DNA of 64,000 nt from Thiobacillus sp. (GTDB lineage: Bacteria; Pseudomonadota; Gammaproteobacteria; Burkholderiales; Thiobacillaceae): assembly GCF_030696885.1 (NCBI RefSeq), contig NZ_JAUYRI010000020.1:1-64000 (forward strand), given 5' to 3'. Of this stretch, positions 1 to 64,000 are shown one piece after another. The first letter of the stretch is position 1; each line of letters starts with the position of its first letter. The notes below the pieces were generated by a model, which was not told the origin of the DNA, did not search any database, and saw nothing but the letters and a program-made list of their open reading frames with translations. Both the position numbers and the translations under genes were made by a program.

Positions 1-9
1 TCGCTCTCC

Positions 10-41
10 CTGACCCCTGACCCCTGACCCCTGACCCCTGC
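10..41. repeat. Short 7-bp tandem repeat (TGACCCC)
   Basis: A heptamer of the form TGACCCC is repeated about 4.5 times directly upstream of the first gene and occupies its leader. A shorter copy (CCTGACCCCTG) lies directly before the EVE-domain gene at 30247. No ribosome binding site is visible between the repeat and the ATG at 43. Confidence 0.7.
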
Positions 42-42
42 C

Positions 43-597
43 ATGGCCCAACTCCCCTCCGCCGTCGAACAAGTCCTGCGCGTCCACGCCGCCTTCATCC
101 ACACCGTCGTCAACGCGCTGCGCGACCGCAGCCAGTTGCCCGACCTGATGAAACAGCTCGACGCCGCCGAGCAGGCCGGCTGGCCGCGCCTGGTCGGCGC
201 GCTGCGCCACGTCATCAATGGCCGCCGCGATCCCTCGATCAAGCTGGGGCTGGACGAGGAAGACGGCATCCTACTCGACGCCATCCTGCGCGGCATCGAC
301 AACCCCGCCACGCTGCCCGCGCTCGACACCCAGCCGGACGGCAGCGCCGCCGCGCCGGGGCTGGCCGCGCTGATCGATGCCGCAGCCCGGGGCGACGCAC
401 AGGCGATGTCAGTACTCGCCAACATGGCCGAGCAGATGATGAAGGCGGGCGGTGACATGGCGCTGTTGGGTGGACGCATGCGCCGGCTGGTCAACGGCGA
501 ACGCGACACCGACCAGCTGGTCGCCGGCATGGGGCCGCTAGGACGCGAACTGCTGATTAGCCTGCTCGACGAACTGGCGAAACTGCGGCCGCAGTGA
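43..597 (+). CDS. Conserved hypothetical protein with an internal duplication
   Basis: A 184-residue protein that I do not recognise. It is soluble in appearance, Ala/Leu-rich and probably all-helical, with no signal peptide or membrane segment. Residues 47-85 and 138-178 look like two copies of one unit: each has an L-x-G-x-x-R-x-[VL]-[IV]-N-G-x-R-D core followed by an acidic or leucine-rich helix, which suggests an ancient duplication. The start at 43 follows a short tandem repeat rather than a clear ribosome binding site. It precedes the tRNA-Met gene and shows no functional link to its neighbours. Codon use matches the surrounding genes, so it is probably a real gene of unknown function. 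Confidence 0.65.
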   Translation: MAQLPSAVEQVLRVHAAFIHTVVNALRDRSQLPDLMKQLDAAEQAGWPRLVGALRHVINGRRDPSIKLGLDEEDGILLDAILRGIDNPATLPALDTQPDGSAAAPGLAALIDAAARGDAQAMSVLANMAEQMMKAGGDMALLGGRMRRLVNGERDTDQLVAGMGPLGRELLISLLDELAKLRPQ

Positions 598-643
598 ATC
601 CCGCGCCAACCGGAATCGCCGCCTTTCCTCCCGGCAACGCGCT

Positions 644-673
644 TTGACAGTGTGTGTCCCGATCAGCTAAAAT
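644..673 (+). promoter_or_regulatory. Sigma-70 promoter of tRNA-Met
   Basis: A perfect -35 box TTGACA (644-649) is followed after 18 bp by TAAAAT (668-673). This puts the start of transcription near 680, about 37 bases before the tRNA. No terminator is seen between the tRNA and miaB, so this promoter may also feed the miaB operon. Confidence 0.75.
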
Positions 674-716
674 GCGCGCCTTTTCGGCGGTCGCTGGCCG
701 AAGAAGCAGTCCCCAA

Positions 717-793
717 GGTGATGTAGCTCAGTCGGTTAGAGCATCGGATTCATAATCCGGGGGTCGGTGGTTCAAGTCCACTCATCACCACCA
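717..793 (+). tRNA. tRNA-Met (CAT), elongator type
   Basis: A 77-base cloverleaf including an encoded CCA end. The 7-bp acceptor stem GGTGATG/CATCACC pairs perfectly. The anticodon loop TTCATAA gives anticodon CAT, and the T arm carries GGTTCAAGTCC. A CAT tRNA can be initiator Met, elongator Met or Ile2. A fully paired first acceptor base pair argues against initiator, and the overall sequence resembles betaproteobacterial elongator tRNA-Met. An Ile2 identity cannot be fully excluded from sequence alone. Confidence 0.92.
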
Positions 794-871
794 CATTTCT
801 CATTTCGTGGCTGCGGCTCAATTGCAGCGGCGAAATCCCCGCCCTCAGTCTATTCACTGTCCCGGCACCCC

Positions 872-2212
872 ATGAAGAAGATCTACATCAAAACCTTCGG
901 CTGTCAGATGAACGAGTACGACTCGGACAAGATGGCCGACGTGATGGGCGCATCCGATGGTCTGGTGAAAACCGACACACCCGAAGACGCCGACGTCATC
1001 CTGTTCAACACCTGCTCGGTGCGCGAAAAGGCGCAGGAGAAGGTGTTCCATGACCTCGGCCGGGTGCGCCATCTGAAGCAGCTCAACCCCAATCTCATCA
1101 TCGGCGTCGGCGGCTGCGTCGCATCGCAGGAAGGCGCCGCGATCGTGTCGCGTGCGCCCTTCGTCGACGTGGTGTTTGGCCCACAGACCCTGCACCGCCT
1201 GCCGGAACTGATCGCGCAACGCCGCGAGACCGGCCGCGCCCAAGTCGATATCAGCTTTCCCGAAATCGAGAAATTCGACCACCTGCCGCCGGCGCGGGTC
1301 GAGGGTTCGTCGGCCTTCGTCTCGATCATGGAAGGCTGCTCCAAGTACTGCACCTTCTGCGTCGTGCCCTACACGCGCGGCGAGGAAGTCTCGCGCCCGT
1401 TCGACGACGTCATTGCCGAAGTGTCGCGTCTGGCCGAACACGGGGTGAAGGAAGTCACGCTCCTGGGGCAGAACGTCAACGCCTACCAGGGCGCGTTGCA
1501 CGAGGGCGGCACCGCCGACTTCGCGTTTTTGCTGGAAATGGTGCATGAGATTCCAGGAATCGAGCGCATCCGCTACACCACCAGCCACCCGCGTGAAATG
1601 ACGCAGCGGCTGATCGAGTGCTATGGCACGCTGCCCAAGCTGGTGTCGCATCTGCATCTGCCGGTACAGTCGGGTTCCGACCGCATCCTCGCGGCGATGA
1701 AGCGCGGCCACACCGTGCTCGAATTCAAATCCATCGTGCGGAAATTGCGCGAACAGCGCCCCGACCTCTGCCTGTCGTCCGACTTCATCGTCGGCTTCCC
1801 CGGCGAGACCGAGGCCGATTTCGAGGCGACCATGAAGCTGATCGTCGAGCTCGACTTCGACGCCAGCTTCTCCTTCATCTACAGCAAGCGCCCCGGCACG
1901 CCGGCCTCCGACTATCCGGATGACGTGTCGGCCGAACTGAAGACGCAGCGGCTCATGAGATTGCAGGCGCAGATCGAGGCGCAGGCGCAGAAAGTGAACC
2001 AGGCCATGGTCGGCAGCATGCAGCGCGTGCTGGTCGAAGGCCACGCCAGGAAAAACGCCGAGGAGCTCGCCGGTCGCACCGACAACAACCGCATCGTCAA
2101 CTTCGCCGGCCAGCCGCGCCTGATCGGGCAGTTCGTCGACGTCACCATCACCCAGGCCCTGCCGCACAGCCTGCGCGGCGAAGTCGCCCTCACCGAGACC
2201 ACAAGCGCTTGA
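872..2212 (+). CDS. miaB: tRNA-2-methylthio-N6-dimethylallyladenosine synthase MiaB
   Basis: A radical-SAM methylthiotransferase that converts i6A37 to ms2i6A37 in tRNAs reading UNN codons. The N-terminal UPF0004 domain has its three cluster cysteines at C11, C48 and C82. The radical-SAM triad is C156-x3-C160-x2-C163 (GCSKYCTFC), and a TRAM-like RNA-binding tail closes the protein. The length of 446 residues is normal for the family. The reading frame is open back into the tRNA, but the ATG at 872, which begins [14 protein letters not shown] as in homologues, is the sensible start. It leads the miaB-ybeZ-ybeY-ybeX block and overlaps ybeZ by 4 bases. Confidence 0.96.
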
Positions 2213-3168
2213 AAACCGATATCGTTGAACTGCGCCTCGCCCCGGAAGACAACCGGCGCCTGGCCAACCTGTGTGGCCCGATGGACGAGAACCTGCGCCA
2301 GATCGAGGCGGCGTTCGACGTCACCATCGGCCGCCGTGGTTCCAGCTTCCGCTTCAGCGGCGATGCCGCCCAGGCCGAAAAGGGCGCACAGGCGATCGAG
2401 CATTTCTACAACCGCGCGCACGACGAACTCTCGCTCGACGACATCCAGCTGGGCTTGGTCGAACTCACCCGCGGCCGTGCCGACGAGGAAGGTCCCGCGC
2501 TGCGTACGCGCCGTGCGGATCTCCGCGCGCGCACGCCGCGCCAGGGCGAATACATCGAGCAGATCCGCAGCCACGACATCACCTTCGGCGTAGGCCCGGC
2601 CGGTACCGGCAAGACCTATCTTGCCGTCGCCTGCGCGGTCGACGCGCTGGAGCGCGAGCAGGTCAAGCGCATCGTGCTGACCCGGCCGGCGGTCGAAGCC
2701 GGCGAGCGGCTCGGCTTCCTGCCGGGCGACCTGACGCAGAAGGTCGACCCCTACCTGCGCCCGCTGTACGACGCGCTGTACGACCTGATGGGTTTCGACA
2801 AGGTGACGCGGCTGATTGAGCGGCACGCCATCGAGGTCGCACCGCTCGCCTTCATGCGCGGGCGCACGCTCAATCACGCCTTCATCATTCTCGACGAGGC
2901 GCAGAACACCACGCCGGAGCAGATGCAGATGTTTCTGACGCGGATTGGTTTTGGCGCGCGCGCCGTGGTGACCGGCGACCCGACGCAGATCGACCTGCCC
3001 AAGCACATCAAGTCCGGCCTGCTGGATGCGACCGAGGTGCTGGGCGACGTGCGCGGCATTGCCTTCACCCACTTCCTGTCCGAAGACGTGGTGCGCCACC
3101 CGCTGGTCGGCCGCATTGTCGACGCCTACGCCGCGCGCCGTGCGGAAACGGAAAAGCGTGGCGCCTGA
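2209..3168 (+). CDS. ybeZ: PhoH-like ATPase YbeZ
   Basis: A P-loop NTPase of the PhoH family, which works with YbeY in ribosome and RNA quality control. It has an N-terminal KH-like part, Walker A GPAGTGKT at residues 129-136 and Walker B LDEAQN around 228-233. The length of 319 residues fits the family. The start is a TTG inside the miaB stop region (overlap TTGA), implying translational coupling. The gene order miaB-ybeZ-ybeY-ybeX is a widely conserved proteobacterial operon. The exact NTP substrate and RNA target are not known from the sequence. Confidence 0.93.
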
Positions 3169-3616
3169 ATTCAGCCTGTCGGTGCAGTTCGCCAGCGCGG
3201 CGACCGAGTTGCCGAGCCGCGCACAAGTGCGTCGCTGGGTTGCGGCGGCGCTCGAGTTTCCGGCCGAGATCACGGTGCGCATCGTCGACGCCGACGAAGC
3301 GCAGGCGCTCAACCAGGACTATCGCCACAAGGGCTATGTCCCCAACGTGCTGACTTTCGAATACGGCGAGATTGGCCACGATGGCGCCGGGCGCGGCGTG
3401 CTGGGCGGCGACGTGGTGATCTGTGCGCCGGTGGTCGAGCGCGAGGCGCGCGAGCAGGGCAAGCCGCTGCAACACCATTACGCCCACATGACCATCCATG
3501 GCGTGTTGCACCTGCAGGGTCACGATCACCTCGACCCGGCCGAGGCCAATATCATGGAATCACGCGAAATCGCTATACTGAAGCGGTTTCATATCCCCAA
3601 TCCCTACACTTCCTGA
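3158..3616 (+). CDS. ybeY: Endoribonuclease YbeY (rRNA maturation factor)
   Basis: A single-strand-specific, zinc-dependent endoribonuclease involved in 16S rRNA 3' maturation and 70S ribosome quality control. The family signature H-G-x-L-H-L-x-G-H-D-H lies at residues 114-124 and supplies the three metal-binding histidines. The reading frame is open further upstream, but the GTG at 3158 gives 152 residues, the usual length, and overlaps the end of ybeZ by 11 bases. This tight overlap fits translational coupling within the operon. Confidence 0.93.
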   Translation: MAPEFSLSVQFASAATELPSRAQVRRWVAAALEFPAEITVRIVDADEAQALNQDYRHKGYVPNVLTFEYGEIGHDGAGRGVLGGDVVICAPVVEREAREQGKPLQHHYAHMTIHGVLHLQGHDHLDPAEANIMESREIAILKRFHIPNPYTS

Positions 3617-3623
3617 TACGAAA

Positions 3624-4478
3624 ATGGAGTCTGACAGTAGTCCCAAACCGAGCTTGCTCGAGCGCATCTCCCACTGGCTGATGCGCGAACCCGAAGACCG
3701 TGAACAGCTGATCGAGCTGCTCCACGGTGCCTACGAAAACAGCCTGATGGATGCCGACGCCCTGGCGATGATCGAGGGCGTGCTGCAGGTGTCCGAAATG
3801 CGCGTTGGCGAGATCATGATCCCGCGCGCGCAGATGGACGTCGTCGACATCAACGACGCGCCCGAGGCTTTCATTCCCCATGTCATCGAAACTGCGCACT
3901 CGCGCTTCCCGGTCATCGACAAGGACCGCGACGACGTCATCGGGATCTTGCTGGCCAAGGACCTGCTGCGCCACTACGCCGAGTCCGACAGCGACATCCG
4001 CGGCATGCTGCGCCCGGCCGTGTTCATTCCGGAATCGAAACGGCTCAACGTGCTGCTGAAGGAATTCCGTTCCAACCGCAACCACATTGCCATCGTCGTC
4101 GACGAATACGGCGGCGTCGCCGGGCTGGTGACGATCGAGGACGTGCTGGAGCAGATCGTCGGCGACATCGAGGACGAATACGACTTCGACGAGACCGAGG
4201 ACAACATCATCCGCGAAAACGAAGGCGTGTTCCGCGTAAAAGCCGGCACCGAGATCGACGATTTCAACCAGACCCTGGGCGCGCATTTCTCCGACGAGGA
4301 ATTCGACACCGTCGGCGGGCTGGTCGTCTCGCGCTTCGGCCATTTGCCCAAGCGTGGCGAATCGGTCAAGTTCGACGGTTTCCTGTTCAGCATCCTGCGT
4401 GCCGACAGTCGCCGCCTGCATGCGGTGCGGGTGACGCGACTGCAAGATGAAGACGACGCCCAGCTGCCGCTAGTGTAA
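3624..4478 (+). CDS. ybeX: CorC/YbeX-type CBS-domain protein
   Basis: A cytosolic HlyC/CorC-family protein of 284 residues linked to magnesium/cobalt handling and, with YbeYZ, to ribosome metabolism. A short N-terminal lead-in is followed by a CBS pair (about residues 65-185) starting with the characteristic VGEIMIPRAQM, then the C-terminal CorC_HlyC domain. There are no membrane segments, as expected for YbeX rather than for YfjD-type transporters. It starts 7 bases after ybeY and is the last gene of the operon. In many relatives lnt follows, but here the next gene is convergent and unrelated. Confidence 0.9.
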   Translation: MESDSSPKPSLLERISHWLMREPEDREQLIELLHGAYENSLMDADALAMIEGVLQVSEMRVGEIMIPRAQMDVVDINDAPEAFIPHVIETAHSRFPVIDKDRDDVIGILLAKDLLRHYAESDSDIRGMLRPAVFIPESKRLNVLLKEFRSNRNHIAIVVDEYGGVAGLVTIEDVLEQIVGDIEDEYDFDETEDNIIRENEGVFRVKAGTEIDDFNQTLGAHFSDEEFDTVGGLVVSRFGHLPKRGESVKFDGFLFSILRADSRRLHAVRVTRLQDEDDAQLPLV

Positions 4479-4491
4479 AAGCCAGTTTGAT

Positions 4492-5637
4492 TTACAGCGT
4501 GTGCCGGCGGTCGCCGCGCGCGAATCCCGCCAGGGGCGCCAGCGCGCCTTTGGCGAGGCCGATCACCTTGAACAGCTCCCCCATCTCGGCCGGCGATACC
4601 AGCCGCTGCACCGCATTCGCCTGCGGCAGGTAAGCCGCGACCTCGGTCGGCGGGGTCTGCATCAGCAGCTCGGTCAGCCCGCTGTTCAGTAAAAAGCCCG
4701 CCTGGCTGGTGTAGCCCGCGAGTTCCAGCCCCGCATCCGTTCCCGCCCGGGCCACCGCGCTGAAGTCGACGTGCGCGGTCAGGTCGGCGAGCCCCGGCAG
4801 GTAGAACGGATCGTCCAGCGCATGGTGGCGGTAATGCGCCCGCAGCGTGCCCATGTGGCGTTGTGGGTGGTAGTACTCACTCGCGCTGAAACCATAGTCG
4901 ATCATCAGGATCAGACCGCGATCGAGGCCGTGGGCGAGCGAAGCGATCAGTGCGTCCGCCGCCAGGTTGATTTCGGTGAGGTAGCCCGGCGGCAGCGCCA
5001 GGGCGTCGGCGCGGGCGCGCAGCACCGGGTCGTCGATCGGCCGGTCCTGCCAGGCGAAGCCGTCGCCCGTCCACGTCACGCCGCGCTGCTGCGGCCCGGC
5101 ATTTGTCCCGTGTACGAGCTCCACCGGCAGCGCGTCGAGCACTTCGTTGCCGAGGATCACGCCGTTGAAATGTTGCGGCAGCGCCTCCAGCCAGCGCACC
5201 TGCTCGAGCAGCCGCGGCTGTTCGCGCGCCAGCGTCTGCTGCTGGCGTTGCCGCAAGTCAGCGCTCACTTCTAGAATGCTGTAGCGCGCCGGCTTGCTCC
5301 CGAGCTGGTCCAGTTCGGCCAGCAGGTCCGCCGCCAGTCGCCCGCTGCCGGCGCCCAGTTCCAGCACCTCGCCGCCGGTTTCCTGCAGCACCGGCGCAAT
5401 CGCCTGCGCCAGCGTGCGGCCGAACAGCGGCGTCATTTCCGGCGCGGTGACGAAGTCGCCCGCCGCGCCGAACTTCATCGCCCCGGCGGCGTAATAACCC
5501 AGCCCCGGCGCATAGAGCGCGGTTTCCATATAGCGCGAAAACGGGATCCAGCCGCCGGCGTCGTCGATCAGCGACCGCAGGTGCGCGGTGACGCGTTGGC
5601 TGTGGGCAAGCGCGTCGGGAGTAGGAGCAGGCAGCAT
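4492..5637 (-). CDS. MidA/NDUFAF7-family SAM-dependent methyltransferase
   Basis: A class I methyltransferase of the MidA (COG1565, DUF185) family. The eukaryotic member NDUFAF7 symmetrically dimethylates an arginine of a complex I subunit; the bacterial target is not established. Visible motifs are GDFVTAPEM (60-68), the SAM loop ELGAGSGR (93-100) and GNEVLDALPVE further on. At 381 residues it is full length. It converges on ybeX with only 13 bases between the stop codons and is divergent from the pteridine reductase gene, 72 bases away. Confidence 0.9.
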   Translation of the reverse strand: MLPAPTPDALAHSQRVTAHLRSLIDDAGGWIPFSRYMETALYAPGLGYYAAGAMKFGAAGDFVTAPEMTPLFGRTLAQAIAPVLQETGGEVLELGAGSGRLAADLLAELDQLGSKPARYSILEVSADLRQRQQQTLAREQPRLLEQVRWLEALPQHFNGVILGNEVLDALPVELVHGTNAGPQQRGVTWTGDGFAWQDRPIDDPVLRARADALALPPGYLTEINLAADALIASLAHGLDRGLILMIDYGFSASEYYHPQRHMGTLRAHYRHHALDDPFYLPGLADLTAHVDFSAVARAGTDAGLELAGYTSQAGFLLNSGLTELLMQTPPTEVAAYLPQANAVQRLVSPAEMGELFKVIGLAKGALAPLAGFARGDRRHTL

Positions 5638-5709
5638 GCGGCGAATGAATCAGGGATAATGCGGACGGTTGGATAATCCAGAATCACGCGACTATAAGGG
5701 CGAATCCCG

Positions 5710-6450
5710 ATGCAAGGCAAAGTGGTGTTGATTACCGGTGGGGCCAGGCGGGTGGGTGCCGCGTCGGCGCGATTGCTGCACGCGGCCGGCGCCAACTTGA
5801 TGATCCACTACCGCAGCTCGGCCACCGAGGCGCGTGCGCTGCAGAACGAGCTCAACGCGGTCCGTCCCGATTCGGTGGCGCTGATCCAGGCCGACCTGCT
5901 TGATATCGGCGGGCTGCCGAGCCTGGTTCACCAGACCGTCATCACCTTCGGCGGGCTCGATGTGCTGCTCAACAATGCCTCGAGCTTTTATCCCACGCCG
6001 GTGGGCAGCATCGCCGAAAAGGACTGGGTCGACCTGATGGGCAGCAACCTCAAGGCGCCGATGTTTCTGTCGCAGGCCGCCGCGCCGGAACTGAAGAAGC
6101 GTCGCGGCTGCATCATCAACATCACCGACATCCACGCCGACCGGCCGATGAAAAACTACGTCGTCTATTCCGTCGCCAAGGCCGGCCTGGTCGGGCTGAC
6201 CAAATCCCTGGCGCGCGAGCTGGCGCCGGAAGTGCGCGTCAACGGCATCGCGCCGGGCCCGATCATGTGGCCGGAAGACGATGCGAATTTCGACGAGGTC
6301 TCGCGCCAGCGCATTGTCTCGCACACCATGCTGAAGCGCGCCGGCGATCCCCACGACATCGCGCTTGCGGTGCGCTTCTTCGCGATGGACACGCAGTTCG
6401 TGACGGGTCAGATTCTGGCGGTGGACGGCGGACGCAGCGCGAAGCTGTAA
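5710..6450 (+). CDS. Pteridine reductase (short-chain dehydrogenase)
   Basis: An NADPH-dependent short-chain dehydrogenase of 246 residues. The cofactor loop is T-G-G-A-R-R-V-G (9-16), where the Arg pair typifies pteridine reductases such as FolM and PTR1. The catalytic residues are Y153 and K157. The usual SDR serine position is occupied by D140 in NITDIHADRPM, giving the D-x12-Y-x3-K arrangement of PTR1. It probably reduces dihydrobiopterin- or dihydromonapterin-type substrates. It reads away from the MidA-like gene. A weak hairpin (6470-6498) follows it. Confidence 0.85.
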   Translation: MQGKVVLITGGARRVGAASARLLHAAGANLMIHYRSSATEARALQNELNAVRPDSVALIQADLLDIGGLPSLVHQTVITFGGLDVLLNNASSFYPTPVGSIAEKDWVDLMGSNLKAPMFLSQAAAPELKKRRGCIINITDIHADRPMKNYVVYSVAKAGLVGLTKSLARELAPEVRVNGIAPGPIMWPEDDANFDEVSRQRIVSHTMLKRAGDPHDIALAVRFFAMDTQFVTGQILAVDGGRSAKL

Positions 6451-6469
6451 GAAAGCGGCCCAAGCGGGC

Positions 6470-6503
6470 GCCCCGCCTGCGCCGGCTGAAGGCGGGGCGG
6501 TTT
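6470..6503 (+). terminator. Possible weak terminator after the pteridine reductase
   Basis: GCCCCGCC (6470-6477) can pair with GGCGGGGC (6491-6498), followed only by GGTTTC. The stem is strong but the T-run is poor. It sits between the convergent pteridine reductase and bactofilin genes. Confidence 0.35.
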
Positions 6504-6582
6504 CGGGGGTGGGTGCAGCAACAACAGCACCCCGCCGTCGCGCATTGGCGACAGCGGGAATGCCGCTAGACAGAGTTCAACC

Positions 6583-7182
6583 CTAGCGTCGCTGACCGCG
6601 CGCAAACGCCGCGCCGGAAATCAGGTCCTGCGCGGTGGGGGTGTGCGTGTCCGATTCGGCCTGCGTCTCGGCGTCCGGCACCTTGGCGAGGCTGGGGCCT
6701 GACGCCAGCGTGGCCACGTCGCCGGAGATCGTGCCGCCTTCCTCGACCATCATCGCGCCATAGCGAATCACGCCGCTGACCTTGCCGGTGGCGTAGATCA
6801 CCAGACGCTTGCGCGCGGTGAGGTCGCCTTCGAAGGTGCCACGCACTTCCGCCACATCGATTTCGGCCTTGCCCGAAAACACGCCGCCCTCGGCGATGCG
6901 GATGTCACGGCTGTTCATCGACGCTTCCACACGGCCTTCCACCACCAGGATTTCGCAATCGGTGATCTCGGAGCCTTTCAGCTTGATGTTGGGGCCGACG
7001 ATCAGCTTGTTGCCGTCATCGCTCGTCACGTCATTCGGCACGCGGACCGTCGGGGTCTCTTCGCGTACGGGTTCGGCGGCCTTGGCCAGCGGCGCGGTGC
7101 GCCGGGTGGCGTCGAGCGTCGAAGGGCTGACCCGGTTGGACTCGGTTTTTTCATTGCTGGTGTGCATAAAATTCTTCAGCAT
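6583..7182 (-). CDS. Bactofilin (polymer-forming cytoskeletal protein)
   Basis: A 199-residue bactofilin (DUF583). It self-assembles into non-polar filaments that act as membrane-associated scaffolds for cell-shape or envelope enzymes. The central repeat-rich core (LIVGPNIKLKGSEI, then VVEGRVEAS, FSGKAEIDVAEVRGTFEGDLTA, KVSGVIRYG) is the right-handed beta-helix of the family, flanked by polar, unstructured tails. I chose the ATG at 7182, preceded by a GAGAG ribosome binding site 8 bases upstream, over an in-frame start 33 codons earlier. It diverges from a PilZ-domain gene across a 296-bp gap. No M23 peptidase partner is adjacent. Confidence 0.88.
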   Translation of the reverse strand: MLKNFMHTSNEKTESNRVSPSTLDATRRTAPLAKAAEPVREETPTVRVPNDVTSDDGNKLIVGPNIKLKGSEITDCEILVVEGRVEASMNSRDIRIAEGGVFSGKAEIDVAEVRGTFEGDLTARKRLVIYATGKVSGVIRYGAMMVEEGGTISGDVATLASGPSLAKVPDAETQAESDTHTPTAQDLISGAAFARGQRR

Positions 7183-7347
7183 GGGATGGGCTCTCTCGGT
7201 AACGGTTTGCAAAACGCTCTGGTGTGCTTGCGACCGGATCTGGCCGCACTGTCTTAGAGCAATACACGAGCCAGCGCTCAAAAGCGTTTGATAAACAGAG
7301 GGATAAGGATTTTGCTGCGTTGCAAACAGGCAAAAAACCGGGCAAAA

Positions 7348-7381
7348 CGTCGCCTGACAGCGACGCCAAATCCGGCGGATT
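7348..7381. promoter_or_regulatory. Two palindromes between the bactofilin and PilZ genes
   Basis: CGTCGC-ctgaca-GCGACG (7348-7365) and AATCCG-g-CGGATT (7369-7381) lie side by side in the 296-bp gap between divergent genes. They could be operators or cruciform-prone sequence. I recognise no named regulator site, and nothing else in this gap stands out. Confidence 0.3.
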
Positions 7382-7478
7382 AGAAGAATCCTCAGTAAAA
7401 CAAAATCTTAGACGGGACTTGTCCTGTCGTCATTGGACGACTTGAGGCGATGGACGACGGTTTGCAGCCTGACTCCGG

Positions 7479-8306
7479 ATGCTCTACGATGCCCCGGCAA
7501 ATGCAATGCACGTTGGGTCTTTCCTCAAACCTGTACAGCACCTAAAAACCTTGATTGATAACGCCGTGTCCAGAAGCCCTGACGACAAGTCTGCCCAGAC
7601 AGGCAAGGGGACACCGGCTTCGGCGCAACGTGAATCCGGCGTGATGACGCTGGACCAGGTCAAGCTGAGCGTCGGCGATTCCATCCAGCTGCAGTTCCAG
7701 TCCGATATCGAGCCATCGCGCAGCTTCGTCACGCTGGTGGGCTACCTCAAGGGCCAAAGCGTTATCGTGACCACGCCCATCATCAACGGCACCATGATGC
7801 TGGTTCGCGAAGGTCAGGACTTCGTCATTCGCCTGTTCAGCGGAAAGAGCGTCTACGCCTTTTCGTCCAAGGCAATCCGCGTGACCAACACGCCGTATCC
7901 CCACCTCCATCTTTCCTACCCGAAGGAAGTGCGGGGGCTGGTCATCCGAGGCAGCCCGCGTGGACGGATCAACATCATCTGCCATGCCACGGTTGAAGAC
8001 GGCCGTGGGTATGCGTGCGTCGCGCGAGACATCAGCATCGGCGGGGCGCTGATCGCCGTCAGCGAAAAAATTGGCGAAGTCGGCGCGCCGCTCACGCTCA
8101 AATTCCGCGTCAAGGTCGGCGACACCGAGCATGTGCTGGCCCTGGCGTGCATCATTCGTTCAGTGAATGCCTCACGTACGGCCGACGATGAAAAGCCCGC
8201 CACACTGCATGGCCTGTCATTCGAAGCCTTGACCAGCCAGGACACCCTGGTCATCTCCACCATGCTTTACCAGAACATGATCAGCGCCCAGGCGTCGGAT
8301 CTGTAA
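7479..8306 (+). CDS. PilZ-domain c-di-GMP receptor, YcgR-like
   Basis: A cytosolic 275-residue protein with a YcgR-type flagellar-brake N-terminal domain (about 60-140) and a PilZ domain (about 150-265). The c-di-GMP signature is present as R157-x3-R161 and D184-x-S-x-G-G. Binding of c-di-GMP would alter motility or surface behaviour by docking on a partner that cannot be told from the sequence. The start is uncertain: no clear ribosome binding site precedes the ATG at 7479, and an ATG at 7506 is an alternative. It is the likely receptor for signals made or degraded by the diguanylate cyclase and RpfG proteins in this window. Confidence 0.85.
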   Translation: MLYDAPANAMHVGSFLKPVQHLKTLIDNAVSRSPDDKSAQTGKGTPASAQRESGVMTLDQVKLSVGDSIQLQFQSDIEPSRSFVTLVGYLKGQSVIVTTPIINGTMMLVREGQDFVIRLFSGKSVYAFSSKAIRVTNTPYPHLHLSYPKEVRGLVIRGSPRGRINIICHATVEDGRGYACVARDISIGGALIAVSEKIGEVGAPLTLKFRVKVGDTEHVLALACIIRSVNASRTADDEKPATLHGLSFEALTSQDTLVISTMLYQNMISAQASDL

Positions 8307-8338
8307 CGGCAGGCCGGGCGCGAGCGCTCCGGCCGTGC

Positions 8339-9754
8339 CTACTCTTCCGCCACGCGCACGCTGCCGCGGCTCACGCTTTCGCCATCCCGCGCGCGCAGCG
8401 ACCAGAACGACAGCGACGACAGCATCGTGAACACACCCACCGTCAGCAAGGTGTAGTGGAGCGCCGTCATCACTGCCGCGCGGTCGGTCTGCGGCAGCTC
8501 GCCCAGATACCAGCCGGCGACCAGTGAGCCACAGGCCAGCCCGAAGCTCATCGACATCTGCTGCATCGAGCTGGCGATCGTGCTGGCCATGCTCGAATCG
8601 GGCGTGTCGATGTCGGCATAAGCCATCGAATTCATGCTGGTGTATTGCAGCGAATTGAAGAAACCCAGCGCCAGCCCCAGCAGCACGATCAGCCCGATCG
8701 GCGTGGCCGGCGTCACCAGCGAGAACAGGCTGACCACGATCCCGATCATCACCGTGTTCACCGTCAGCACGCGCCGGTAGCCGAAGCGCGCCAACACCCA
8801 CGAGGCAATCAGCTTCATGAACATCGCCGCCGCCGCCACCGGCATCATCAACAGGCCCGACTGCCACGCCGGCATCCCCAGGCCCAACTGATAGAGCAGC
8901 GGCAGCAGGAAGGGCATGCCGCCCACGCCCAGCCGCGTGACGAAGCCACCCACCACCGACACGCGAAACGTGCGCACCCGGAACAGCGCCAGGCGCAACA
9001 GCGGATGGGGCGTCTCGCGGGCATGCAGCACATACGCGGCCAGCAGGCTGAGGCTGAGCGCCAGCAGCACCGCCGCCGAGGTCGCGTCGATCTGATGCTC
9101 GCCGAAGATTTCCAGCAGCCAGGACAGCAGCGCCGCGCCGCTGCCGAACAGCACCAGGCCGATGATATCCAGCGGACGTCGTGAATCGCCGCGGTAATCC
9201 GGCATGTAGCGATGCGCCAGCCACAGCGCCCCCAGCCCCACCGGCACGTTGATGAAGAAAATGTAGTGCCACGAGAACCAGTGCACGATCAGGCCGCCGA
9301 CCGTGGGCCCCAGCAACGGCCCGATCAGCGCCGGGATGATGACGAAGTTCATCGCCCGCAGCAGCTCGGACTTGTGAAAGGTGCGGATGATCGCCAGTCG
9401 CCCCACCGGCATCATCATCGCCGCGCCCACGCCCTGCAGGATGCGCCCCGCCACCAGCATCGGCGCGTTTTGCGCCAGGCCGCACAGGATCGAGGCCACA
9501 GTGAACACCGCGACCGCGATGCTGAACACACGGCGCGTGCCATAGCGATCCGCCATCCAGCCGCTGACCGGGATGCACACCGCCAGGCTCAGGATGTAGC
9601 TCGTCACCACCGCCTTCAGGCTCAGCGGCGTCACCTGCAGCCCCTCCGCGATCGCCGGGATCGCCGTGTTGACGATGGTGGTGTCGAGCCCCTCCATGAA
9701 CAGCGCCACGGCTACGACCCAAGGCAGGTAGGTTTTGACGGTGGCGCTGTTCAT
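8339..9754 (-). CDS. DHA2-family (14-TM) MFS drug efflux transporter
   Basis: An inner-membrane proton-coupled exporter of the EmrB/QacA (DHA2) group, 471 residues, with about 14 hydrophobic segments. Conserved features are the motif A loop GWMADRYGTRR, LDTTIVNTAIP in helix 1 and motif C-like GPLLGPTVGG. I prefer the ATG at 9754; the frame stays open to a TTG at 9790 without a ribosome binding site. No membrane-fusion partner is next to it, so it either works alone or uses one elsewhere, together with a TolC such as the one at 13676-14980. The substrate is unknown. Confidence 0.88.
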   Translation of the reverse strand: MNSATVKTYLPWVVAVALFMEGLDTTIVNTAIPAIAEGLQVTPLSLKAVVTSYILSLAVCIPVSGWMADRYGTRRVFSIAVAVFTVASILCGLAQNAPMLVAGRILQGVGAAMMMPVGRLAIIRTFHKSELLRAMNFVIIPALIGPLLGPTVGGLIVHWFSWHYIFFINVPVGLGALWLAHRYMPDYRGDSRRPLDIIGLVLFGSGAALLSWLLEIFGEHQIDATSAAVLLALSLSLLAAYVLHARETPHPLLRLALFRVRTFRVSVVGGFVTRLGVGGMPFLLPLLYQLGLGMPAWQSGLLMMPVAAAAMFMKLIASWVLARFGYRRVLTVNTVMIGIVVSLFSLVTPATPIGLIVLLGLALGFFNSLQYTSMNSMAYADIDTPDSSMASTIASSMQQMSMSFGLACGSLVAGWYLGELPQTDRAAVMTALHYTLLTVGVFTMLSSLSFWSLRARDGESVSRGSVRVAEE

Positions 9755-9831
9755 CGGTGGGTGTGAAAGGGTCGGTTCTGAGCGGCTCAATTTACGTTAG
9801 CAACGGTGTTGCAAGTCACCAGGACGATCGC

Positions 9832-9860
9832 TTGACACTACTAACGCGAGGCGTTAGTGT
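9832..9860 (+). promoter_or_regulatory. higBA promoter with embedded operator palindrome
   Basis: TTGACA (9832-9837) and TAGTGT (9855-9860) are 17 bp apart. Between and overlapping them is the palindrome ACTAACGC-gag-GCGTTAGT (9840-9858). This layout fits autorepression by the HigA antitoxin. The ATG of higB follows within 10 bases. Confidence 0.6.
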
Positions 9861-9866
9861 GGCGGC

Positions 9867-10145
9867 ATGATCAAGCGATTCAAGTGTCGCGAAACACAAG
9901 CGCTGTTCGAGGGGAAACGCTCCCCGCGGTTTGCCAACATCGCAAGCGTGGCGATCCGCAAATTGCAGATGCTACACGCCGTCGAGCGTTTGGAGTCCTT
10001 GCGCATTCCGCCGCAAAACCGGCTCGAAGCGCTCAAAGGCGACCGCAAAGGTCAATGGAGCATCCGCGTCAACGACCAGTGGCGTGTGTGTTTTGTCTGG
10101 AAAGACGACGCAGCGTGGGACGTGGAAATCGTTGATTATCACTAA
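9867..10145 (+). CDS. higB: HigB-type toxin (RelE/ParE superfamily mRNA interferase)
   Basis: A 92-residue toxin of the HigB (killer protein) family, which cleaves mRNA on the ribosome. Typical features are the C-terminal strand sequence WSIRVNDQWRVCFVWKD and the ending VEIVDYH, plus several basic residues expected at the RNA site (R91-type ends are replaced by His in many HigB). It precedes its antitoxin, the reversed order that defines hig loci, with 22 bases between them. A promoter with an embedded palindrome lies directly upstream. The length is complete, so the module is probably functional. Confidence 0.9.
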   Translation: MIKRFKCRETQALFEGKRSPRFANIASVAIRKLQMLHAVERLESLRIPPQNRLEALKGDRKGQWSIRVNDQWRVCFVWKDDAAWDVEIVDYH

Positions 10146-10167
10146 CTCAATTTCATCAGGAGCCATC

Positions 10168-10470
10168 ATGGCAAAACGTCAAATTCCGCTCGCCACCCCC
10201 GGCGAAATCCTGCTGGAAGAATTCCTCAAGCCGTTGGGCGTGACCCAATACCGACTGGCCAAGGAAATCGGCGTGCCGCAACGCCGCATCGGCGAAATCG
10301 TCGCCGGCAAGCGCAGCATCACCGCCGATACCGCCGCGCGCCTGGGCGTCTACTTCGGCATGGAAGCCGAGTTCTGGCTGAACCTGCAGGCGCACTACGA
10401 CCTGGCTCTCACGCGCGAGGCGCTGGCTGAGAATCTGGCGGCGATTCAGCCGCTGGCGGCGGCTGCGTGA
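10168..10470 (+). CDS. higA: HigA-type antitoxin (XRE helix-turn-helix)
   Basis: A 100-residue HigA/VapI-family antitoxin. The helix-turn-helix covers about residues 23-60 (VTQYRLAKEIGVPQRRIGEIVAGK), and the C-terminal part FGMEAEFWLNLQAHYDLA is the family hallmark. It neutralises HigB and represses the shared promoter. The ATG at 10168 has an AGGAG ribosome binding site 8 bases upstream, stronger than that of the toxin, which fits the need for excess antitoxin. Confidence 0.92.
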   Translation: MAKRQIPLATPGEILLEEFLKPLGVTQYRLAKEIGVPQRRIGEIVAGKRSITADTAARLGVYFGMEAEFWLNLQAHYDLALTREALAENLAAIQPLAAAA

Positions 10471-10534
10471 GTCGTGCGTGGCGTATGTGATATTGCAAGA
10501 CCTGACCCCAAAGTGGTTTCGGGCACGATCCCAG

Positions 10535-10556
10535 ATAAAGGTAGCGTCCCCTTTAT
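10535..10556. repeat. Small palindromic repeat (ATAAAGG...CCTTTAT)
   Basis: ATAAAGG (10535-10541) is mirrored by CCTTTAT (10550-10556) around GTAGCGTCC-type sequence. I have the impression that similar AAAGGTAGCGTCCCC strings recur as short interspersed palindromes in environmental proteobacteria, but this is recollection, not a search. It could also act as a stem after the membrane-protein gene on the minus strand. Confidence 0.4.
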
Positions 10557-10568
10557 CCCGCGTTATTT

Positions 10569-11186
10569 TTACTTCTTAAGTTTGTATTTGGCCAAGTCCT
10601 GCAATATTTCTTCCAGACGGGAGATTTCTTCAGGACTAAACTCATTGTCCTTGCTCGACGCAATCTCGTCGGCCTCGGCAAGCAGACGATCCTGATGCCC
10701 GAACTTCTCCTCCCTGTGCGCTCTTGTCCGATCGGCTGTCCTGACTTGTGTTTTTTCAAACAGCCACCTCCCGGCTTTGTGGAACAGGTACGTCTCGCCA
10801 CACTCAATGCAATAGATTGGAAAACGGTATATGAATTTACCCCCGCACGCCCCACAAGTCCGGGATTTCCAGAAGAACAGGTATGCTGCTATCGACAAAA
10901 GTAGCATCGTGCTCACTAGAGCCACTGTCTCGTTCAGAGCACGCAAAAAGGCATAAGAAACAACTGCCAGAGTGCCGGCAGCAGATCCAGCCAAAAGACT
11001 CTGCCAAAACCCTACCCAGTAGCGTCGCCTTGCATCATGATCAAACGTCGGATCCCCCACCTTTTCGCGGGCCTGCTCGACAGCTTCCCTTCTTTTCAGG
11101 CTTTTTTCCATGGCAGGAGTGATTTGCCCGTATGTTTCAAGTAAGGCGCGCCTCATCCAGTATTGCTTGTGCGAACGTTCATGCAT
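10569..11186 (-). CDS. Hypothetical membrane protein with a zinc-ribbon motif
   Basis: A 205-residue protein I cannot assign to a family. A basic, helical N-terminus (1-55) is followed by two membrane segments (about 58-80 and 87-106). A cytosolic zinc-ribbon-like block comes next, C111-x2-C114 ... C126-x2-C129, then a charged, probably coiled C-terminal helix ending KYKLKK. A possible AGGGGA ribosome binding site precedes the ATG at 11186. It is lower in GC than its neighbours, stands alone and sits beside a toxin-antitoxin pair and a palindromic repeat, so recent acquisition is plausible. Confidence 0.65.
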   Translation of the reverse strand: MHERSHKQYWMRRALLETYGQITPAMEKSLKRREAVEQAREKVGDPTFDHDARRRYWVGFWQSLLAGSAAGTLAVVSYAFLRALNETVALVSTMLLLSIAAYLFFWKSRTCGACGGKFIYRFPIYCIECGETYLFHKAGRWLFEKTQVRTADRTRAHREEKFGHQDRLLAEADEIASSKDNEFSPEEISRLEEILQDLAKYKLKK

Positions 11187-11248
11187 CCATTGTTTCCCCT
11201 GTCTTCACTAGCAGCTAAAGGGGGGGCCGCTTCGGTTACCTCTTCCTG

Positions 11249-12259
11249 TCAGCCCAGCTGTTTATATCTCCGATACCACTCCACCCACTTCCCAATCCCG
11301 TATTCCAGTGTCGTCGCCGGCGTGAACCCGGTGTCGCGGATCAGGTCGTCCACATCCGCGTAGGTCGCCTGCACGTCGCCGTCCTGCATCGGCAGGAAGT
11401 TCTTTTTCGCGGTCTGGCCGAGCGCGGCTTCGATGGTGCCGATGAAGTCCATCAGCTGCACCGGGGTGTGGTTGCCGATGTTGTAGAGGCGGTAAGGCGC
11501 GTGGCTCGATGCCGGGTCGGGATTCTTGTGGTCGAAGTCGGGATTGCCGTGCGGGATGCGGTCGAGCACTTTGACGGTGCCGTCGGCGATGTCGTCGATG
11601 TAGGTGAAGTCGCGCATCATGTCGCCATGGTTGAAGACGTCTATGGTGCGGCCTTCCAATATCGCGGAAGTAAACAGCCACGGCGACATGTCGGGCCGAC
11701 CCCACGGACCGTAGACGGTGAAGTAGCGCAGGCCCGTGGTGGGCAGGCCGTAGAGGTGGGAGTAGGTGTGCGCCATCAGCTCGTTGGCCTTTTTGCTGGC
11801 GGCGTACAGGCTGACCGGGTGGTTGACCGGGTCGTGGGTGGAGAACGGAATTTTGGTGTTGGCGCCGTACACGGAGGACGAGCTAGCGTAGACGAAGTGC
11901 TTGACGCCGTGGTGGCGACAGCCTTCGAGCAGGTTGGCGAAGCCGACGATGTTGGACTGCACGTAGGCGTGCGGATTCTTCAGCGAGTAGCGCACGCCGG
12001 CCTGCGCGGCGAGGTTGATGACGGCGTCGAAGTGGCCTTTCTCGAACAGGTCTTCCATCACCATGCGGTCGGAGATGTCGTCCTTGAGGAAGCGGAAGTT
12101 GGGGTAGGGCTTCAGCTGCTCCAGCCGCGCGAGCTTCAGCGCCGGGTCGTAGTAGTCGTTGAGGCTGTCGATGCCGACGACTTCGTCGCCGCGCTTCAAC
12201 AGGATTTGCGCGACGTGCATGCCGATAAACCCGGCCGCGCCGGTGAGCAGGATTTTCAT
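11249..12259 (-). CDS. UDP-glucuronate 4-epimerase-like NAD-dependent epimerase
   Basis: An extended short-chain dehydrogenase of 336 residues that most resembles UDP-glucuronate 4-epimerases (LpsL/Cap1J type), which make UDP-galacturonate for surface polysaccharide. It has the NAD loop G7-A-A-G10-F-I-G13, the serine stretch YASSSSVYG near 124-132 and catalytic Y152-x3-K156 (YAASKKA). The length and the RYFTVYGPWGRPDM segment fit that subgroup, but related epimerases or dehydratases with UDP-glucose-type substrates cannot be excluded. It diverges from waaA, consistent with a role in lipopolysaccharide or capsule. Confidence 0.85.
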   Translation of the reverse strand: MKILLTGAAGFIGMHVAQILLKRGDEVVGIDSLNDYYDPALKLARLEQLKPYPNFRFLKDDISDRMVMEDLFEKGHFDAVINLAAQAGVRYSLKNPHAYVQSNIVGFANLLEGCRHHGVKHFVYASSSSVYGANTKIPFSTHDPVNHPVSLYAASKKANELMAHTYSHLYGLPTTGLRYFTVYGPWGRPDMSPWLFTSAILEGRTIDVFNHGDMMRDFTYIDDIADGTVKVLDRIPHGNPDFDHKNPDPASSHAPYRLYNIGNHTPVQLMDFIGTIEAALGQTAKKNFLPMQDGDVQATYADVDDLIRDTGFTPATTLEYGIGKWVEWYRRYKQLG

Positions 12260-12357
12260 TTTTTCTCCCTCAGGGTGGCGTCGATTCTAGCACCGGCCGC
12301 ATGCCGGCCGATGACACCTGGTTTGGGCGCAGGCCCTGCCACCCTTACAATCCGGCG

Positions 12358-13629
12358 ATGTTCAAAATCCGTCTGATTCTCGACTGGACGCTCTACCGCC
12401 TGGCGCTGCTGCTGGCCGCGCCGCTGATTCCGCTGCGCCTGCTGTGGCGGGGCCGACGCGAGCGCGGCTACTGGCGGCACTGGGCTGAGCGGCTGGCGCT
12501 CGGGCCGGCGCCGGTGACCGGCGCACTGTGGATCCATGCGGTGTCGGTCGGCGAGATGCGCGCGGCGCAGCCGCTGATCGCCGCATTGCGCACCGCGCAT
12601 CCGGATTCGCCCGTGCTGCTGACCTGCATGACGCCGACCGGGCGCGCCACCGCCGAATCGCTGTACGGTGGTTTTGCGCACATTGTCTATCTGCCCTACG
12701 ACTATGCCTGGCTGGTGCGCCGCTTCCTGCGGCGGCTGAAGCCGCGCGTCGGCATCCTGATGGAAACCGAGCTGTGGCCCAATCTGATCCGCGCTGCTGC
12801 GCGCGCGGGCGTGCCGCTGGTGCTGGCCAATGCGCGGCTGTCGGAACGTTCGGCGCGCGGCTATGCGCGGCTGCCGGCGCTGACGCGGGCGTCGCTGCAG
12901 CGGATCGACAGCATTGCCGCGCAGACCGAAGCCGACGCCGCGCGCCTGCTCAAACTGGGCGCGGCGTCGGTTCACGTCACTGGCAATCTCAAATTCGACA
13001 TCGCGCCGCCGACCGATCAGCTCGAACGCGGCGCGGCATGGAAAGCGGCATGGGGCGCCCGCCCCGTGCTGCTGGCGGCAAGCACGCGCGAAGGCGAGGA
13101 ACTGCCCTTGTTGCGCGCCTTCAGTGACGCCGCGCCGGTCGACGTGCTGCTGGTGCTGGTGCCGCGGCATCCGCAACGCTTCGATGCGGTGGCGGCGCTG
13201 GTCGAGTCGACGGGTTTGCCGTATCAGCGGCGCAGCGTTGCGGAGGGAACGGCATTGAATCCGGGCACGCGGGTGCTGCTGGGCGACAGCCTGGGGGAAC
13301 TGTTTGCGTATTACGCGGCCTGCGATGCCGCCTTCGTCGGTGGCAGTCTGCAGCCGCTGGGCGGACAGAACCTGATCGAGGCGGCGAGCGTGGGACGGCC
13401 GGTGCTGGTGGGGCCCTATACCTACAACTTCGAGGAGGCGACCCAGCGGGCGATCGATGCGGGCGCGGCGCTGCGGGTGAACGACGCCGCCGACCTGCTG
13501 GAAAATGCGCTGAAGCTGCTGGGCGATGGCCCGATGCGTGCGCGCATGGGCGAGGCCGGACTGGCGTTCGCCGCACGCCACCGCGGTGCGGCGACGCGGG
13601 TGGCGGAGCTGGTGTCAGCGTTGGTTTAA
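12358..13629 (+). CDS. waaA: 3-deoxy-D-manno-octulosonic acid transferase WaaA (KdtA)
   Basis: An inner-membrane-anchored glycosyltransferase (GT30) that attaches Kdo from CMP-Kdo to lipid IVA, the first step of the lipopolysaccharide inner core. An N-terminal hydrophobic anchor (about 5-28) is followed by the conserved WIHAVSVGEM with the catalytic-region Glu, METELWPNLI, and the donor-site region GGSLQPLGGQNLIE. The ATG at 12358 gives 423 residues, close to the E. coli enzyme; an in-frame ATG at 12301 would add an unlikely extension. The convergent tolC and downstream rhodanese and pcm genes form a familiar betaproteobacterial neighbourhood. Confidence 0.95.
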   Translation: MFKIRLILDWTLYRLALLLAAPLIPLRLLWRGRRERGYWRHWAERLALGPAPVTGALWIHAVSVGEMRAAQPLIAALRTAHPDSPVLLTCMTPTGRATAESLYGGFAHIVYLPYDYAWLVRRFLRRLKPRVGILMETELWPNLIRAAARAGVPLVLANARLSERSARGYARLPALTRASLQRIDSIAAQTEADAARLLKLGAASVHVTGNLKFDIAPPTDQLERGAAWKAAWGARPVLLAASTREGEELPLLRAFSDAAPVDVLLVLVPRHPQRFDAVAALVESTGLPYQRRSVAEGTALNPGTRVLLGDSLGELFAYYAACDAAFVGGSLQPLGGQNLIEAASVGRPVLVGPYTYNFEEATQRAIDAGAALRVNDAADLLENALKLLGDGPMRARMGEAGLAFAARHRGAATRVAELVSALV

Positions 13630-13675
13630 TCCTTCAAGCCGACGGTAGCGTGCGGCGGCACCGCCCCTCGGACGT

Positions 13676-14980
13676 TTACTGCGGAACGGGTCTCAGGTGC
13701 TGATCAATCTCGGCCAGATCGGCCGGGCTCAGCGTGCCGACGGCGGCCTTCAGTGACAGCGTAGCCAGCAGGTAGGCATAGCGTGCGGCGGCGAGGTCGC
13801 GGCGGGCGGACAGCACCTGCTGCTCGGCATCGAGCACGTCGAGGTTGGTGCGCACGCCGACATCGAGGCCGAGCTTGGTCGAGTCGAGCTGTGCCTGGGT
13901 GGAGATCAGCGCCTGTTCCAGCGCACGCACGCGGGCGACGCCGCTGTTGACGTTGAGCCAGGCCTGACGGGCCTGCAAGCCGGCTTCGCGGGTGGCGAAT
14001 TCCAGATCCTGGCGCGCCTTTTCCTGGAAGGCGACGGCTTCGCGCACGCGCGAACTGGTCAGCCCGCCCTGGTAGATCGGCAGGTTGAGTTCGACGCCGA
14101 TGCTGGCTGTCTTCGTATCGATCTTCCCGGTGCCGAAGCTTTGGTTGTTGTTAACGGTGTAGCCGGCCACCGCATCCAGCGTCGGATAATGGCCGGCGCG
14201 GTTGCGCTCGACTTCCTGGTCGGCGATGGTCTTGGCGATGCGCTGGATTTCGGCCTGCAGGTTGCCGTCGGCGGCGCGCGCGGCCCATTCGTCGAGGGTG
14301 CCGGCTTCGGCCCGCAGCAATTTGTTGTCGACCAGACTGTCGAGGGTGCCGGCCGGCTTGCCGATCAGTTTTTCCAGCGCGCGCAGACGGATGTTGAGGC
14401 TGTTCTGCTCGGCGATTTCCTGCGCGACGGCGAGGTCGAAGCGGGCCTGCGCTTCGTGAGTGTCGGTGATGGTGGCGGTGCCGACTTCGAAATTGCGCTT
14501 GGCGGCGGCCAGCTGTTCGGTGATCGAGGCCTTCTGCGAATTGATGAAGGCGATGTTGTCCTGCGACTGCAGCACGTCGAAATAGGCCTGCGCCACCCGC
14601 AGGATCAGCTCCTGCTCGGCCACCTTCAACTGCATTTCGGCGATCTTCACCTGATTCTTCGATTGTTCGTACTGCACGCTGTTCTGCTTGCGGAACAAGG
14701 GTTGCGCGGCGTTGATCCCGATGCTGTTGGAGGAAAAGGTGTCTTCCCCGTAGGAGGCGTCGACATTCTGGTAGCGCACGTTGCCGCCTAGGTTGACGTT
14801 GGGCAGCAGCCCGGCGCGGCCCTGCACCGCTTTTTCCTTGCCGGCCTCGTATGCGGCGCGCGCGGCGGCGAATTGCGCGTCGTAGGCCAGCGCGTCGCGG
14901 TAGACGTCGGTCAGGTTGGTGGCGTGGGCAGTGGGGGCCAGCGCCAGGGTCAGGGCGAGTAACAGGGGCTTGAGCTGCAT
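13676..14980 (-). CDS. tolC: TolC-family outer-membrane channel protein
   Basis: A trimeric outer-membrane efflux duct used by type I secretion and tripartite drug pumps. It has a cleavable signal peptide (residues 1-20, ending AHA), followed by two TolC repeats of long heptad-patterned helices and short beta strands (about 21-220 and 230-425). The length of 434 residues is right for mature TolC of about 414. It ends 47 bases from waaA (convergent), with no clear terminator between. It lies directly downstream of the rhodanese gene on the same strand and may share a transcript with it and pcm. Confidence 0.92.
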   Translation of the reverse strand: MQLKPLLLALTLALAPTAHATNLTDVYRDALAYDAQFAAARAAYEAGKEKAVQGRAGLLPNVNLGGNVRYQNVDASYGEDTFSSNSIGINAAQPLFRKQNSVQYEQSKNQVKIAEMQLKVAEQELILRVAQAYFDVLQSQDNIAFINSQKASITEQLAAAKRNFEVGTATITDTHEAQARFDLAVAQEIAEQNSLNIRLRALEKLIGKPAGTLDSLVDNKLLRAEAGTLDEWAARAADGNLQAEIQRIAKTIADQEVERNRAGHYPTLDAVAGYTVNNNQSFGTGKIDTKTASIGVELNLPIYQGGLTSSRVREAVAFQEKARQDLEFATREAGLQARQAWLNVNSGVARVRALEQALISTQAQLDSTKLGLDVGVRTNLDVLDAEQQVLSARRDLAAARYAYLLATLSLKAAVGTLSPADLAEIDQHLRPVPQ

Positions 14981-15004
14981 GTTGGATCCAGTTCTTGTAG
15001 CGGT

Positions 15005-15322
15005 TCAGTAGCGCGGCATGGCCGGTTCGACTTCGTCTGCCCAGGCAGCCATGCCGCCCGACAGATTGATGACATTGCCGAAGCCCAGGCTTTCAAGATA
15101 GCGTGCCGCGTGATAACTGCGAACGCCATGATGGCAGATGACCACGGTTTCGGCGTCCTTGTTCAATTCGGCCTGGCGCTCGGGCAGCTCGCGCATCGGG
15201 ATCAGCACCGTGCCGGGCAGGCGGCACAGGTTCCATTCCCACGGCTCGCGCACGTCGAGCAGCACCGGCGCGTGCCCGGCCTGCAGGTGGGCGGCGAGTT
15301 CGGCGGGACGAAACTGGCGCAT
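15005..15322 (-). CDS. Single-domain rhodanese-like protein
   Basis: A cytosolic sulfurtransferase-type protein of 105 residues. The active-site loop is CHHGVRS, with the catalytic Cys, and CDC25-like DVREPWEW lies near the start. It would carry a persulfide on this cysteine; donor and acceptor are unknown. It lies between pcm (11 bases upstream) and tolC (24 bases downstream) on the minus strand, so the three genes probably form an operon. A sulfur oxidiser has obvious uses for persulfide carriers, but this gene order is also found in non-sulfur-oxidising betaproteobacteria. Confidence 0.9.
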   Translation of the reverse strand: MRQFRPAELAAHLQAGHAPVLLDVREPWEWNLCRLPGTVLIPMRELPERQAELNKDAETVVICHHGVRSYHAARYLESLGFGNVINLSGGMAAWADEVEPAMPRY

Positions 15323-15333
15323 CAGGCAGACGC

Positions 15334-15987
15334 TCAGAAAACGAATGCGGCGGGGTGCGGCGCGTTGAGCAGCGGCGCCACGCAGGTCTCGAACAGCGTT
15401 ACACTGCGATAGGCGCCGGGCGCGGTGCAGGTGATGAGCTGCGCTTCCATCACGGGTGCCTCGCCGGTGATGGCGAACAGGCGGCCGCCGAGCTTGAGGC
15501 GGCGCAGCAGCGCGTCCGACAGCAGCGGCGTCGAACCGGTCAGCACAATGACGTCGAAGCCGGCATCGTCGGCCCAGTCGGTGGCGGCGTCGCCGGTATG
15601 CAGCACCACATTGTCGAAGCCGTGTGCGCGCAGTTTCTGCGTCGCCGTGGTGGTGAATTCAGGCAGGATGTCGACCGACACCACGCCGGCGGCGCGGGAG
15701 GCCAGCAGCGCGGTCAGGTAGCCGCTGCCGGTGCCGATTTCCAGCGCGCGGTCGGTGGGGCGGATGTCGAGCTCCTGCACCACCCGCGCTTCCAGCTTGG
15801 GCGTCCACATGGCCTGGCCGTGGCCGAGCGGGATTTCCATGTCGACGAAGGCCAGCGCGCGGTGCGCCTGCGGCACGTAGTCTTCGCGACGCACCTTGGA
15901 CAGCAGATCCAGCACCTCCTGATCCAACACGTCCCAGGGACGGATCTGCTGTTCCACCATGTTGAAGCGCGCTTGCTCGATGTCCAT
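15334..15987 (-). CDS. Protein-L-isoaspartate O-methyltransferase family protein
   Basis: A class I SAM-dependent methyltransferase of 217 residues related to Pcm, which starts repair of isoaspartyl residues. The SAM motif is LEIGTGSGYLTALLA, preceded by the family's M-E-x-P-L-G-H-G-Q-A-M-W block around residues 50-61. The classical Pcm threonine/serine motif here reads LGHGQAMWTP, so this belongs to the divergent proteobacterial subgroup found next to rhodanese and tolC, whose substrate is less certain. It leads the pcm-rhodanese-tolC set and is divergent from thiC. Confidence 0.85.
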   Translation of the reverse strand: MDIEQARFNMVEQQIRPWDVLDQEVLDLLSKVRREDYVPQAHRALAFVDMEIPLGHGQAMWTPKLEARVVQELDIRPTDRALEIGTGSGYLTALLASRAAGVVSVDILPEFTTTATQKLRAHGFDNVVLHTGDAATDWADDAGFDVIVLTGSTPLLSDALLRRLKLGGRLFAITGEAPVMEAQLITCTAPGAYRSVTLFETCVAPLLNAPHPAAFVF

Positions 15988-16060
15988 GCGGTGCCCTTGA
16001 ATATCAATAAGTTAGATGGGGACTTGCCTTGCAATTATTCCACATTTCGGCTACCTTGGC

Positions 16061-18162
<2,102 letters not shown>

Positions 18163-18193
18163 GGCTTTTTTACATCCGACAGGGTACGGGGAT

Positions 18194-19921
18194 TTGCGTA
18201 GCGGATTTTTGAGACGGCTTGTCGGGTGTGTTGTGCTGCTGGGCGGCTTGTTGGGCGCGCTGGCGAGTGCGGCGCCGCTATCAGTTGCCCAGGACCCGGT
18301 ATCCGCGATTGGCCTGTCAACCCGTACCCTGCAGGAAAACCAGAGTCGCTTGAGCCTGGCCGAGGCGACGGTCGCCTTGCAGGCCGGACAGTTCACGCCC
18401 GGCACCAGCCCGGTGCTGAGTTTCGGCATCGGCGCGAAGCCGGTATGGATCCAGTTCGCGCTGGATAACCCGGCCCCGGCGCCGGTACAGAAACGGCTGT
18501 CGATCGAGATTGCCTGGCTCGACCGGATCGAGCTCTATATCCGGAATCCGGACGGCAGCCTGACGACCCATCATGTCGGCGACCGGCAACCCTATGCGCA
18601 GCGCTCGGTCGCCAGCCGCTATTTTGTGTTCGACCACGCGTTCGGGGCGGGTACGAGCGAGGTGTTCGTCCGCGTCGAAACGCCCGACCCGATGGTCGTC
18701 CCGATCCACCTGCTGGATCCGGAGGTGTCGCGCGACCGGCAGATGCAGCAGGCATTCAGCTACGGCATCGTGTACGGCTTCCTGCTCGCGCTGATGGCCT
18801 ACAATGCCATTCTCTATCTCAGCCTGCGCAGCACGCGTTACCTCTACTATGCCTTGTATCTGGCGATGTTCGTGGCAATGAACGTCGCCTACACTGGCCA
18901 CGGCTACGCCTGGCTGTGGCCCGATTCGCTGGCCTGGCAGCAGTGGTCCAACCCGGTCCTGATGTTCCTGTATGGCACCAGCGGTCTCGTGTTCGCCATC
19001 CGCTTTCTCGATCTGCGGGTGTATTTTCCGCGGGCACGCAAGACCGTCATCGCGTTCTGCGCGACATTCGGCGCGCTGCTGGTGGCCGCCTTCCTGTTGG
19101 ACAGCCAGAAGCTGGCCCTGCTGGCGGCCTTCACGTTCGCCATCCTGTTCACCGCCATCATGCTGTTCCTGGGCGTCATCTCGGTCCGCGCGGGCCAGAA
19201 GCCGGCCCGTTATTTTCTGATCGCTGCGCTCGCCGGCATGGTGGGCGCGCTGCTGACGGCACTGTCCACCTGGGGCTTCATCCCCTACAACAGCTGGACC
19301 TTCCGTGCGGTGGAGATCGGCATGCTGATCGACGCCACGCTGCTGGCGCTGGCGCTCGGCTACCAGTTTCGCGTCGGCCAGGAAGAGCGCCTGCGCGCCG
19401 AACGCCTGGCGCAGCTCGACCCGCTGACGGGGCTGAACAACCGGCGCGCCTTCTACGACAAGACCAGCGCGCTGTGGAGTCAGACGGTGCGTCATGGCCA
19501 CGCCACCTCGGTCATGCTGCTCGACATCGACCGCTTCAAGCAGATCAACGACGCGCATGGCCATGCCCACGGCGATGAAGTGCTGAGAGCGGTGACGCAG
19601 GTGTTGAAGGCCTCGATGCGGGAGGAGGATGTGCTCGCCCGCTGGGGCGGCGAGGAGTTCATCGTGTTCCTGCCCGAAACCAGCCGGGAGGAAGCGATGG
19701 CGCTGGCGGAACGCCTGCGCATCCTGATCGCGGCCCTGCGCGTTCCGGCGGAAGCGGGTGAAACCGTGCTGACGGCAAGCTTCGGCATCGCCCAGATGGA
19801 GGACCACCATTCCACGCTGGATGCCTTGATTGCCTCCGCCGATGAGTGCCTGTACCAAGCCAAGCAGCAGGGCCGCAACCAGGTGGCGGGCTGCGCAGCC
19901 GGACAGTGCGCCCCGAGATAG
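18194..19921 (+). CDS. Diguanylate cyclase with 7TMR-DISM sensor
   Basis: A membrane-bound c-di-GMP synthase of 575 residues. A signal-anchor (1-26) precedes a periplasmic DISMED2 domain (about 30-170), then the seven-helix 7TMR-DISM module (about 190-395), and a cytosolic GGDEF domain (about 410-565). The active site GGEEF is at 485-489. The start is the TTG at 18194; other starts are possible. No inhibitory RxxD site is obvious five residues before the active motif (sequence EEDVLARW). The DISMED2 domain is expected to bind carbohydrate-like ligands; the actual signal is unknown. Confidence 0.9.
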
Positions 19922-19960
19922 CCGACCGGGCCGTATCGAAAAGCCACGCCCCAACCCTCG

Positions 19961-19966
19961 TATAAT
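19961..19966 (+). promoter_or_regulatory. Candidate -10 box of uppP
   Basis: A perfect TATAAT lies 49 bases before the uppP start. The -35 region is poor (TCGAAA at about 19936). Initiation near 19973 would place the transcript start within the first arm of the hairpin at 19971-19998. Confidence 0.45.
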
Positions 19967-19970
19967 CCGC

Positions 19971-19998
19971 AGGCGCGCTCCACAGGCGCGCCTTTTTT
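19971..19998 (+). terminator. Intrinsic terminator between the diguanylate cyclase and uppP
   Basis: AGGCGCGC (19971-19978) pairs with GCGCGCCT (19986-19993), followed by a run of T. It would end transcripts of the diguanylate cyclase gene 18 bases before the uppP ATG. Confidence 0.75.
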
Positions 19999-20015
19999 AT
20001 CACCGACACGTCGCC

Positions 20016-20846
20016 ATGACCGACCCCACCCTGCTGCTGTATGCCCTGATCCTCGGCCTGGTCGAAGGCGTCACCGAATTCCTGCCGATCTCCAGCACCG
20101 GCCACCTGATCATCGCCGGCCAGCTGCTGGGTTTCACCGGCGAGAAGGCCAAGGTGTTCATGATCGCCATCCAGCTGGCGGCGATTTTTGCGGTGGTGTG
20201 GGAATATCGGGCGAAGCTCGGGCACGTGGCGACGACGCTGCATTCCGACCCCCTTTCACAGCGGCTGGCGATCAACTTGATGGCGGGGTTTTTGCCGGCG
20301 GCGGTGTTGGGCTTCCTGTTCTACAAGCAGATCAAATACTACCTGTTCAACCCCATTGTGGTGGCGTCTGCACTGGTGATCGGCGGCGTGCTGATCCTGT
20401 GGGCGGAGCGACGCACGCATGTGATCAGCACGCCGACCGTGGACGACATCCACTGGCGCCGCGCGCTGGCGGTGGGTTTCGCGCAGGCGCTGGCGATGAT
20501 CCCCGGCACCTCACGCTCGGGCGCCACCATCATCGGCGGCCTGTTCCTTGGGCTGTCGAGAAAGGCGGCGGCGGAGTTCTCGTTCTTCCTCGCCATCCCC
20601 ACCATGTTCGCCGCCACGGCCTACGACCTCTACAAGAACTGGCATCTGTTCGACGTGCACGACGTGCCGCTGTTCGTGGTCGGCGGCGTGGCGTCGTTCG
20701 TCAGCGCCCTGATCGCCGTGCGTACGCTGATCAAGTTCGTCAGCCGCCATGACTACACGCTGTTCGCCTGGTACCGCATCGTGTTCGGTGGGGTGGTGCT
20801 GATGACTGCCTATCTCGGGTGGGTCGACTGGAACGCGTCGGCCTGA
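20016..20846 (+). CDS. uppP: Undecaprenyl-diphosphatase UppP (BacA)
   Basis: An integral inner-membrane phosphatase that recycles undecaprenyl diphosphate to the monophosphate carrier for peptidoglycan and O-antigen synthesis; its overproduction gives bacitracin resistance. It has 276 residues with about eight hydrophobic helices. The conserved active-site segments are [14 protein letters not shown] (18-31) and [10 protein letters not shown] chose the ATG at 20016, as in homologues; the frame is open further upstream but would run across the terminator hairpin. Confidence 0.95.
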
Positions 20847-20856
20847 TCGACCAGAC

Positions 20857-21399
20857 CTAGACTGGCTTGGGCGGGTGCTTGTCGAGTTTGCGCTGTAGCG
20901 TACGGCGGTGCATTTTCAGCGCGCGTGCGGTGGCCGAGATGTTGCCGTCGTGCGCGCTCAGCACTTTCTGGATGTGCTCCCATTCCAGCCGCGCCACCGA
21001 CAGGGGTTCGGGGCTGACTTCGAGCGCGGCGTCGGGCTGATCGCGCAGCAGCGCGGCGAGGATTTCGTCGGCGTCGGCGGGTTTTGCCAGGTAATGCCGT
21101 GCCCCGAGCCGCACCGCTTCGACCGCGGTGGCGATGCTGGCGTAGCCGGTGAGCACGACGATGGCAGGCGCGGGCGTGCGCGCGGCCAGTTGCTCGACGA
21201 CCTTGAGTCCCGATTCGCCCGGCAGCTTGAGGTCGACGACCGCGTGGCTGGGGACGAAGGTTTCCGCCACGGCCCGCGCTTCCCCGCCGTCGTGCGCCAG
21301 TGCCACCTCGAAGCCGCGTTTCGTCATCGCGCGTGCCAGGGCCGCGGCAAAATCGGCGTCGTCCTCGACGATCAATAGTTTCATCGCAGCAGCGTTCAT
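20857..21399 (-). CDS. regA: RegA/PrrA/ActR-type response regulator
   Basis: The response regulator of the RegB/RegA global redox system, 180 residues. The receiver domain (about 6-120) carries phospho-acceptor D56, with D13/D14 and K108-type partners. A proline-rich linker joins it to a short Fis-type helix-turn-helix (NISATARALKMHRRTLQRKL, about 153-172), nearly invariant in this family. In other proteobacteria RegA controls RubisCO, nitrogen fixation, hydrogenase and oxidase genes, so the cbb operon at 51 kb is a plausible target. Its start overlaps the regB stop by 4 bases. Confidence 0.93.
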   Translation of the reverse strand: MNAAAMKLLIVEDDADFAAALARAMTKRGFEVALAHDGGEARAVAETFVPSHAVVDLKLPGESGLKVVEQLAARTPAPAIVVLTGYASIATAVEAVRLGARHYLAKPADADEILAALLRDQPDAALEVSPEPLSVARLEWEHIQKVLSAHDGNISATARALKMHRRTLQRKLDKHPPKPV

Positions 21400-22652
21400 G
21401 GTGCCGAGCTCCAGGGCAGGCGGATGCGCACGCAGGTGCCGCCGCCGTCGCGCTCGGTCAGGGTGAGGCTGCCGCCGAGCCGTTCCAGCGTGGCATGGGT
21501 GAGCGCCAGGCCCATGCCCCAGCCGCGCCCTGGCTTGCCGCTGAACAGCACGCGTCCGGCCTGCGCCTTCTGCGCGGGGGTGAAGCCCGGGCCGCGGTCG
21601 GCGATCTCGATGACCAGCGCGTCAGCGTGCGTCTCGGTGCGGAATTCAACGGCATCGGGCGACACGTCAGCCGCGTTGTTCAGCACGTTCTGGATCGCCT
21701 GCTCGAATCCGTCGGGCGCGGCGAAATCGCGGCCGTCTGCCGGCAGTTCGGACGCGATCCGTGCATCCGGGCGCAATACCTGCCAGCGCTCGATCACTGC
21801 GGCGAGCCAGGCGTCCAGCGGTAGCGCGGCGGGCGGCGTGTCCTGCGCGCGCGCGGCGAGCTGGGTCAGGATGCGCTTGCAGGCCTGCGCCTGCTTTTCG
21901 AGCAGTGCGCAGTCGGCGCCGATGTCGGGGTCGTTGGCGAATTCGGTTGCGAGCTCGTGCGCGGTGGTCTGGATGGTGGCCAGCGGCGTGGCGAGTTCGT
22001 GCGCCGCCAGCGCGGCCTGGGTGCCGAGCGCGACAATGCGCTCGTCGCGCAACTGCTTTTCGCGCAGCGCCGACAGCTCCTGGTCGCGCGCGCGGAGCGC
22101 GGCGTGCATGCGGGTGACGAAGAAGGCGATCAGCGCCGCGCTGATCAGGAAGTTGAACCACATGCCACCCAGGTGCATGCCGTAGGCGGCCACCGGGTCG
22201 GCGATCGCCAGCGGCTGGTAGTAGAACAGCAGCAGCGCGTAATAGCCGCCTGCCACCGCCGCCAGCAGCCACACCCAGCGTGGGCGCAGGCTGATGGCGG
22301 CGATGATGATGGGCACAAGCATCAGCGAGACGAAGGGATTGGTCGCGCCGCCGCTGAAGAACACCAGCACCGCGAATGCCGTCAGGTCGGCCAGCAGGTG
22401 CGCGAGAAATTCCATCTGCGTGGCCGGCACATCGAGCCGCAGCCGCCACGCGGTGGACAGCGAGAACAGCGCCATCAGCACCAGCACCGAGGCCATCGGA
22501 AACAGCGGCATGCGCACGCCCAGACCCCAGTGCAACCAGACGATGCCGGCCGCCCAGCCGGCAATCAGCGACACGCGCACCGCCAACAGCCGCCCCAGCA
22601 GGGCGCGGGCGGGCAGGGTGGACAGCAGCGTGAAAGTGGGCGCGGACGACAT
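21396..22652 (-). CDS. regB: RegB/PrrB-type redox sensor histidine kinase
   Basis: A membrane sensor kinase of 418 residues with six N-terminal hydrophobic segments (about 20-180). The quinone-associated motif G-G-x-x-N-P-F is at 101-107. The H-box has phospho-acceptor H218 in AAHELATPLATI, a family hallmark, and C258 (QAQACKRIL) sits where RegB proteins keep their redox-active cysteine. The ATPase domain covers about 310-415 with the N box NVLNNAAD and G boxes. It forms an operon with regA. A RegA-like box lies about 40 bp upstream. Confidence 0.92.
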   Translation of the reverse strand: MSSAPTFTLLSTLPARALLGRLLAVRVSLIAGWAAGIVWLHWGLGVRMPLFPMASVLVLMALFSLSTAWRLRLDVPATQMEFLAHLLADLTAFAVLVFFSGGATNPFVSLMLVPIIIAAISLRPRWVWLLAAVAGGYYALLLFYYQPLAIADPVAAYGMHLGGMWFNFLISAALIAFFVTRMHAALRARDQELSALREKQLRDERIVALGTQAALAAHELATPLATIQTTAHELATEFANDPDIGADCALLEKQAQACKRILTQLAARAQDTPPAALPLDAWLAAVIERWQVLRPDARIASELPADGRDFAAPDGFEQAIQNVLNNAADVSPDAVEFRTETHADALVIEIADRGPGFTPAQKAQAGRVLFSGKPGRGWGMGLALTHATLERLGGSLTLTERDGGGTCVRIRLPWSSAP

Positions 22653-22692
22653 GGCGGCATTGTAATGCGCGCGCCGGCGCGGACTGCGGGCT

Positions 22693-22707
22693 GCGACAAT
22701 TTGTCCA
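22693..22707 (-). promoter_or_regulatory. Possible RegA-type binding box upstream of regB
   Basis: On the minus strand, TGGACAAATTGTCGC matches most positions of the RegA/RegR consensus as I recall it (GNGRCRTTNNGNCGC), differing at the first G and the central TT. It also contains the small palindrome GACAA-t-TTGTC. It could give autoregulation of regBA. Confidence 0.35.
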
Positions 22708-22708
22708 A

Positions 22709-22796
22709 TTGTGCTCGGCGCGCGTCCCGCCTAAAGTGGGATCACGCGTCATCGCGTACCTCACGCTCCCTTCCCGCCTGCTGGCGGGATTTTTTT
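22709..22796 (+). ncRNA. Candidate small RNA with its own promoter and terminator
   Basis: A promoter-like TTGTGC (22709-22714), 17 bp, TAAAGT (22732-22737) is followed by a strong intrinsic terminator on the same strand: CCCGCC-tgct-GGCGGG-a-TTTTTTT (22773-22796). No plus-strand protein gene lies upstream, so the terminator needs another explanation. A transcript of roughly 50 bases is predicted. There is no homology evidence. Confidence 0.35.
22773..22796 (+). terminator. Intrinsic terminator, plus strand only
   Basis: A six-bp GC stem with a tetraloop (CCCGCC/GGCGGG) is followed by A and seven T. The opposite strand lacks a T-run on its 3' side. It ends whatever plus-strand transcript arises between regB and the TonB receptor gene. 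Confidence 0.75.
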
Positions 22797-22829
22797 GCCC
22801 GCGCTGCCGAAGGGGCGGTGACGGAATTG

Positions 22830-22862
22830 AAAAAGCCCCGTGTTTGGCTCACGGGGCTTTTT
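22830..22862. terminator. Bidirectional terminator after the copper receptor gene
   Basis: A13-bp arm, AAAAAGCCCCGTG, pairs with CACGGGGCTTTTT over a 7-base loop, giving a T-run on both strands. It follows the TonB receptor stop codon on the minus strand by about 25 bases. Confidence 0.9.
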
Positions 22863-22887
22863 GTTGTGCAAGGCTTCGGGCGGTAGC

Positions 22888-25173
22888 TTAAAACTGCACA
22901 TTCACCCCGGCGTAGAACGAGCGGCCGGGGCCGGGAACGGCGATTCCCCAGTGGACGCCGGTGATCGACATCGTCGTGCCCTGGCCGACATAGGCGCCGC
23001 CCAGCGGCAACGCGTAGCCGGTGTCGAACAGATTGTCGATGCCAAGGTCCAGACGGACCTGCTTCCATTCGTAGCTGCTGCGCAGACTGAACAGGCTATA
23101 GCCCGCAGTCTCGATTTCGTTGCGGATATCCGAGACGTCGTTCTTCGCTGCGACGAACCGCCCTTCCAGCGTGTTGGTCAGCCGCCCCCGCTTTTGCGTC
23201 AGCATCAGCTTCGCGTTCAAGGGCATGATGTTGTAGAGATTGTCGCCGGTATCGCGGTTCTCGCCGCGGGTGTAATTCACAATACCGCTGACGGTAAAGT
23301 CTCCGTAGGCGGCGCTGCGTGCCGCCAGGAAGTGGCCGGACAGATCGACGCCAAGCAGCCGGGCCGACTGGTTGACATACTTCAGCACGTTGAACTGGTC
23401 ATCCGGGCAGGAGGTGTTGTTGCAGGTCGCGTCGATGTAGTCCTTCACGTGCGTGTAGTACGGCGCGACGCGCACCCCCCAGGACTTCTTGCCGGCATCG
23501 TGCCAGTTGGCGGCGAAGCTCAGGGTTCGGGCCACCTCCGGCTTCAGATCGAGGTTGCCGACATAGCCATTGCCGTCGCCGACGAAGTTGTTCATCACCG
23601 CCGCCATGGTCCAGGTGGACCAGGTATAGCGCTCATACAGGTTGGGCGATCGGGACTTCTGTGCGACGCCGAGCTCGTAGGTTTGCGTCGCGGCCGGTTC
23701 ATAACGCGCCAGCGCGGTCAGGTCCCAGTTGCGGTCGGTTATGTCATGATCCTGGTTGTTGAAATTGGCACTGTCGACCAACTGGTTTCCCATGCACATG
23801 CCGCTGGTGCAGTACCCCATCACGTCGCCGGTATCCATCCTGACGGTCTCGTGGCGTACACCCACCAGGCTCGTCCACTGCGGATGGATCTTCGCTTCCC
23901 ATTCCCCGAACACGGCGTAGCGGTCGCGTTCACCATTGTTGATGTTCCAGAAGGTGCCAGGTCCCATGCCACCGCCAGACGCCGCCCACCAGTCATCCAG
24001 GCGATAGGCCTGGAACTCGGTGCCGACGCGCAGGGTGTCGCGTGCGGAAAGCGGTACCTCAGCGTTGACCGATGCCCCGGTGGTTTTGCCTTCCGTATAC
24101 ATGGGCATGCCGGCTGCACAGGTTCCGAGCGGGTCTCCATGAAAACGAATCGGCGAACACGGCGCGCCGGCGCCCGAGTTGGAGCCGTACCAGAACCGCT
24201 TGTCATCGCCGAAGTCCATTTCATGCTCGGTCTTCTCATGGTAGATGCGCGCTTTCAGCGTGCCCCATTGATATTCACCCGTGTAGCCCAGATTGACCAG
24301 ATTGCTTGTGTTGTCGGTCATGTCCATGCGCTGGTTCGGAAAATTCTCGTTGGGAATATTCTGATGCGCCAGCTTCAGGTCGAACACATGCTTGTCATTG
24401 CGCAAGGCAAAACCGAGGGCATGGTTGATCGATTTGTAGGCGGTGGAACCGACTTCGTCGAGCGGCAGCGTGTGGCCGATGCGGCCGGTCGCGGTCGTCG
24501 TCTTGAAGTTGTCGCCCGCCGTGTAGTTGTCGGACTGCGCGGTCGAGCCGGCATAGCTCACGCTCAGGTTCTCGCCGGCAAGCGTCGCCGACAGGTTGGC
24601 ACCCATGGCATTGCCGTTGCTGCGGTAGAAGGTGCCGAATTCGCCCTTTGTCATTGAGCTCTGGCCCGACTTGGCAAATTCCGGTGCGGCCGATTCGACC
24701 AGGATGGTGCCGCCGATGCTGTCGCCGCCGACGCTGACGGGCGTGATGCCGGCGTAGACCGTGATGCGGTCGACCCGGGTGGGATCGATATAGGAAAGCG
24801 CCGGATTCATGTGGTTGGGGCAGGCCGCGATCAGGTCCATCCCGTCCACCTTGATGCGCAGCCGGTCGTCTGCCAGCCCACGGATCGACGGCAGGCTGGA
24901 CACGCCGCCGGCGCCGTAGAAGCTGAGGCCGGGAACGTCCCTCAGCAGCGTGGCCGTGTCGCTGGTGGCGGCGCGCATCAGGAGAAGATCCGCTGCTTCC
25001 AGCGTCACGCTGTTGAGATCGACGTCCGTGGGTTGTGAACCCACGACGACCACGGGCATGAGGGGGGTATCCGATGACTGGGCTGGCGATGCGCCTTGCG
25101 CAACTGCGTTGTTGCTTAGTGCCGACAGGGCAAGGGATACCGCGAGGAAGACCGGCTTTTTGGGAAACAACAT
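22888..25173 (-). CDS. TonB-dependent copper receptor, OprC/NosA-like
   Basis: An outer-membrane TonB-gated transporter of 761 residues: signal peptide (1-25), TonB-box-like start, plug domain (about 45-165), 22-strand barrel and a C-terminal aromatic (QF). The plug holds C118-P-N-H121-M122-N-P-A-L-S-Y-I-D-P, which is characteristic of the OprC/NosA copper receptor group, where this Cys/Met region binds copper. Met/Cys-rich loops (GGGMGPG; MGYCTSGMCMG) add further soft-metal ligands. It is divergent from the PCuAC chaperone gene (220 bp apart) and close to the HvfABC operon, which supports a copper role. Confidence 0.88.
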   Translation of the reverse strand: MLFPKKPVFLAVSLALSALSNNAVAQGASPAQSSDTPLMPVVVVGSQPTDVDLNSVTLEAADLLLMRAATSDTATLLRDVPGLSFYGAGGVSSLPSIRGLADDRLRIKVDGMDLIAACPNHMNPALSYIDPTRVDRITVYAGITPVSVGGDSIGGTILVESAAPEFAKSGQSSMTKGEFGTFYRSNGNAMGANLSATLAGENLSVSYAGSTAQSDNYTAGDNFKTTTATGRIGHTLPLDEVGSTAYKSINHALGFALRNDKHVFDLKLAHQNIPNENFPNQRMDMTDNTSNLVNLGYTGEYQWGTLKARIYHEKTEHEMDFGDDKRFWYGSNSGAGAPCSPIRFHGDPLGTCAAGMPMYTEGKTTGASVNAEVPLSARDTLRVGTEFQAYRLDDWWAASGGGMGPGTFWNINNGERDRYAVFGEWEAKIHPQWTSLVGVRHETVRMDTGDVMGYCTSGMCMGNQLVDSANFNNQDHDITDRNWDLTALARYEPAATQTYELGVAQKSRSPNLYERYTWSTWTMAAVMNNFVGDGNGYVGNLDLKPEVARTLSFAANWHDAGKKSWGVRVAPYYTHVKDYIDATCNNTSCPDDQFNVLKYVNQSARLLGVDLSGHFLAARSAAYGDFTVSGIVNYTRGENRDTGDNLYNIMPLNAKLMLTQKRGRLTNTLEGRFVAAKNDVSDIRNEIETAGYSLFSLRSSYEWKQVRLDLGIDNLFDTGYALPLGGAYVGQGTTMSITGVHWGIAVPGPGRSFYAGVNVQF

Positions 25174-25393
25174 GTTTTTCTCTGAATTGTTGGAATTTTC
25201 CCGAGTCTAGGGACGTCAAGCGCGTGCGAGAATGTGGCAAATTGCCGCAAGCCTTGCCGGACGGCGCGCTGCGACGATTTGACGCATCGCATTCCGCGCC
25301 ATAATCCCCTATCGTTGCAGGCGATCAGAACGTAGCGCCGTGCGTGGCCGTGTCGCGCTGCGGGCGCAGTCTTCCGTAAAAAATGGAGCAAAG

Positions 25394-25852
25394 ATGAAAC
25401 TGAATGTGTGGATGTTTTCCGTCATCGCCGCGCTGGCCGCGCAATCGGCGTGGGCCGCCAACGTCAGCGTGAGCGACGCATGGGCGCGCGCGACCATGCC
25501 GGGCCAGAAGGTCAGTGGCGCCTACATGCGGATTCAGTCGGATGTCGATGCGAAGCTGATTGGCGCATCCAGCCCGGCGGTGCCGCGGGTCGAGGTGCAC
25601 GAAATGAAAATGGACGGCGACATCATGCGCATGCGGGAGGTCACCGCGATCGAGCTGCCGAAAGGCCAGGCCGTTGCACTCGAGCCCGGCGGCTATCACA
25701 TCATGCTGATGAATCTGCCAAAGCCGATTGCGGCCGGCGATCTGATTCCGCTTAGCTTGACGATCGAGTCAGGCGGCAAGCGGCAGACGGTCGAGGTAAA
25801 GGCCGAGGCACGCGCGCCCAATCAGCCCATGCAGCACCATCATCATCACTGA
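25394..25852 (+). CDS. Periplasmic copper chaperone PCu(A)C
   Basis: A 152-residue secreted copper(I) chaperone that delivers copper to cytochrome oxidase CuA or CuB sites. Signal peptide 1-21 (ends AWA). The metal motif is exact: H69-x10-M80-x21-H102-x-M104. The protein ends in five consecutive histidines (148-152), an added metal-binding tail also seen in some relatives. The ATG at 25394 has a GGAG ribosome binding site eight bases upstream. It is divergent from the copper receptor and convergent, with 11 bases between stops, with the hvf operon. Confidence 0.93.
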   Translation: MKLNVWMFSVIAALAAQSAWAANVSVSDAWARATMPGQKVSGAYMRIQSDVDAKLIGASSPAVPRVEVHEMKMDGDIMRMREVTAIELPKGQAVALEPGGYHIMLMNLPKPIAAGDLIPLSLTIESGGKRQTVEVKAEARAPNQPMQHHHHH

Positions 25853-25863
25853 GCGACGCGGTC

Positions 25864-26628
25864 TCAAGCCGGACGCACCGCGCCCAGGATCGCACCGCGC
25901 GCGCGCAAGTCGTCGAGCAGGGCGCCGCCGGCCTGCAGGATAAGCCCCGGATCGGGATGGCGGCTTTCGGCCGCGATCTGTTCCAGCGCGGCGCGACCGG
26001 TCAGCGTGCCCGGTTCCAGTAGCGTTAGCAGGCGCGCGGTAAAAGCGTTGATCTCGCTGAACTGAACGGTGTCCCCGGCGTCGCGAAACACCAGCAGATG
26101 GGTTTCTGCCGGCTGCACCTTGCGGCGCGGCGCGATGCGATGCACTGGCCAGTCGTAGCGCAGATTGGCCAGTACCGGATTCAACAACGGCACGCCGTCA
26201 AGCAGGTCGCCCGCCGGGTCGAACGCGCGGTCTGCGCTGCGGGTCGACACCGACTGCACCAGCTCGATCCATTCGTAATGCGCCAGCGCCAGCAGATAGG
26301 GCGGCATGTCCTCGGGCGCGGTCCATTCGTTCTGCAGGAACTGGATGAACTCGTCCGGAATCTGGCGAAAGTAGGGCGTATGGCTGCGATGGGTGCTGAA
26401 AAATGCGCGCACCAGCCGCGCCCATTTGCGTGCTCCCAGAACCTGCCGCAGCACCGGAAAACAGCTCAGCAAAAAGCCCTCGATGTTGTTGTACAACAGG
26501 CCGTTGTAGATGTTCATCCGCCGCGCTTCGACGCCGGCCGGGCGCGGGTGCGCCTTCGGGTCGCGGATGTGCGCGGTGAAGGCGAACTGGTAACGCTGGA
26601 ATTCAGGAGGCGCGGACGTTGTGTTCAT
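25864..26628 (-). CDS. hvfC: HvfC-like DUF2063 protein, partner of the MNIO enzyme
   Basis: A 254-residue DUF2063 protein, sometimes labelled putative DNA-binding. In characterised MNIO systems the DUF2063-type partner binds the precursor peptide and presents it to the oxidase. The N-terminal helical domain has the family sequence [13 protein letters not shown] (about 36-48), then [15 protein letters not shown]; a C-terminal winged-helix-like part follows. The start at 26628 lies 26 bases inside the 3' end of hvfB, so the two proteins are probably made together. It is the last gene of the operon. Confidence 0.85.
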
Positions 26629-27454
26629 GGCGTGTGAATGCGGCCTGGATGCGCGCGATGTGCTCGACCTCGCGGGTGAGCTCGTCCAGCGGCGGAATGT
26701 TGAAGTCGCGCTCCAGCAGCGTCGGCGCAACGCCGTGGATGCGGTAGGTCTGGTCGAGCAGCGCCCACACCGGATCGATCACGTCGGCGCCGTGGGTGTC
26801 GACCAGCAGGTCCGGGGCCTCGACGTAATGCCCGGCCACGTGCAGGTAGACGATGCGCTCGCTCGGCAGCGCGCGGATGAAATCGAGCGGATCGTAGCGG
26901 TGGTTGACGCTGTTGACGTAGACGTTGTTGACGTCCAGATGCAGGTCGCAGCGGGCTTCGTCGAGCACGGCGCGAATGAAGGCGAGCTCGTCCATTTCGG
27001 CAATCGGCGCGGCCGTGTAGTACGACGCGTTTTCGATCGCGATGCGGCGATCGAGAATGTCCTGCGCGCGGCGGATGCGGCGAGCGACGTGTTTCACCGC
27101 CTCTTCCGTGAAGGGAATCGGTAGCAGATCGTACAGATGCCCGTCGTCCGAGCAGTACGACAGATGTTCGGTATAGAGCTGGATGCCGTGGGCATCCATG
27201 AATTGCCGCGTCTTCTTCAGCAGCATTTCGTCGAGTGGCGCAGGGCCGCCGAGCGACAGCGACAAACCGTGGCAGACGAAGGGATAGCGCTCGGTAAAGC
27301 CGCGCAGGTCGCGGCCATAGGCGCCGCCCATGTCGATCCAGTTTTCCGGAGCGATCTCGAAAAAATCGATGGCGTCGGGAACCCGGGTTTTCAGCGCAGG
27401 TATGAGTTCGCGCCGAAACCCGAGCCCCGCGCCGGACAGGCGCAGGGGGGTCAT
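26603..27454 (-). CDS. hvfB: HvfB-like multinuclear non-heme iron oxidase (DUF692, MNIO)
   Basis: A 283-residue DUF692 enzyme of the MbnB/TglH/HvfB superfamily, a TIM-barrel oxidase with two or three iron ions that remodels cysteine residues of ribosomal peptides. Typical motifs are [10 protein letters not shown] (30-39), [35 protein letters not shown] and LLERDFNIP, which supply the His/Glu/Asp/Asn iron ligands. It directly follows the EGKCG-repeat gene (12 bases), the arrangement of HvfAB in Haemophilus, where EGKCG cysteines become copper-binding oxazolone/thioamide pairs. The same chemistry is inferred here. Confidence 0.9.
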
Positions 27455-27466
27455 CAGACTGGCAGC

Positions 27467-27817
27467 TTACTGCGCGGCCTCCGGCGCGGCGGCCGGCTTC
27501 TTGGTCGCGCCGCACTTGCCTTCACCGCACTTGCCGTCTTTCATCTTGGCCTTGTTGCCGCATTTGCCTTCACCGCACTTGCCATCCTTCATTTTGGCGG
27601 CGCCACCGCATTTGCCGTCCATGGGCTTGGCGCCGGCCTTGGCGCCACATTTGCCTTCGGCCGGCTTGGCTGCACCGTGGTTGTCGGCGACCTGGTAGCC
27701 CGAGGACAGACCAGTCAGGGCGAAAGGATTTTCAGCGGCCGCGGCGATGGGGGCGGCGGCCATGCTGGCGACGAAAGCGGAGCCCACAGCGGTGGCGATC
27801 AGGGTTTTCTTGGACAT
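27467..27817 (-). CDS. hvfA: HvfA-like secreted EGKCG-repeat peptide (RiPP precursor)
   Basis: A 116-residue peptide with a signal sequence (1-28, AxA at the end) and a low-complexity Lys/Gly/Ala core. Six pentapeptides of the form (E/D)-G-K-C-G place cysteines at 57, 70, 81, 86, 97 and 102; two 13-residue units K-M-K-D-G-K-C-G-E-G-K-C-G are identical. This matches the precursors (HvfA, bufferin-like) whose EGKCG cysteines are modified by DUF692/DUF2063 pairs to bind copper. A GGAGAG ribosome binding site precedes the ATG. Expected to be exported and to sequester copper in the periplasm. Confidence 0.9.
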   Translation of the reverse strand: MSKKTLIATAVGSAFVASMAAAPIAAAAENPFALTGLSSGYQVADNHGAAKPAEGKCGAKAGAKPMDGKCGGAAKMKDGKCGEGKCGNKAKMKDGKCGEGKCGATKKPAAAPEAAQ

Positions 27818-27887
27818 GGTATTTCTCTCCTAACAAAATTTAACGAGGGACCAAATTACCGGACGATTCCGGATTGTTGCAAAAGGC

Positions 27888-28145
27888 TCACGAGCCGAGC
27901 TTTTTCTGCAATTCGCTTGCGATGCGCTGCCGGGCTTCGGGTGTCAGCCCGTTAGCATCATCGTTGGCCGCAGCTTCTTCACGAAACAGACGGCGCATTT
28001 CCTGCAGTTGCTGGCTGAATCGGGCGCAGTTCTTGCAGATCGCAAGGTGTAGTCGCAAGGCCATGCGATTGGAAAGCGGCAGCCGTTGGTCCATGGCGCG
28101 CGAGGCAAGTTCGGTTGCTTCCCTGCATGTCGCCATCCAATTCAT
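27888..28145 (-). CDS. Zinc-finger anti-sigma factor
   Basis: A small 85-residue protein with the zinc-binding anti-sigma signature H33-x3-C37-x2-C40 (HLAICKNC), preceded by Cys7-type residues, and no membrane segment. Soluble ZAS-type anti-sigma factors of this kind often sense redox or metals by losing zinc. Its start overlaps the sigma factor stop by 4 bases, so it surely pairs with it. It lies 70 bases upstream of hvfA on the same strand and is the obvious candidate for sensing copper or thiol stress. Confidence 0.85.
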   Translation of the reverse strand: MNWMATCREATELASRAMDQRLPLSNRMALRLHLAICKNCARFSQQLQEMRRLFREEAAANDDANGLTPEARQRIASELQKKLGS

Positions 28146-28708
28146 ACGGCACCCACTTTCGAAAACCCGTTCAACTCAAGGCATTGACGCATGAACAATC
28201 GTGCGCGATGCAGCAGTACCCAGCAGTTCGTCGGCGTGATATTCAATTCCTTACAGATTTCTTCGGTTTCCATGCCGGCCACCTCGCGCAGGCTGAACAC
28301 CTGGGCCATGACCGGCTTCAGGCGGTCGGCGCAGTCGTCGAGCACGCGCCGCAACTGGCCCAGTTCCGCCTCTGCGTGCGGATTGCCCCAGGGGCGCAGC
28401 GGCTCGGCCCAGTGGCCGTCCTGCACGAACAGCAGGTCGATCGCCTCTTCACCGTCCTCGTCGCGCGGGATTTCCACCTCGCGCACATTGCGGCGGATCA
28501 GGTCGACGATCTTGTGCTTGAGGATGCCGGTGAGCCAGGTGCGCGGGCTGGCGTCGCCAGCGTAGCGGGCCTGCGCCGACAGCGCCGCCAGCAGGGTTTC
28601 CTGGACCGCGTCCTCGGCCAGTTCGTCCGAATGCAGCTGGCGGCGCGCCACACGGAACAGATAATCGCCGTGATCGGTCAGCCAGGTGTGCGCGTCGAGC
28701 GTGTTCAT
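28142..28708 (-). CDS. ECF-type RNA polymerase sigma factor
   Basis: A 188-residue extracytoplasmic-function sigma factor with region 2 (LFRVARRQLHSDELAEDAVQETLL, and TWLTGILKHKIVDLIRR) and region 4 (LREVAGMETEEICKELNITPTNCWVLLHRAR). I chose the ATG at 28708, which has an AAGGA ribosome binding site seven bases upstream, over an in-frame start 36 codons earlier. It heads a sigma, anti-sigma, hvfA, hvfB, hvfC operon. It is divergent from hsp20, with a GCAGTT/AACTGC palindrome between them. Confidence 0.92.
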   Translation of the reverse strand: MNTLDAHTWLTDHGDYLFRVARRQLHSDELAEDAVQETLLAALSAQARYAGDASPRTWLTGILKHKIVDLIRRNVREVEIPRDEDGEEAIDLLFVQDGHWAEPLRPWGNPHAEAELGQLRRVLDDCADRLKPVMAQVFSLREVAGMETEEICKELNITPTNCWVLLHRARLFMRQCLELNGFSKVGAV

Positions 28709-28745
28709 CGGGGGTCCTTTTTTTCGGCTTGCGGGCACTTTAGGG

Positions 28746-28769
28746 GCAGTTCGCAAAACCGACAACTGC
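28746..28769. promoter_or_regulatory. Inverted repeat between the sigma factor and hsp20 genes
   Basis: GCAGTT (28746-28751) and AACTGC (28764-28769) form a perfect 6-bp dyad with 12 bases between, in the 131-bp divergent region. It may be an operator for one or both genes; no regulator is identified. Confidence 0.35.
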
Positions 28770-28839
28770 GGCTCTTGAAATGCGCCGCGCACCCCCCAGA
28801 TCGGTTGCATCGACATTCGTCAACCTGAAGGAGGACATG

Positions 28840-29259
28840 ATGGCCCATATCACCTACGACCCGCGTGCAATGACTGACCCGCTGGACGCGCTGTTCCGGG
28901 GCTTCTTACACCCGGTCCGCATGGACACAGAAGTGCCGCAGATCCGCATGGACGTGAAGGAAAACGAGGGCGGCTATGCCGTCCACGCCGATATCCCGGG
29001 GGTCGACAAGGATGACATCCACGTCTCCATCGACGGCAACACGGTGGCAATCAGCGCCGAAGTGAAGAAGAGCACCGAGCAGAAGGATGGCGAGACCGTG
29101 CTGCGGCGCGAACGCGCTTTCGGCCGGGTCAGCCGCAGTTTCGCGCTGGAGCACGAGGTGGACGAGGCGTCCGCCACTGCCCGCTATCGCGACGGCGTGC
29201 TGGAGCTGGTGCTGCCGAAGAAGGCCGCTGCCGCGGCCAGGCGGCTGGCCGTGCAGTAA
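28840..29259 (+). CDS. Hsp20/alpha-crystallin small heat-shock protein
   Basis: An ATP-independent holdase of 139 residues. The alpha-crystallin domain spans about 35-130 with the conserved VDKDDIHVSIDGNTVAIS and the final strand GVLELVLPKK. The C-terminal I-x-I motif is not obvious. An AGGAGG ribosome binding site (28829-28834) sits 5 bases before the ATG at 28840 and only 2 bases before another ATG at 28837, so 28840 is preferred. Divergent from the ECF sigma gene and followed by a strong terminator. Confidence 0.93.
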   Translation: MAHITYDPRAMTDPLDALFRGFLHPVRMDTEVPQIRMDVKENEGGYAVHADIPGVDKDDIHVSIDGNTVAISAEVKKSTEQKDGETVLRRERAFGRVSRSFALEHEVDEASATARYRDGVLELVLPKKAAAAARRLAVQ

Positions 29260-29278
29260 GCACGATCCGGCCGGCAGT

Positions 29279-30228
<950 letters not shown>

Positions 30229-30246
30229 CCACACCCTGACCCCTGT

Positions 30247-30702
30247 ATGCGCTACTGGCTAATGAAATCCGAACCGAGCGATGTCAGCATCGACGATCTC
30301 GCTGCCATGCCCGGGCAAAGCGTCGCCTGGTACGGCGTGCGCAACTATCAGGCGCGCAATTTCATGCGCGACCAGATGAAGCCCGGCGACAAGGTGTTGT
30401 TCTACCATTCGTCGTGCGCCGAGCCGGGCATCGCCGGGCTGGCCGAGGTGAGCGTGCTGGCGTATCCGGATGCGACCCAGTTCGATCCCAAGAACAAATA
30501 CTTCGATCCCAAGGCAACAGCGGAAACGCCGCGCTGGTTCAACGTCGACGTCAAGCTGGTGAAGAAGACACGGCTGATGCCGCTGTCCGAAATCCGCAGC
30601 CATCCCGAACTCGCCAACATGCGCATCCTGCAGAAGGGCAACCGCCTGTCGATCACCCCGGTCGACCCGGCCGAGTATCAATTCATCGTCAAGCAGCTCT
30701 AG
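30247..30702 (+). CDS. EVE-domain protein
   Basis: A 151-residue single EVE (PUA-like, YTH-related) domain protein similar to thymocyte nuclear protein 1. The aromatic cage region (MRYWLMKSEPSD at the start, WYGVRNYQARNFMR, FYHSS) is intact; such domains bind modified bases in DNA or RNA. The native bacterial ligand is unknown. The gene begins directly after a CCTGACCCCTG repeat, with no obvious ribosome binding site, 18 bases after argB, and its stop abuts the next ATG, so the three probably share a transcript. Confidence 0.9.
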   Translation: MRYWLMKSEPSDVSIDDLAAMPGQSVAWYGVRNYQARNFMRDQMKPGDKVLFYHSSCAEPGIAGLAEVSVLAYPDATQFDPKNKYFDPKATAETPRWFNVDVKLVKKTRLMPLSEIRSHPELANMRILQKGNRLSITPVDPAEYQFIVKQL

Positions 30703-31515
30703 ATGCCCGAGCTCGCCCCGGCGCTGCTGGCAGCCTACATCGGCCTGGGCCTGGTGGTCGGCTTCGTCGCTGGCCTGCTCGGGGTCGGTGGCGGCCTCAT
30801 CATCGTGCCGGTGCTGATCATGCTGCTGCACGCGCAGGGCCTGGCTGCCGGCATGGAACCGCAGCTGGCGCTTGGTACTTCGCTTGCGTCGATTCTTTTC
30901 ACTTCGCTGTCCAGCGTGCGTGCGCACCACCGTCATGGCGCTGTCGAATGGCCGCTGGTGTGGCGCATCACGCCCGGCATCCTGCTCGGTACGCTGGCGG
31001 GCGCCTTGTTTGCCGCGCAGATGCCGGCGCTGGTACTGAAAGTTTTTTTTATTGCCTTCCTGTTTTATGCCGCTGCCCAGATGTGGCTCGACTTCAAGCC
31101 GGCCCCGCACCGTGCGCTGCCAGGACGCATCGGGACCACGCTGGCAGGCGGCGTGATCGGCGCGGTGTCGAGCTGGGTCGGCATCGGCGGCGGCACGCTG
31201 TCGGTGCCGTTCATGTTGTGGCACAACGTGACGCTGCATCGCGCGATCGCCACATCCGCCGCAATCGGCTTTCCGATCGCGATCGCCGGTGCGGTCGGTT
31301 ATGTACTGGGCGGATGGAATACAGCGGGTCTGCCGCCCGGCAGTGCTGGCTTCGTCTACCTGCCGGCGCTCGCCGGCATCGTGATCGGCAGCGTGTTCAC
31401 CGCGCCGCTCGGCGCGCGCACCGCGCACCGCCTGCCGGTGCGGCCGCTGAAGCGGATATTTGCACTGCTGCTGGTGACGCTGGCGCTGCGCATGGTATGG
31501 ACGTTCCAGAATTGA
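30703..31515 (+). CDS. TauE/SafE-family transporter
   Basis: An inner-membrane protein of 270 residues with about eight helices in two repeats, each opened by the family motif (GFVAGLLGVGGGLIIVP at about 20-36 and GAVSSWVGIGGGTLSVP at about 147-163). TauE/SafE proteins export sulfite, sulfoacetate or other sulfur-containing organic anions; sulfite export would suit a sulfur oxidiser but is an inference. Its ATG follows the EVE-gene stop immediately. A 27-base hairpin lies beyond its end. Confidence 0.88.
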   Translation: MPELAPALLAAYIGLGLVVGFVAGLLGVGGGLIIVPVLIMLLHAQGLAAGMEPQLALGTSLASILFTSLSSVRAHHRHGAVEWPLVWRITPGILLGTLAGALFAAQMPALVLKVFFIAFLFYAAAQMWLDFKPAPHRALPGRIGTTLAGGVIGAVSSWVGIGGGTLSVPFMLWHNVTLHRAIATSAAIGFPIAIAGAVGYVLGGWNTAGLPPGSAGFVYLPALAGIVIGSVFTAPLGARTAHRLPVRPLKRIFALLLVTLALRMVWTFQN

Positions 31516-31531
31516 GCTTGATAGCCTATAT

Positions 31532-31558
31532 GTGGAGAGCGTGAGGCATGCACTCCAC
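31532..31558 (+). promoter_or_regulatory. Imperfect hairpin between the TauE gene and rpfF
   Basis: As RNA, GUGGAG-a-GCGUG pairs with CAUGC-a-CUCCAC around a 3-base loop: 11 pairs (one G-U) with one A-A mismatch. No T-run follows, so it is not a standard terminator. It may be an operator palindrome or an mRNA stability element in the 166-bp rpfF upstream region. Confidence 0.4.
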
Positions 31559-31681
31559 TAAATGTGGGGGATATGTGACAGTAATGATTGCGTGCTTGAG
31601 CCGCCACGCGGCGCGCGTTAGTCTTTCGACACATGCTGAAAATTCGTCGCATGGCTGATCATCAACTCCGTGGAGAATCAC

Positions 31682-32599
31682 ATGGCGCACTTACAGGCAG
31701 TTCGGACTTCGCTGCAACCGCAGCAAAACACATTCACCCAATTGACCACGTATTTCGATGCGCACAACCAGATTTCCTGGGGCTACATGCACGCGGAGCC
31801 GCGCCCTTGTTTCACGCCGACCTTGCTGCAGGAGTTGCTGGCGTGGTGCCATGAAATTGCCGGACAGATCGACGACCCTGATCAGCCTGATGTGCGTTAC
31901 ATGGTGACGGCGTCGTCCCATCCGGGGGTGTTCAATTACGGCGGCGATCTCAACCGTTTTGCCGAGTTGATCGTGTCGGGCGAGCGCGACCGTCTCGCGC
32001 AGTACGCCCAGGCGTGCATCGAGCCGCTGTATCTGTATGCGGTGCATCTGAACCGGCCCGGTCTGAAGTCCATTTCGCTGGTGCAGGGCGACGCGCTGGG
32101 CGGCGGATTTGAATGTGCGCTGTCCGGCAATGTGCTGATCGCCGAACGGGGTTGCAAGCTTGGATTTCCTGAAATCCTGTTCAACCTGTTTCCGGGCATG
32201 GGCGCATTGAGCCTGCTGGGGCGCCGGGTGGGCTATCAGAAGGCAGAGCAGATCATTCTCAGCGGGCGTCTGTACCTTGCCGAGGAGTTGCACGAAATGG
32301 GCGTGGTGGACGTGCTGGCCGAGCCGGGAGAGGGCGAGTGGGCGGTACACGATTACATTCGGCGTGAAACCCGTTCGCGCAATGGCGCATTGGCCCTGCG
32401 CAGTGCGCGCGACGAAATCCAGCCCATTTCGTACGGGGAGCTGATGCGCATTACCGATATCTGGGTCGATGCCGCCCTGCGTCTGGAAGCGAAGGACATC
32501 CGCATGATGGAGCGTCTGGTGAGCCGCCAAACGGGCAAGGCGGAAGCCGTGCCGGCAACACCCGCAGCCACGACCGCATCACAGAAGTTCAGCGCTTAG
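31682..32599 (+). CDS. rpfF: DSF synthase RpfF (crotonase family)
   Basis: A 305-residue enoyl-CoA hydratase-like enzyme that makes diffusible signal factor, a cis-2-unsaturated fatty acid, by acyl-ACP dehydration and thioesterase activity. The diagnostic segment GDALGGGFECALSGNVLIAE then GFPEILFNLFPGMGA carries E144 and E164, spaced exactly as the two catalytic glutamates of Xanthomonas RpfF (E141/E161). The ATG at 31682 has GGAG six bases upstream. It converges on an RpfC-type sensor gene and overlaps it by 21 bases. Confidence 0.92.
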   Translation: MAHLQAVRTSLQPQQNTFTQLTTYFDAHNQISWGYMHAEPRPCFTPTLLQELLAWCHEIAGQIDDPDQPDVRYMVTASSHPGVFNYGGDLNRFAELIVSGERDRLAQYAQACIEPLYLYAVHLNRPGLKSISLVQGDALGGGFECALSGNVLIAERGCKLGFPEILFNLFPGMGALSLLGRRVGYQKAEQIILSGRLYLAEELHEMGVVDVLAEPGEGEWAVHDYIRRETRSRNGALALRSARDEIQPISYGELMRITDIWVDAALRLEAKDIRMMERLVSRQTGKAEAVPATPAATTASQKFSA

Positions 32600-35098
32600 C
32601 TTGCGGGCCTGATAGGCCATCAGGGCGGCCTGCGTGGCCGTCAGGGCCGTCTGCACCGCGTGCAGACGGTCATGGGCCAGCTGGCTGGTGAACTCGAAGG
32701 GCTTGACGCGCTCGGCGTCGGCGCATTGTTGCGCCAGCTGGTGGGCGCCGATGTCGCGGGCGCCGCCTTTCAACATGTGGAGCTGGTCGTTCCACAGGCC
32801 GTAATCCTGGGTGGACAGGGCGTGTTCGATGTCCTGCACGGCACGCCGGCTGTCTTCCTCGAAACTCGTCAGCAGGTCTTCCACTAGGGTGTTTCCTCCC
32901 ATCAGCGCCAATTCGTCGAGAACCGACTCGTCCAGCCCGTCGGCATGACGGACCTCGCGCGCGGCGGCGACGCCCGTCTGGGTTTGTTGCCCGGCGAGGC
33001 GTCCGATCAGCTCTGCAAGTTCACGGCCGTTGACGGGCTTGGTGAGGAAGGCGTCGACGCCAGCCGCCTCGCATGCCGCCTGGGCTTCGACGCGCGCGTC
33101 GGCCGTGAGCATGATGACGGGCAGATGCCCTTTTTCCATGAAGCGCCAGCGCTTGACCACTTCCGGTCCCGACAACTGCGGCATATGCATGTCGACGATG
33201 GCGAGCTGGTAGGCGGGCTCGCCGGCTTCGAGCATGGCCAGGGCCTCTTCGCCGTCACGCGCGAGATGGACGGTATGCCCGCTGTGTTCGAGCAAGCCAC
33301 GTATGACGCGCTGGTTGACCGGGTTGTCTTCGGCCACCAGGATGCGCAGCCCGAATCCGCCCTGCGCCTGCAGGTGCTGGGCCATCGACACCACATTGGG
33401 CGGCATCTCGTGGCTGACTGCAGCATGAATGGCGTTGAACAGCAGCGTGGCGTTGACGGGCGTGCGCAACACCGCGGCATAACCTTCGCGTTCCAGCGCC
33501 TGGTCACGCAACGGTGTGCTGGCGTCGGATTCGATCAGGATGAGGGGCAGCGTAGAAAGGCCGGGGTCGTCACGCAGCCGATGCAACAACGCGACCGGAT
33601 CGTCCGACAGCGCGCTACGTTCCACCACGACCGCGCCCAGCGGCGTGCCGCCCGAGAGGTCGGTCGACAGCTCGGCCGCCAGACGGACGGTGTTGCCCAC
33701 CCGCATGGATTCGGCGCCCCAGCCGTGGATCATGGTTTGCAAACGGATCGACAATTCACCCGAGGCAAGAATGGCGACCCGCATGGGCGCTTCGAATTGC
33801 GCTTCGGGCGGCGCAAGCTCGTCGGCAGTCTGTAACGCGAACGGCAGTTCGAACCAGAACGTCGTGCCTTCGCCTTCGCGGCTGTGCAGGCCGATTTGTC
33901 CGCCCATGGTTTCCACCAGCTGGCGGGCGATGGTGGTGCCCAGGCCGCTACCGCCGAACCGGCGGGTGATGGAGGGATCGGCCTGGGTGAAACTGTCGAA
34001 AATCCGGGCCTGCGCGGCTTCCGGAATGCCGATGCCAGTGTCGACGATCTCAAAGCGCAGGCGTTGCGGCTGATGGCTCTGCCCGATGGGGCGCACATAG
34101 ACGTCGACCCGGCCGCTTTCGGTGAACTTGATGGCATTGCCGATCAGGTTGATCAGGATCTGGCGCAAATGCCGCGCGTCGCCATGCAGATTGAAAGGCG
34201 TCTGTGGCGCGATATGCGGTGACAGCCCCAGTCCCTTGCCCCGCGCCTGATGTTCCATCATCGAGACGGTGCCGTTGACCAGCCGGTGGAGGTCGAAATT
34301 CTCACTTTCGGTGAGGATGCGCCCGGCCTCGATGCGGGAAATGTCGAGCACGCTCTCGATCAGGTCCAGCAGGGTATTGGCCGATGCGCGGATGATCCGG
34401 GTGAGTTCTTTCTGCTCCTTGTCCAGTCGGGTTTCCGACAGCAGGTCGGATACGCCGATGACGCCGTTCAGCGGCGTGCGAAGCTCGTGGCTCATGTTGG
34501 CAAGAAAATTCGACTTAGCCTGGTTGGCTTCGTTGGCGCGCCTGATCGCCGAATGCAGCTGGCGCATCAGGGCGGCGGCATACAGTGGGACGATGATCAT
34601 GGTGAACATGATGCCCGTGCCCAGTGCCAGCTGCGTTTGCCAGAAGGGATTGAAAACCAGCACCGCGCCAAATCCCACAGTGGTGAGCGCCGTGGAAAAA
34701 TACAGATACGGCACACCGTATCGGAAGCCGTTGCCGAGCGTGACCCAGAGGTAGACGCCCACCAGTGGTGCAGAGGTTTCTCCGCCAATCAGCAGCAGGA
34801 AGGATGCGGTCGAAAAATCCACCACGGCCCCAAAGATACGTCGTGGCGGCGATGCCTGCAGGCTGATCAGGGTGCCGGCCAGGATGAGCGTGGCAGTCGA
34901 CAGGAAAAACAGCGCGACGAAGTGAATGCTGGAGTAGATGTACTCGGGGTGTTCCACCCAGCTCGAGCTGAAATAGAAGTAGGAAACGACGCCGATGACA
35001 AAACGGATCAGCGCCTGCTGAAACTCGGTGTCTGGCCGCGCACGTATATGCGCCCTCAGGCGCTGAACGAAAGCGGGTAGCGGCAGCCTCGCCATCAT
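32579..35098 (-). CDS. rpfC: RpfC-type hybrid sensor kinase for DSF
   Basis: A membrane hybrid kinase of 839 residues. The N-terminal five-helix sensor (about 30-175) contains YLWVTLGNGFRYG, typical of the DSF receptor RpfC. Then come HisKA with H204 (NMSHELRTPLNG), HATPase (about 305-420), an additional degenerate receiver-like domain (about 438-560), a true receiver with D636 (IVDMHMP), and an Hpt domain with H774 (LHMLKGGARD). Xanthomonas RpfC lacks the extra receiver. It follows rpfG by 12 bases and would phosphorylate it. Confidence 0.9.
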   Translation of the reverse strand: MMARLPLPAFVQRLRAHIRARPDTEFQQALIRFVIGVVSYFYFSSSWVEHPEYIYSSIHFVALFFLSTATLILAGTLISLQASPPRRIFGAVVDFSTASFLLLIGGETSAPLVGVYLWVTLGNGFRYGVPYLYFSTALTTVGFGAVLVFNPFWQTQLALGTGIMFTMIIVPLYAAALMRQLHSAIRRANEANQAKSNFLANMSHELRTPLNGVIGVSDLLSETRLDKEQKELTRIIRASANTLLDLIESVLDISRIEAGRILTESENFDLHRLVNGTVSMMEHQARGKGLGLSPHIAPQTPFNLHGDARHLRQILINLIGNAIKFTESGRVDVYVRPIGQSHQPQRLRFEIVDTGIGIPEAAQARIFDSFTQADPSITRRFGGSGLGTTIARQLVETMGGQIGLHSREGEGTTFWFELPFALQTADELAPPEAQFEAPMRVAILASGELSIRLQTMIHGWGAESMRVGNTVRLAAELSTDLSGGTPLGAVVVERSALSDDPVALLHRLRDDPGLSTLPLILIESDASTPLRDQALEREGYAAVLRTPVNATLLFNAIHAAVSHEMPPNVVSMAQHLQAQGGFGLRILVAEDNPVNQRVIRGLLEHSGHTVHLARDGEEALAMLEAGEPAYQLAIVDMHMPQLSGPEVVKRWRFMEKGHLPVIMLTADARVEAQAACEAAGVDAFLTKPVNGRELAELIGRLAGQQTQTGVAAAREVRHADGLDESVLDELALMGGNTLVEDLLTSFEEDSRRAVQDIEHALSTQDYGLWNDQLHMLKGGARDIGAHQLAQQCADAERVKPFEFTSQLAHDRLHAVQTALTATQAALMAYQARKLSAELL

Positions 35099-35110
35099 GC
35101 GCTTACGGCG

Positions 35111-36232
35111 TCAGCGGGGCGTGTCGCCCAGTTCCCGCATGATCGCGGCGACGGCGTCGATGCGCAGTTCGAATGCGCGCACGCAGGCGGGATCGAAGTG
35201 CCGGCCACTTTCGGACTGAAGGTAGGCGAGCGCGTCCTGGAACGACCACGCACCCTTGTAGGGCCGGTTCGAGGTGAGGGCGTCGAACACGTCGGCCACC
35301 GCCACGATGCGCGCGGGCAGCGGGATGTCTTCGCCGGCGAGCCCCTGTGGGTAGCCGCTGCCGTCGAATTTCTCGTGATGGCCGAGCGCGATCACCGCGC
35401 CCATCTGAAGATAGCGTGAAGGGCTGTCGGACAGGATTTCATGGCCAATCTGCGGATGGCGCCGCATGACGACCTGTTCATCCGGAGTGTGACGGCCGGG
35501 CTTCAGCAGGATGTGGTCGGGGATGCCGATCTTGCCGATGTCGTGCATCGGCGAGGCCGCCTCGATTTCGTCGCATTCCATCGCGGTGAGCTTGAGCTCC
35601 TCGGCGATCAGGCGGGCGTAGCGGGACATCCGAATGATGTGGTTGCCGGTTTCCTCGTCGCGGTATTCGCCTGCCTTGGCCAGCTTCATCAGGGTTTCGC
35701 GTTCGCGCAGGCGCACCGCGCGGGTGGCCTGCATGACCTGCTCTTCCAGCCACTGCGCGCGGTCGGCCACCACTTTCTGGCTGCGTCGCAGCGTCAGCAG
35801 GTTGAGACAGCGCGCACGGCATTCCAGCGGGTCGATCGGGCGGGTGAGAAAGTCGGTGGCGCCGTTTTCCAGTGCCTGGTAGCGCACCTGGCGGTCTTCC
35901 ACCACGGTGACGATGATCAGCGGCACGTCGGACAGACGGCGTTCGGCGCGGACACGGCGGGTGAATTCGATGCCGTCCATGCCGGGCATGCGGTAGTCGG
36001 TGATGATCAGGTCCGGCGTCTCGACCTGCATGTGCGCCAGCGCTTCCAGCGGGTCGGCAAAGCTGCTGACCACCACCCCGGGCTCCAGCGTGCGTGCCAG
36101 GCCTTCGAGCAGGCTGCGCGCGGTGCTGCGGTCGTCGACAATGACCACCCGCGCGCCGCCACGCGGCCGCGCGTCCCCTGTCGGGGTGCTGGGCAAGTCG
36201 GGAGGCACGATGCGCAAGGGTGTGGAGGCCAT
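35111..36232 (-). CDS. rpfG: RpfG-type response regulator with HD-GYP phosphodiesterase
   Basis: A cytosolic 373-residue regulator that degrades c-di-GMP when phosphorylated. Receiver domain about 28-145 with D79 (ITDYRMPG); HD-GYP domain about 175-365 with H230-D231 (MHDIGKIGIPD) and HHEKFDGSGYP at 285-295, all metal and GYP residues intact. Together with RpfC it should convert DSF perception into lower c-di-GMP. It is the first gene of the rpfG-rpfC operon. Confidence 0.93.
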   Translation of the reverse strand: MASTPLRIVPPDLPSTPTGDARPRGGARVVIVDDRSTARSLLEGLARTLEPGVVVSSFADPLEALAHMQVETPDLIITDYRMPGMDGIEFTRRVRAERRLSDVPLIIVTVVEDRQVRYQALENGATDFLTRPIDPLECRARCLNLLTLRRSQKVVADRAQWLEEQVMQATRAVRLRERETLMKLAKAGEYRDEETGNHIIRMSRYARLIAEELKLTAMECDEIEAASPMHDIGKIGIPDHILLKPGRHTPDEQVVMRRHPQIGHEILSDSPSRYLQMGAVIALGHHEKFDGSGYPQGLAGEDIPLPARIVAVADVFDALTSNRPYKGAWSFQDALAYLQSESGRHFDPACVRAFELRIDAVAAIMRELGDTPR

Positions 36233-36326
36233 GATGTATTCTCTGCCGTGAACGGTTGGTTATTGTGCCGTTTTGATTAATGTATCGGGTGGTGGATCGT
36301 TTACTTTAATGCGCTGGAGACAAAAC

Positions 36327-37076
36327 ATGAAGAAAAACATGTTGTTGGCTTGGGTCACGGGTCTGGTTGCGGTGCTGGGTTTGAGCGTGCCCGCCGCCGC
36401 GTCCGATTACGCCCGTGAAAAGAAATGGGCCGATGAAGTGGTGCCGGGGCTGGTGGTGGGCGATCCGGTCTATCTTCAGACACCGCGCGGGCACCATAAA
36501 TTCCTGACCCTGTTCACCCCCGTGGAGGGCACCGACAAGGCCGCCATTGTCGTGCACGGTCTCGGCATCCACCCCGACTGGGGCATGGTCGGCACCCTGC
36601 GTACCGATCTGGCCGACCGCGGCTTCACCACGTTGTCGATCCAGATGCCGATCCTGGCGGCTGACGCCCGGGGCGAGCAATACCCGCCGACATTTCCCGA
36701 GGCGGCCGAACGCATCGGCGAGGCGGTCGCGTTTCTGAAAGGCAAGGGCTACACGCAGATTGCGATCGTCTCCCACAGCATGGGCTCGCGCATGAGCCTG
36801 GTGTACCTGTCGGGCAAGCCCGACCCTGCGGTCAAGGCGTGGGCCAGTCTGGGCATCTCGGTGGGCGACTACAAGGCCCTGAAGCTGCCGGTGCTGGACC
36901 TGTACGGCGACAACGACCTGCCGCCGGTGCTGGCCAATGCGGGCAAGCGCAAGCAAAGTTTGTCGGCCGCGGGTTCAAAGCAGGTGGTGGTGGCGCGCGC
37001 CGACCACTTTTTCACCGGGCGCGAGGGTGAAATGGTGGCGGCAGTGGCCGACTTCCTGAACGTGACGCTGAAATAA
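36327..37076 (+). CDS. Secreted alpha/beta-hydrolase, DUF3530-like
   Basis: A 249-residue protein with a signal peptide (1-23, ends AAA) and an alpha/beta-hydrolase fold. The nucleophile elbow is SHSMGS, the acid candidate is the Asp of YGDND, and the histidine is ADHFF near the end. An oxyanion-like VVHGLG segment follows the first strands. The substrate is unknown; the family is usually called DUF3530 or dienelactone-hydrolase-like. The ATG at 36327 has GGAG nine bases upstream. It sits between rpfG (divergent) and the YeeE transporter (convergent). Confidence 0.8.
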   Translation: MKKNMLLAWVTGLVAVLGLSVPAAASDYAREKKWADEVVPGLVVGDPVYLQTPRGHHKFLTLFTPVEGTDKAAIVVHGLGIHPDWGMVGTLRTDLADRGFTTLSIQMPILAADARGEQYPPTFPEAAERIGEAVAFLKGKGYTQIAIVSHSMGSRMSLVYLSGKPDPAVKAWASLGISVGDYKALKLPVLDLYGDNDLPPVLANAGKRKQSLSAAGSKQVVVARADHFFTGREGEMVAAVADFLNVTLK

Positions 37077-37099
37077 GCCGGCCGTTTGTCGCAGCCAGC

Positions 37100-37128
37100 A
37101 AAAAGCCCCGCCGAAGCGGGGCTTTTTG
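37100..37128. terminator. Bidirectional terminator
   Basis: An 11-bp stem (AAAAGCCCCGC/GCGGGGCTTTT) with the stable tetraloop CGAA serves the convergent hydrolase and YeeE transporter genes. Confidence 0.92.
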
Positions 37129-37149
37129 CTGGGCGGGTGCCCGGGTTGT

Positions 37150-38412
37150 TTACACCGCCTCCAGCTTGCGCATGCCGGCGGGCAGCAGCTTGAAGTCGAC
37201 CAGCGCGGTGACGAGCGCCTTGAAGAAGGTCGCGTCGGCTTCGTACACCAGCTTGTAGTACTGGATTTTCATGGTAAGGGCGCTGCCGAGTACGATGGCA
37301 AGGAAGGTGAGGATGGAACCCAGCGCCAGCGTCGAGAAGCCGGTGACCGCCTGGCCGATGGTGCAGCCCATCGCCAGCACACCGCCGAAGCCCATCAGCA
37401 CGGCGCCGATGAAATGGTTGCCGAAGTCGCGCCCGGACGCGAACCACTCGATGCGGAAGCTGCGCGAGATCAGCGCCCACAGCAGCGAGCCGAGGATCAC
37501 GCCCGCCAGCGCCATGATGCCGAAAGTGAGCAGGGTGCGGTCGAAGCCGTTGGCGGCGTAGCCCAGCGTCTGGCCCATCGGGTTGATGAAGGTGAAGGAC
37601 TGCGAGGCCAGTGCAGCGGTGGAGGCGGGCTTGACCGCGTCGCTCGGCGCATACAGTTCCCAGTCCTGGGCGTAGGACTGCAGCGTCATCATGTCGCCTT
37701 CGGCGTTGATGTTGATGTTGCTGGTGATGTACCAGGCACCGAGCACCGCGAGGCCGACCACCAGACCGCCGAGGATGTTGTCGAAGCTGCCGCGGAATTC
37801 GGCCGACTTGAACGCCCAGATCAGCAACAGGCCGCCGATGAGGCCTCCCATCACCATGCGGCCGGTGGCGGCGTTGTCGCCAAACAGCATGGCACCGAGA
37901 TCCTGGTTGGTGGATAGCGACACCGAGGTCGGGTTGGTCCACGAGTAGAACAGCGTCGAATACAGGGTCTTGTCGCTGCCGGGGAAGGGGTTGATCATGA
38001 AGTAAGCAATTACCGCGATGATCAGCAGCACCATGACCGACTTGAGGTTGCCGCCGCCGACGCGGATCAGGGTCTTGTTGCCGCACCCGGAGGCGAGCAC
38101 CATGCCGATGCCGAACAGCAGGCCGCCGAGCACGTTTTCGAGCCAGACAAGATTGGTCTGGCGGTAGGGCGGGAAAGTGCTGGTGACGTTCACCATACCG
38201 GCTGCTTCGAGGCCCATCACGCCCAGCACGCCGACGGCAATGGCCAGCACCCAGGCGCGCATGCGGCCGGTATCGCCCATGTTGACCCAGTCGGACACCG
38301 CGCCCATGGTGCAAAAATTGGTTTTGTTGGCCACCGCGCCCAGGATCAGGGCGATGGCAAAGGTCGACCACAGGAAAAACGACTGGGCGCTGGCAAAATC
38401 TTCGTAAATCAT
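37150..38412 (-). CDS. YeeE/YedE-family sulfur-compound transporter
   Basis: A polytopic inner-membrane protein of 420 residues with about ten or more helices, belonging to the YeeE/YedE family that includes the thiosulfate importer TsuA. The conserved cysteine motifs are present: NFCTMGAVSDW near the start, GSGCGNKTLIR-like SGCGNK, and GCTIGQAVTG late in the protein. These cysteines relay sulfur compounds in TsuA. Thiosulfate uptake would suit this organism but is inferred. I chose the ATG at 38412 over an upstream in-frame start that lacks membrane-protein character. Confidence 0.88.
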   Translation of the reverse strand: MIYEDFASAQSFFLWSTFAIALILGAVANKTNFCTMGAVSDWVNMGDTGRMRAWVLAIAVGVLGVMGLEAAGMVNVTSTFPPYRQTNLVWLENVLGGLLFGIGMVLASGCGNKTLIRVGGGNLKSVMVLLIIAVIAYFMINPFPGSDKTLYSTLFYSWTNPTSVSLSTNQDLGAMLFGDNAATGRMVMGGLIGGLLLIWAFKSAEFRGSFDNILGGLVVGLAVLGAWYITSNININAEGDMMTLQSYAQDWELYAPSDAVKPASTAALASQSFTFINPMGQTLGYAANGFDRTLLTFGIMALAGVILGSLLWALISRSFRIEWFASGRDFGNHFIGAVLMGFGGVLAMGCTIGQAVTGFSTLALGSILTFLAIVLGSALTMKIQYYKLVYEADATFFKALVTALVDFKLLPAGMRKLEAV

Positions 38413-38587
38413 GACTGTACTCTCTGGTCTGGGATGGGGAGGCGGCGCCAGGCGCGCGTCCGGAGGAAGCGCGGCATTATAGCGCTTTTCCCTTGAATAA
38501 CAATGGCATGCGTGCGACAGAGACCGGTTCATTCATGCTGTTTACGCATGCGCCGGTTTGTGTTTAGCCGGGGGGGCGGACGCCGGT

Positions 38588-39484
38588 TCAACCCAGCAGG
38601 CGCGTCATCGCTTCGCGGTATTTCTCGCTGGTTTGGGCAACGATTTCCGCGGGCAGTTCCGGTCCCGGCGCCTGTTTGTTCCAGCCGCTGGCTTCGAGCC
38701 AGTCGCGCACGAACTGCTTGTCGAAGCTGGGCGGGTTGCTGCCCGGGCGGTACTGGTCGGCCGGCCAGAAGCGCGACGAATCGGGGGTTAGCGCCTCATC
38801 GATCCACACCAGCCGGCCCTTTTCATCCAGTCCGAATTCGAACTTGGTGTCGGCGATGATGATGCCGCGTGTGAGCGCATACTCTGCAGCAGCCTTGTAC
38901 AGGGCAAGGCTGACGTCGCGCACCTGCTGGGCCAGTTCCATTCCGATCAACCCGGCCATCTGCTCGAACGCAATGTTTTCATCGTGCGCGCCGACCGCTG
39001 CCTTGGTCGATGGCGTGAAGATCGGTACGGGCAGGCGATCGGCCTGTTTCAAGCCGGCGGGCAGCGCGATGCCGCACACCGACTGGCTGGTCTGGTATTC
39101 CTTCCAGCCTGAACCGACCAGATAGCCGCGCACGATCGCCTCGACCGGCAGCGCTTTCAGCTTTTTCACCACGATGGCGCGGCCGATCACCTGGTCGCGC
39201 TCGGTGTCGAGAACGACGGTTTCCGGCGCGATGTCGAGCGCCTGGCTCGGCACGATGGCTTTGAGCTTGTCGAACCAGAAAGCCGACACCTGCGTCAGCA
39301 CTTGGCCCTTGCCGGGAATCGGGGTTGGCATCACGACGTCGAAGGCCGACAGCCGATCGGTGGTCACGATCAAGAGCTTGTCGTCGCCGACGGCATAGAT
39401 GTCGCGCACCTTGCCCTTGTGGACCCGCGGCAGGGAAGCAATGCGCGATTCGAGAAGCGGTTGGCCGGGGCGGGACGCAGACAT
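38588..39484 (-). CDS. purC: SAICAR synthetase PurC (frame open into upstream gene)
   Basis: Phosphoribosylaminoimidazole-succinocarboxamide synthase, an ATP-dependent step of purine biosynthesis. The 298-residue domain starts at an ATG at 39484 and carries the family motifs [32 protein letters not shown] and [10 protein letters not shown]. No stop codon separates it from the upstream AI-2E transporter, which is in the same frame, so one 678-residue fusion is formally possible. A TATAAT box inside the junction, 23 bases before the ATG, suggests that purC has its own promoter, but no ribosome binding site is visible. Confidence 0.9.
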
Positions 39485-40573
39485 GGCGGGATCGGTAGGC
39501 GGAAAAGAGGCGGCATTATAGCCGCCGCGGTAAAGCGTGCTGGTCTCGTACACGCCGCGCAGTTCGCGTAGCGCCACCAGCAGCACCGCCGCCAGCGGCA
39601 CCGCCAGCAGCACGCCGACAAAACCGAACAACTGACCGAATGCGGCCAGCGCGAAGATGACCGCCACCGGATGCAGACCGACCCGTTCACCGACGATGCG
39701 CGGGGTAATCACGTAGCCTTCGAGGAGCTGGCCGACCATGAAAATCCCTGCCACCCAGGCCACCCCGTTCAAGTCGCCAAACTGCAGCAGCGCCACCAGC
39801 AAGGCCAGCGTCAGGCCCAACCCGATTCCGAGAAAAGGCACGAAGGACAGCAGTCCGGTGAGAATGCCGATCGGCAGGGCATAGTCGAGCCCCAGCACCC
39901 ACAGTGCAATGGCGTGATAGAGCGCGAGGAGGGTCATGACCGCCAGCTGCCCGCGCATGAATTCGCCGACCACCGCGTCCATCGAACGTGCGACGCGGGT
40001 GGCGGTCCCCATCCAGGGGCGCGGCACCAGTGCGGCGACGCGCGCCACGATCACGTCCCAGTCCTTCAGCAGATAAAACATCACCACCGGAATCAGCAGC
40101 AGGTTGATCACCAGGCCCAGGACGGCAAGCGCACCGGTTTGCAGGGAGGGCAGCCAGCTGTCGCTGTTTTCAGTGGCCTGTTCGGTCATCCAGCTTTTGA
40201 GCGCATCGAGGTTGGGGGCGATGGTGATGCCCAGGGTCTCTTGCAGCCAGGGCAGGAAGCGGGTTTGCAGCAGGTCGAGGAAGGCCGGAAGGCGCTGGCT
40301 CAGTTCGGCAAACTGGCCTTGAAACAGGGGCAGGGCAATCAGAATCAGGCCAGAAATTGCGAGGCCCGCCAGTACGATCACCGCAACGGTTCCAAAAACG
40401 CGTGACCACCCGTGTGTTTCCAGCCGATCGACCAGCGGATCGAACATGTAGGCCAGCAGGGCGCCGGCGAGGAAGGGGGTGAGGATGGGCCCCAGCAGAT
40501 AAATCAGCCCACCCGCGACGAGCAGGAGGGAGAGCGCGAGCCAGGGCAGGTTGAACGGGCGGGGAGTCGTCAT
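39485..40573 (-). CDS. AI-2E/PerM-family membrane protein, in frame with purC
   Basis: A polytopic inner-membrane protein of the AI-2E (PerM/TqsA) family. About 363 residues from the ATG at 40573 to the purC start: two N-terminal helices, a soluble helical segment, then the conserved C-terminal group ([15 protein letters not shown], and [18 protein letters not shown]). The family usually ends soon after the last helix; here LYRGG continues through a Pro/Ser-rich stretch of about 15 residues into PurC with no stop. The family exports varied small molecules or acts as a sodium/proton antiporter; the function here is unknown. Confidence 0.85.
39507..39512 (-). promoter_or_regulatory. Candidate -10 box for purC inside the fusion junction
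   Basis: On the minus strand TATAAT, embedded in GGCGGC-TATAAT-GCCGCC, lies 23-28 bases upstream of the purC ATG. It is translated as Tyr-Asn in the continuous reading frame. The -35 region is weak. Confidence 0.45.
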
Positions 40574-40579
40574 AGGCGG

Positions 40580-40606
40580 TAAAATACCGCACTTTTTGAT
40601 TCTGGA
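40580..40606 (+). promoter_or_regulatory. purM promoter element and ribosome binding site
   Basis: TAAAAT (40580-40585) is a good -10 box and GGAG (40603-40606) a good ribosome binding site seven bases before the GTG start of purM. The -10 box overlaps the leader of the divergent AI-2E/purC gene. Confidence 0.5.
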
Positions 40607-40613
40607 GCCGGGC

Positions 40614-41642
40614 GTGTCATCCATTTCCTATAAAGATGCCGGGGTCGATATCGACGCGGGCGATGCCCTGGTCGAGCGCATCAAGCCGCTGGCCAAACGC
40701 ACCATGCGCCCCGAAGTGCTGACCGGCATCGGCGGCTTTGGCGCACTGGTCGAGATTTCCAAGAAATTCAAGGAACCGGTGCTGGTGTCCGGCACCGACG
40801 GTGTCGGCACCAAGCTCAAGCTCGCATTCGAGCTGAATCGCCACGACACCGTCGGCATCGACCTCGTCGCGATGAGCGTCAACGACATCCTGGTGCAGGG
40901 CGCCGAGCCGTTGTTCTTCCTCGATTACTTTGCCACCGGCAAGCTCTCGATCGACACCGCCGAAGCCGTGATCACCGGCATTGCCACCGGCTGCGAGCAG
41001 GCGGGCTGTGCGCTGATCGGCGGCGAAACCGCCGAGATGCCCGGCATGTATCCCGACGGCGAATACGATCTGGCCGGCTTTGCGGTCGGCGTGGTCGAGA
41101 AGTCCAAGGTCATCGGTGGCCAGACCATCGCGGCGGGCGATGTGGTGCTGGGGCTGGCGTCTTCCGGCGCGCATTCCAACGGCTATTCGCTGATCCGCAA
41201 GCTGATCGACCTCAGCCATATCGGATTCAAATCCGATTTCCACGGCCGGCCGTTCGCCGACGCCGTGATGGCGCCGACGCGGATCTACGTCAAGCCGCTG
41301 CTGGCGCTGATGGAAAAACTCGACGTCAAAGGCATGGCGCACATCACCGGCGGCGGCATCACCGGCAACCTGCCGCGTTGTTTGCCGGAAGGCCTCGCCG
41401 CACGCGTCGATCAAACCCGCTGGACGCGGCCGCCGCTGTTCGACTGGCTGCAGCAGGTCGGCAACGTCGAGCCGGCCGAAATGCTGCGCACCTTCAACTG
41501 CGGTATCGGCATGTGTGTGGTGGTGGCGGCCAGCGATGCCGCAGCCGCCATCGCGCATCTGCAGGCCAGCGGTGAAACTGTCTGGAAGATCGGCGAAATC
41601 GTCGTGCGTCCCGAGGGCGCTGAGCAGGTGATTTACGCCTAG
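40614..41642 (+). CDS. purM: Phosphoribosylformylglycinamidine cyclo-ligase PurM
   Basis: AIR synthetase, which closes the imidazole ring in purine biosynthesis using ATP. It has 342 residues, with the start [16 protein letters not shown], then [12 protein letters not shown], the motif [14 protein letters not shown] and [12 protein letters not shown], all family hallmarks. The GTG start at 40614 is supported by GGAG seven bases upstream and by homologue length. It is divergent from the PerM/PurC frame and is followed by a 90-bp palindromic repeat and purN on the same strand. Confidence 0.96.
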
Positions 41643-41660
41643 AAGTTCTCATCCACGAAT

Positions 41661-41750
41661 GCCGTCATTGCGAGTGCAGCGAAGCAATCCAGAAGGCATG
41701 CTGCCGAGCTTTCTGGATCGCCACGGCGCTGCGCGCCTGACGATGACGGC
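41661..41750. repeat. 90-bp imperfect palindromic element (GTCATTGCGAG type)
   Basis: The left arm (41661-41694, starting GCCGTCATTGCGAG and ending AATCCAGAA) is mirrored by the right arm (41711-41750, TTCTGGATCG ... CGATGACGGC). Related GTCATTGCGAG...AGCGAAGCAATCC elements are dispersed in many bacterial genomes and behave like non-autonomous repeats. As RNA it would fold into a long hairpin between purM and purN. Confidence 0.75.
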
Positions 41751-41762
41751 TTGAACGCTTAA

Positions 41763-42395
41763 ATGACTATTCGCGTTGTCATTCTTTTATCCGGCCGCGG
41801 CAGTAATTTTCAGGCGATAGTCGAGGCGCAGCTGCCGATCGACATCGTCGCCGTCGTCAGCAACCGGCCGCAGGCGGCGGGGCTCGACTACGCGCGCGCG
41901 CGCGGTCTTCACACCGTCGCGCTCGATCACACCGATCACCCCGATCGCGAAGCTTTCGATACCCTGCTGGCCGACGAAATCGAACGCCATCAACCCGATC
42001 TCGTGGTGCTGGCGGGCTACATGCGCATCCTCAGCGCCGCGTTCATCGCGCGCTTCGAGGGCCGCCTGCTGAACATCCACCCCTCCCTGCTGCCCATGTT
42101 CCCGGGTTTGAAAACCCATGAGCGCGCGCTCGCGGAAGGCATCAAGGTCCATGGCTGCACGGTGCACTTCGTCACCGCCCAGCTCGATCACGGTCCCATT
42201 GTCATCCAGGCGGCGGTGCCGGTGCGCACGGACGACACCCCTGCCACGCTGGCAGCCCGCGTGCTGATGCAGGAACACCGCATCTATCCCCAGGCGATTC
42301 GCTGGTTTGCCGAAGGGCGACTGGAAATAAACCGCGGCTGCGTAAACTTGAAGGACGATCCGACGTCACAGTCAGTGTTATCCACTGGAGCGTGA
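41763..42395 (+). CDS. purN: Phosphoribosylglycinamide formyltransferase PurN
   Basis: The 10-formyl-tetrahydrofolate-dependent GAR transformylase of purine biosynthesis, 210 residues. Diagnostic motifs are LLSGRGSNFQAI at the N-terminus, the catalytic region NIHPSLLPMFPGLKTHERAL and HGCTVHFVTAQLDHGPI with its catalytic His and Asp. It is about 10-15 residues longer than E. coli PurN at the C-terminus. It overlaps the leader of the next gene and shares the purM strand. Confidence 0.95.
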   Translation: MTIRVVILLSGRGSNFQAIVEAQLPIDIVAVVSNRPQAAGLDYARARGLHTVALDHTDHPDREAFDTLLADEIERHQPDLVVLAGYMRILSAAFIARFEGRLLNIHPSLLPMFPGLKTHERALAEGIKVHGCTVHFVTAQLDHGPIVIQAAVPVRTDDTPATLAARVLMQEHRIYPQAIRWFAEGRLEINRGCVNLKDDPTSQSVLSTGA

Positions 42396-42397
42396 TC

Positions 42398-43096
42398 ATG
42401 TCAAAAACCCTGCTGTTGGCCTTGAGCCTGCTCGCCGCCACCGTCCAGGCCGCCCCTCCGCAGCATGTGAGCGTCGTCTACGACCTCTACCGCAACGGCC
42501 ACAAGCTCGGCCAGGTGACCGACACCCTGACCCGCGAGGGCAATCGCTACACGCTCGTCAGTGAAACCCGGGCAACCGGCCCGCTGAAGGCCCTGTGGCC
42601 GGGCAGCATCCGCCTTGAAAGCGCCGGTGTCGTGACGCCGCAGGGCCTGCAGCCCGCGCAATTCAAACACGCGCGCAGCGATGCGCCGCACAAGCTGGCA
42701 ACCGCACGCCTCGACTGGAAAGCGCGCACCATTGCCTACCAGTACAAGAGCGAATCGTGGCAGATGAACGGACTGGAAGCGGGCGCGCAGGATCAGTTGT
42801 CGCAGCTTTATCAGTTCATGTTCGCGCCTCGCCTGCCCACCGACTTCGGCCTGCAGGTGGTAAGCGGGCGCGACCTCAAGGACTACCGCTATGTCCGCAC
42901 CGATGGTGGCACGCTGACGACGCCGCTGGGCGCGCTGGCCACGCAGCAGTTTCAGCGCATCACGCAGCAGTCCGACGACAAGGCCGTCACCGTCTGGGTG
43001 GCGCCGGCGCGCGGCAATCTGCCGGTGCAGATTCGGGTGAGCGAAGACGGCGTCACGCTGGAACAGCGCCTGGTGCGCGCCAGCATCAAGGGCTAG
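42398..43096 (+). CDS. Secreted DUF3108 protein (first of a tandem pair)
   Basis: A 232-residue protein with a signal peptide (1-18, ends VQA) and a DUF3108 domain that is predicted to be a beta-barrel-like periplasmic fold. Characteristic pieces are YDLYRNGHKLGQVTDTL, GVVTPQGLQPAQF and the closing PVQIRVSEDG. The function is unknown. DUF3108 genes commonly follow purN in betaproteobacteria. The ATG at 42398 has GGAG seven bases upstream; a GTG at 42392 would overlap the purN stop. Confidence 0.85.
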   Translation: MSKTLLLALSLLAATVQAAPPQHVSVVYDLYRNGHKLGQVTDTLTREGNRYTLVSETRATGPLKALWPGSIRLESAGVVTPQGLQPAQFKHARSDAPHKLATARLDWKARTIAYQYKSESWQMNGLEAGAQDQLSQLYQFMFAPRLPTDFGLQVVSGRDLKDYRYVRTDGGTLTTPLGALATQQFQRITQQSDDKAVTVWVAPARGNLPVQIRVSEDGVTLEQRLVRASIKG

Positions 43097-43112
43097 AAGG
43101 GCCGGGCAGCGC

Positions 43113-44102
43113 GTGCACGACAGACACCTGTGGGGGCTGGCGCTGGCGATCTCGCTGCTGCTGCATGTCGGCCTGCTGCTGGGTGCGCTGAGCTGGAGCC
43201 GGGTGTCGGGGACGCCTGCACCCGTGCCACCGTTGATCGAGGGGCGGCTGGTCGCGGCGCCCGCAGCGAAAACCCCGCCTGCGCAACCGCCGATGCGGCC
43301 CCCCCGTCGCGAACCGCTGCCCGCGATGGCACCCGAGCCCCTTCCCGAAGCGGCCGTGACGGACGAGCTGATCGCGGCGGACCCCGTCAGCGAGATCCCT
43401 GAATCCGTCGCAGAACCCGCTGCCGAGCCCGTTGCGGACACCGCGCTCGAGGCGCCACTACCGGTGTTGAATGCGCTGCCCCCGCGCATCGACATGCGCT
43501 TCCAGGTGCGCTACGGCTTCGCGTCGGGCGAGCAGACGTTGCTGTGGGTCAGCGACGGCACGCATTACACCCTGACCAGCGTGGCGGCAGCCACCGGCCT
43601 GGTCGGTGTGTTCTACAGCGGCCGTTTTGTGCAAACCAGCCGCGGCCGCATCACCCCGCAGGGCCTGCAGCCCGAAGAATTCTGGGACCAGCGCGCCGAC
43701 CGCCGCAGCAGCGCCCGTTTCGATGCAGCCCACAGTCGCTACACGCTGACGCCGGCCAGCGGACCACCGCGTCATTTCGACACGACCGGGGACGATCCGC
43801 AGGATGCGCTCAGTCTGTTTTTCCAGTTTGCGCTGACTGCGCCGCCGACCGAGACCGAGCTGGCGTACACCGTATTCAACGGCCGCAAGCTGCGCAACTA
43901 CGTCTACACCGTGCGCGGCGAGGACATGCTGGAAACCGCACTGGGTACGCTGCGCACGCTGCATCTGGTGCGCCAGCTCGACGGCGACGGCCGTTTTGAA
44001 ATCTGGCTGGCGATCGATCGGCATTACCTGCCGGTGCGAGTGCTGCGCAGCGATGACAAGGGCAATGAGGTGGAACTCAGGGTGCAGTCGATTGCGCCCT
44101 AG
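43113..44102 (+). CDS. Membrane-anchored, proline-rich DUF3108 protein
   Basis: A 329-residue paralogue of the preceding gene. An N-terminal membrane anchor (about 6-28) is followed by a Pro/Ala/Glu-rich periplasmic spacer (about 35-118), reminiscent of TonB-like proteins that span the periplasm. A C-terminal DUF3108 domain follows (about 125-329; MRFQVRYGFASGEQTLLW, GRITPQGLQPEEF, LPVRVLRSDD). The GTG start is 16 bases after the first paralogue. The role is unknown; the architecture suggests an envelope-spanning function. Confidence 0.82.
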   Translation: MHDRHLWGLALAISLLLHVGLLLGALSWSRVSGTPAPVPPLIEGRLVAAPAAKTPPAQPPMRPPRREPLPAMAPEPLPEAAVTDELIAADPVSEIPESVAEPAAEPVADTALEAPLPVLNALPPRIDMRFQVRYGFASGEQTLLWVSDGTHYTLTSVAAATGLVGVFYSGRFVQTSRGRITPQGLQPEEFWDQRADRRSSARFDAAHSRYTLTPASGPPRHFDTTGDDPQDALSLFFQFALTAPPTETELAYTVFNGRKLRNYVYTVRGEDMLETALGTLRTLHLVRQLDGDGRFEIWLAIDRHYLPVRVLRSDDKGNEVELRVQSIAP

Positions 44103-44111
44103 ACGTTGACT

Positions 44112-44579
44112 CTAGCGCGGCAGGCCGTCCACGCGTGCGCCCGGCGCAATGCCGCGCTGACGGAAGGTGCCCTGTTTCACTTCCAGCGCATAGCGAATAT
44201 CGGCGGGAGGGCAGTGCAGGGTCTCGCTGCGCGGCTGCATGTCGGCGAGGCTGACGACGCGGCCCACCGAATCGATGAAGGCAATCGACAGCGGCAGCGG
44301 CGTGTCTTTCATCCAGAAGCAATGACGGTCGGGCTGGCCGAACACAAACAGCATGCCGCCATCGGCGGCAAGGTGGGTGCGGCCCATCAGGCCGCGCTGA
44401 CGCTGTTCAGGCGTGGCGGCCAGTTCGACCTGGAAGGCATGCGGGCCGATATGCAGCGGGAGCAGGGGCGCCATGCCGGCGGCGCTGACCGCGCCGCACA
44501 ACAGGAACAGTGCCCAGGTGAAAACGCTTGTATGAAATGCGTTAAAGCGCCGCCTTATATTTGATGCACTAAAGTGCAT
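44112..44579 (-). CDS. Secreted DUF192 protein
   Basis: A 155-residue protein with an N-terminal signal or anchor segment (about 14-35) and a DUF192 domain (about 40-155). The domain shows the family pattern E-Q-R-Q-R-G-L-M-G-R, GMLFVFGQP, and FWMKDTPLPLSIAFID. The function is unknown; the family is often found as small secreted beta-rich proteins. Its start overlaps the end of purK by 11 bases, so it is co-translated with the purEK operon, probably by chance of position rather than function. Confidence 0.85.
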   Translation of the reverse strand: MHFSASNIRRRFNAFHTSVFTWALFLLCGAVSAAGMAPLLPLHIGPHAFQVELAATPEQRQRGLMGRTHLAADGGMLFVFGQPDRHCFWMKDTPLPLSIAFIDSVGRVVSLADMQPRSETLHCPPADIRYALEVKQGTFRQRGIAPGARVDGLPR

Positions 44580-45705
44580 GACGCATCTGCTCGGCCAGCT
44601 GCAGCGCGGCGTCCAGATCGGCATCGAGCACGTTGAAATGGCCCATCTTGCGGCCCGGTCGCGCGGCTTCCTTGCCATAGAGATGCAACTTGATGTTCGG
44701 GTGCGCGAGCAGCGTGTCCCAGTGCGGCCCACCGTTGTGCCAGCGGTCGCCAAGAATGTTGACCATGGCCACTGGTGACAGCAGGCGGGTGTCGCCCAGC
44801 GGCAGGCCGGCGAGCACGCGCACCTGCTGCTCGAACTGGTCGGTGACGCAGGCGTCGAGCGTGTAGTGGCCGGAGTTGTGCGGACGCGGCGCGATTTCGT
44901 TGACCATCAGCTGGTCACCTGCGATGAAGAATTCGACCGCCATCACGCCGACATAGCCGAGCTTGTTGGCGATGTCGCGCGCCATGTTGCGCGCCTGCTG
45001 CGCCAGACTGTCAGACACGCGGGCAGGTGCGATGGAGACATCGAGAATGCCGCTTTCGTGACGGTTCTCGGCCACCGGAAACAGCGCGCATGCGCCGTCG
45101 TCGCTGCGTGCCAGCACCACCGACACCTCGCGCTCCAGCGTGACAAAGCCTTCAAGCACACAGGGCTGGCTGTCGAATTCGCGGAAGGCAGCGCGCGCTT
45201 CATCGAGGGTGGCGACACGCGCCTGACCCTTGCCGTCGTAGCCGAAGCGCGACACCTTCAGCAATGCCGGCGTGCCAGTCTTCGCCAGTGCGGTATCGAG
45301 GTCGGCCTCGTTGTTGACCAGCGCAAACGGCGCGGTGGCGAAACTGTTGTCGGCGAGCCAGGATTTCTCGTGGCTGCGGTCCTGCACGATGGCGACGGCG
45401 TCGGCGCCGGGCGAAACGCGGCACCAGCCGGCCAGGGCGATCAGGCTGGCGGCCGGCACGTTCTCGAATTCGGTGGTGACGGCGTCGCAGCGTTCGCCGA
45501 GTTGCCGCAACGCGTCGGCGTCGGTGTAGTCGGCCTGCAGGTGGACGTCGGCCATCAGGCCAGCGGGACTGGAAAAATCGGGGTCGAGCACCATCACCTT
45601 GTAGCCCATGGTGCGCGCGGCGATCGTGAACATGCGGCCGAGCTGGCCGCCGCCGAGAATCCCCAGGGTTGCCCCGGGCAAAACGGGCAGCGACTTACTC
45701 GGCAT
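44569..45705 (-). CDS. purK: N5-carboxyaminoimidazole ribonucleotide synthase PurK
   Basis: An ATP-grasp enzyme that carboxylates AIR with bicarbonate, giving the substrate of PurE. It has 378 residues, with [17 protein letters not shown] at the N-terminus, [12 protein letters not shown] as the ATP-grasp lid and [13 protein letters not shown] near the active site. It overlaps purE by 11 bases, the usual purEK coupling. Confidence 0.96.
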
Positions 45706-46189
45706 CGGGCAGGTCCATCGCCATCACCGAATCCGACTGGCCGCGGCGGAAGTCGTTGAGTTGCTGGGCTAGGCCGGCGTCGTAACGCGCAATCAGCGCC
45801 GCCGCAAACAGCGCCGCGTTAGCCGCGCCGGCCTCGCCGATCGCGAACGTGGCGACCGGGATGCCCTTCGGCATCTGCACGATCGAGAGCAGCGAATCCA
45901 TGCCCTTCAGATATTTCGACGGTACCGGCACGCCCAGCACCGGCACGATGGTCTTGGCTGCCAGCATGCCCGGCAGGTGGGCGGCGCCGCCGGCGCCGGC
46001 GATGATGGCCTTCAGTCCGCGCGCTTCCGCACTGGCCGCGTATTCGTACAGCAGATCCGGCGTGCGGTGCGCCGACACCACCTTGGTCTCGAAGTGGATG
46101 CCCAGTTGTTTCAGCAGCATCGCCGCGTGCTTCATTACCTCCCAGTCGCTGGAAGAGCCCATCACCACACCGACCAGAGGCGCATTCAT
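45695..46189 (-). CDS. purE: N5-CAIR mutase PurE
   Basis: The class I mutase that moves the carboxyl group from N5-CAIR to give CAIR. It has 164 residues, with [12 protein letters not shown] near the start, SAHRTPD (the catalytic-region His) and [12 protein letters not shown], all typical. It is the first gene of purE-purK-DUF192 on the minus strand and is divergent from the DUF486 gene 81 bases away. Confidence 0.97.
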
Positions 46190-46270
46190 AGGTCTGACTC
46201 GTCGAAGAAAAGCGGCATTTTACCGCGAGAGGCTCCTACAATTCGCGCGTCGCCATTTCGGATCGATGCC

Positions 46271-46618
46271 ATGCCCGCCACCCTGCAAACCGTGTTGCTG
46301 CTCACCGCATCCAACGTCTTCATGACGTTCGCCTGGTATGCGCATTTGAAGAACCTGGCGGACAAGCCGTGGATCATCGCAGCGCTGGTGAGCTGGGGCA
46401 TCGCGCTGTTCGAATATCTGCTTCAGGTGCCGGCCAACCGCATCGGCTATACCGTCATGAGCCTGCCGCAGCTGAAAATTCTGCAGGAGGTGATTACGTT
46501 GTCGGTGTTCGTGCCCTTCGCGATCTTCTACATGCGAGCCGAACTCAAATGGGATTTTCTGTGGGCCGCGCTGTGCCTGGTGGGCGCGGTGTACTTCATG
46601 TTCCGCGGCACGCAATAA
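46271..46618 (+). CDS. DUF486/DMT_6-family membrane protein
   Basis: A small inner-membrane protein of 115 residues with four predicted helices, matching the DUF486 family within the drug/metabolite transporter superfamily (family hallmarks MTFAWYAHLK, EYLLQVPANRIGY and QLKILQEVITL). Four-helix members probably work as dimers. The substrate is unknown. I chose the ATG at 46271; the frame is open further upstream but overlaps purE antisense. Confidence 0.88.
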   Translation: MPATLQTVLLLTASNVFMTFAWYAHLKNLADKPWIIAALVSWGIALFEYLLQVPANRIGYTVMSLPQLKILQEVITLSVFVPFAIFYMRAELKWDFLWAALCLVGAVYFMFRGTQ

Positions 46619-46720
46619 GTCCGGCGGGCGGAATCCTGCCACGCGGGCGAATCTCGTCTAAGGTTGTAGCTGCCTGGCGGCCGCCCGGCTGTCCGTCTCG
46701 AATCCAAGGGAGGAAACGTA

Positions 46721-47191
46721 ATGAGCAAGCCAACCGGAATGCGTCACGTAGCGATCAACGCAGCCTTGTCGCTACTGCTGGCAGGACCGTTTGCCGCGGC
46801 ATGGGCGCAGGATGCGCCCCTGACACGCACGGCGGGCGATACTGCGCTCCAGTGGGGCGGCTGCCCTGACTTCATGCCCCAAGGTTGCCAGATAGCAGTG
46901 CTGCATGGCGATCCTGCCAAAAACAATGCCGACGTTTTCTTCAAGGTGCCCGCTAATGCGGAGATTCCGCGCCACTGGCACACCTCGGCCGAGCGCATGG
47001 TGCTGGTCTCCGGCGAACTCCACGTGACCTATGACGGACACCCGACCGCGGTCATGAAGCCGGGTACCTACGCCTACGGCCCGGCCCGGCTGCCGCACAA
47101 GGCAAGCTGCAGAAAATCCGGTCCCTGCGTGCTTTTTATCGCGTTCGAATCGCCGGTGGATGCAGTGGCGGGCGAGCCGCCGGCGAACTAG
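46721..47191 (+). CDS. Secreted cupin-domain protein
   Basis: A 156-residue periplasmic protein with a signal peptide (1-29, ends AWA) and one cupin domain. The metal-site region is HWHTSAERMVLVSGEL with a later His in RLPHKA; two cysteine pairs (GGCPDFMPQGC and SCRKSGPC) may form disulfides. A GGAGG ribosome binding site lies upstream of the ATG. The function is unknown; small secreted cupins can be oxidoreductases, dioxygenases or binding proteins. It is followed by a strong terminator. Confidence 0.82.
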   Translation: MSKPTGMRHVAINAALSLLLAGPFAAAWAQDAPLTRTAGDTALQWGGCPDFMPQGCQIAVLHGDPAKNNADVFFKVPANAEIPRHWHTSAERMVLVSGELHVTYDGHPTAVMKPGTYAYGPARLPHKASCRKSGPCVLFIAFESPVDAVAGEPPAN

Positions 47192-47215
47192 CGAACAGCC
47201 CGCCACCGCCCGAAA

Positions 47216-47241
47216 AAAAGCCCCGCATCGGCGGGGCTTTT
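47216..47241. terminator. Bidirectional terminator
   Basis: An 11-bp stem AAAAGCCCCGC/GCGGGGCTTTT with tetraloop ATCG lies between the convergent cupin and DsrC-like genes. Confidence 0.92.
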
Positions 47242-47257
47242 GTCGAAGCAGGCAGCG

Positions 47258-47590
47258 TCACACGCAACCAGTCGGCTTCGGGGTGCCGGCGTAGCGGCCG
47301 GCCTGCTTGGCGGGACCGAACGGGAACAGGTCGAACAGGAATTTCTTCTCGCCCCATTCGGCGCCGAACTCTTCTTTCAGCCCCTTCTGCAGGAAACGCA
47401 GGTTGGGCGCAGTGCCGTTCGCGGCGAACTGGTCGCGCATGAAGTGGATGATCTTCCAGTGGTCGTCGCCGAGTTCCAGATTGTCTTCCTTGGCTAGCTC
47501 GACAGCCAGCTCCTCAGACCAGTCTTCCAGGTTGACCAGATAGCCTTCGGGGTCGGTCTCGACCATTTTGCCGTTGATTTCGCGTTCCAT
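47258..47590 (-). CDS. DsrC/TusE-family sulfur-carrier protein
   Basis: A 110-residue cytosolic sulfur-trafficking protein. The C-terminal arm ends PKPTGCV with the conserved penultimate cysteine. The second cysteine of true DsrC, about eleven residues earlier, is replaced by glycine (AGRYAGTPKPTGCV), so this resembles TusE or single-cysteine DsrC-like proteins rather than the DsrAB partner. The TusE/DsrC core (GYLVNLEDWSEELA, DHWKIIHFMRD, NLRFLQKGLKEEFG) is complete. The ATG at 47590 is preceded by AAGGA. Sulfur oxidisers often carry several such paralogues. Confidence 0.88.
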   Translation of the reverse strand: MEREINGKMVETDPEGYLVNLEDWSEELAVELAKEDNLELGDDHWKIIHFMRDQFAANGTAPNLRFLQKGLKEEFGAEWGEKKFLFDLFPFGPAKQAGRYAGTPKPTGCV

Positions 47591-47683
47591 GATGCCGTCC
47601 TTGTGTTCAGTAAAAAATTGCAATGCCGAACCATAGAATAACCAAGTAATTTAGTCAACCACTCCCGATGGGTAGGTGGGGTC

Positions 47684-48139
47684 TCAGGCGGCGGCCGGTT
47701 TCCAGGCATGGGGCTCGCCCTGGGCCTGTTTGAGCCAGGCGTAGTAGGCGTCATACATCACCCTGCCGTGCTGCAGCATCACGTGATCCTCCGGGAACAG
47801 GGCCGACAGGCCCAGCGATTGCGCCAGTAAGCCGGGGCATTGCGGAGCCAGGTCGAGCCGTCCGGTGTCGGCCCCGCGTACGATGACAGCGAGCTGCTGC
47901 AAGGCCGGATCGCCCAGTCGGTGCAGGCGCAAAAAGGCATCAAAGCTGCACAGCTCGCCGACGTGGCCGTAATCCACGCCCGGGATGTCGTAAGGCGTCG
48001 CGCCGGTTTCTGCCGCCACCTTCAGCACTTGGTCAGCGGGCACGTAGAGAAACTCGGCCGCCGGATCGATGAAGCGCGCGACCAGCCAGGGGCAGGCGAT
48101 GCGGTCGATCTTCGGCCGCGCGCGCGTGACCCATTTCAT
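47684..48139 (-). CDS. ChrB-type chromate resistance protein (C-terminal domain only)
   Basis: A 151-residue protein matching the C-terminal ChrB domain, opening with the typical WVTRARPKIDRIACPWLVARFIDP and continuing with PGVDYGHVGELCSFDAFL. The N-terminal regulatory domain of full ChrB is absent, so it may act enzymatically (superoxide/chromate-related) rather than as a regulator. Its ATG overlaps the rhodanese stop by 4 bases. It is the third gene of chrA-rhodanese-chrB. Confidence 0.85.
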   Translation of the reverse strand: MKWVTRARPKIDRIACPWLVARFIDPAAEFLYVPADQVLKVAAETGATPYDIPGVDYGHVGELCSFDAFLRLHRLGDPALQQLAVIVRGADTGRLDLAPQCPGLLAQSLGLSALFPEDHVMLQHGRVMYDAYYAWLKQAQGEPHAWKPAAA

Positions 48140-48510
48140 TTCTTCGCAACCTTGCCGCCCGCCGCTTTGTACGCCTCCAGGCCGCCCTCGATGTAGCGCG
48201 CCTTCACGCCCGCGGCCTGCAGGCGGTCGACCACGCTGTTCGAGACCGATCCGCCGCGCACGCAGTAGATCACCACGTCGAGCGTGAGCGGCAGCGCGCC
48301 GATCCAGACGTCGATCTTGTCCGGGTTTTTCCACATCGCGCCGGGAATGATTTCATCGGACGTGGCGTAATCGGCTTCGCGCCGTACGTCGAACACCAGC
48401 GTGGCGTCTGGATTCACCTCCGCGGGCGCGATCGTGCGCGGCAGGTCCGGACATTTTTCGGTGGGTGTGCCGCAGCCGCAGCGCTTGAGGGGTTGGGTAC
48501 CGGATTCCAT
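48136..48510 (-). CDS. Rhodanese-domain protein in the chromate locus
   Basis: A 124-residue protein with one rhodanese domain. The active-site loop is CVRGGSVS, with catalytic Cys. The N-terminus carries an additional CGCGTPTEKC cysteine cluster. It lies 9 bases after chrA and overlaps the chrB-like gene, so it belongs to the chromate locus. In such loci the rhodanese may help deal with sulfur or thiol damage; that role is inferred. Confidence 0.85.
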   Translation of the reverse strand: MESGTQPLKRCGCGTPTEKCPDLPRTIAPAEVNPDATLVFDVRREADYATSDEIIPGAMWKNPDKIDVWIGALPLTLDVVIYCVRGGSVSNSVVDRLQAAGVKARYIEGGLEAYKAAGGKVAKK

Positions 48511-48519
48511 GATGTGTCC

Positions 48520-49857
48520 TTAGATGAAGAATGAATAAACCAGCCCGATGAGGGCGCAGACGCCGATCACCTGCATGATGTCGGCCTTGTATTTCCACAG
48601 CGCAATAAAGGCGGCAATCGCCACGACGACGGGGAACACGTCGAACACCCCGGCGAAGGGTGCGTCGGCGGTGCCTTGCGGCCAGAAGGTGTGCCAGGCG
48701 AAGAAGGCGGCGAGGTTGAGGATCACACCGACCACCGCTGCGGTGATGCCGGTCAGCGGCGCAGTGAAGCGGATTTCGCCGCGCGTGGCTTCGATCAGCG
48801 GGCCCCCGACCAGAACGAACAGAAAGGACGGCAGGAAGGTGAAGAAGGTCGCCACCGCCGCGCCCGCGAGTCCAGCCAGAATCGGGTTGTCGAACACACC
48901 CTTGGCCACGCCACCCAGATAGCCGACCCAGGTGACGATCATGATCAGCGGCCCCGGCGTGGCCTCGCCCAGCGCCAGGCCGTCCATCATTTGCGGACCG
49001 GTCAGCCACTGGTAGTGCTCAACGCCGCCCTGGTAGACGTAGGGCAGCACCGCATAGGCGCCGCCGATGGTGAGGAAGGCCGCCTTGGTGAAGAAATCGC
49101 CCATGTGGAAGAGATCCGGCGCGCCATAGATTGCCGCCATCGCCCCCAGCCAGATCAGTACGAAGGCAGCAAGCTTCCACGCCAGCTTGCGCCAGGAAAA
49201 GCGCGCATGGTCCGGCGGCGGAGTGTCGTCATCGATGATCGCCGGGCCGTATTCCTTCGCGCTGGCGCCGTGGCCGCCGCCTGCCTTGAACTTGTGCGGC
49301 GCGAGCTTGCCGCCGATCGCGCCGATCAGTCCCGCGGCCAGCACGATCCACGGAAACGCAATGTCGAAAAAGAAAATGCCGGTGAAAGCGAGCGCCGCTA
49401 TCGTCCACAGTACCGCGTTCTTCAGCGCCCGGCTGCCGATGCGCCACGCTGCGAACAGCACGATCGCCACCACCGCTGGCTTGATGCCGTAGAACAGGCC
49501 CTGCACCCACGGCAGGTTGCCGTAGGCGAGATACAGCCCCGCCAGCAGCGACAGCAGCAGAAAGGACGGTAGGAAAAACAGCACGCCGGCGATGATGCCG
49601 CCGCGAATCCCGTGCATCAGCCAGCTGATGTAGATCGCCAGCTGGGTCGCCTCCGGGCCGGGCAGCAGCATGCAGTAGTTGAGCGCATGCAGGTAGCGGT
49701 GTTCGGAAATCCAGCGGCGTTTTTCCACCAGCTCCTGGTGCATCATCGAAATCTGCCCGGCGGGGCCGCCGAAGCTGATGAAGCCGAGCTTGAGCCAGTA
49801 TTTGAAGGCTTCGCCCAGGGTGGGGCGCGCGGGTGCAGTGGTGGGTACGGTGTCCAA
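48520..49857 (-). CDS. chrA: Chromate transporter ChrA
   Basis: An inner-membrane chromate efflux protein of the long two-domain CHR type. Each half carries the family start: FKYWLKLGFISFGGPAGQI near the N-terminus and TKAAFLTIGGAYAVLPYV in the second half, with PGPEATQLAIYISW and ATPGPLIMIVTWVGYL as paired motifs. About 12 hydrophobic segments. I prefer the TTG at 49857, which has GGAG eight bases upstream (445 residues); a GTG at 49905 is an alternative without a ribosome binding site. Confidence 0.92.
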   Translation of the reverse strand: MDTVPTTAPARPTLGEAFKYWLKLGFISFGGPAGQISMMHQELVEKRRWISEHRYLHALNYCMLLPGPEATQLAIYISWLMHGIRGGIIAGVLFFLPSFLLLSLLAGLYLAYGNLPWVQGLFYGIKPAVVAIVLFAAWRIGSRALKNAVLWTIAALAFTGIFFFDIAFPWIVLAAGLIGAIGGKLAPHKFKAGGGHGASAKEYGPAIIDDDTPPPDHARFSWRKLAWKLAAFVLIWLGAMAAIYGAPDLFHMGDFFTKAAFLTIGGAYAVLPYVYQGGVEHYQWLTGPQMMDGLALGEATPGPLIMIVTWVGYLGGVAKGVFDNPILAGLAGAAVATFFTFLPSFLFVLVGGPLIEATRGEIRFTAPLTGITAAVVGVILNLAAFFAWHTFWPQGTADAPFAGVFDVFPVVVAIAAFIALWKYKADIMQVIGVCALIGLVYSFFI

Positions 49858-50006
49858 GGATGATGCTCCAAGTAATAAGGATGAAACCAGACTTGGACGG
49901 GACACCGTCTTGCGGATGGGACATCCAGACGCCGGGGGCTGGTACCCCGACTGGCGCGATTCTAGAGCAGCGGACGCGATCCGCCAAGCCGCGGCCCGCT
50001 GGCGGA

Positions 50007-50912
50007 TCAGGCGGGTGCTGCGACTGCCGCCGAACCCAGCACGAAATCCTTGAATGCCTGCGCCGCCGGCGACAGCCGCTTGTCGGCACGATGAACGACA
50101 TACCAGTGGCGCATGATGGGGAAACCTTCGACGTTCAGCACGGCCAGCCGCTTTTGCGCCAGTTCCATTTCCAGCGTCTGCAGCGACAGGATGCCCAGTC
50201 CCAGCCCGGCCTGCACCGCCAGCTTGATCGCTTCGTTGCTGCTCATTTCCATGCTCGATCGCAGCTCCAGCCCTTTTTCCGCAAAAAAGCGCGTCATTAC
50301 GGCGCGCGTGCCGGAGCCGGCTTCCCGCACCAGAAAGGGCTCGGAGGCGAGCTCGCGCAGCGACAGTTTTTTCGCTCGCACGAAAGGGTGATCGGGCGGC
50401 GCAATGGCCACCAGCGGGTTGTCCAGGATGCGGGTGGCCTCCAGTTCCAGCCCGTCCGGTACCTGGCCCATGATGGCGAGATCGATGCGATTGGCGGTGA
50501 GCTGCTCAAGCACCGACTCGCGGTTGGCCACGCCCAGGTGGATCGAGACCCCCGGATGCCGCCCGCGGAAACGCACCAGGATATTGGTGGCAACGGCGTT
50601 CACGGTCGAGGTCACGGCGAGATTGAGACGGCCGCTGTTGATGCCCTGCAGCTGCGCGAGGTTGGCCTGCAGGTCGTCGAGCCGCGCGGTGATGGTCCGG
50701 CTGGCGTGCAGCACCTCGCGCCCCGCCTCGGTGAGAAAGATCTTCTTGCCCAGTTGTTCGGTGAGCGGCAGGCCGAGAATCTTTTCGATTCCCTTGACCT
50801 GCATCGAGACGGCAGGCTGGGAGAGGTGCAGCTCTTCCGCCGCCCGCGAAAAAGAAAGATGACGGGCGACGGCCTCAAAAACCCGGAATTGGCGGAGCGT
50901 CAGACGGCGCAT
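50007..50912 (-). CDS. cbbR: LysR-type regulator CbbR
   Basis: A LysR-family regulator of 301 residues, divergent from cbbM. The N-terminal helix-turn-helix (about 2-60; TLRQFRVFEAVARHLSFSRAAEELHLSQPAVSMQVKGIEK) is close to known CbbR proteins, and the effector domain follows. CbbR activates Calvin-cycle operons in response to metabolites such as RuBP, NADPH or PEP. It probably binds the AT-rich region 50937-50990 between the two genes, where TNA-N7-TNA motifs occur. Confidence 0.92.
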   Translation of the reverse strand: MRRLTLRQFRVFEAVARHLSFSRAAEELHLSQPAVSMQVKGIEKILGLPLTEQLGKKIFLTEAGREVLHASRTITARLDDLQANLAQLQGINSGRLNLAVTSTVNAVATNILVRFRGRHPGVSIHLGVANRESVLEQLTANRIDLAIMGQVPDGLELEATRILDNPLVAIAPPDHPFVRAKKLSLRELASEPFLVREAGSGTRAVMTRFFAEKGLELRSSMEMSSNEAIKLAVQAGLGLGILSLQTLEMELAQKRLAVLNVEGFPIMRHWYVVHRADKRLSPAAQAFKDFVLGSAAVAAPA

Positions 50913-50958
50913 GCGTGGGCGTGTTTGTCCATGTATAAGTCTATTGATATGGTTTTTA

Positions 50959-50981
50959 TCATAATAATTGAATATTAATTA
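50959..50981. promoter_or_regulatory. Candidate CbbR operator
   Basis: TCA-N7-TGA-N7-TTA spans 50959-50981 and fits the TNA-N7-TNA pattern of CbbR half-sites, within a very AT-rich block of the cbbR-cbbM gap. A -10-like TATAGT at 50996-51001 lies just downstream. Confidence 0.55.
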
Positions 50982-51026
50982 TATAAACCCGTCCGTATAG
51001 TCCGCCCCTGTCGTGTTCAGGGGCAG

Positions 51027-51060
51027 GGCTCCTGGGCTGTATTAATCACCCGCAGGAGCC
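51027..51060 (+). promoter_or_regulatory. cbbM leader hairpin covering the ribosome binding site
   Basis: GGCTCCTG (51027-51034) pairs perfectly with CAGGAGCC (51053-51060) over an 18-base loop. The right arm contains the AGGAG ribosome binding site (51054-51058), five bases from AATCTATG at 51062. A second hairpin, GCCCCTG/CAGGGGC (51004-51024), lies directly upstream. Confidence 0.6.
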
Positions 51061-51065
51061 AATCT

Positions 51066-52448
51066 ATGGACCAATCCGCACGTTACGCCGACCTTTCCCT
51101 CAAGGAAGAAGACCTGATCAAGGGCGGCAAGCACATCCTCGTCGCCTACAAGATGAAGCCGAAGCCCGGTTTCGGCAGTTACCTGTCGTGTGCGGCCCAC
51201 TTCGCCGCCGAGTCGTCGACCGGCACCAACGTTGAAGTCTCGACCACCGACGACTTCACCAAAGGCGTCGACGCGCTGGTCTATTACATCGACGAAGCCA
51301 CCGAAGACATGCGGATCGCTTACCCGATCGAGCTGTTCGACCGCAACATCACCGACGGCCGCATGATGATCGTCTCCTTCCTGACGCTGGTGATCGGCAA
51401 CAACCAGGGCATGGGCGACATCGAGCACGCCAAGATCCACGACTTCTACATGCCCGAGCGCGCGATCCAGCTGTTTGACGGCCCGTCCAAGGACATTTCC
51501 GACATGTGGCGCATCCTCGGCCGCCCGGTCGTCAACGGCGGCTATATCGCCGGCACCATCATCAAGCCGAAGCTGGGACTGCGTCCCGAGCCGTTCGCGG
51601 CGGCGGCCTACCAGTTCTGGCTGGGCGGCGACTTCATCAAGAACGACGAACCCCAGGGCAACCAGGTGTTCTGCCCGGCCAAGAAGGTCTACCCGCTGGT
51701 GTACGACGCGATGAAGCGCGCCCAGGACGAAACCGGCCAGGCCAAGCTGTTCTCCGCCAACATCACGGCCGACGACCACTATGAAATGTGCGCCCGCGCC
51801 GACTTCATCCTGGAAGCCTTCGGCCCCGATGCGGACAAAGTCGCGTTCCTGGTCGACGGTTTCGTCGGCGGCCCCGGCATGATCACCACCGCCCGCCGTC
51901 AGTACCCCAACCAGTACCTGCACTACCACCGTGCCGGCCACGGCATGATCACCTCGCCGTCCGCCAAGCGCGGCTACACCGCCTTCGTGCTGTCGAAGAT
52001 CTCGCGTCTGCAGGGAGCGTCGGGCATCCACGTCGGCACCATGGGCTACGGCAAGATGGAAGGCGAGAACAGCGACAAGAACATCGCCTACATGATCGAG
52101 CGCGACGAGTGCCAGGGCCCGGTCTACTTCCAGAAGTGGTACGGCATGAAGCCCACCACCCCGATCATCTCCGGCGGCATGAACGCACTGCGTCTGCCCG
52201 GCTTCTTCGAGAACCTGGGTCACGGCAACGTCATCAACACCTCCGGCGGCGGCTCCTACGGCCACATCGACAGCCCGGCGGCCGGCGCGATCTCGCTGCG
52301 CCAGTCGTACGAGTGCTGGAAGTCGGGCGCAGACCCGATCGAATACGCGAAAGAGCACAAGGAGTTCGCCCGCGCGTTCGAGTCCTTCCCCGGCGACGCC
52401 GACAAGATTTTCCCCGGCTGGCGTGAAAAGCTGGGCGTGCACAAGTAA
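51066..52448 (+). CDS. cbbM: Form II ribulose-bisphosphate carboxylase CbbM
   Basis: RubisCO form II, which fixes CO2 onto ribulose bisphosphate; made of large subunits only. It has 460 residues. Active-site residues are intact: catalytic K167 in KPKLGL, the carbamylated lysine K192 with D194/E195 in [14 protein letters not shown], and loop 6 [10 protein letters not shown]. Form II enzymes suit low-oxygen, high-CO2 conditions. Divergent CbbR, a hairpin over the ribosome binding site and an intrinsic terminator behind the gene give several control points. cbbQ and cbbO follow. Confidence 0.98.
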
Positions 52449-52528
52449 GTACGCGGAGGACGAAGCATATCGTCCCCTTGTGGGGCAGTTGAGGCGGGCC
52501 TAGCCGCCGCAAGCCGCCCCAGCGCTAC

Positions 52529-52557
52529 ACGCCCCCGGCTTGCTGGGGGCGTTTTTT
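52529..52557 (+). terminator. Terminator between cbbM and cbbQ
   Basis: ACGCCCCC (52529-52536) pairs with GGGGGCGT (52545-52552), followed by a run of T. It would end most cbbM transcripts, with read-through giving lower cbbQO expression. Confidence 0.9.
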
Positions 52558-52578
52558 CTTCCGCCGTGAGGAATCAAC

Positions 52579-53382
52579 ATGACGAACAAAGACCAGTACA
52601 AGCTTGAGCAGGAACCCTTCTACCAACAGCAGAAGAACGAAGTCGCGCTGTACGAGGCGGCCTACCGCAACCGCCTGCCGGTAATGGTGAAAGGTCCCAC
52701 CGGCTGCGGCAAGTCGCGCTTCGTCGAATACATGGCGTGGAAGCTCGGCAAGCCCTTGATCACCGTGGCCTGCAACGAGGACATGACCGCGTCCGATCTG
52801 GTGGGGCGTTACCTGCTGGAAGCCAACGGCACCCGCTGGCTCGACGGCCCGCTGACGACCGCCGCGCGCATCGGCGCGATCTGCTATCTGGATGAAATCG
52901 TCGAGGCGCGCCAGGACACGACGGTCGTGATCCACCCGCTGACCGACCACCGCCGTACGCTGCCGCTCGACAAGAAGGGCGAGCTGATCCACGCGCACCC
53001 CGACTTCCAGCTGGTGATCTCCTACAACCCCGGCTACCAGACGCTGATGAAGGACCTGAAGCAGTCGACCAAGCAGCGCTTCACCGCGTTCGATTTCGAC
53101 TACCCTGACGCCGCACTGGAGGCGCAGATCGTGGCCAAGGAAACCGGCATGGATGAAACGGTCGCCGCGCAGCTGGTGAAGATCGGCGGTGTGGCACGCA
53201 ACCTGAAAGGGCATGGCCTCGACGAAGGCATTTCCACCCGCCTGCTGGTGTACGCCGCAACGCTGATCAAGGACGGCGTCGAGCCGCGCGACGCCTGCCG
53301 CATGGCCATGGTGCGCCCGATCACCGACGATGCCGACATCCGCGACACACTGGATCACGCGATCGATGCGACGTTTGCCTAA
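52579..53382 (+). CDS. cbbQ: RubisCO activase AAA+ subunit CbbQ
   Basis: A MoxR-type AAA+ ATPase of 267 residues. Walker A GPTGCGKS is at 39-46, Walker B is [10 protein letters not shown] and the sensor region is ISYNPGYQ. With CbbO it forms a hexameric activase that removes inhibitory sugar phosphates from RubisCO. Located directly behind cbbM, it should be the Q2 isoform serving form II. A GAGG-containing leader precedes the ATG at 52579, 22 bases after the terminator. Confidence 0.96.
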
Positions 53383-53415
53383 GCCTGCGTCGATATACGC
53401 CAAGGCTCGCCCGGC

Positions 53416-55680
53416 ATGACGACCGAAACCGTGTACCAGCATCCCCTGATGGCTGCCTACTGGAAGCAGCTCGACACCCGCTTTCCGCAGGTCGAGGCGG
53501 TGTTTGACGATCTGATGGCGGAAGCGCTGGCGGTGCTGACGCGCGCAGGCATCGACGCCTATCTCGAAGCGGGCCGCGTCATCGGCAAGCTGGGGCGCGG
53601 CGTCGAGCCGATGCTGGCGTTCATGGAAGAGTGGCCGTCCACCGCCAATGCGGTCGGCGAGGCGGCGTTGCCGGCGGTCATGGCGCTGATCCAGCGCTTG
53701 CAGAAGTCGCCCAACGGCAGCGCCATCACGCCTTTTCTGGAAACGCTGGCGCCGGTGGCGCGCCGGCTGCAGTCGCAAGAGCAGCTGCAGCACTACCTCG
53801 ACATCACGCTGGACCTGAAGGCGCGCACCACCGGTTCCATCCACGGCCACCACACCACCTTTCCCAGTCCCGGCCTGCCGGATTTTCTCGCCCAGGCGCC
53901 GGCGCTCCTCAACCAGCTGACGCTCGCCGGCCTGAAAAACTGGGTCGAATACGGCATCCGCAACTACCGCACCCACCCCGAGCGGCAGCAGGATTATTTC
54001 AGCCTGCAGTCGGCCGACGCCCGCGCCGTGCTGCAGCGCGAACGCCACGGTACCCTGCTGGTGGACGTCGAACACAAGCTCGATTTGTACCTGCGCGGCC
54101 TGTGGCAGGACGGCGACCACCTGGTGCCGTATTCCACGGCGTTCGACGAACTGCGGAAACCCATTCCCTACTACGACAAGCTCGGCATCCGCCTGCCCGA
54201 CGTGTACGACGACGCCGGTAAAATATCCGGCATCGACCGTTATCGCGCCGTGCTCGCCCATATCGTCGGCCACCGCCGCTGGTCCGAGGCGCAGATCGCC
54301 GACAACTGGAGCCCGTTCCAGCGCATGGCGGTCGAGTTCTTCGAGGACTGCCGCATCGAGACGCTCTTGATCCGCGAATACCCCGGCCTGCGCCGCCTGT
54401 TCCTCGCGCTGCATCCGAAGCCTGCGGAGAACGCCTGCGATCCCGAAACCACCTCTTGCCTGCGCCACCGCATGGCGATGCTGTCGCGCGCGCTGCTCGA
54501 TCCCGATCACGGCTATGTCGATGCGGCCCTGAACGACTTCGTCGGCCGCTTCCATGCCGTCATGCAGCAAGGCGAATCCTCTACCGGAGAAATCGCCGCG
54601 CTGGCGCTCAGTTATGTCGCCAAGACCCGCCTGCAGAGCGACCAGTTCGCCCGCGTGCATTTCGACGACACCGTGGTCGACTACCGCGACGACAATCGCC
54701 AGTTGTGGAAATTCATCGAGGCGGGCGACGAGGAAGAGGCCTTCGACGAGACGCGCACGATCGAACCGGGCGAGGAAATCCAGGGTCTGCCGCCGCGCCA
54801 CTACCCCGAATGGGATTACGCGAGCCAGACCTACCGCCCCGACTGGGCCAGCGTCTACGCCGCGCTGCATCCTGCCGGCAACGCCGCCGACATCGACCGC
54901 CTGCTCGCCAAGCACAGCGCGCTCGCCAAGCGGCTTAAGAAAATGCTCGACCTCTTGAAGCCGCAGGACAAGGTGCGCATCCGCTACCAGGAGGAGGGCA
55001 GCGAACTCGACCTCGACGTCGCGATCCGCTCGCTGATCGATTTCAAGGGCGGCGCCACGCCCGACCCGCGGATCAACATGAGCCACCGCACCGACGGCCG
55101 CGACATCGCGGTCATGCTGCTGCTCGACCTGTCGGAATCGCTGAACGAAAAAGCGGGCGGCTCCGACCAGACCATCCTTGAACTCAGCCAGGAAGCCGTT
55201 TCGCTGCTGGCCTGGTCGATCGAAAAGCTGGGCGACCCGTTCGCGATCGCCGGCTTTCATTCCAATACCCGCCACGACGTGCGCTACCTGCACATCAAGG
55301 GCTACGGCGAACACTTCAACGACGACGTCAAAGCGCGACTGGCCGCGATGGAGGCGGGCTATTCGACCCGCATGGGTGCCGCCATGCGCCATGCCGCGCA
55401 TTACCTTGGCGCGCGGCCGGCCGACAAGAAGCTGATGCTGATCCTCACCGACGGCCGCCCGTCCGACGTCGACACCCACGACGAGCGCCTGCTGATCGAA
55501 GACGCCCGCCAGGCCGTCAAGGAACTCGACCAGCATGGCATCTTCACCTACTGCATCAGCCTCGACCCCCAAGCCGATGAATACGTCGGTGACATCTTCG
55601 GCCGTCAGTTCACCGTCATCGACCACATCGAACGGTTACCAGAGCGGCTGCCGCAGCTGTTCATGGCGCTGACCAAATAG
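53416..55680 (+). CDS. cbbO: RubisCO activase adaptor CbbO (VWA domain)
   Basis: A 754-residue adaptor of the CbbQO-type activase. A long helical N-terminal part binds the CbbQ ring, and the C-terminal von Willebrand A domain (about 560-750) docks on RubisCO. The MIDAS motif is D571-L-S-E-S575, with later TDGRPSD. It starts 33 bases after cbbQ. Length and arrangement match the CbbO2 group of sulfur oxidisers. Confidence 0.95.
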   Translation: MTTETVYQHPLMAAYWKQLDTRFPQVEAVFDDLMAEALAVLTRAGIDAYLEAGRVIGKLGRGVEPMLAFMEEWPSTANAVGEAALPAVMALIQRLQKSPNGSAITPFLETLAPVARRLQSQEQLQHYLDITLDLKARTTGSIHGHHTTFPSPGLPDFLAQAPALLNQLTLAGLKNWVEYGIRNYRTHPERQQDYFSLQSADARAVLQRERHGTLLVDVEHKLDLYLRGLWQDGDHLVPYSTAFDELRKPIPYYDKLGIRLPDVYDDAGKISGIDRYRAVLAHIVGHRRWSEAQIADNWSPFQRMAVEFFEDCRIETLLIREYPGLRRLFLALHPKPAENACDPETTSCLRHRMAMLSRALLDPDHGYVDAALNDFVGRFHAVMQQGESSTGEIAALALSYVAKTRLQSDQFARVHFDDTVVDYRDDNRQLWKFIEAGDEEEAFDETRTIEPGEEIQGLPPRHYPEWDYASQTYRPDWASVYAALHPAGNAADIDRLLAKHSALAKRLKKMLDLLKPQDKVRIRYQEEGSELDLDVAIRSLIDFKGGATPDPRINMSHRTDGRDIAVMLLLDLSESLNEKAGGSDQTILELSQEAVSLLAWSIEKLGDPFAIAGFHSNTRHDVRYLHIKGYGEHFNDDVKARLAAMEAGYSTRMGAAMRHAAHYLGARPADKKLMLILTDGRPSDVDTHDERLLIEDARQAVKELDQHGIFTYCISLDPQADEYVGDIFGRQFTVIDHIERLPERLPQLFMALTK

Positions 55681-56030
55681 CGGCTATTTGCCGGCCCGGG
55701 CACCCGGGCGAACGCCAGATCTCCCGCGCTTCACGCGTCTGCGAATTTACTCGGGGGACGATCTGAGTTAGAATGCTTTTGCGCAAAATAGTATTGCGCA
55801 GGTTATACCGGGGTGCCCGCAGGCAAACCCGCATAAAAACAAGCCATTGCCGGCCAACTACGCGCCTGTGATTTTTCCGTCCGCAACACCGGGCTGATGT
55901 CTTCCCGCAGAAGGCTCGCCCCTACGCCCGGGCATCCCGCCGATGCCCCGCCCCGCCCAGATGCTGCCCGCAGCGTCCGGGCGTCCATCCAACGAGCATG
56001 CCGATGGCATGCCCCGATATTGGAGATGAC
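55681..56030. promoter_or_regulatory. 350-bp intergenic region before the glucosylglycerol operon
   Basis: No gene or terminator is seen. A direct repeat TTGCGCA occurs at 55779 and 55794; the first copy, as TTGCGC (55779-55784), is 18 bp from TTATAC (55803-55808), a plausible promoter. The remainder is GC-rich without recognisable structure. It should hold the control signals of the gpsA-ggpP-ggpS operon. Confidence 0.35.
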
Positions 56031-57221
56031 ATGTTTGACCTGACCGAAGGTTTCGATCTGAACCCGCCCGCCCCTGGGCCGCACGCGCACACGCCGCTGG
56101 CCTGCGCCGCGGTGCTGGGTGCCGGCGCCTGGGGCACGGCCCTGGCCTGCGCCCTGCAGCGCGGTGGCGTGCCCACCTGGTTGTGGGCCCGCCGCCAGGC
56201 GGTGGCGGAAGCGATCCACAGCTGCAACCACCATCCGCACTGCCTGCCGGGGATCGCCCTGCCGTCCGGGCTGGGCGCCACCACCGACATGGCGCACGCC
56301 GTGCACGGCGCGCAACTGGTCATCCTCGCCGTGCCCTCGGCCGCCACCCGGGACATCGCCCGCCAGGTCGCGCCGCTGTTGAAGCCGGGCACGGTGGTGC
56401 TCACCGCCAGCAAGGGCATCGAGCAGGGCAGCGGCGCGTTGATGACCCAGGTGCTGGACGCGGAACTGGGCCAGGCCGTGCTGACCGGATCGATCGGCGG
56501 CCCCAGCTTCGCCGACGAAGTGGCAGGCGGCAAATCCACGCTGCTGACACTGGCGCTGCCGGCGCTCGAACGCTTTCACCCGCGCTACAAGGACGCGCGC
56601 AGGGTTGCCGATAGCCTGACGCAGCAACTCGCGCTGGCCGGCGTTTCGCTGGAACTGACGCGCGATGTCGTGGGCGCGCAGGTGGGCGGCGCCTTGAAGA
56701 ACATGATCGCGATCGCCTGCGGCATGGCCACCGCGCAAGGCCTGGGCGAAAACGCGCGCGCCGGCATCATCACCCGCGGCCTCGACGACATGCGCCGTCT
56801 TACGCTGGCCATGGGCGGTCGCATCGAAACGCTGTTCGGCAGCAGCGGCATCGGCGACCTGTTCCTGACCGCCGCCTCCGAGCAGTCGCGCAACACGCGG
56901 CTCGGCATGCGGCTCGGACAACCGGGCGGCGCGGCCGCACCCGATGACGGCGCGCTGAGCGAAGGCGCCGTCAGCGTGATCTCGGTGCAGATTCTGGAAC
57001 GCAAATATGGCCTGCGCCTGAACGTGGCCGCCGCCGTGCGCGATGTGCTGGCGCAGCGCCTGCCTGCCGGCCAGGCCCTACAGCATCTGCTGCACGACAA
57101 CGCCCCGGCGGTGCTGTCGCCGGTGGCGCGCCCGCCGCGTCCCGCCACGGTGCGGCCGCGCATCGGACGTGACAGCGAAACGCGTCCTGCCCTTCAGCCC
57201 CGGGGCTTGAGTTATGCATAA
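56031..57221 (+). CDS. gpsA: Glycerol-3-phosphate dehydrogenase GpsA-like, with extensions
   Basis: An NAD(P)-dependent reductase making sn-glycerol 3-phosphate from dihydroxyacetone phosphate. The Rossmann loop GAGAWGTA is at 30-37; SKGIEQGSGALMTQVL, GPSFADEVAGGK and GALKNMIAIACGM are family motifs. At 396 residues it is about 60 longer than typical GpsA, with roughly 22 extra at the N-terminus and 40 at the C-terminus rich in Pro/Arg. The ATG at 56031 has GGAG upstream. It overlaps the phosphatase gene by 8 bases, so it probably supplies G3P to GgpS rather than only to lipid synthesis. Confidence 0.9.
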   Translation: MFDLTEGFDLNPPAPGPHAHTPLACAAVLGAGAWGTALACALQRGGVPTWLWARRQAVAEAIHSCNHHPHCLPGIALPSGLGATTDMAHAVHGAQLVILAVPSAATRDIARQVAPLLKPGTVVLTASKGIEQGSGALMTQVLDAELGQAVLTGSIGGPSFADEVAGGKSTLLTLALPALERFHPRYKDARRVADSLTQQLALAGVSLELTRDVVGAQVGGALKNMIAIACGMATAQGLGENARAGIITRGLDDMRRLTLAMGGRIETLFGSSGIGDLFLTAASEQSRNTRLGMRLGQPGGAAAPDDGALSEGAVSVISVQILERKYGLRLNVAAAVRDVLAQRLPAGQALQHLLHDNAPAVLSPVARPPRPATVRPRIGRDSETRPALQPRGLSYA

Positions 57222-58005
57222 GGCCGACAACAGCACGCCGCAGACCATCCTCGCCACCGATCTCGATGGCACCTTTCTCGGCGGCAGCAGTGAAGAACGC
57301 GCGACACTGTACGACTGGATCGCACAGCGCCGCGACGAGATCGTGCTGATCTTCGTCAGCGGACGCGGCCTTGATTTCATGCGTGGCCTGGCCAAAGAGC
57401 TGCCGGTGCAGCCCGATCACCTGGTCGGTGACGTCGGCACCAGCGTCGCTTGCGGGCCGTGGTATGCCCCGCTGCCGCATCTGGAGCAGTGGCTGGATAC
57501 CTGCTGGCCGGCCGATGCGCACGTACGCATCGACCAGCTGATGCAGCAGCATCCGGGGCTGCGCGAACAACCGGGTGTCAGTGGACGCCGCCGCTCGTAT
57601 TACTACGAGGACCCCGTGCACGCCGATGTGGCGCAGCGCGAGGTGCAGCAGCTGGGCTTCGACGCCCTGATCTCCGACAACCTCTACTTCGACGTGCTGC
57701 CGCGCGGCGTGCAGAAAGGTCCCACCCTGCTGCGCACGCTGCAGGCGCTGAATCTGCCGGCGCAGCGCACGCTAGTCGCCGGCGACACCCTCAACGACCT
57801 GTCGATGTTCGACACCGGCCTCGCCGGCGTCGCCGTGGGCAACCGCGAAGCCGCGCTCGACGCGGCGATCCAGCAACACGACAACGTGTACCGCAGCCCG
57901 CATCCGGGTGCAGCCGGCGTGCTCGACGCGCTGCAACGCTTTCACCGAACGGAGGACTCCCATGGCTTCATCACTGGTCATCGTCTATCACCGGCAGCCC
58001 TATGA
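57214..58005 (+). CDS. HAD-superfamily phosphatase, probable glucosylglycerol-phosphate phosphatase
   Basis: A 263-residue HAD phosphatase of the Cof/sucrose-phosphatase-like subgroup. Motif I is D16-L-D-G-T20; motif II-type FVSGRG follows, and the late motif is AGDTLNDLSMFDTG. A C2 cap lies between. It is placed between the G3P dehydrogenase and GgpS and overlaps both, which argues that it removes phosphate from glucosylglycerol phosphate (a GgpP function). This assignment rests on context, since related phosphatases act on sucrose phosphate or mannosyl-3-phosphoglycerate. Confidence 0.8.
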   Translation: MHKADNSTPQTILATDLDGTFLGGSSEERATLYDWIAQRRDEIVLIFVSGRGLDFMRGLAKELPVQPDHLVGDVGTSVACGPWYAPLPHLEQWLDTCWPADAHVRIDQLMQQHPGLREQPGVSGRRRSYYYEDPVHADVAQREVQQLGFDALISDNLYFDVLPRGVQKGPTLLRTLQALNLPAQRTLVAGDTLNDLSMFDTGLAGVAVGNREAALDAAIQQHDNVYRSPHPGAAGVLDALQRFHRTEDSHGFITGHRLSPAAL

Positions 58006-59467
58006 GGAACATGTCGTGGACGGCAAGACCGTCTTCAGGGAAAACGCCAGCCCCAACGGTATCGTCCCCGCGCTGAAGGGTTTCATCGGTCAGACCGAGC
58101 GCGCCAGCTGGGTTGCCTGGAAAAAGGCCGCCGCCGGCAAGCCGCTCAAATTCGAGCGCCGCATCACCGTCGAAGACAGTTACGGCAGCTACGAAGTGGT
58201 GCGCCTGCCGCTCACCAGCGAGCAGATCGGCCAGTTCTACCACGTCACTTCGAAAGAGGCGCTGTGGCCGATCATCAACAGCTTTCCGTCGCTGTATTCC
58301 ACCGAAAACTGCGACTGGGCCACCTTTCGCGAAGTCAATCGCCTGTTTGCCGAAGCCGCCTGCGAAGAAGCGGCGCCCGGTGCCGTGGTGTGGGTGCACG
58401 ACTACAACCTGTGGCTGGTGCCGAAATTCGTGCGCGAAATGCGGCCCGACGTGCGCATCGCCTTTTTCCACCACACGCCGTTCCCGCCGGCGGATGTGTT
58501 CAACATCTTTCCGTGGCGCGACGAGATCATCGACAGTCTGCTGACCTGTGATGTGGTCGGCTTCCACATCCCGCGCTATGCGCGCAACTTCGTCGCCACC
58601 GTGCAGTCGCTGCGGCCGGTCGACGACGTCGTCGAGCGCGAGGTGCCCGACGAACTGCGTGCCACCGGTACCGCGCTGTCCGAACCGCTGACGCCGGTGT
58701 CGATGACATGCAAAGGGCGCACGATCCGGATCGATGCCTTCCCCATCGGCACCCACGCCGGGATGATCCGCAGCACCGTGCAGCAGGCCGACAAGGTGGC
58801 GCAGGTCGCACAGATCCGGCGCGACATCCCGCACGAAAAAATCATCGTCTCGGTCGGTCGCGTCGACTACGCCAAGGGTACGCGCGAAATGCTGCTGGCC
58901 TACGAGCGCCTGCTGCAGCGTCGTCCCGAACTGCACGGCAAGGTCAAGCTGCTGGTCACCGCGGTGGCGGCGGCCGACGGCATGCGCGCCTACAAGAAGG
59001 CGCAGCAGTACATTGAGCAGCTGGTGGGCCGCATCAACGGCCATATCGGCACGCTGTCGTGGCAGCCCATTCTGCTGTCGACCACGCCGATGCCGTTTGC
59101 CGACACACTGTGCTACTTCCGCGCCGCAGACATCTGCTGGATCACGCCGCTGCGCGACGGCCTGAATCTCGTCGCCAAGGAATTCATCGCCGCCCATGTC
59201 AACGAAAGCGGCGTGCTGGTGTTGTCGGAGTTCGCCGGCGCCGCGGTCGAGCTGCAGGATGCGGTGCTGGTCAATCCCTACAGCCTGGTGCAGATGGACG
59301 CCGCGATCGACCGCGCGCTCGACATGCCGCGCGAGGAACAGCGTGCGCGCATGCAGCGCATGGATGCGCTGATCGACCGCTACGACATTGGCCACTGGAC
59401 CCGCCACGTGCTGGAGATCTTCGCCCAGCTGCGTGCGCAGCCGGTCGAAAACCGGCAGGCGGCCTGA
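57962..59467 (+). CDS. ggpS: Glucosylglycerol-phosphate synthase GgpS (GT20)
   Basis: A retaining glycosyltransferase of 501 residues that joins glucose from ADP-glucose to sn-glycerol 3-phosphate. It opens with [13 protein letters not shown] and [10 protein letters not shown], as in cyanobacterial GgpS, in contrast to the SNRL start of trehalose-phosphate synthases. Also seen are [45 protein letters not shown] and [14 protein letters not shown]. The ATG at 57962 lies inside the phosphatase gene (44-base overlap). A perfect 8-bp hairpin follows the gene. Confidence 0.9.
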
Positions 59468-59517
59468 CGTCTCCGCCGCGCGCCCCTTTCTCTTTTTGAT
59501 CCAACGCCCTGCTCACG

Positions 59518-59537
59518 CCCGCCGGATGACCGGCGGG
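59518..59537 (+). promoter_or_regulatory. Perfect hairpin between ggpS and the GH13 gene
   Basis: CCCGCCGG and CCGGCGGG form an 8-bp stem with tetraloop ATGA. No T-run follows, so it is more likely an mRNA-stability or processing element than a terminator. Confidence 0.45.
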
Positions 59538-59568
59538 CCGGCACCGGCATGACCCCGAGGTTCCCCTT

Positions 59569-61011
59569 ATGACTCTGCGCAACCAGGTCCAGCTGATCGC
59601 TTATCCCGACCGGATGGGCACCAACCTGGCCGAGCTGTACGACATCGTCGACCGGCATTTTTCCAAGGCGATCGGCGGTATCCACATCCTGCCGCCGTAC
59701 CCGTCGAACGCCGACGGTGGCTTCTCGCCGCTGACGCACAAGGAAATCGACCCTAAATACGGCAGCTGGGCCGACGTCGAGAAAATCTCGGCGCGTTTCG
59801 ACCTCTGCCTCGACCTGACGCTCAACCACATCTCCGACGAGTCCGAGGAATTCAAGGACTTCGTCGCCCGTGGCTACGATTCCGAATACGCCGACCTCTT
59901 CGTGCACGTCGACCAGCTCGGCCCGATTTCGGCGGACGACCTGGCGCGCATCCACATCCGCAAGGAAAAGGAACCTTTCCGCGAAGTGGTCTTCGCCGAC
60001 GGCAGCCGCGGCCGCGTCTGGTGCACCTTCACCGAACACCAGATCGACCTCAACTTCAGCTCGCCCAAAACCTATGCGCTGATGGAGGATTACATCAAGT
60101 TCCTCACCGCGCGCGGGGTCAAGCTGTTCCGCCTCGATGCGTTCGGCTACACCACCAAGAAAATCGGCACCAGCTGCTTCCTGGTCGAGCCCGACGTCTA
60201 CGACATCCTCAAGTGGATCGACGGCGTCGCGCGCGAGAACGGCGCCGACACCTTGCCCGAGGTGCACGACCACGCCAGCTTCCAGTACGCCATCGCGCTG
60301 CACGGCATGCACCCCTACGGCTTCGCGCTGGCGCCGCTGCTGCTGTTTTCGCTGCTCGACGCCAACAGCACCTACCTCAAGCAGTGGCTGCGCATGTGTC
60401 CGCGCAACCAGCTCACCGTGCTCGACACCCACGACGGCATCTGTATCCCCGACGTCGAAGGCGTGCTACCCAAGGACAAGATCCAGGCGGTGATCGACAA
60501 CGTCAGCCAGCGCTCGGCCGACCCCATCCTGCGCCGCTCCGCCGCCAACGTGCACAGCGTCGGCGCGATCTACCAGCTCACCTGCACCTATTACGATGCG
60601 CTGAAGCGCAACGACGACGCCTACATCGCCGCCCGCGCCATCCAGTTCTTCGCACCCGGCATCCCGCAGGTCTATTACGTCGGCCTGCTCGCCGGCAGCA
60701 ACGATCTCGAACTGATGGAAAAAACCGGTGAACTGCGCGACATCAACCGCCACGCCTACAGCGCAGACGATGTCGCCGCGGCCGTGAAAACCCCTGTGGT
60801 GAAGCGGCTGCTCAAGCTGATGGAATTCCGCAGCAGCTACCCCGCGTTCGACGGCGTGTTCCACCTGATGTATTCGAACGAAAGCAGCGTTGCCATGTGC
60901 TGGCGCCACGGCGAACTGCGCTGCGAGCTGTTTGTCGACCTCAACTTCAAGAAGGCGACGATCAGCTACGTGGACGAGAAGTCGAAACGCTGGCTGAGCA
61001 TGCGCTGCTAG
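59569..61011 (+). CDS. GH13_18 sucrose- or glucosylglycerol-phosphorylase
   Basis: A 480-residue alpha-retaining phosphorylase of the sucrose phosphorylase subfamily (start LRNQVQLIAYPDRMG, then GGIHILPPYPSNADGGFSP). Nucleophile D190 (RLDAFGYTTKK), acid/base E231 (LPEVHDH) and the DTHDGI stabiliser are intact. Position behind ggpS suggests 2-O-alpha-glucosylglycerol as the substrate, giving glucose 1-phosphate and glycerol, as shown for a marine homologue in a similar cluster. Sucrose or glucosylglycerate remain possible. Confidence 0.85.
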   Translation: MTLRNQVQLIAYPDRMGTNLAELYDIVDRHFSKAIGGIHILPPYPSNADGGFSPLTHKEIDPKYGSWADVEKISARFDLCLDLTLNHISDESEEFKDFVARGYDSEYADLFVHVDQLGPISADDLARIHIRKEKEPFREVVFADGSRGRVWCTFTEHQIDLNFSSPKTYALMEDYIKFLTARGVKLFRLDAFGYTTKKIGTSCFLVEPDVYDILKWIDGVARENGADTLPEVHDHASFQYAIALHGMHPYGFALAPLLLFSLLDANSTYLKQWLRMCPRNQLTVLDTHDGICIPDVEGVLPKDKIQAVIDNVSQRSADPILRRSAANVHSVGAIYQLTCTYYDALKRNDDAYIAARAIQFFAPGIPQVYYVGLLAGSNDLELMEKTGELRDINRHAYSADDVAAAVKTPVVKRLLKLMEFRSSYPAFDGVFHLMYSNESSVAMCWRHGELRCELFVDLNFKKATISYVDEKSKRWLSMRC

Positions 61012-61093
61012 GCGACCGCAGACGGCGGAGGACGCACCGCTTCGAGTGTCCTCCCGGCATAATCCGGTATTCGAATTCCTGCCGGTTTATCCC

Positions 61094-61978
61094 ATGCGTC
61101 ACCTGCCCCTGCTCCTGATTGCTGCGCTGCTGACAGCCTGCGCGGCGCCCGCTCCCGCGCCCAAGCCACCCGTCGCGGCGCCCGTCGCGGTGCAAAAACC
61201 GCCGCCCAAGATCGCGCTGGTGCTGGGCGGCGGCGCCGCGCGCGGGTTTGCGCATATCGGCGTGATCAAGTCGCTGGAGGCGCAGGGCATCGTGCCCGAC
61301 ATCGTGGTGGGCACCAGCGCGGGCGCGGTGGTGGGCGCACTCTATGCCTCGGGCATGAATGGCTTCGAACTGCAGAATCTGGCGCTGCAGATGAAGGAAG
61401 ATCTGCTGGCGGACTGGACCCTGCCCAATCGGGGCGTGCTGAAGGGCGCGGCGCTGCAGGACTTCGTCAACCTGCACGTGAAGAACCAGCCGATCCAGAA
61501 ATTCCCCAAGCCGCTGGGCGTGGTGGCCACCGATCTGCAAAGCGGCGAGCGCGTGCTCTTTCGCAGCGGCAACGCCGGCATGGCGGTGCGCGCGTCGAGT
61601 GCGGTGCCGGGCGTGTTCCAGCCGGTCGAGATCAATGGCCGCGATTTTGTGGACGGCGGACTCACGTCGCCGGTGCCGGCGCAGGCCGCGCGCAGCATGG
61701 GGGCGGATTTCGTCATCGCGGTGGACATTTCCAACGTCAGCCGTCGTGAGCGGCTCAGCGGCACGCTCGACGTGCTACTGCAGACCTTTGCCATCATGGG
61801 CCATACCCTGAGCAGCCACGAACTGAAGGATGCCGACGTCGTCGTCCGTCCGCAGACGGCCGCGGTCAGCCGCACCGATTTCGAAGGCCGCCACTTGGCC
61901 ATTCTCGAAGGCGAAAAAGCCGCCGCCGCCATCATGCCGGAGCTGAAGGCCCGGCTTGCCCGGGCGCGGGCGCGCTGA
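61094..61978 (+). CDS. Patatin-like phospholipase lipoprotein
   Basis: A 294-residue lipoprotein with a type II signal peptide and lipobox LTAC (Cys16-17 region), a Pro/Ala-rich spacer and a patatin domain. The oxyanion segment is GGGAARGFAHIG, the nucleophile motif is G-T-S-A-G and the catalytic Asp lies in FVDGGLTSPVP (D-G-G). It would act as an acyl hydrolase at the inner face of the outer membrane or in the periplasm. No neighbouring gene hints at its substrate. Confidence 0.9.
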   Translation: MRHLPLLLIAALLTACAAPAPAPKPPVAAPVAVQKPPPKIALVLGGGAARGFAHIGVIKSLEAQGIVPDIVVGTSAGAVVGALYASGMNGFELQNLALQMKEDLLADWTLPNRGVLKGAALQDFVNLHVKNQPIQKFPKPLGVVATDLQSGERVLFRSGNAGMAVRASSAVPGVFQPVEINGRDFVDGGLTSPVPAQAARSMGADFVIAVDISNVSRRERLSGTLDVLLQTFAIMGHTLSSHELKDADVVVRPQTAAVSRTDFEGRHLAILEGEKAAAAIMPELKARLARARAR

Positions 61979-62002
61979 ACGCGGAGGCAAGCGCGCCCTG
62001 GC

Positions 62003-62329
62003 TCAGGCCTGCCAGACGCCGTATCCCGCTTCGCGGAAATCGATCGCCAGCTCCACTTCCAGCGCGCAGGCGTCGTCATACGAGGTCGGGTTGTAGAGTT
62101 CGTAGAGCTCGGGCAGCAGGCGCAGGCCGAAGGCCTGGACGTAGCGGTTGGATTGGATGCCGGCCTTGTGCTTGTCGAAGCGCACGTCGGGATCCAGTCC
62201 CGTCATGCCGACATAAAGACAAGGTTTGCCCGCGATGTAGTTGGGGTTGGCTTTTTTGAAGCGGGCTTCGTAGAGAACGTCTTTCGACAGTTCGATCACA
62301 TAGACGTGGTAGTGGTTACGGCGTCCCAT
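62003..62329 (-). CDS. GIY-YIG-like small protein
   Basis: A 108-residue protein with a GIY-YIG-like arrangement: HVYVIEL at the start, CLYVGMTGLDPDVRFDKHKAG in the middle and an acidic E in ACALEVELAIDFR near the end. This resembles stand-alone GIY-YIG nuclease-fold proteins, though the Arg/Glu catalytic residues are not clearly placed. The function is unknown. It converges on the patatin gene with 24 bases between stops. Confidence 0.7.
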   Translation of the reverse strand: MGRRNHYHVYVIELSKDVLYEARFKKANPNYIAGKPCLYVGMTGLDPDVRFDKHKAGIQSNRYVQAFGLRLLPELYELYNPTSYDDACALEVELAIDFREAGYGVWQA

Positions 62330-62397
62330 CGGTCCATTCAGGCAAGCAGGCGGTGTCGGCGCAGCTTACTGCGCCGACCGCCGCCTGCAAACCGCCG

Positions 62398-63297
62398 TCA
62401 GGCCACCCCGTGTTTCCTGAACCAGTCCTGCATCCGCTTCCAGCCGTCTTCGGCCGGCTCCTTGCGGTAGCTGGGCCGATAGTCGGCATGGAAAGCGTGG
62501 GGGGCATCGGGATAGAGATGGATGGCCGACGCCTTGCTGGACGGGTTGTCGGATTGCGCCAGTGCCGCCTGCATTTTCTCCACCGTGTCGTTCGGGATGC
62601 CGGCGTCCTGCCCGCCGTACAGCCCCAGCACCGGTCCGTTCAGTTTGTCTGCGACGTCGAGCGGATGCCGCGGCGTCATGTCGTTTACCGGGTTGGTCAG
62701 ACGGCCGTACCACGCCACGCCGGCCTTCACCTTGGGGTTGTGCGCGGCATACAGCCAGGTGATGCGGCCCCCCCAGCAAAAGCCGGTGATGCCCAGCCGC
62801 TGGGTGTCGCCGCCGTTGGCCTGGGCCCAGGCCACGGTGGCGTCGAGGTCGGTCATGACCTGGCTGTCCGGCACTTTCGACACCACTTTGGAAAGGATTT
62901 CCGGGATTTCGCTGTACTGCCGCGGGTCGCCCTGGCGCGCATACAGCTCGGGCGCGATGGCCTGGTAGCCCAGCCTGGCGAGGCGGCGGCAGGTGTCCTT
63001 GATGTACTCGTGGACGCCGAAGATTTCCTGCACCACCAGAATCACCGGGAAATTCGACCCCTGCGCTGGTTGTGCGCGGTAGGCCGGCATGTTGCCGTCG
63101 GCGGTCGGCACCTGGATTTCGCCGGCCGTGAGGCCCGTGCTGTCGGTGGTGATGGCCGTCTGGGCGGCCACCGGCTGCACCGCCAGCGCAAAGCCCGCGC
63201 CCAGCGCGGTGACCAGAAAGCCGCGCCGGTTCATCGGCAGGGCAGGGGGAACAAGGCTGTTGAGTTCTGCAGTCAGGGCATCGGTTTCAGCATTCAT
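62398..63297 (-). CDS. Dienelactone hydrolase-family protein with Tat signal
   Basis: A 299-residue alpha/beta hydrolase of the dienelactone hydrolase family. Residues 22-45 ([18 protein letters not shown]) form a twin-arginine signal, so it is exported folded. The nucleophile is Cys in GFCWGGR, with Asp in GGQDAGIP and His in APHAFHADY. The true start may be the internal Met22. The substrate is unknown. An octamer repeat lies 116-241 bases upstream of its start. Confidence 0.88.
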
Positions 63298-63655
63298 CAG
63301 GGTCTCCTCTGGTATGGGGGGTGCAACGAATAGGCCGTGCCGGGACGGCTTGATTCTCGGACGCCAGAAGCCTGCCCGGGTTCGATTGTGCAGCCATCTT
63401 TATAGCGGATCCCAGCGGCACAGCGGCACAGCGGCACAGCGGCACAGCGGCACAGCGGCACAGCGGCACAGCGGCACAGCGGCACAGCGGCACAGCGGCA
63501 CAGCGGCACAGCGGCACAGCGGCACAGCGGCACAGCGGGCAGGCGAGGGGGCTTTGGCCGGGCGGTGGGACGCTTTCCGGTTTGAGAATTAATTTCATTC
63601 TTGGTCTTAAACACAGTCTAAGATGGGAAATCGCGCACGCTTGCCAAAGGGAACG
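63298..63655. other. 358-bp gap holding an octamer repeat
   Basis: Between the divergent hydrolase and PAS-protein genes. Apart from the repeat at 63413-63538, I see no gene. Reading frames across the repeat give only low-complexity peptides (for example repeating AVPLCRC) and are not taken as genes. An AAAGGGA ribosome binding site for the PAS gene lies at about 63646-63652. Confidence 0.6.
63413..63538. repeat. Octamer tandem repeat CAGCGGCA, about 16 copies
   Basis: Perfect 8-bp units (CAGCGGCA) repeat 15.75 times without a mismatch that I can see. Copy number in such runs usually changes by slipped replication. It lies between two divergent promoters, so length changes could alter promoter spacing or DNA bending (phase variation), or it may be neutral. 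Confidence 0.95.
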
Positions 63656-64000
63656 ATGAACAAGACACCGCTTGAGCCGCCCTCAGGTCTGAAAGGCGAG
63701 ACGCCCTACCATGACCGCGTCTCCAGCGGGGTGCGCGAACAGCGCTTCGCGCCCCTGTTCGATCTGATGATCCAGGGCTTTGTGCTGGCCGAGATCATCC
63801 GGGACGACGCGGGCCAGCCGTACGATTTTCGGGTGATCGAGGTCAACGAGGCGTGCGGTTTCCTGACCGGCTTCTACCCCGAGCAGGCCAACGGCAGACG
63901 CGGTCGGGAACTGATCCCCGATCTGGAGCCGCACTGGCTCGAGGCTTTTGTCCAGGTGGTGGAGAGCGGCGAGCCCGTGCGGATCGAGGACTATGTCGCA
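63656..64000 (+). CDS. PAS-domain signalling protein, truncated by window end
   Basis: The first 115 codons of a gene that continues beyond the window. After a short polar N-terminus, residues from about 32 on (FDLMIQGFVLAEIIRDDAGQPYDFRVIEVNEACGFLTGF) match the start of a PAS sensor domain of the kind found at the front of histidine kinases and diguanylate cyclases/phosphodiesterases. The ATG at 63656 has an AAAGGGA ribosome binding site. The output domain is not visible. Confidence 0.8.
   Translation, partial: MNKTPLEPPSGLKGETPYHDRVSSGVREQRFAPLFDLMIQGFVLAEIIRDDAGQPYDFRVIEVNEACGFLTGFYPEQANGRRGRELIPDLEPHWLEAFVQVVESGEPVRIEDYVA

Follow-up and report, generated by a model that had tools for sequence, protein, structure and literature searches.

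Five minus-strand genes, spanning exactly positions 25864-28708 of the window (the whole stretch of 64,000 nucleotides that was analysed), encode an ECF sigma factor, a ZAS anti-sigma factor and the products of hvfA, hvfB and hvfC. The initial annotation had read them as one operon, and both the gene set and this reading are borne out by the matches to family profiles, judged by curated family cut-offs. The sigma factor gene (28142..28708, minus strand) belongs to the TIGR02943 family (185.3 bits; cut-off 162.2) and is the only match of the genome above that cut-off; its product carries the domains Sigma70_r2 (1.2e-14) and Sigma70_r4_2 (1.5e-11). It overlaps by 4 bp with the gene of a soluble ZAS anti-sigma factor (27888..28145, minus strand; zf-HC2, 8.3e-7; NF052368, 68.4 bits, cut-off 50), a protein of 85 aa with the arrangement C7-x25-H33-x3-C37-x2-C40, which is the spacing of soluble redox ZAS proteins (RsrA, MseR).

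The precursor gene hvfA (27467..27817, minus strand) encodes 116 aa with an N-terminal stretch that looks signal-like by eye, six (E/D)GKCG motifs and six cysteines. HvfA scores 45 bits against NF050137 (cut-off 19.5), a profile that finds one EGKCG gene in the genome, and lies under the cut-off of the narrower HvfA equivalog NF050188 (30.4 vs 95). The maturase gene hvfB (26603..27454, minus strand) encodes an MNIO (DUF692) protein, the only one found in the genome with PF05114, whose nearest solved structure is 3BWW (E 7.6e-81). Since HvfB is above the cut-off of its family NF003818 (435.3 bits; cut-off 360) and below that of the BufB equivalog NF050167 (255 vs 310 bits), it is an HvfB-type enzyme, as had been proposed, and the cluster is not assigned to the bufferins. 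The last gene, hvfC (25864..26628, minus strand), overlaps hvfB by 26 bp and codes for a DUF2063/RRE partner protein (NF050145, 280.1 bits, cut-off 142; nearest solved structure 3DEE, E 3.2e-19). On sequence grounds, the operon can be added to the HvfABC/captophorin class as a new member. The earlier description of a copper-responsive RiPP operon in a sulfur oxidiser holds as regards the sigma/ZAS anti-sigma/hvfABC gene set, its copper responsiveness being putative; as regards the host, what can be stated is that the closest relatives of the genome are Thiobacillus assemblies.

Several other elements surround these genes. Upstream of the sigma gene there is a conserved sigma70-like box, TTGYCG-N17-TAAAGT (28736..28765, minus strand), present in its strict form in 19/40 sigma upstream regions and considered a putative basal promoter; it was rejected as the promoter of a regulon, given that the genome has a single match to its loose form and that it reads equally well as sigma70-type. 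Between the stop codon of the anti-sigma gene and hvfA, a short G+C hairpin (CCGGA-ATCG-TCCGG; 27859..27872, minus strand) has a stem of at least 5 bp in 19 of 26 relatives, being weakly above shuffled sequences in most single sequences. An ECF promoter in this interval was discarded: the spacing of the candidate elements varies among relatives (by eye), and the hairpin explains the conservation there better. A gene for a PCu(A)C copper chaperone adjoins the operon in convergent orientation. Hsp20, which is divergent in 23/40 named loci with the sigma gene and also in 7/40 without it, was not retained as a member of the system; it shows by eye a sigma32-like promoter and is treated as a neighbour.

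A further element is located within the sigma gene itself. A predicted ECF-type promoter, TGTAAGG-N15-CGAC (28230..28255, minus strand), lies in the codons of region 4, 84 bp 5' of the start of the anti-sigma gene. The exact motif is found inside 38 of 42 sigma genes (those scoring above 120 among 44 matches); two of the four exceptions have CGTC in place of CGAC, in a third (L003) the motif stands 5' of the sigma gene instead, and the fourth has neither. L003 is the sole case of a motif 5' of the sigma gene in 40 upstream regions, and consequently a sigma-dependent promoter preceding the operon, in the manner of Neisseria, is not what these loci present. Across the sigma genes the third codon positions of the motif are almost invariant: Cys152 is encoded by TGT in 41/42 genes (other sigma cysteines, 31/135), Lys153 by AAG in 40/40 (other sigma lysines, 138/218), and codon 159 ends in G in 41/42. 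For lack of synonymous change these three codons rank 4th, 1st and 2nd, respectively, out of 171. Nevertheless, codons A127, E37 and Q36 are also constrained, windows 53-57 of the gene are nearly as low as the motif window, and codon 157, in the spacer, is moderately conserved. Taken from the letters alone, the data establish the genes and the motif, the selection acting on the motif, its occurrence together with the sigma gene, and which genes lie behind it; binding of the sigma factor and promoter activity at this site are predicted.

The 3.0 Mb genome contains three exact copies of the motif: inside the sigma gene, before hvfX and before msrPQ, the last two with motif and spacing identical to those of the internal site and the msrP copy 33 bp 5' of its gene. 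This number is not above chance (about 1.4 are expected for 11 fixed bases, and the reversed pattern gives 5), and the motif was itself drawn from the present data; the case rests therefore on the location of the copies and their conservation. Spacers of 14-16 gave 8 matches in this genome, three of them the sites already mentioned, one tRNA-like by eye and the others without a known target, so the relaxed spacing was abandoned. A search allowing one mismatch added 37 matches, and none of the 27 with loci, which were checked by BLAST, precedes a relative of a known target, the other 10 having no locus.

The initial annotation had noted the lack of a DoxX-like gene, which is right for the operon. 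The genome does have such a gene, which is frequent but not universal in this class: hvfX, the NCBIfam name for the DoxX-like partner, lies on a separate contig (G000:C24:18981-19364; 140.7 bits, cut-off 80) behind the same motif as the operon's. HvfX is present in 30/38 genomes with HvfC and in 2/18 without it (HvfC counted only above its cut-off and G055 left out). Among 30 hvfX loci inspected, 11 include an EGKCG gene and lack the motif; the other 19 are without an EGKCG gene, and the motif is present in 16 of these, the exceptions being L124, L125 and L126. These data bear on a reading in which a single copper-induced transcript starts before the sigma gene, the sigma factor activates its own synthesis, the internal site is idle and there is no DoxX partner. 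The 4-bp overlap of the sigma and anti-sigma genes, the conserved box before the sigma gene, the adjoining PCu(A)C gene and the copper or gold response of related clusters (Cupriavidus gig and Legionella GIG; PMC10304878, PMC5413113, in the portions available) all agree with it. However, the position of the motif inside rather than before the sigma gene in 38/42 cases, the constraint on synonymous sites, and a HvfX that exists in the genome and accompanies HvfC (30/38 vs 2/18) make this reading unlikely.

At the level of the genus, the presence of the motif parallels that of the sigma gene across 56 genomes. Beyond the internal site itself, 97 copies occur in the 37 genomes that have it, against 5 in the 19 that lack it, even counting among the latter G072 (78% complete, 4 sites, internal site not found), whereas the reversed-pattern control is similar in both groups (2.9 vs 3.4 per genome). 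The genus search gave 140 exact sites, and the surroundings of 80 distinct ones were inspected; the rest consist for the most part of sites internal to sigma genes and of hvfX sites inspected separately, and some belong to loci already covered. Most of the 80 stand before msrP (24), msrAB (5), bufA2, DUF1223 or hvf genes, although 10 have no recognised target. Among the matches listed, the motif lies 29-41 bp 5' of msrP start codons, and it is absent in 7/7 cases where msrP is above its cut-off in genomes without the site. On the other hand, at least three genomes (G060, G061 and G081) retain hvfC without any motif site. Most likely, the targets of the sigma factor are its own inhibitor, the operon for the peptide and the repair of methionine sulfoxide in the periplasm.

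Gene-internal promoter-like sequences can also act by pausing or blocking the polymerase or by titrating a sigma factor (PMC10771440, in its available part), and a conserved internal site of predicted activity would fit such an unproductive role; this is nonetheless very doubtful, because the same motif and spacing occupy a promoter-like position before msrP, among the matches listed, and the anti-sigma and hvfABC genes lie directly 3' of the internal site. That a different ECF sigma factor reads the motif, its tie to the present sigma gene being indirect, is highly improbable: the genome has two weaker sigma-like matches to TIGR02943, but at 64 and 42 bits both are far under the cut-off of 162.2, and the motif sits within the sigma gene, before its own anti-sigma gene, and parallels it in occurrence across the 56 genomes.

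These results are best accommodated by a stress-sigma module which, quite probably, makes the periplasmic thiooxazole peptide as one part of its response to sulfur and copper damage. The sigma factor would be supplied by the basal promoter and retained by the cytoplasmic ZAS anti-sigma; oxidation of the Cys/Zn site of the latter, or attack on it by metal, would set the sigma factor free. Once released, it would read TGTAAGG-N15-CGAC promoters: the internal one, giving anti-sigma and hvfABC and hence negative feedback that does not raise the sigma level, and the two other sites of the genome, serving the distant hvfX and msrPQ. HvfB and HvfC would convert the cysteines of HvfA into 5-thiooxazoles, the exported peptide would bind Cu(I), and MsrPQ would mend periplasmic methionine sulfoxide. 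The direction of the feedback, the signal, the chemistry and the copper binding are all putative. As regards the signal, the Cys/His spacing of the anti-sigma and the fact that Msr is the largest class of predicted targets make oxidative or thiol stress at least as likely as copper itself, bearing in mind that meningococcal MseR gave no response to the oxidants tried (PMC2893595). As regards the chemistry, the oxazolone/thioamide group first proposed has been reassigned to 5-thiooxazole in EGKCG peptides, according to the accessible parts of PMC13419390 and PMC13097082. Both groups are isomers in which only O and S are exchanged, and a loss of 4 Da would thus signal modification and not which group is formed.

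It appears likely, then, that the sigma gene holds its own target promoter in the codons of the DNA-reading domain, Cys-Lys-Glu and TGTAAGGA being the same letters under two selections, and that the sigma factor activates its inhibitor and the thiooxazole operon, not itself, within one compact Thiobacillus regulon including two classes of copper-binding RiPP precursor (HvfA and BufA2), HvfX and two systems that repair methionine sulfoxide (MsrPQ and secreted MsrAB). It would be unusual for selection to keep a promoter inside the gene of the very sigma factor that reads it; feedback would run through the inhibitor, and sigma would not amplify itself. The predicted regulon would place the peptides, together with HvfX and the repair of methionine sulfoxide, under the control of a single sigma factor. 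The role of the peptides would then lie in sulfur-oxidation repair no less than in copper storage. By literature searches this control logic appears to be new, although related data may be present in the tables of PMC12452194 and PMC13097082.

The following comparisons are limited to the portions available of each source. Among the closest systems is the Neisseria sigma-E/MseR operon NMB2140-2145, which also has an ECF sigma, a ZAS protein with C-x25-H-x3-C-x2-C as quoted for MseR and a DUF2063 gene, and whose sigma factor controls methionine sulfoxide reductase (msrAB) (PMC2893595, PMC13097082). The remaining genes presumably correspond to hvfA, B and C in order, and the gonococcal cluster makes gonophorin, a product with thiooxazoles (PMC13097082). 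Its -35 element, GTAAGGTT, can be likened to the present motif, whereas the -10 element, TCTAA, differs from the -10 region here; moreover, sigma and anti-sigma are numbered at the opposite end of the operon, a DoxX-like gene lies inside it and the promoter is reported before it (PMC2893595). The oxazolin (Haemophilus hvf), fontiphorin (fon) and bulbicupramide (mmr) clusters share the EGKCG precursor, the MNIO and the DUF2063 partner, but their sources do not mention a sigma/anti-sigma pair in those portions, and in Haemophilus HvfX is inside the hvf operon (PMC13419390).

In the ECF16/NrsF group (Brucella BcrS-AbcS with bcrXQP, Caulobacter SigF with bufferin operons) an ECF sigma likewise directs an msrPQ or MNIO operon, from promoters (TGTAAC-N17-CGAA, GTAACC-N16-CGAA) that resemble TGTAAGG-N15-CGAC (PMC8315932, PMC3511200); however, the anti-sigma is a membrane NrsF (Brucella), the promoter of sigma is upstream of it and the peptide is methionine-rich or Buf1. 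The Caulobacter sigV promoter, inside the cabp coding sequence, also serves an ECF-type regulatory unit from within a gene, but this promoter in a neighbouring gene drives the sigma gene, instead of being internal to sigma and driving the inhibitor (PMC13171946). Finally, Cupriavidus gigPABT with rpoQ-rsqA and Legionella GIG have MNIO, DUF2063 and DoxX-like genes and are induced by copper and gold, a sigma gene adjoining gig in Cupriavidus (PMC10304878, PMC5413113); they differ in having a DUF2282-type or other non-EGKCG precursor, and in that gig is divergent from rpoQ and the role of RpoQ is putative.

The five-gene minus-strand operon claimed in the initial annotation is present, each gene being named by a curated model above its cut-off: an ECF sigma factor (28142-28708; TIGR02943), an anti-sigma factor (27888-28145; NF052368), hvfA (27467-27817; NF050137), hvfB (26603-27454; NF003818) and hvfC (25864-26628; NF050145). 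The sigma and anti-sigma genes overlap by 4 bp and hvfB and hvfC by 26 bp; HvfA is below the cut-off of NF050188, the narrower HvfA equivalog. Judged by family cut-offs, HvfB groups as had been proposed (435 bits against the HvfB family, cut-off 360; 255 bits against the BufB model, below its cut-off of 310). By this score, the nearest solved structures (3BWW for HvfB, 3DEE for HvfC) and the presence in the genome of a single MNIO gene and a single EGKCG gene, the operon is an HvfABC cluster. Most of the nearest named relatives are assemblies of Thiobacillus or Hydrogenophilales, with HvfB identities reaching 91%, and the operon adds a new member to an already known class. The oxazolone/thioamide groups initially expected on the EGKCG peptide follow the first description of such products, which two groups report to be the isomeric 5-thiooxazole (PMC13419390, PMC13097082); because the candidate groups are isomers, a loss of 4 Da shows modification and not its kind.

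Related to the surroundings, a plus-strand gene for a PCu(A)C chaperone with a His-rich tail at its end (25340-25852) converges with hvfC, the stops being 11 bp apart, an arrangement found in 23 of 40 named loci with the sigma gene versus 2 of 40 without it. After pcuAC comes a minus-strand TonB-dependent receptor gene (22888-25173), whose matches to heme and copper receptor models fall short of the cut-offs. On the other side, a divergent hsp20 (28837-29259, plus strand; 23/40 named loci with sigma versus 7/40 without) follows a sigma32-like promoter read by eye, CTTGAAA-N13-CCCCAGAT (28774-28801, plus strand). A short G+C hairpin precedes hvfA (27859-27872, minus strand); it is similarly placed in most relatives, with stems that differ yet stay complementary.

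The initial annotation found no DoxX-like gene, which holds for the operon and not for the genome: another contig encodes HvfX (NF050144, 140.7 bits, cut-off 80). Reading the forward frames across the surrounding 16 kb (locus L115, G000:C24:11000-27000) gave no GKCG motif; this hvfX adjoins a SelO-like gene and has EgtD-like and SelD-like genes nearby (by eye). Among 56 genomes of the genus, HvfX is over cut-off in 30 of 38 with HvfC over cut-off versus 2 of 18 without (Fisher p 1.8e-6). TGTAAGG occurs within 120 bp of hvfX in none of the 11 loci, among 30 read, that have an EGKCG gene, and in 16 of the 19 that lack one, being absent in three.

The 5' regions of 16 hvfX genes have in common the candidate promoter TGTAAGG-N15-CGAC, which resembles the promoters of meningococcal sigma-E (-35 GTAAGGTT; PMC2893595), Caulobacter SigF (GTAACC-N16-CGAA; PMC3511200) and ECF16 (TGTAAC-N17-CGAA; PMC8315932), as given there. 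Its exact copies in this genome are only three: upstream of hvfX, 33 bp upstream of msrP (MsrP 491 bits, MsrQ 181 bits, both over cut-off) and within the sigma gene (28230-28255, minus strand), 84 bp upstream of the anti-sigma start. By number this is no excess over chance (about 1.4 expected; reversed pattern 5), and the case for the motif rests on the positions and conservation of its copies.

The internal copy covers sigma codons 152-160 (Cys-Lys-Glu ... Pro-Thr) in region 4 and is exact in 38 of 42 sigma genes, a set that takes in records titled Methylophilaceae, Rugosibacter and Sulfurisoma. Its Cys codon is TGT in 41/42 (31/135 for other Cys codons of the same genes), its Lys codon AAG in 40/40 (138/218 elsewhere) and codon 159 ends in G in 41/42. 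Ranked among 171 codons by how little they vary synonymously, these three come 4th, 1st and 2nd. In the spacer, change at codons 155, 156 and 158 is as frequent as expected (observed/expected 0.96-1.21); the ratio falls to 0.54 at codon 157 and to 0.32 at codon 154, which lies partly within the motif. The internal site is under selection as DNA. Constraint in the gene is not confined to this stretch: codons 127, 37 and 36 also show it, and 9-codon windows at 53-57 reach 0.61, close to the 0.54 of the motif window (median 0.81). The exceptions are two loci with CGTC replacing CGAC (L060, L076), one with neither half (L077) and a paralogous sigma with Cys-Gln (L003), which alone among 40 regions has the motif upstream of the gene. 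L003 and L116 are tandem modules of sigma, anti-sigma, EGKCG gene and hvfX, then sigma, anti-sigma, hvfA and hvfB.

Across the 56 genomes there are 140 exact sites, 38 of them sigma-internal in 37 genomes. These 37 hold 97 additional sites (2.6 each) versus 5 in the other 19, four of the 5 belonging to the incomplete genome G072; the reversed pattern occurs at similar frequency in both groups (2.9 versus 3.4 per genome). The motif tracks the sigma gene. At 80 distinct sites read, with target families checked on one example each, the downstream gene was msrP (24), a BufA2 bufferin (11), a DUF1223 protein (10), secreted MsrAB (5), the anti-sigma gene after a sigma-internal site (5), hvfX (4), a second sigma (3), a DUF302 protein (3), an EGKCG gene (2), one unknown family (2), anti-sigma (1) or none of these (10). 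Single sites precede a KatG-like gene (L198, by eye) and a DsrE-family gene (L237). Among 18 genomes that lack the internal site, msrP is over cut-off in seven, in each case without the motif. In two genomes (G060, G081) the hvf loci have HvfB and HvfC but no sigma, and no exact site occurs genome-wide; these loci must be under other control. Loci L241 and L010 have hvfABC without sigma, and an anti-sigma-like stretch there (score 77) is perhaps a remnant.

Beyond the observed genes, motif, selection and co-distribution, we infer sigma binding, the signal, the chemistry and copper binding as follows. Basal sigma would be supplied from a sigma70-like box upstream of its gene, TTGYCG-N17-TAAAGT (strict form in 19/40 regions). 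The anti-sigma (85 aa; C7, H33, C37, C40), with the Cys/His spacing quoted for MseR and RsrA (PMC2893595), would retain sigma in the cytoplasm for as long as its zinc site is intact; meningococcal sigma-E is reported not to be raised by oxidants (PMC2893595). Once free, sigma would activate its own inhibitor and hvfABC from the internal site and, elsewhere in the genome, hvfX and msrPQ. HvfA would be modified by HvfB and HvfC and act on periplasmic Cu(I), and MsrPQ would repair methionine sulfoxide. An internal promoter, with a single regulon that unites copper-binding peptides and the repair of methionine sulfoxide, is fairly probable, its odds slightly lowered by the three hvfX loci without the motif and the other constrained sigma stretches.

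This wiring is the novelty and the part worth following; no sigma gene carrying a promoter for its own sigma, and no such joint regulon, came up in a limited literature search. In the MNIO survey, as far as it was consulted, Buf1 clusters have sigma with NrsF, EGKCG clusters consist of core genes plus DoxX, and a few of the latter also carry genes for PF00174 proteins or ferric reductases, in keeping with MsrPQ (PMC12452194). ECF16 systems are described as tying msrPQ to a methionine-rich peptide (PMC8315932), and a Caulobacter ECF sigma gene as having its promoter inside the neighbouring gene (PMC13171946). The Neisseria rpoE operon is reported to hold the same kinds of gene as here, but in another order and with the DoxX-like gene inside the operon, msrAB being a further target of its regulon (PMC2893595, PMC3240639).
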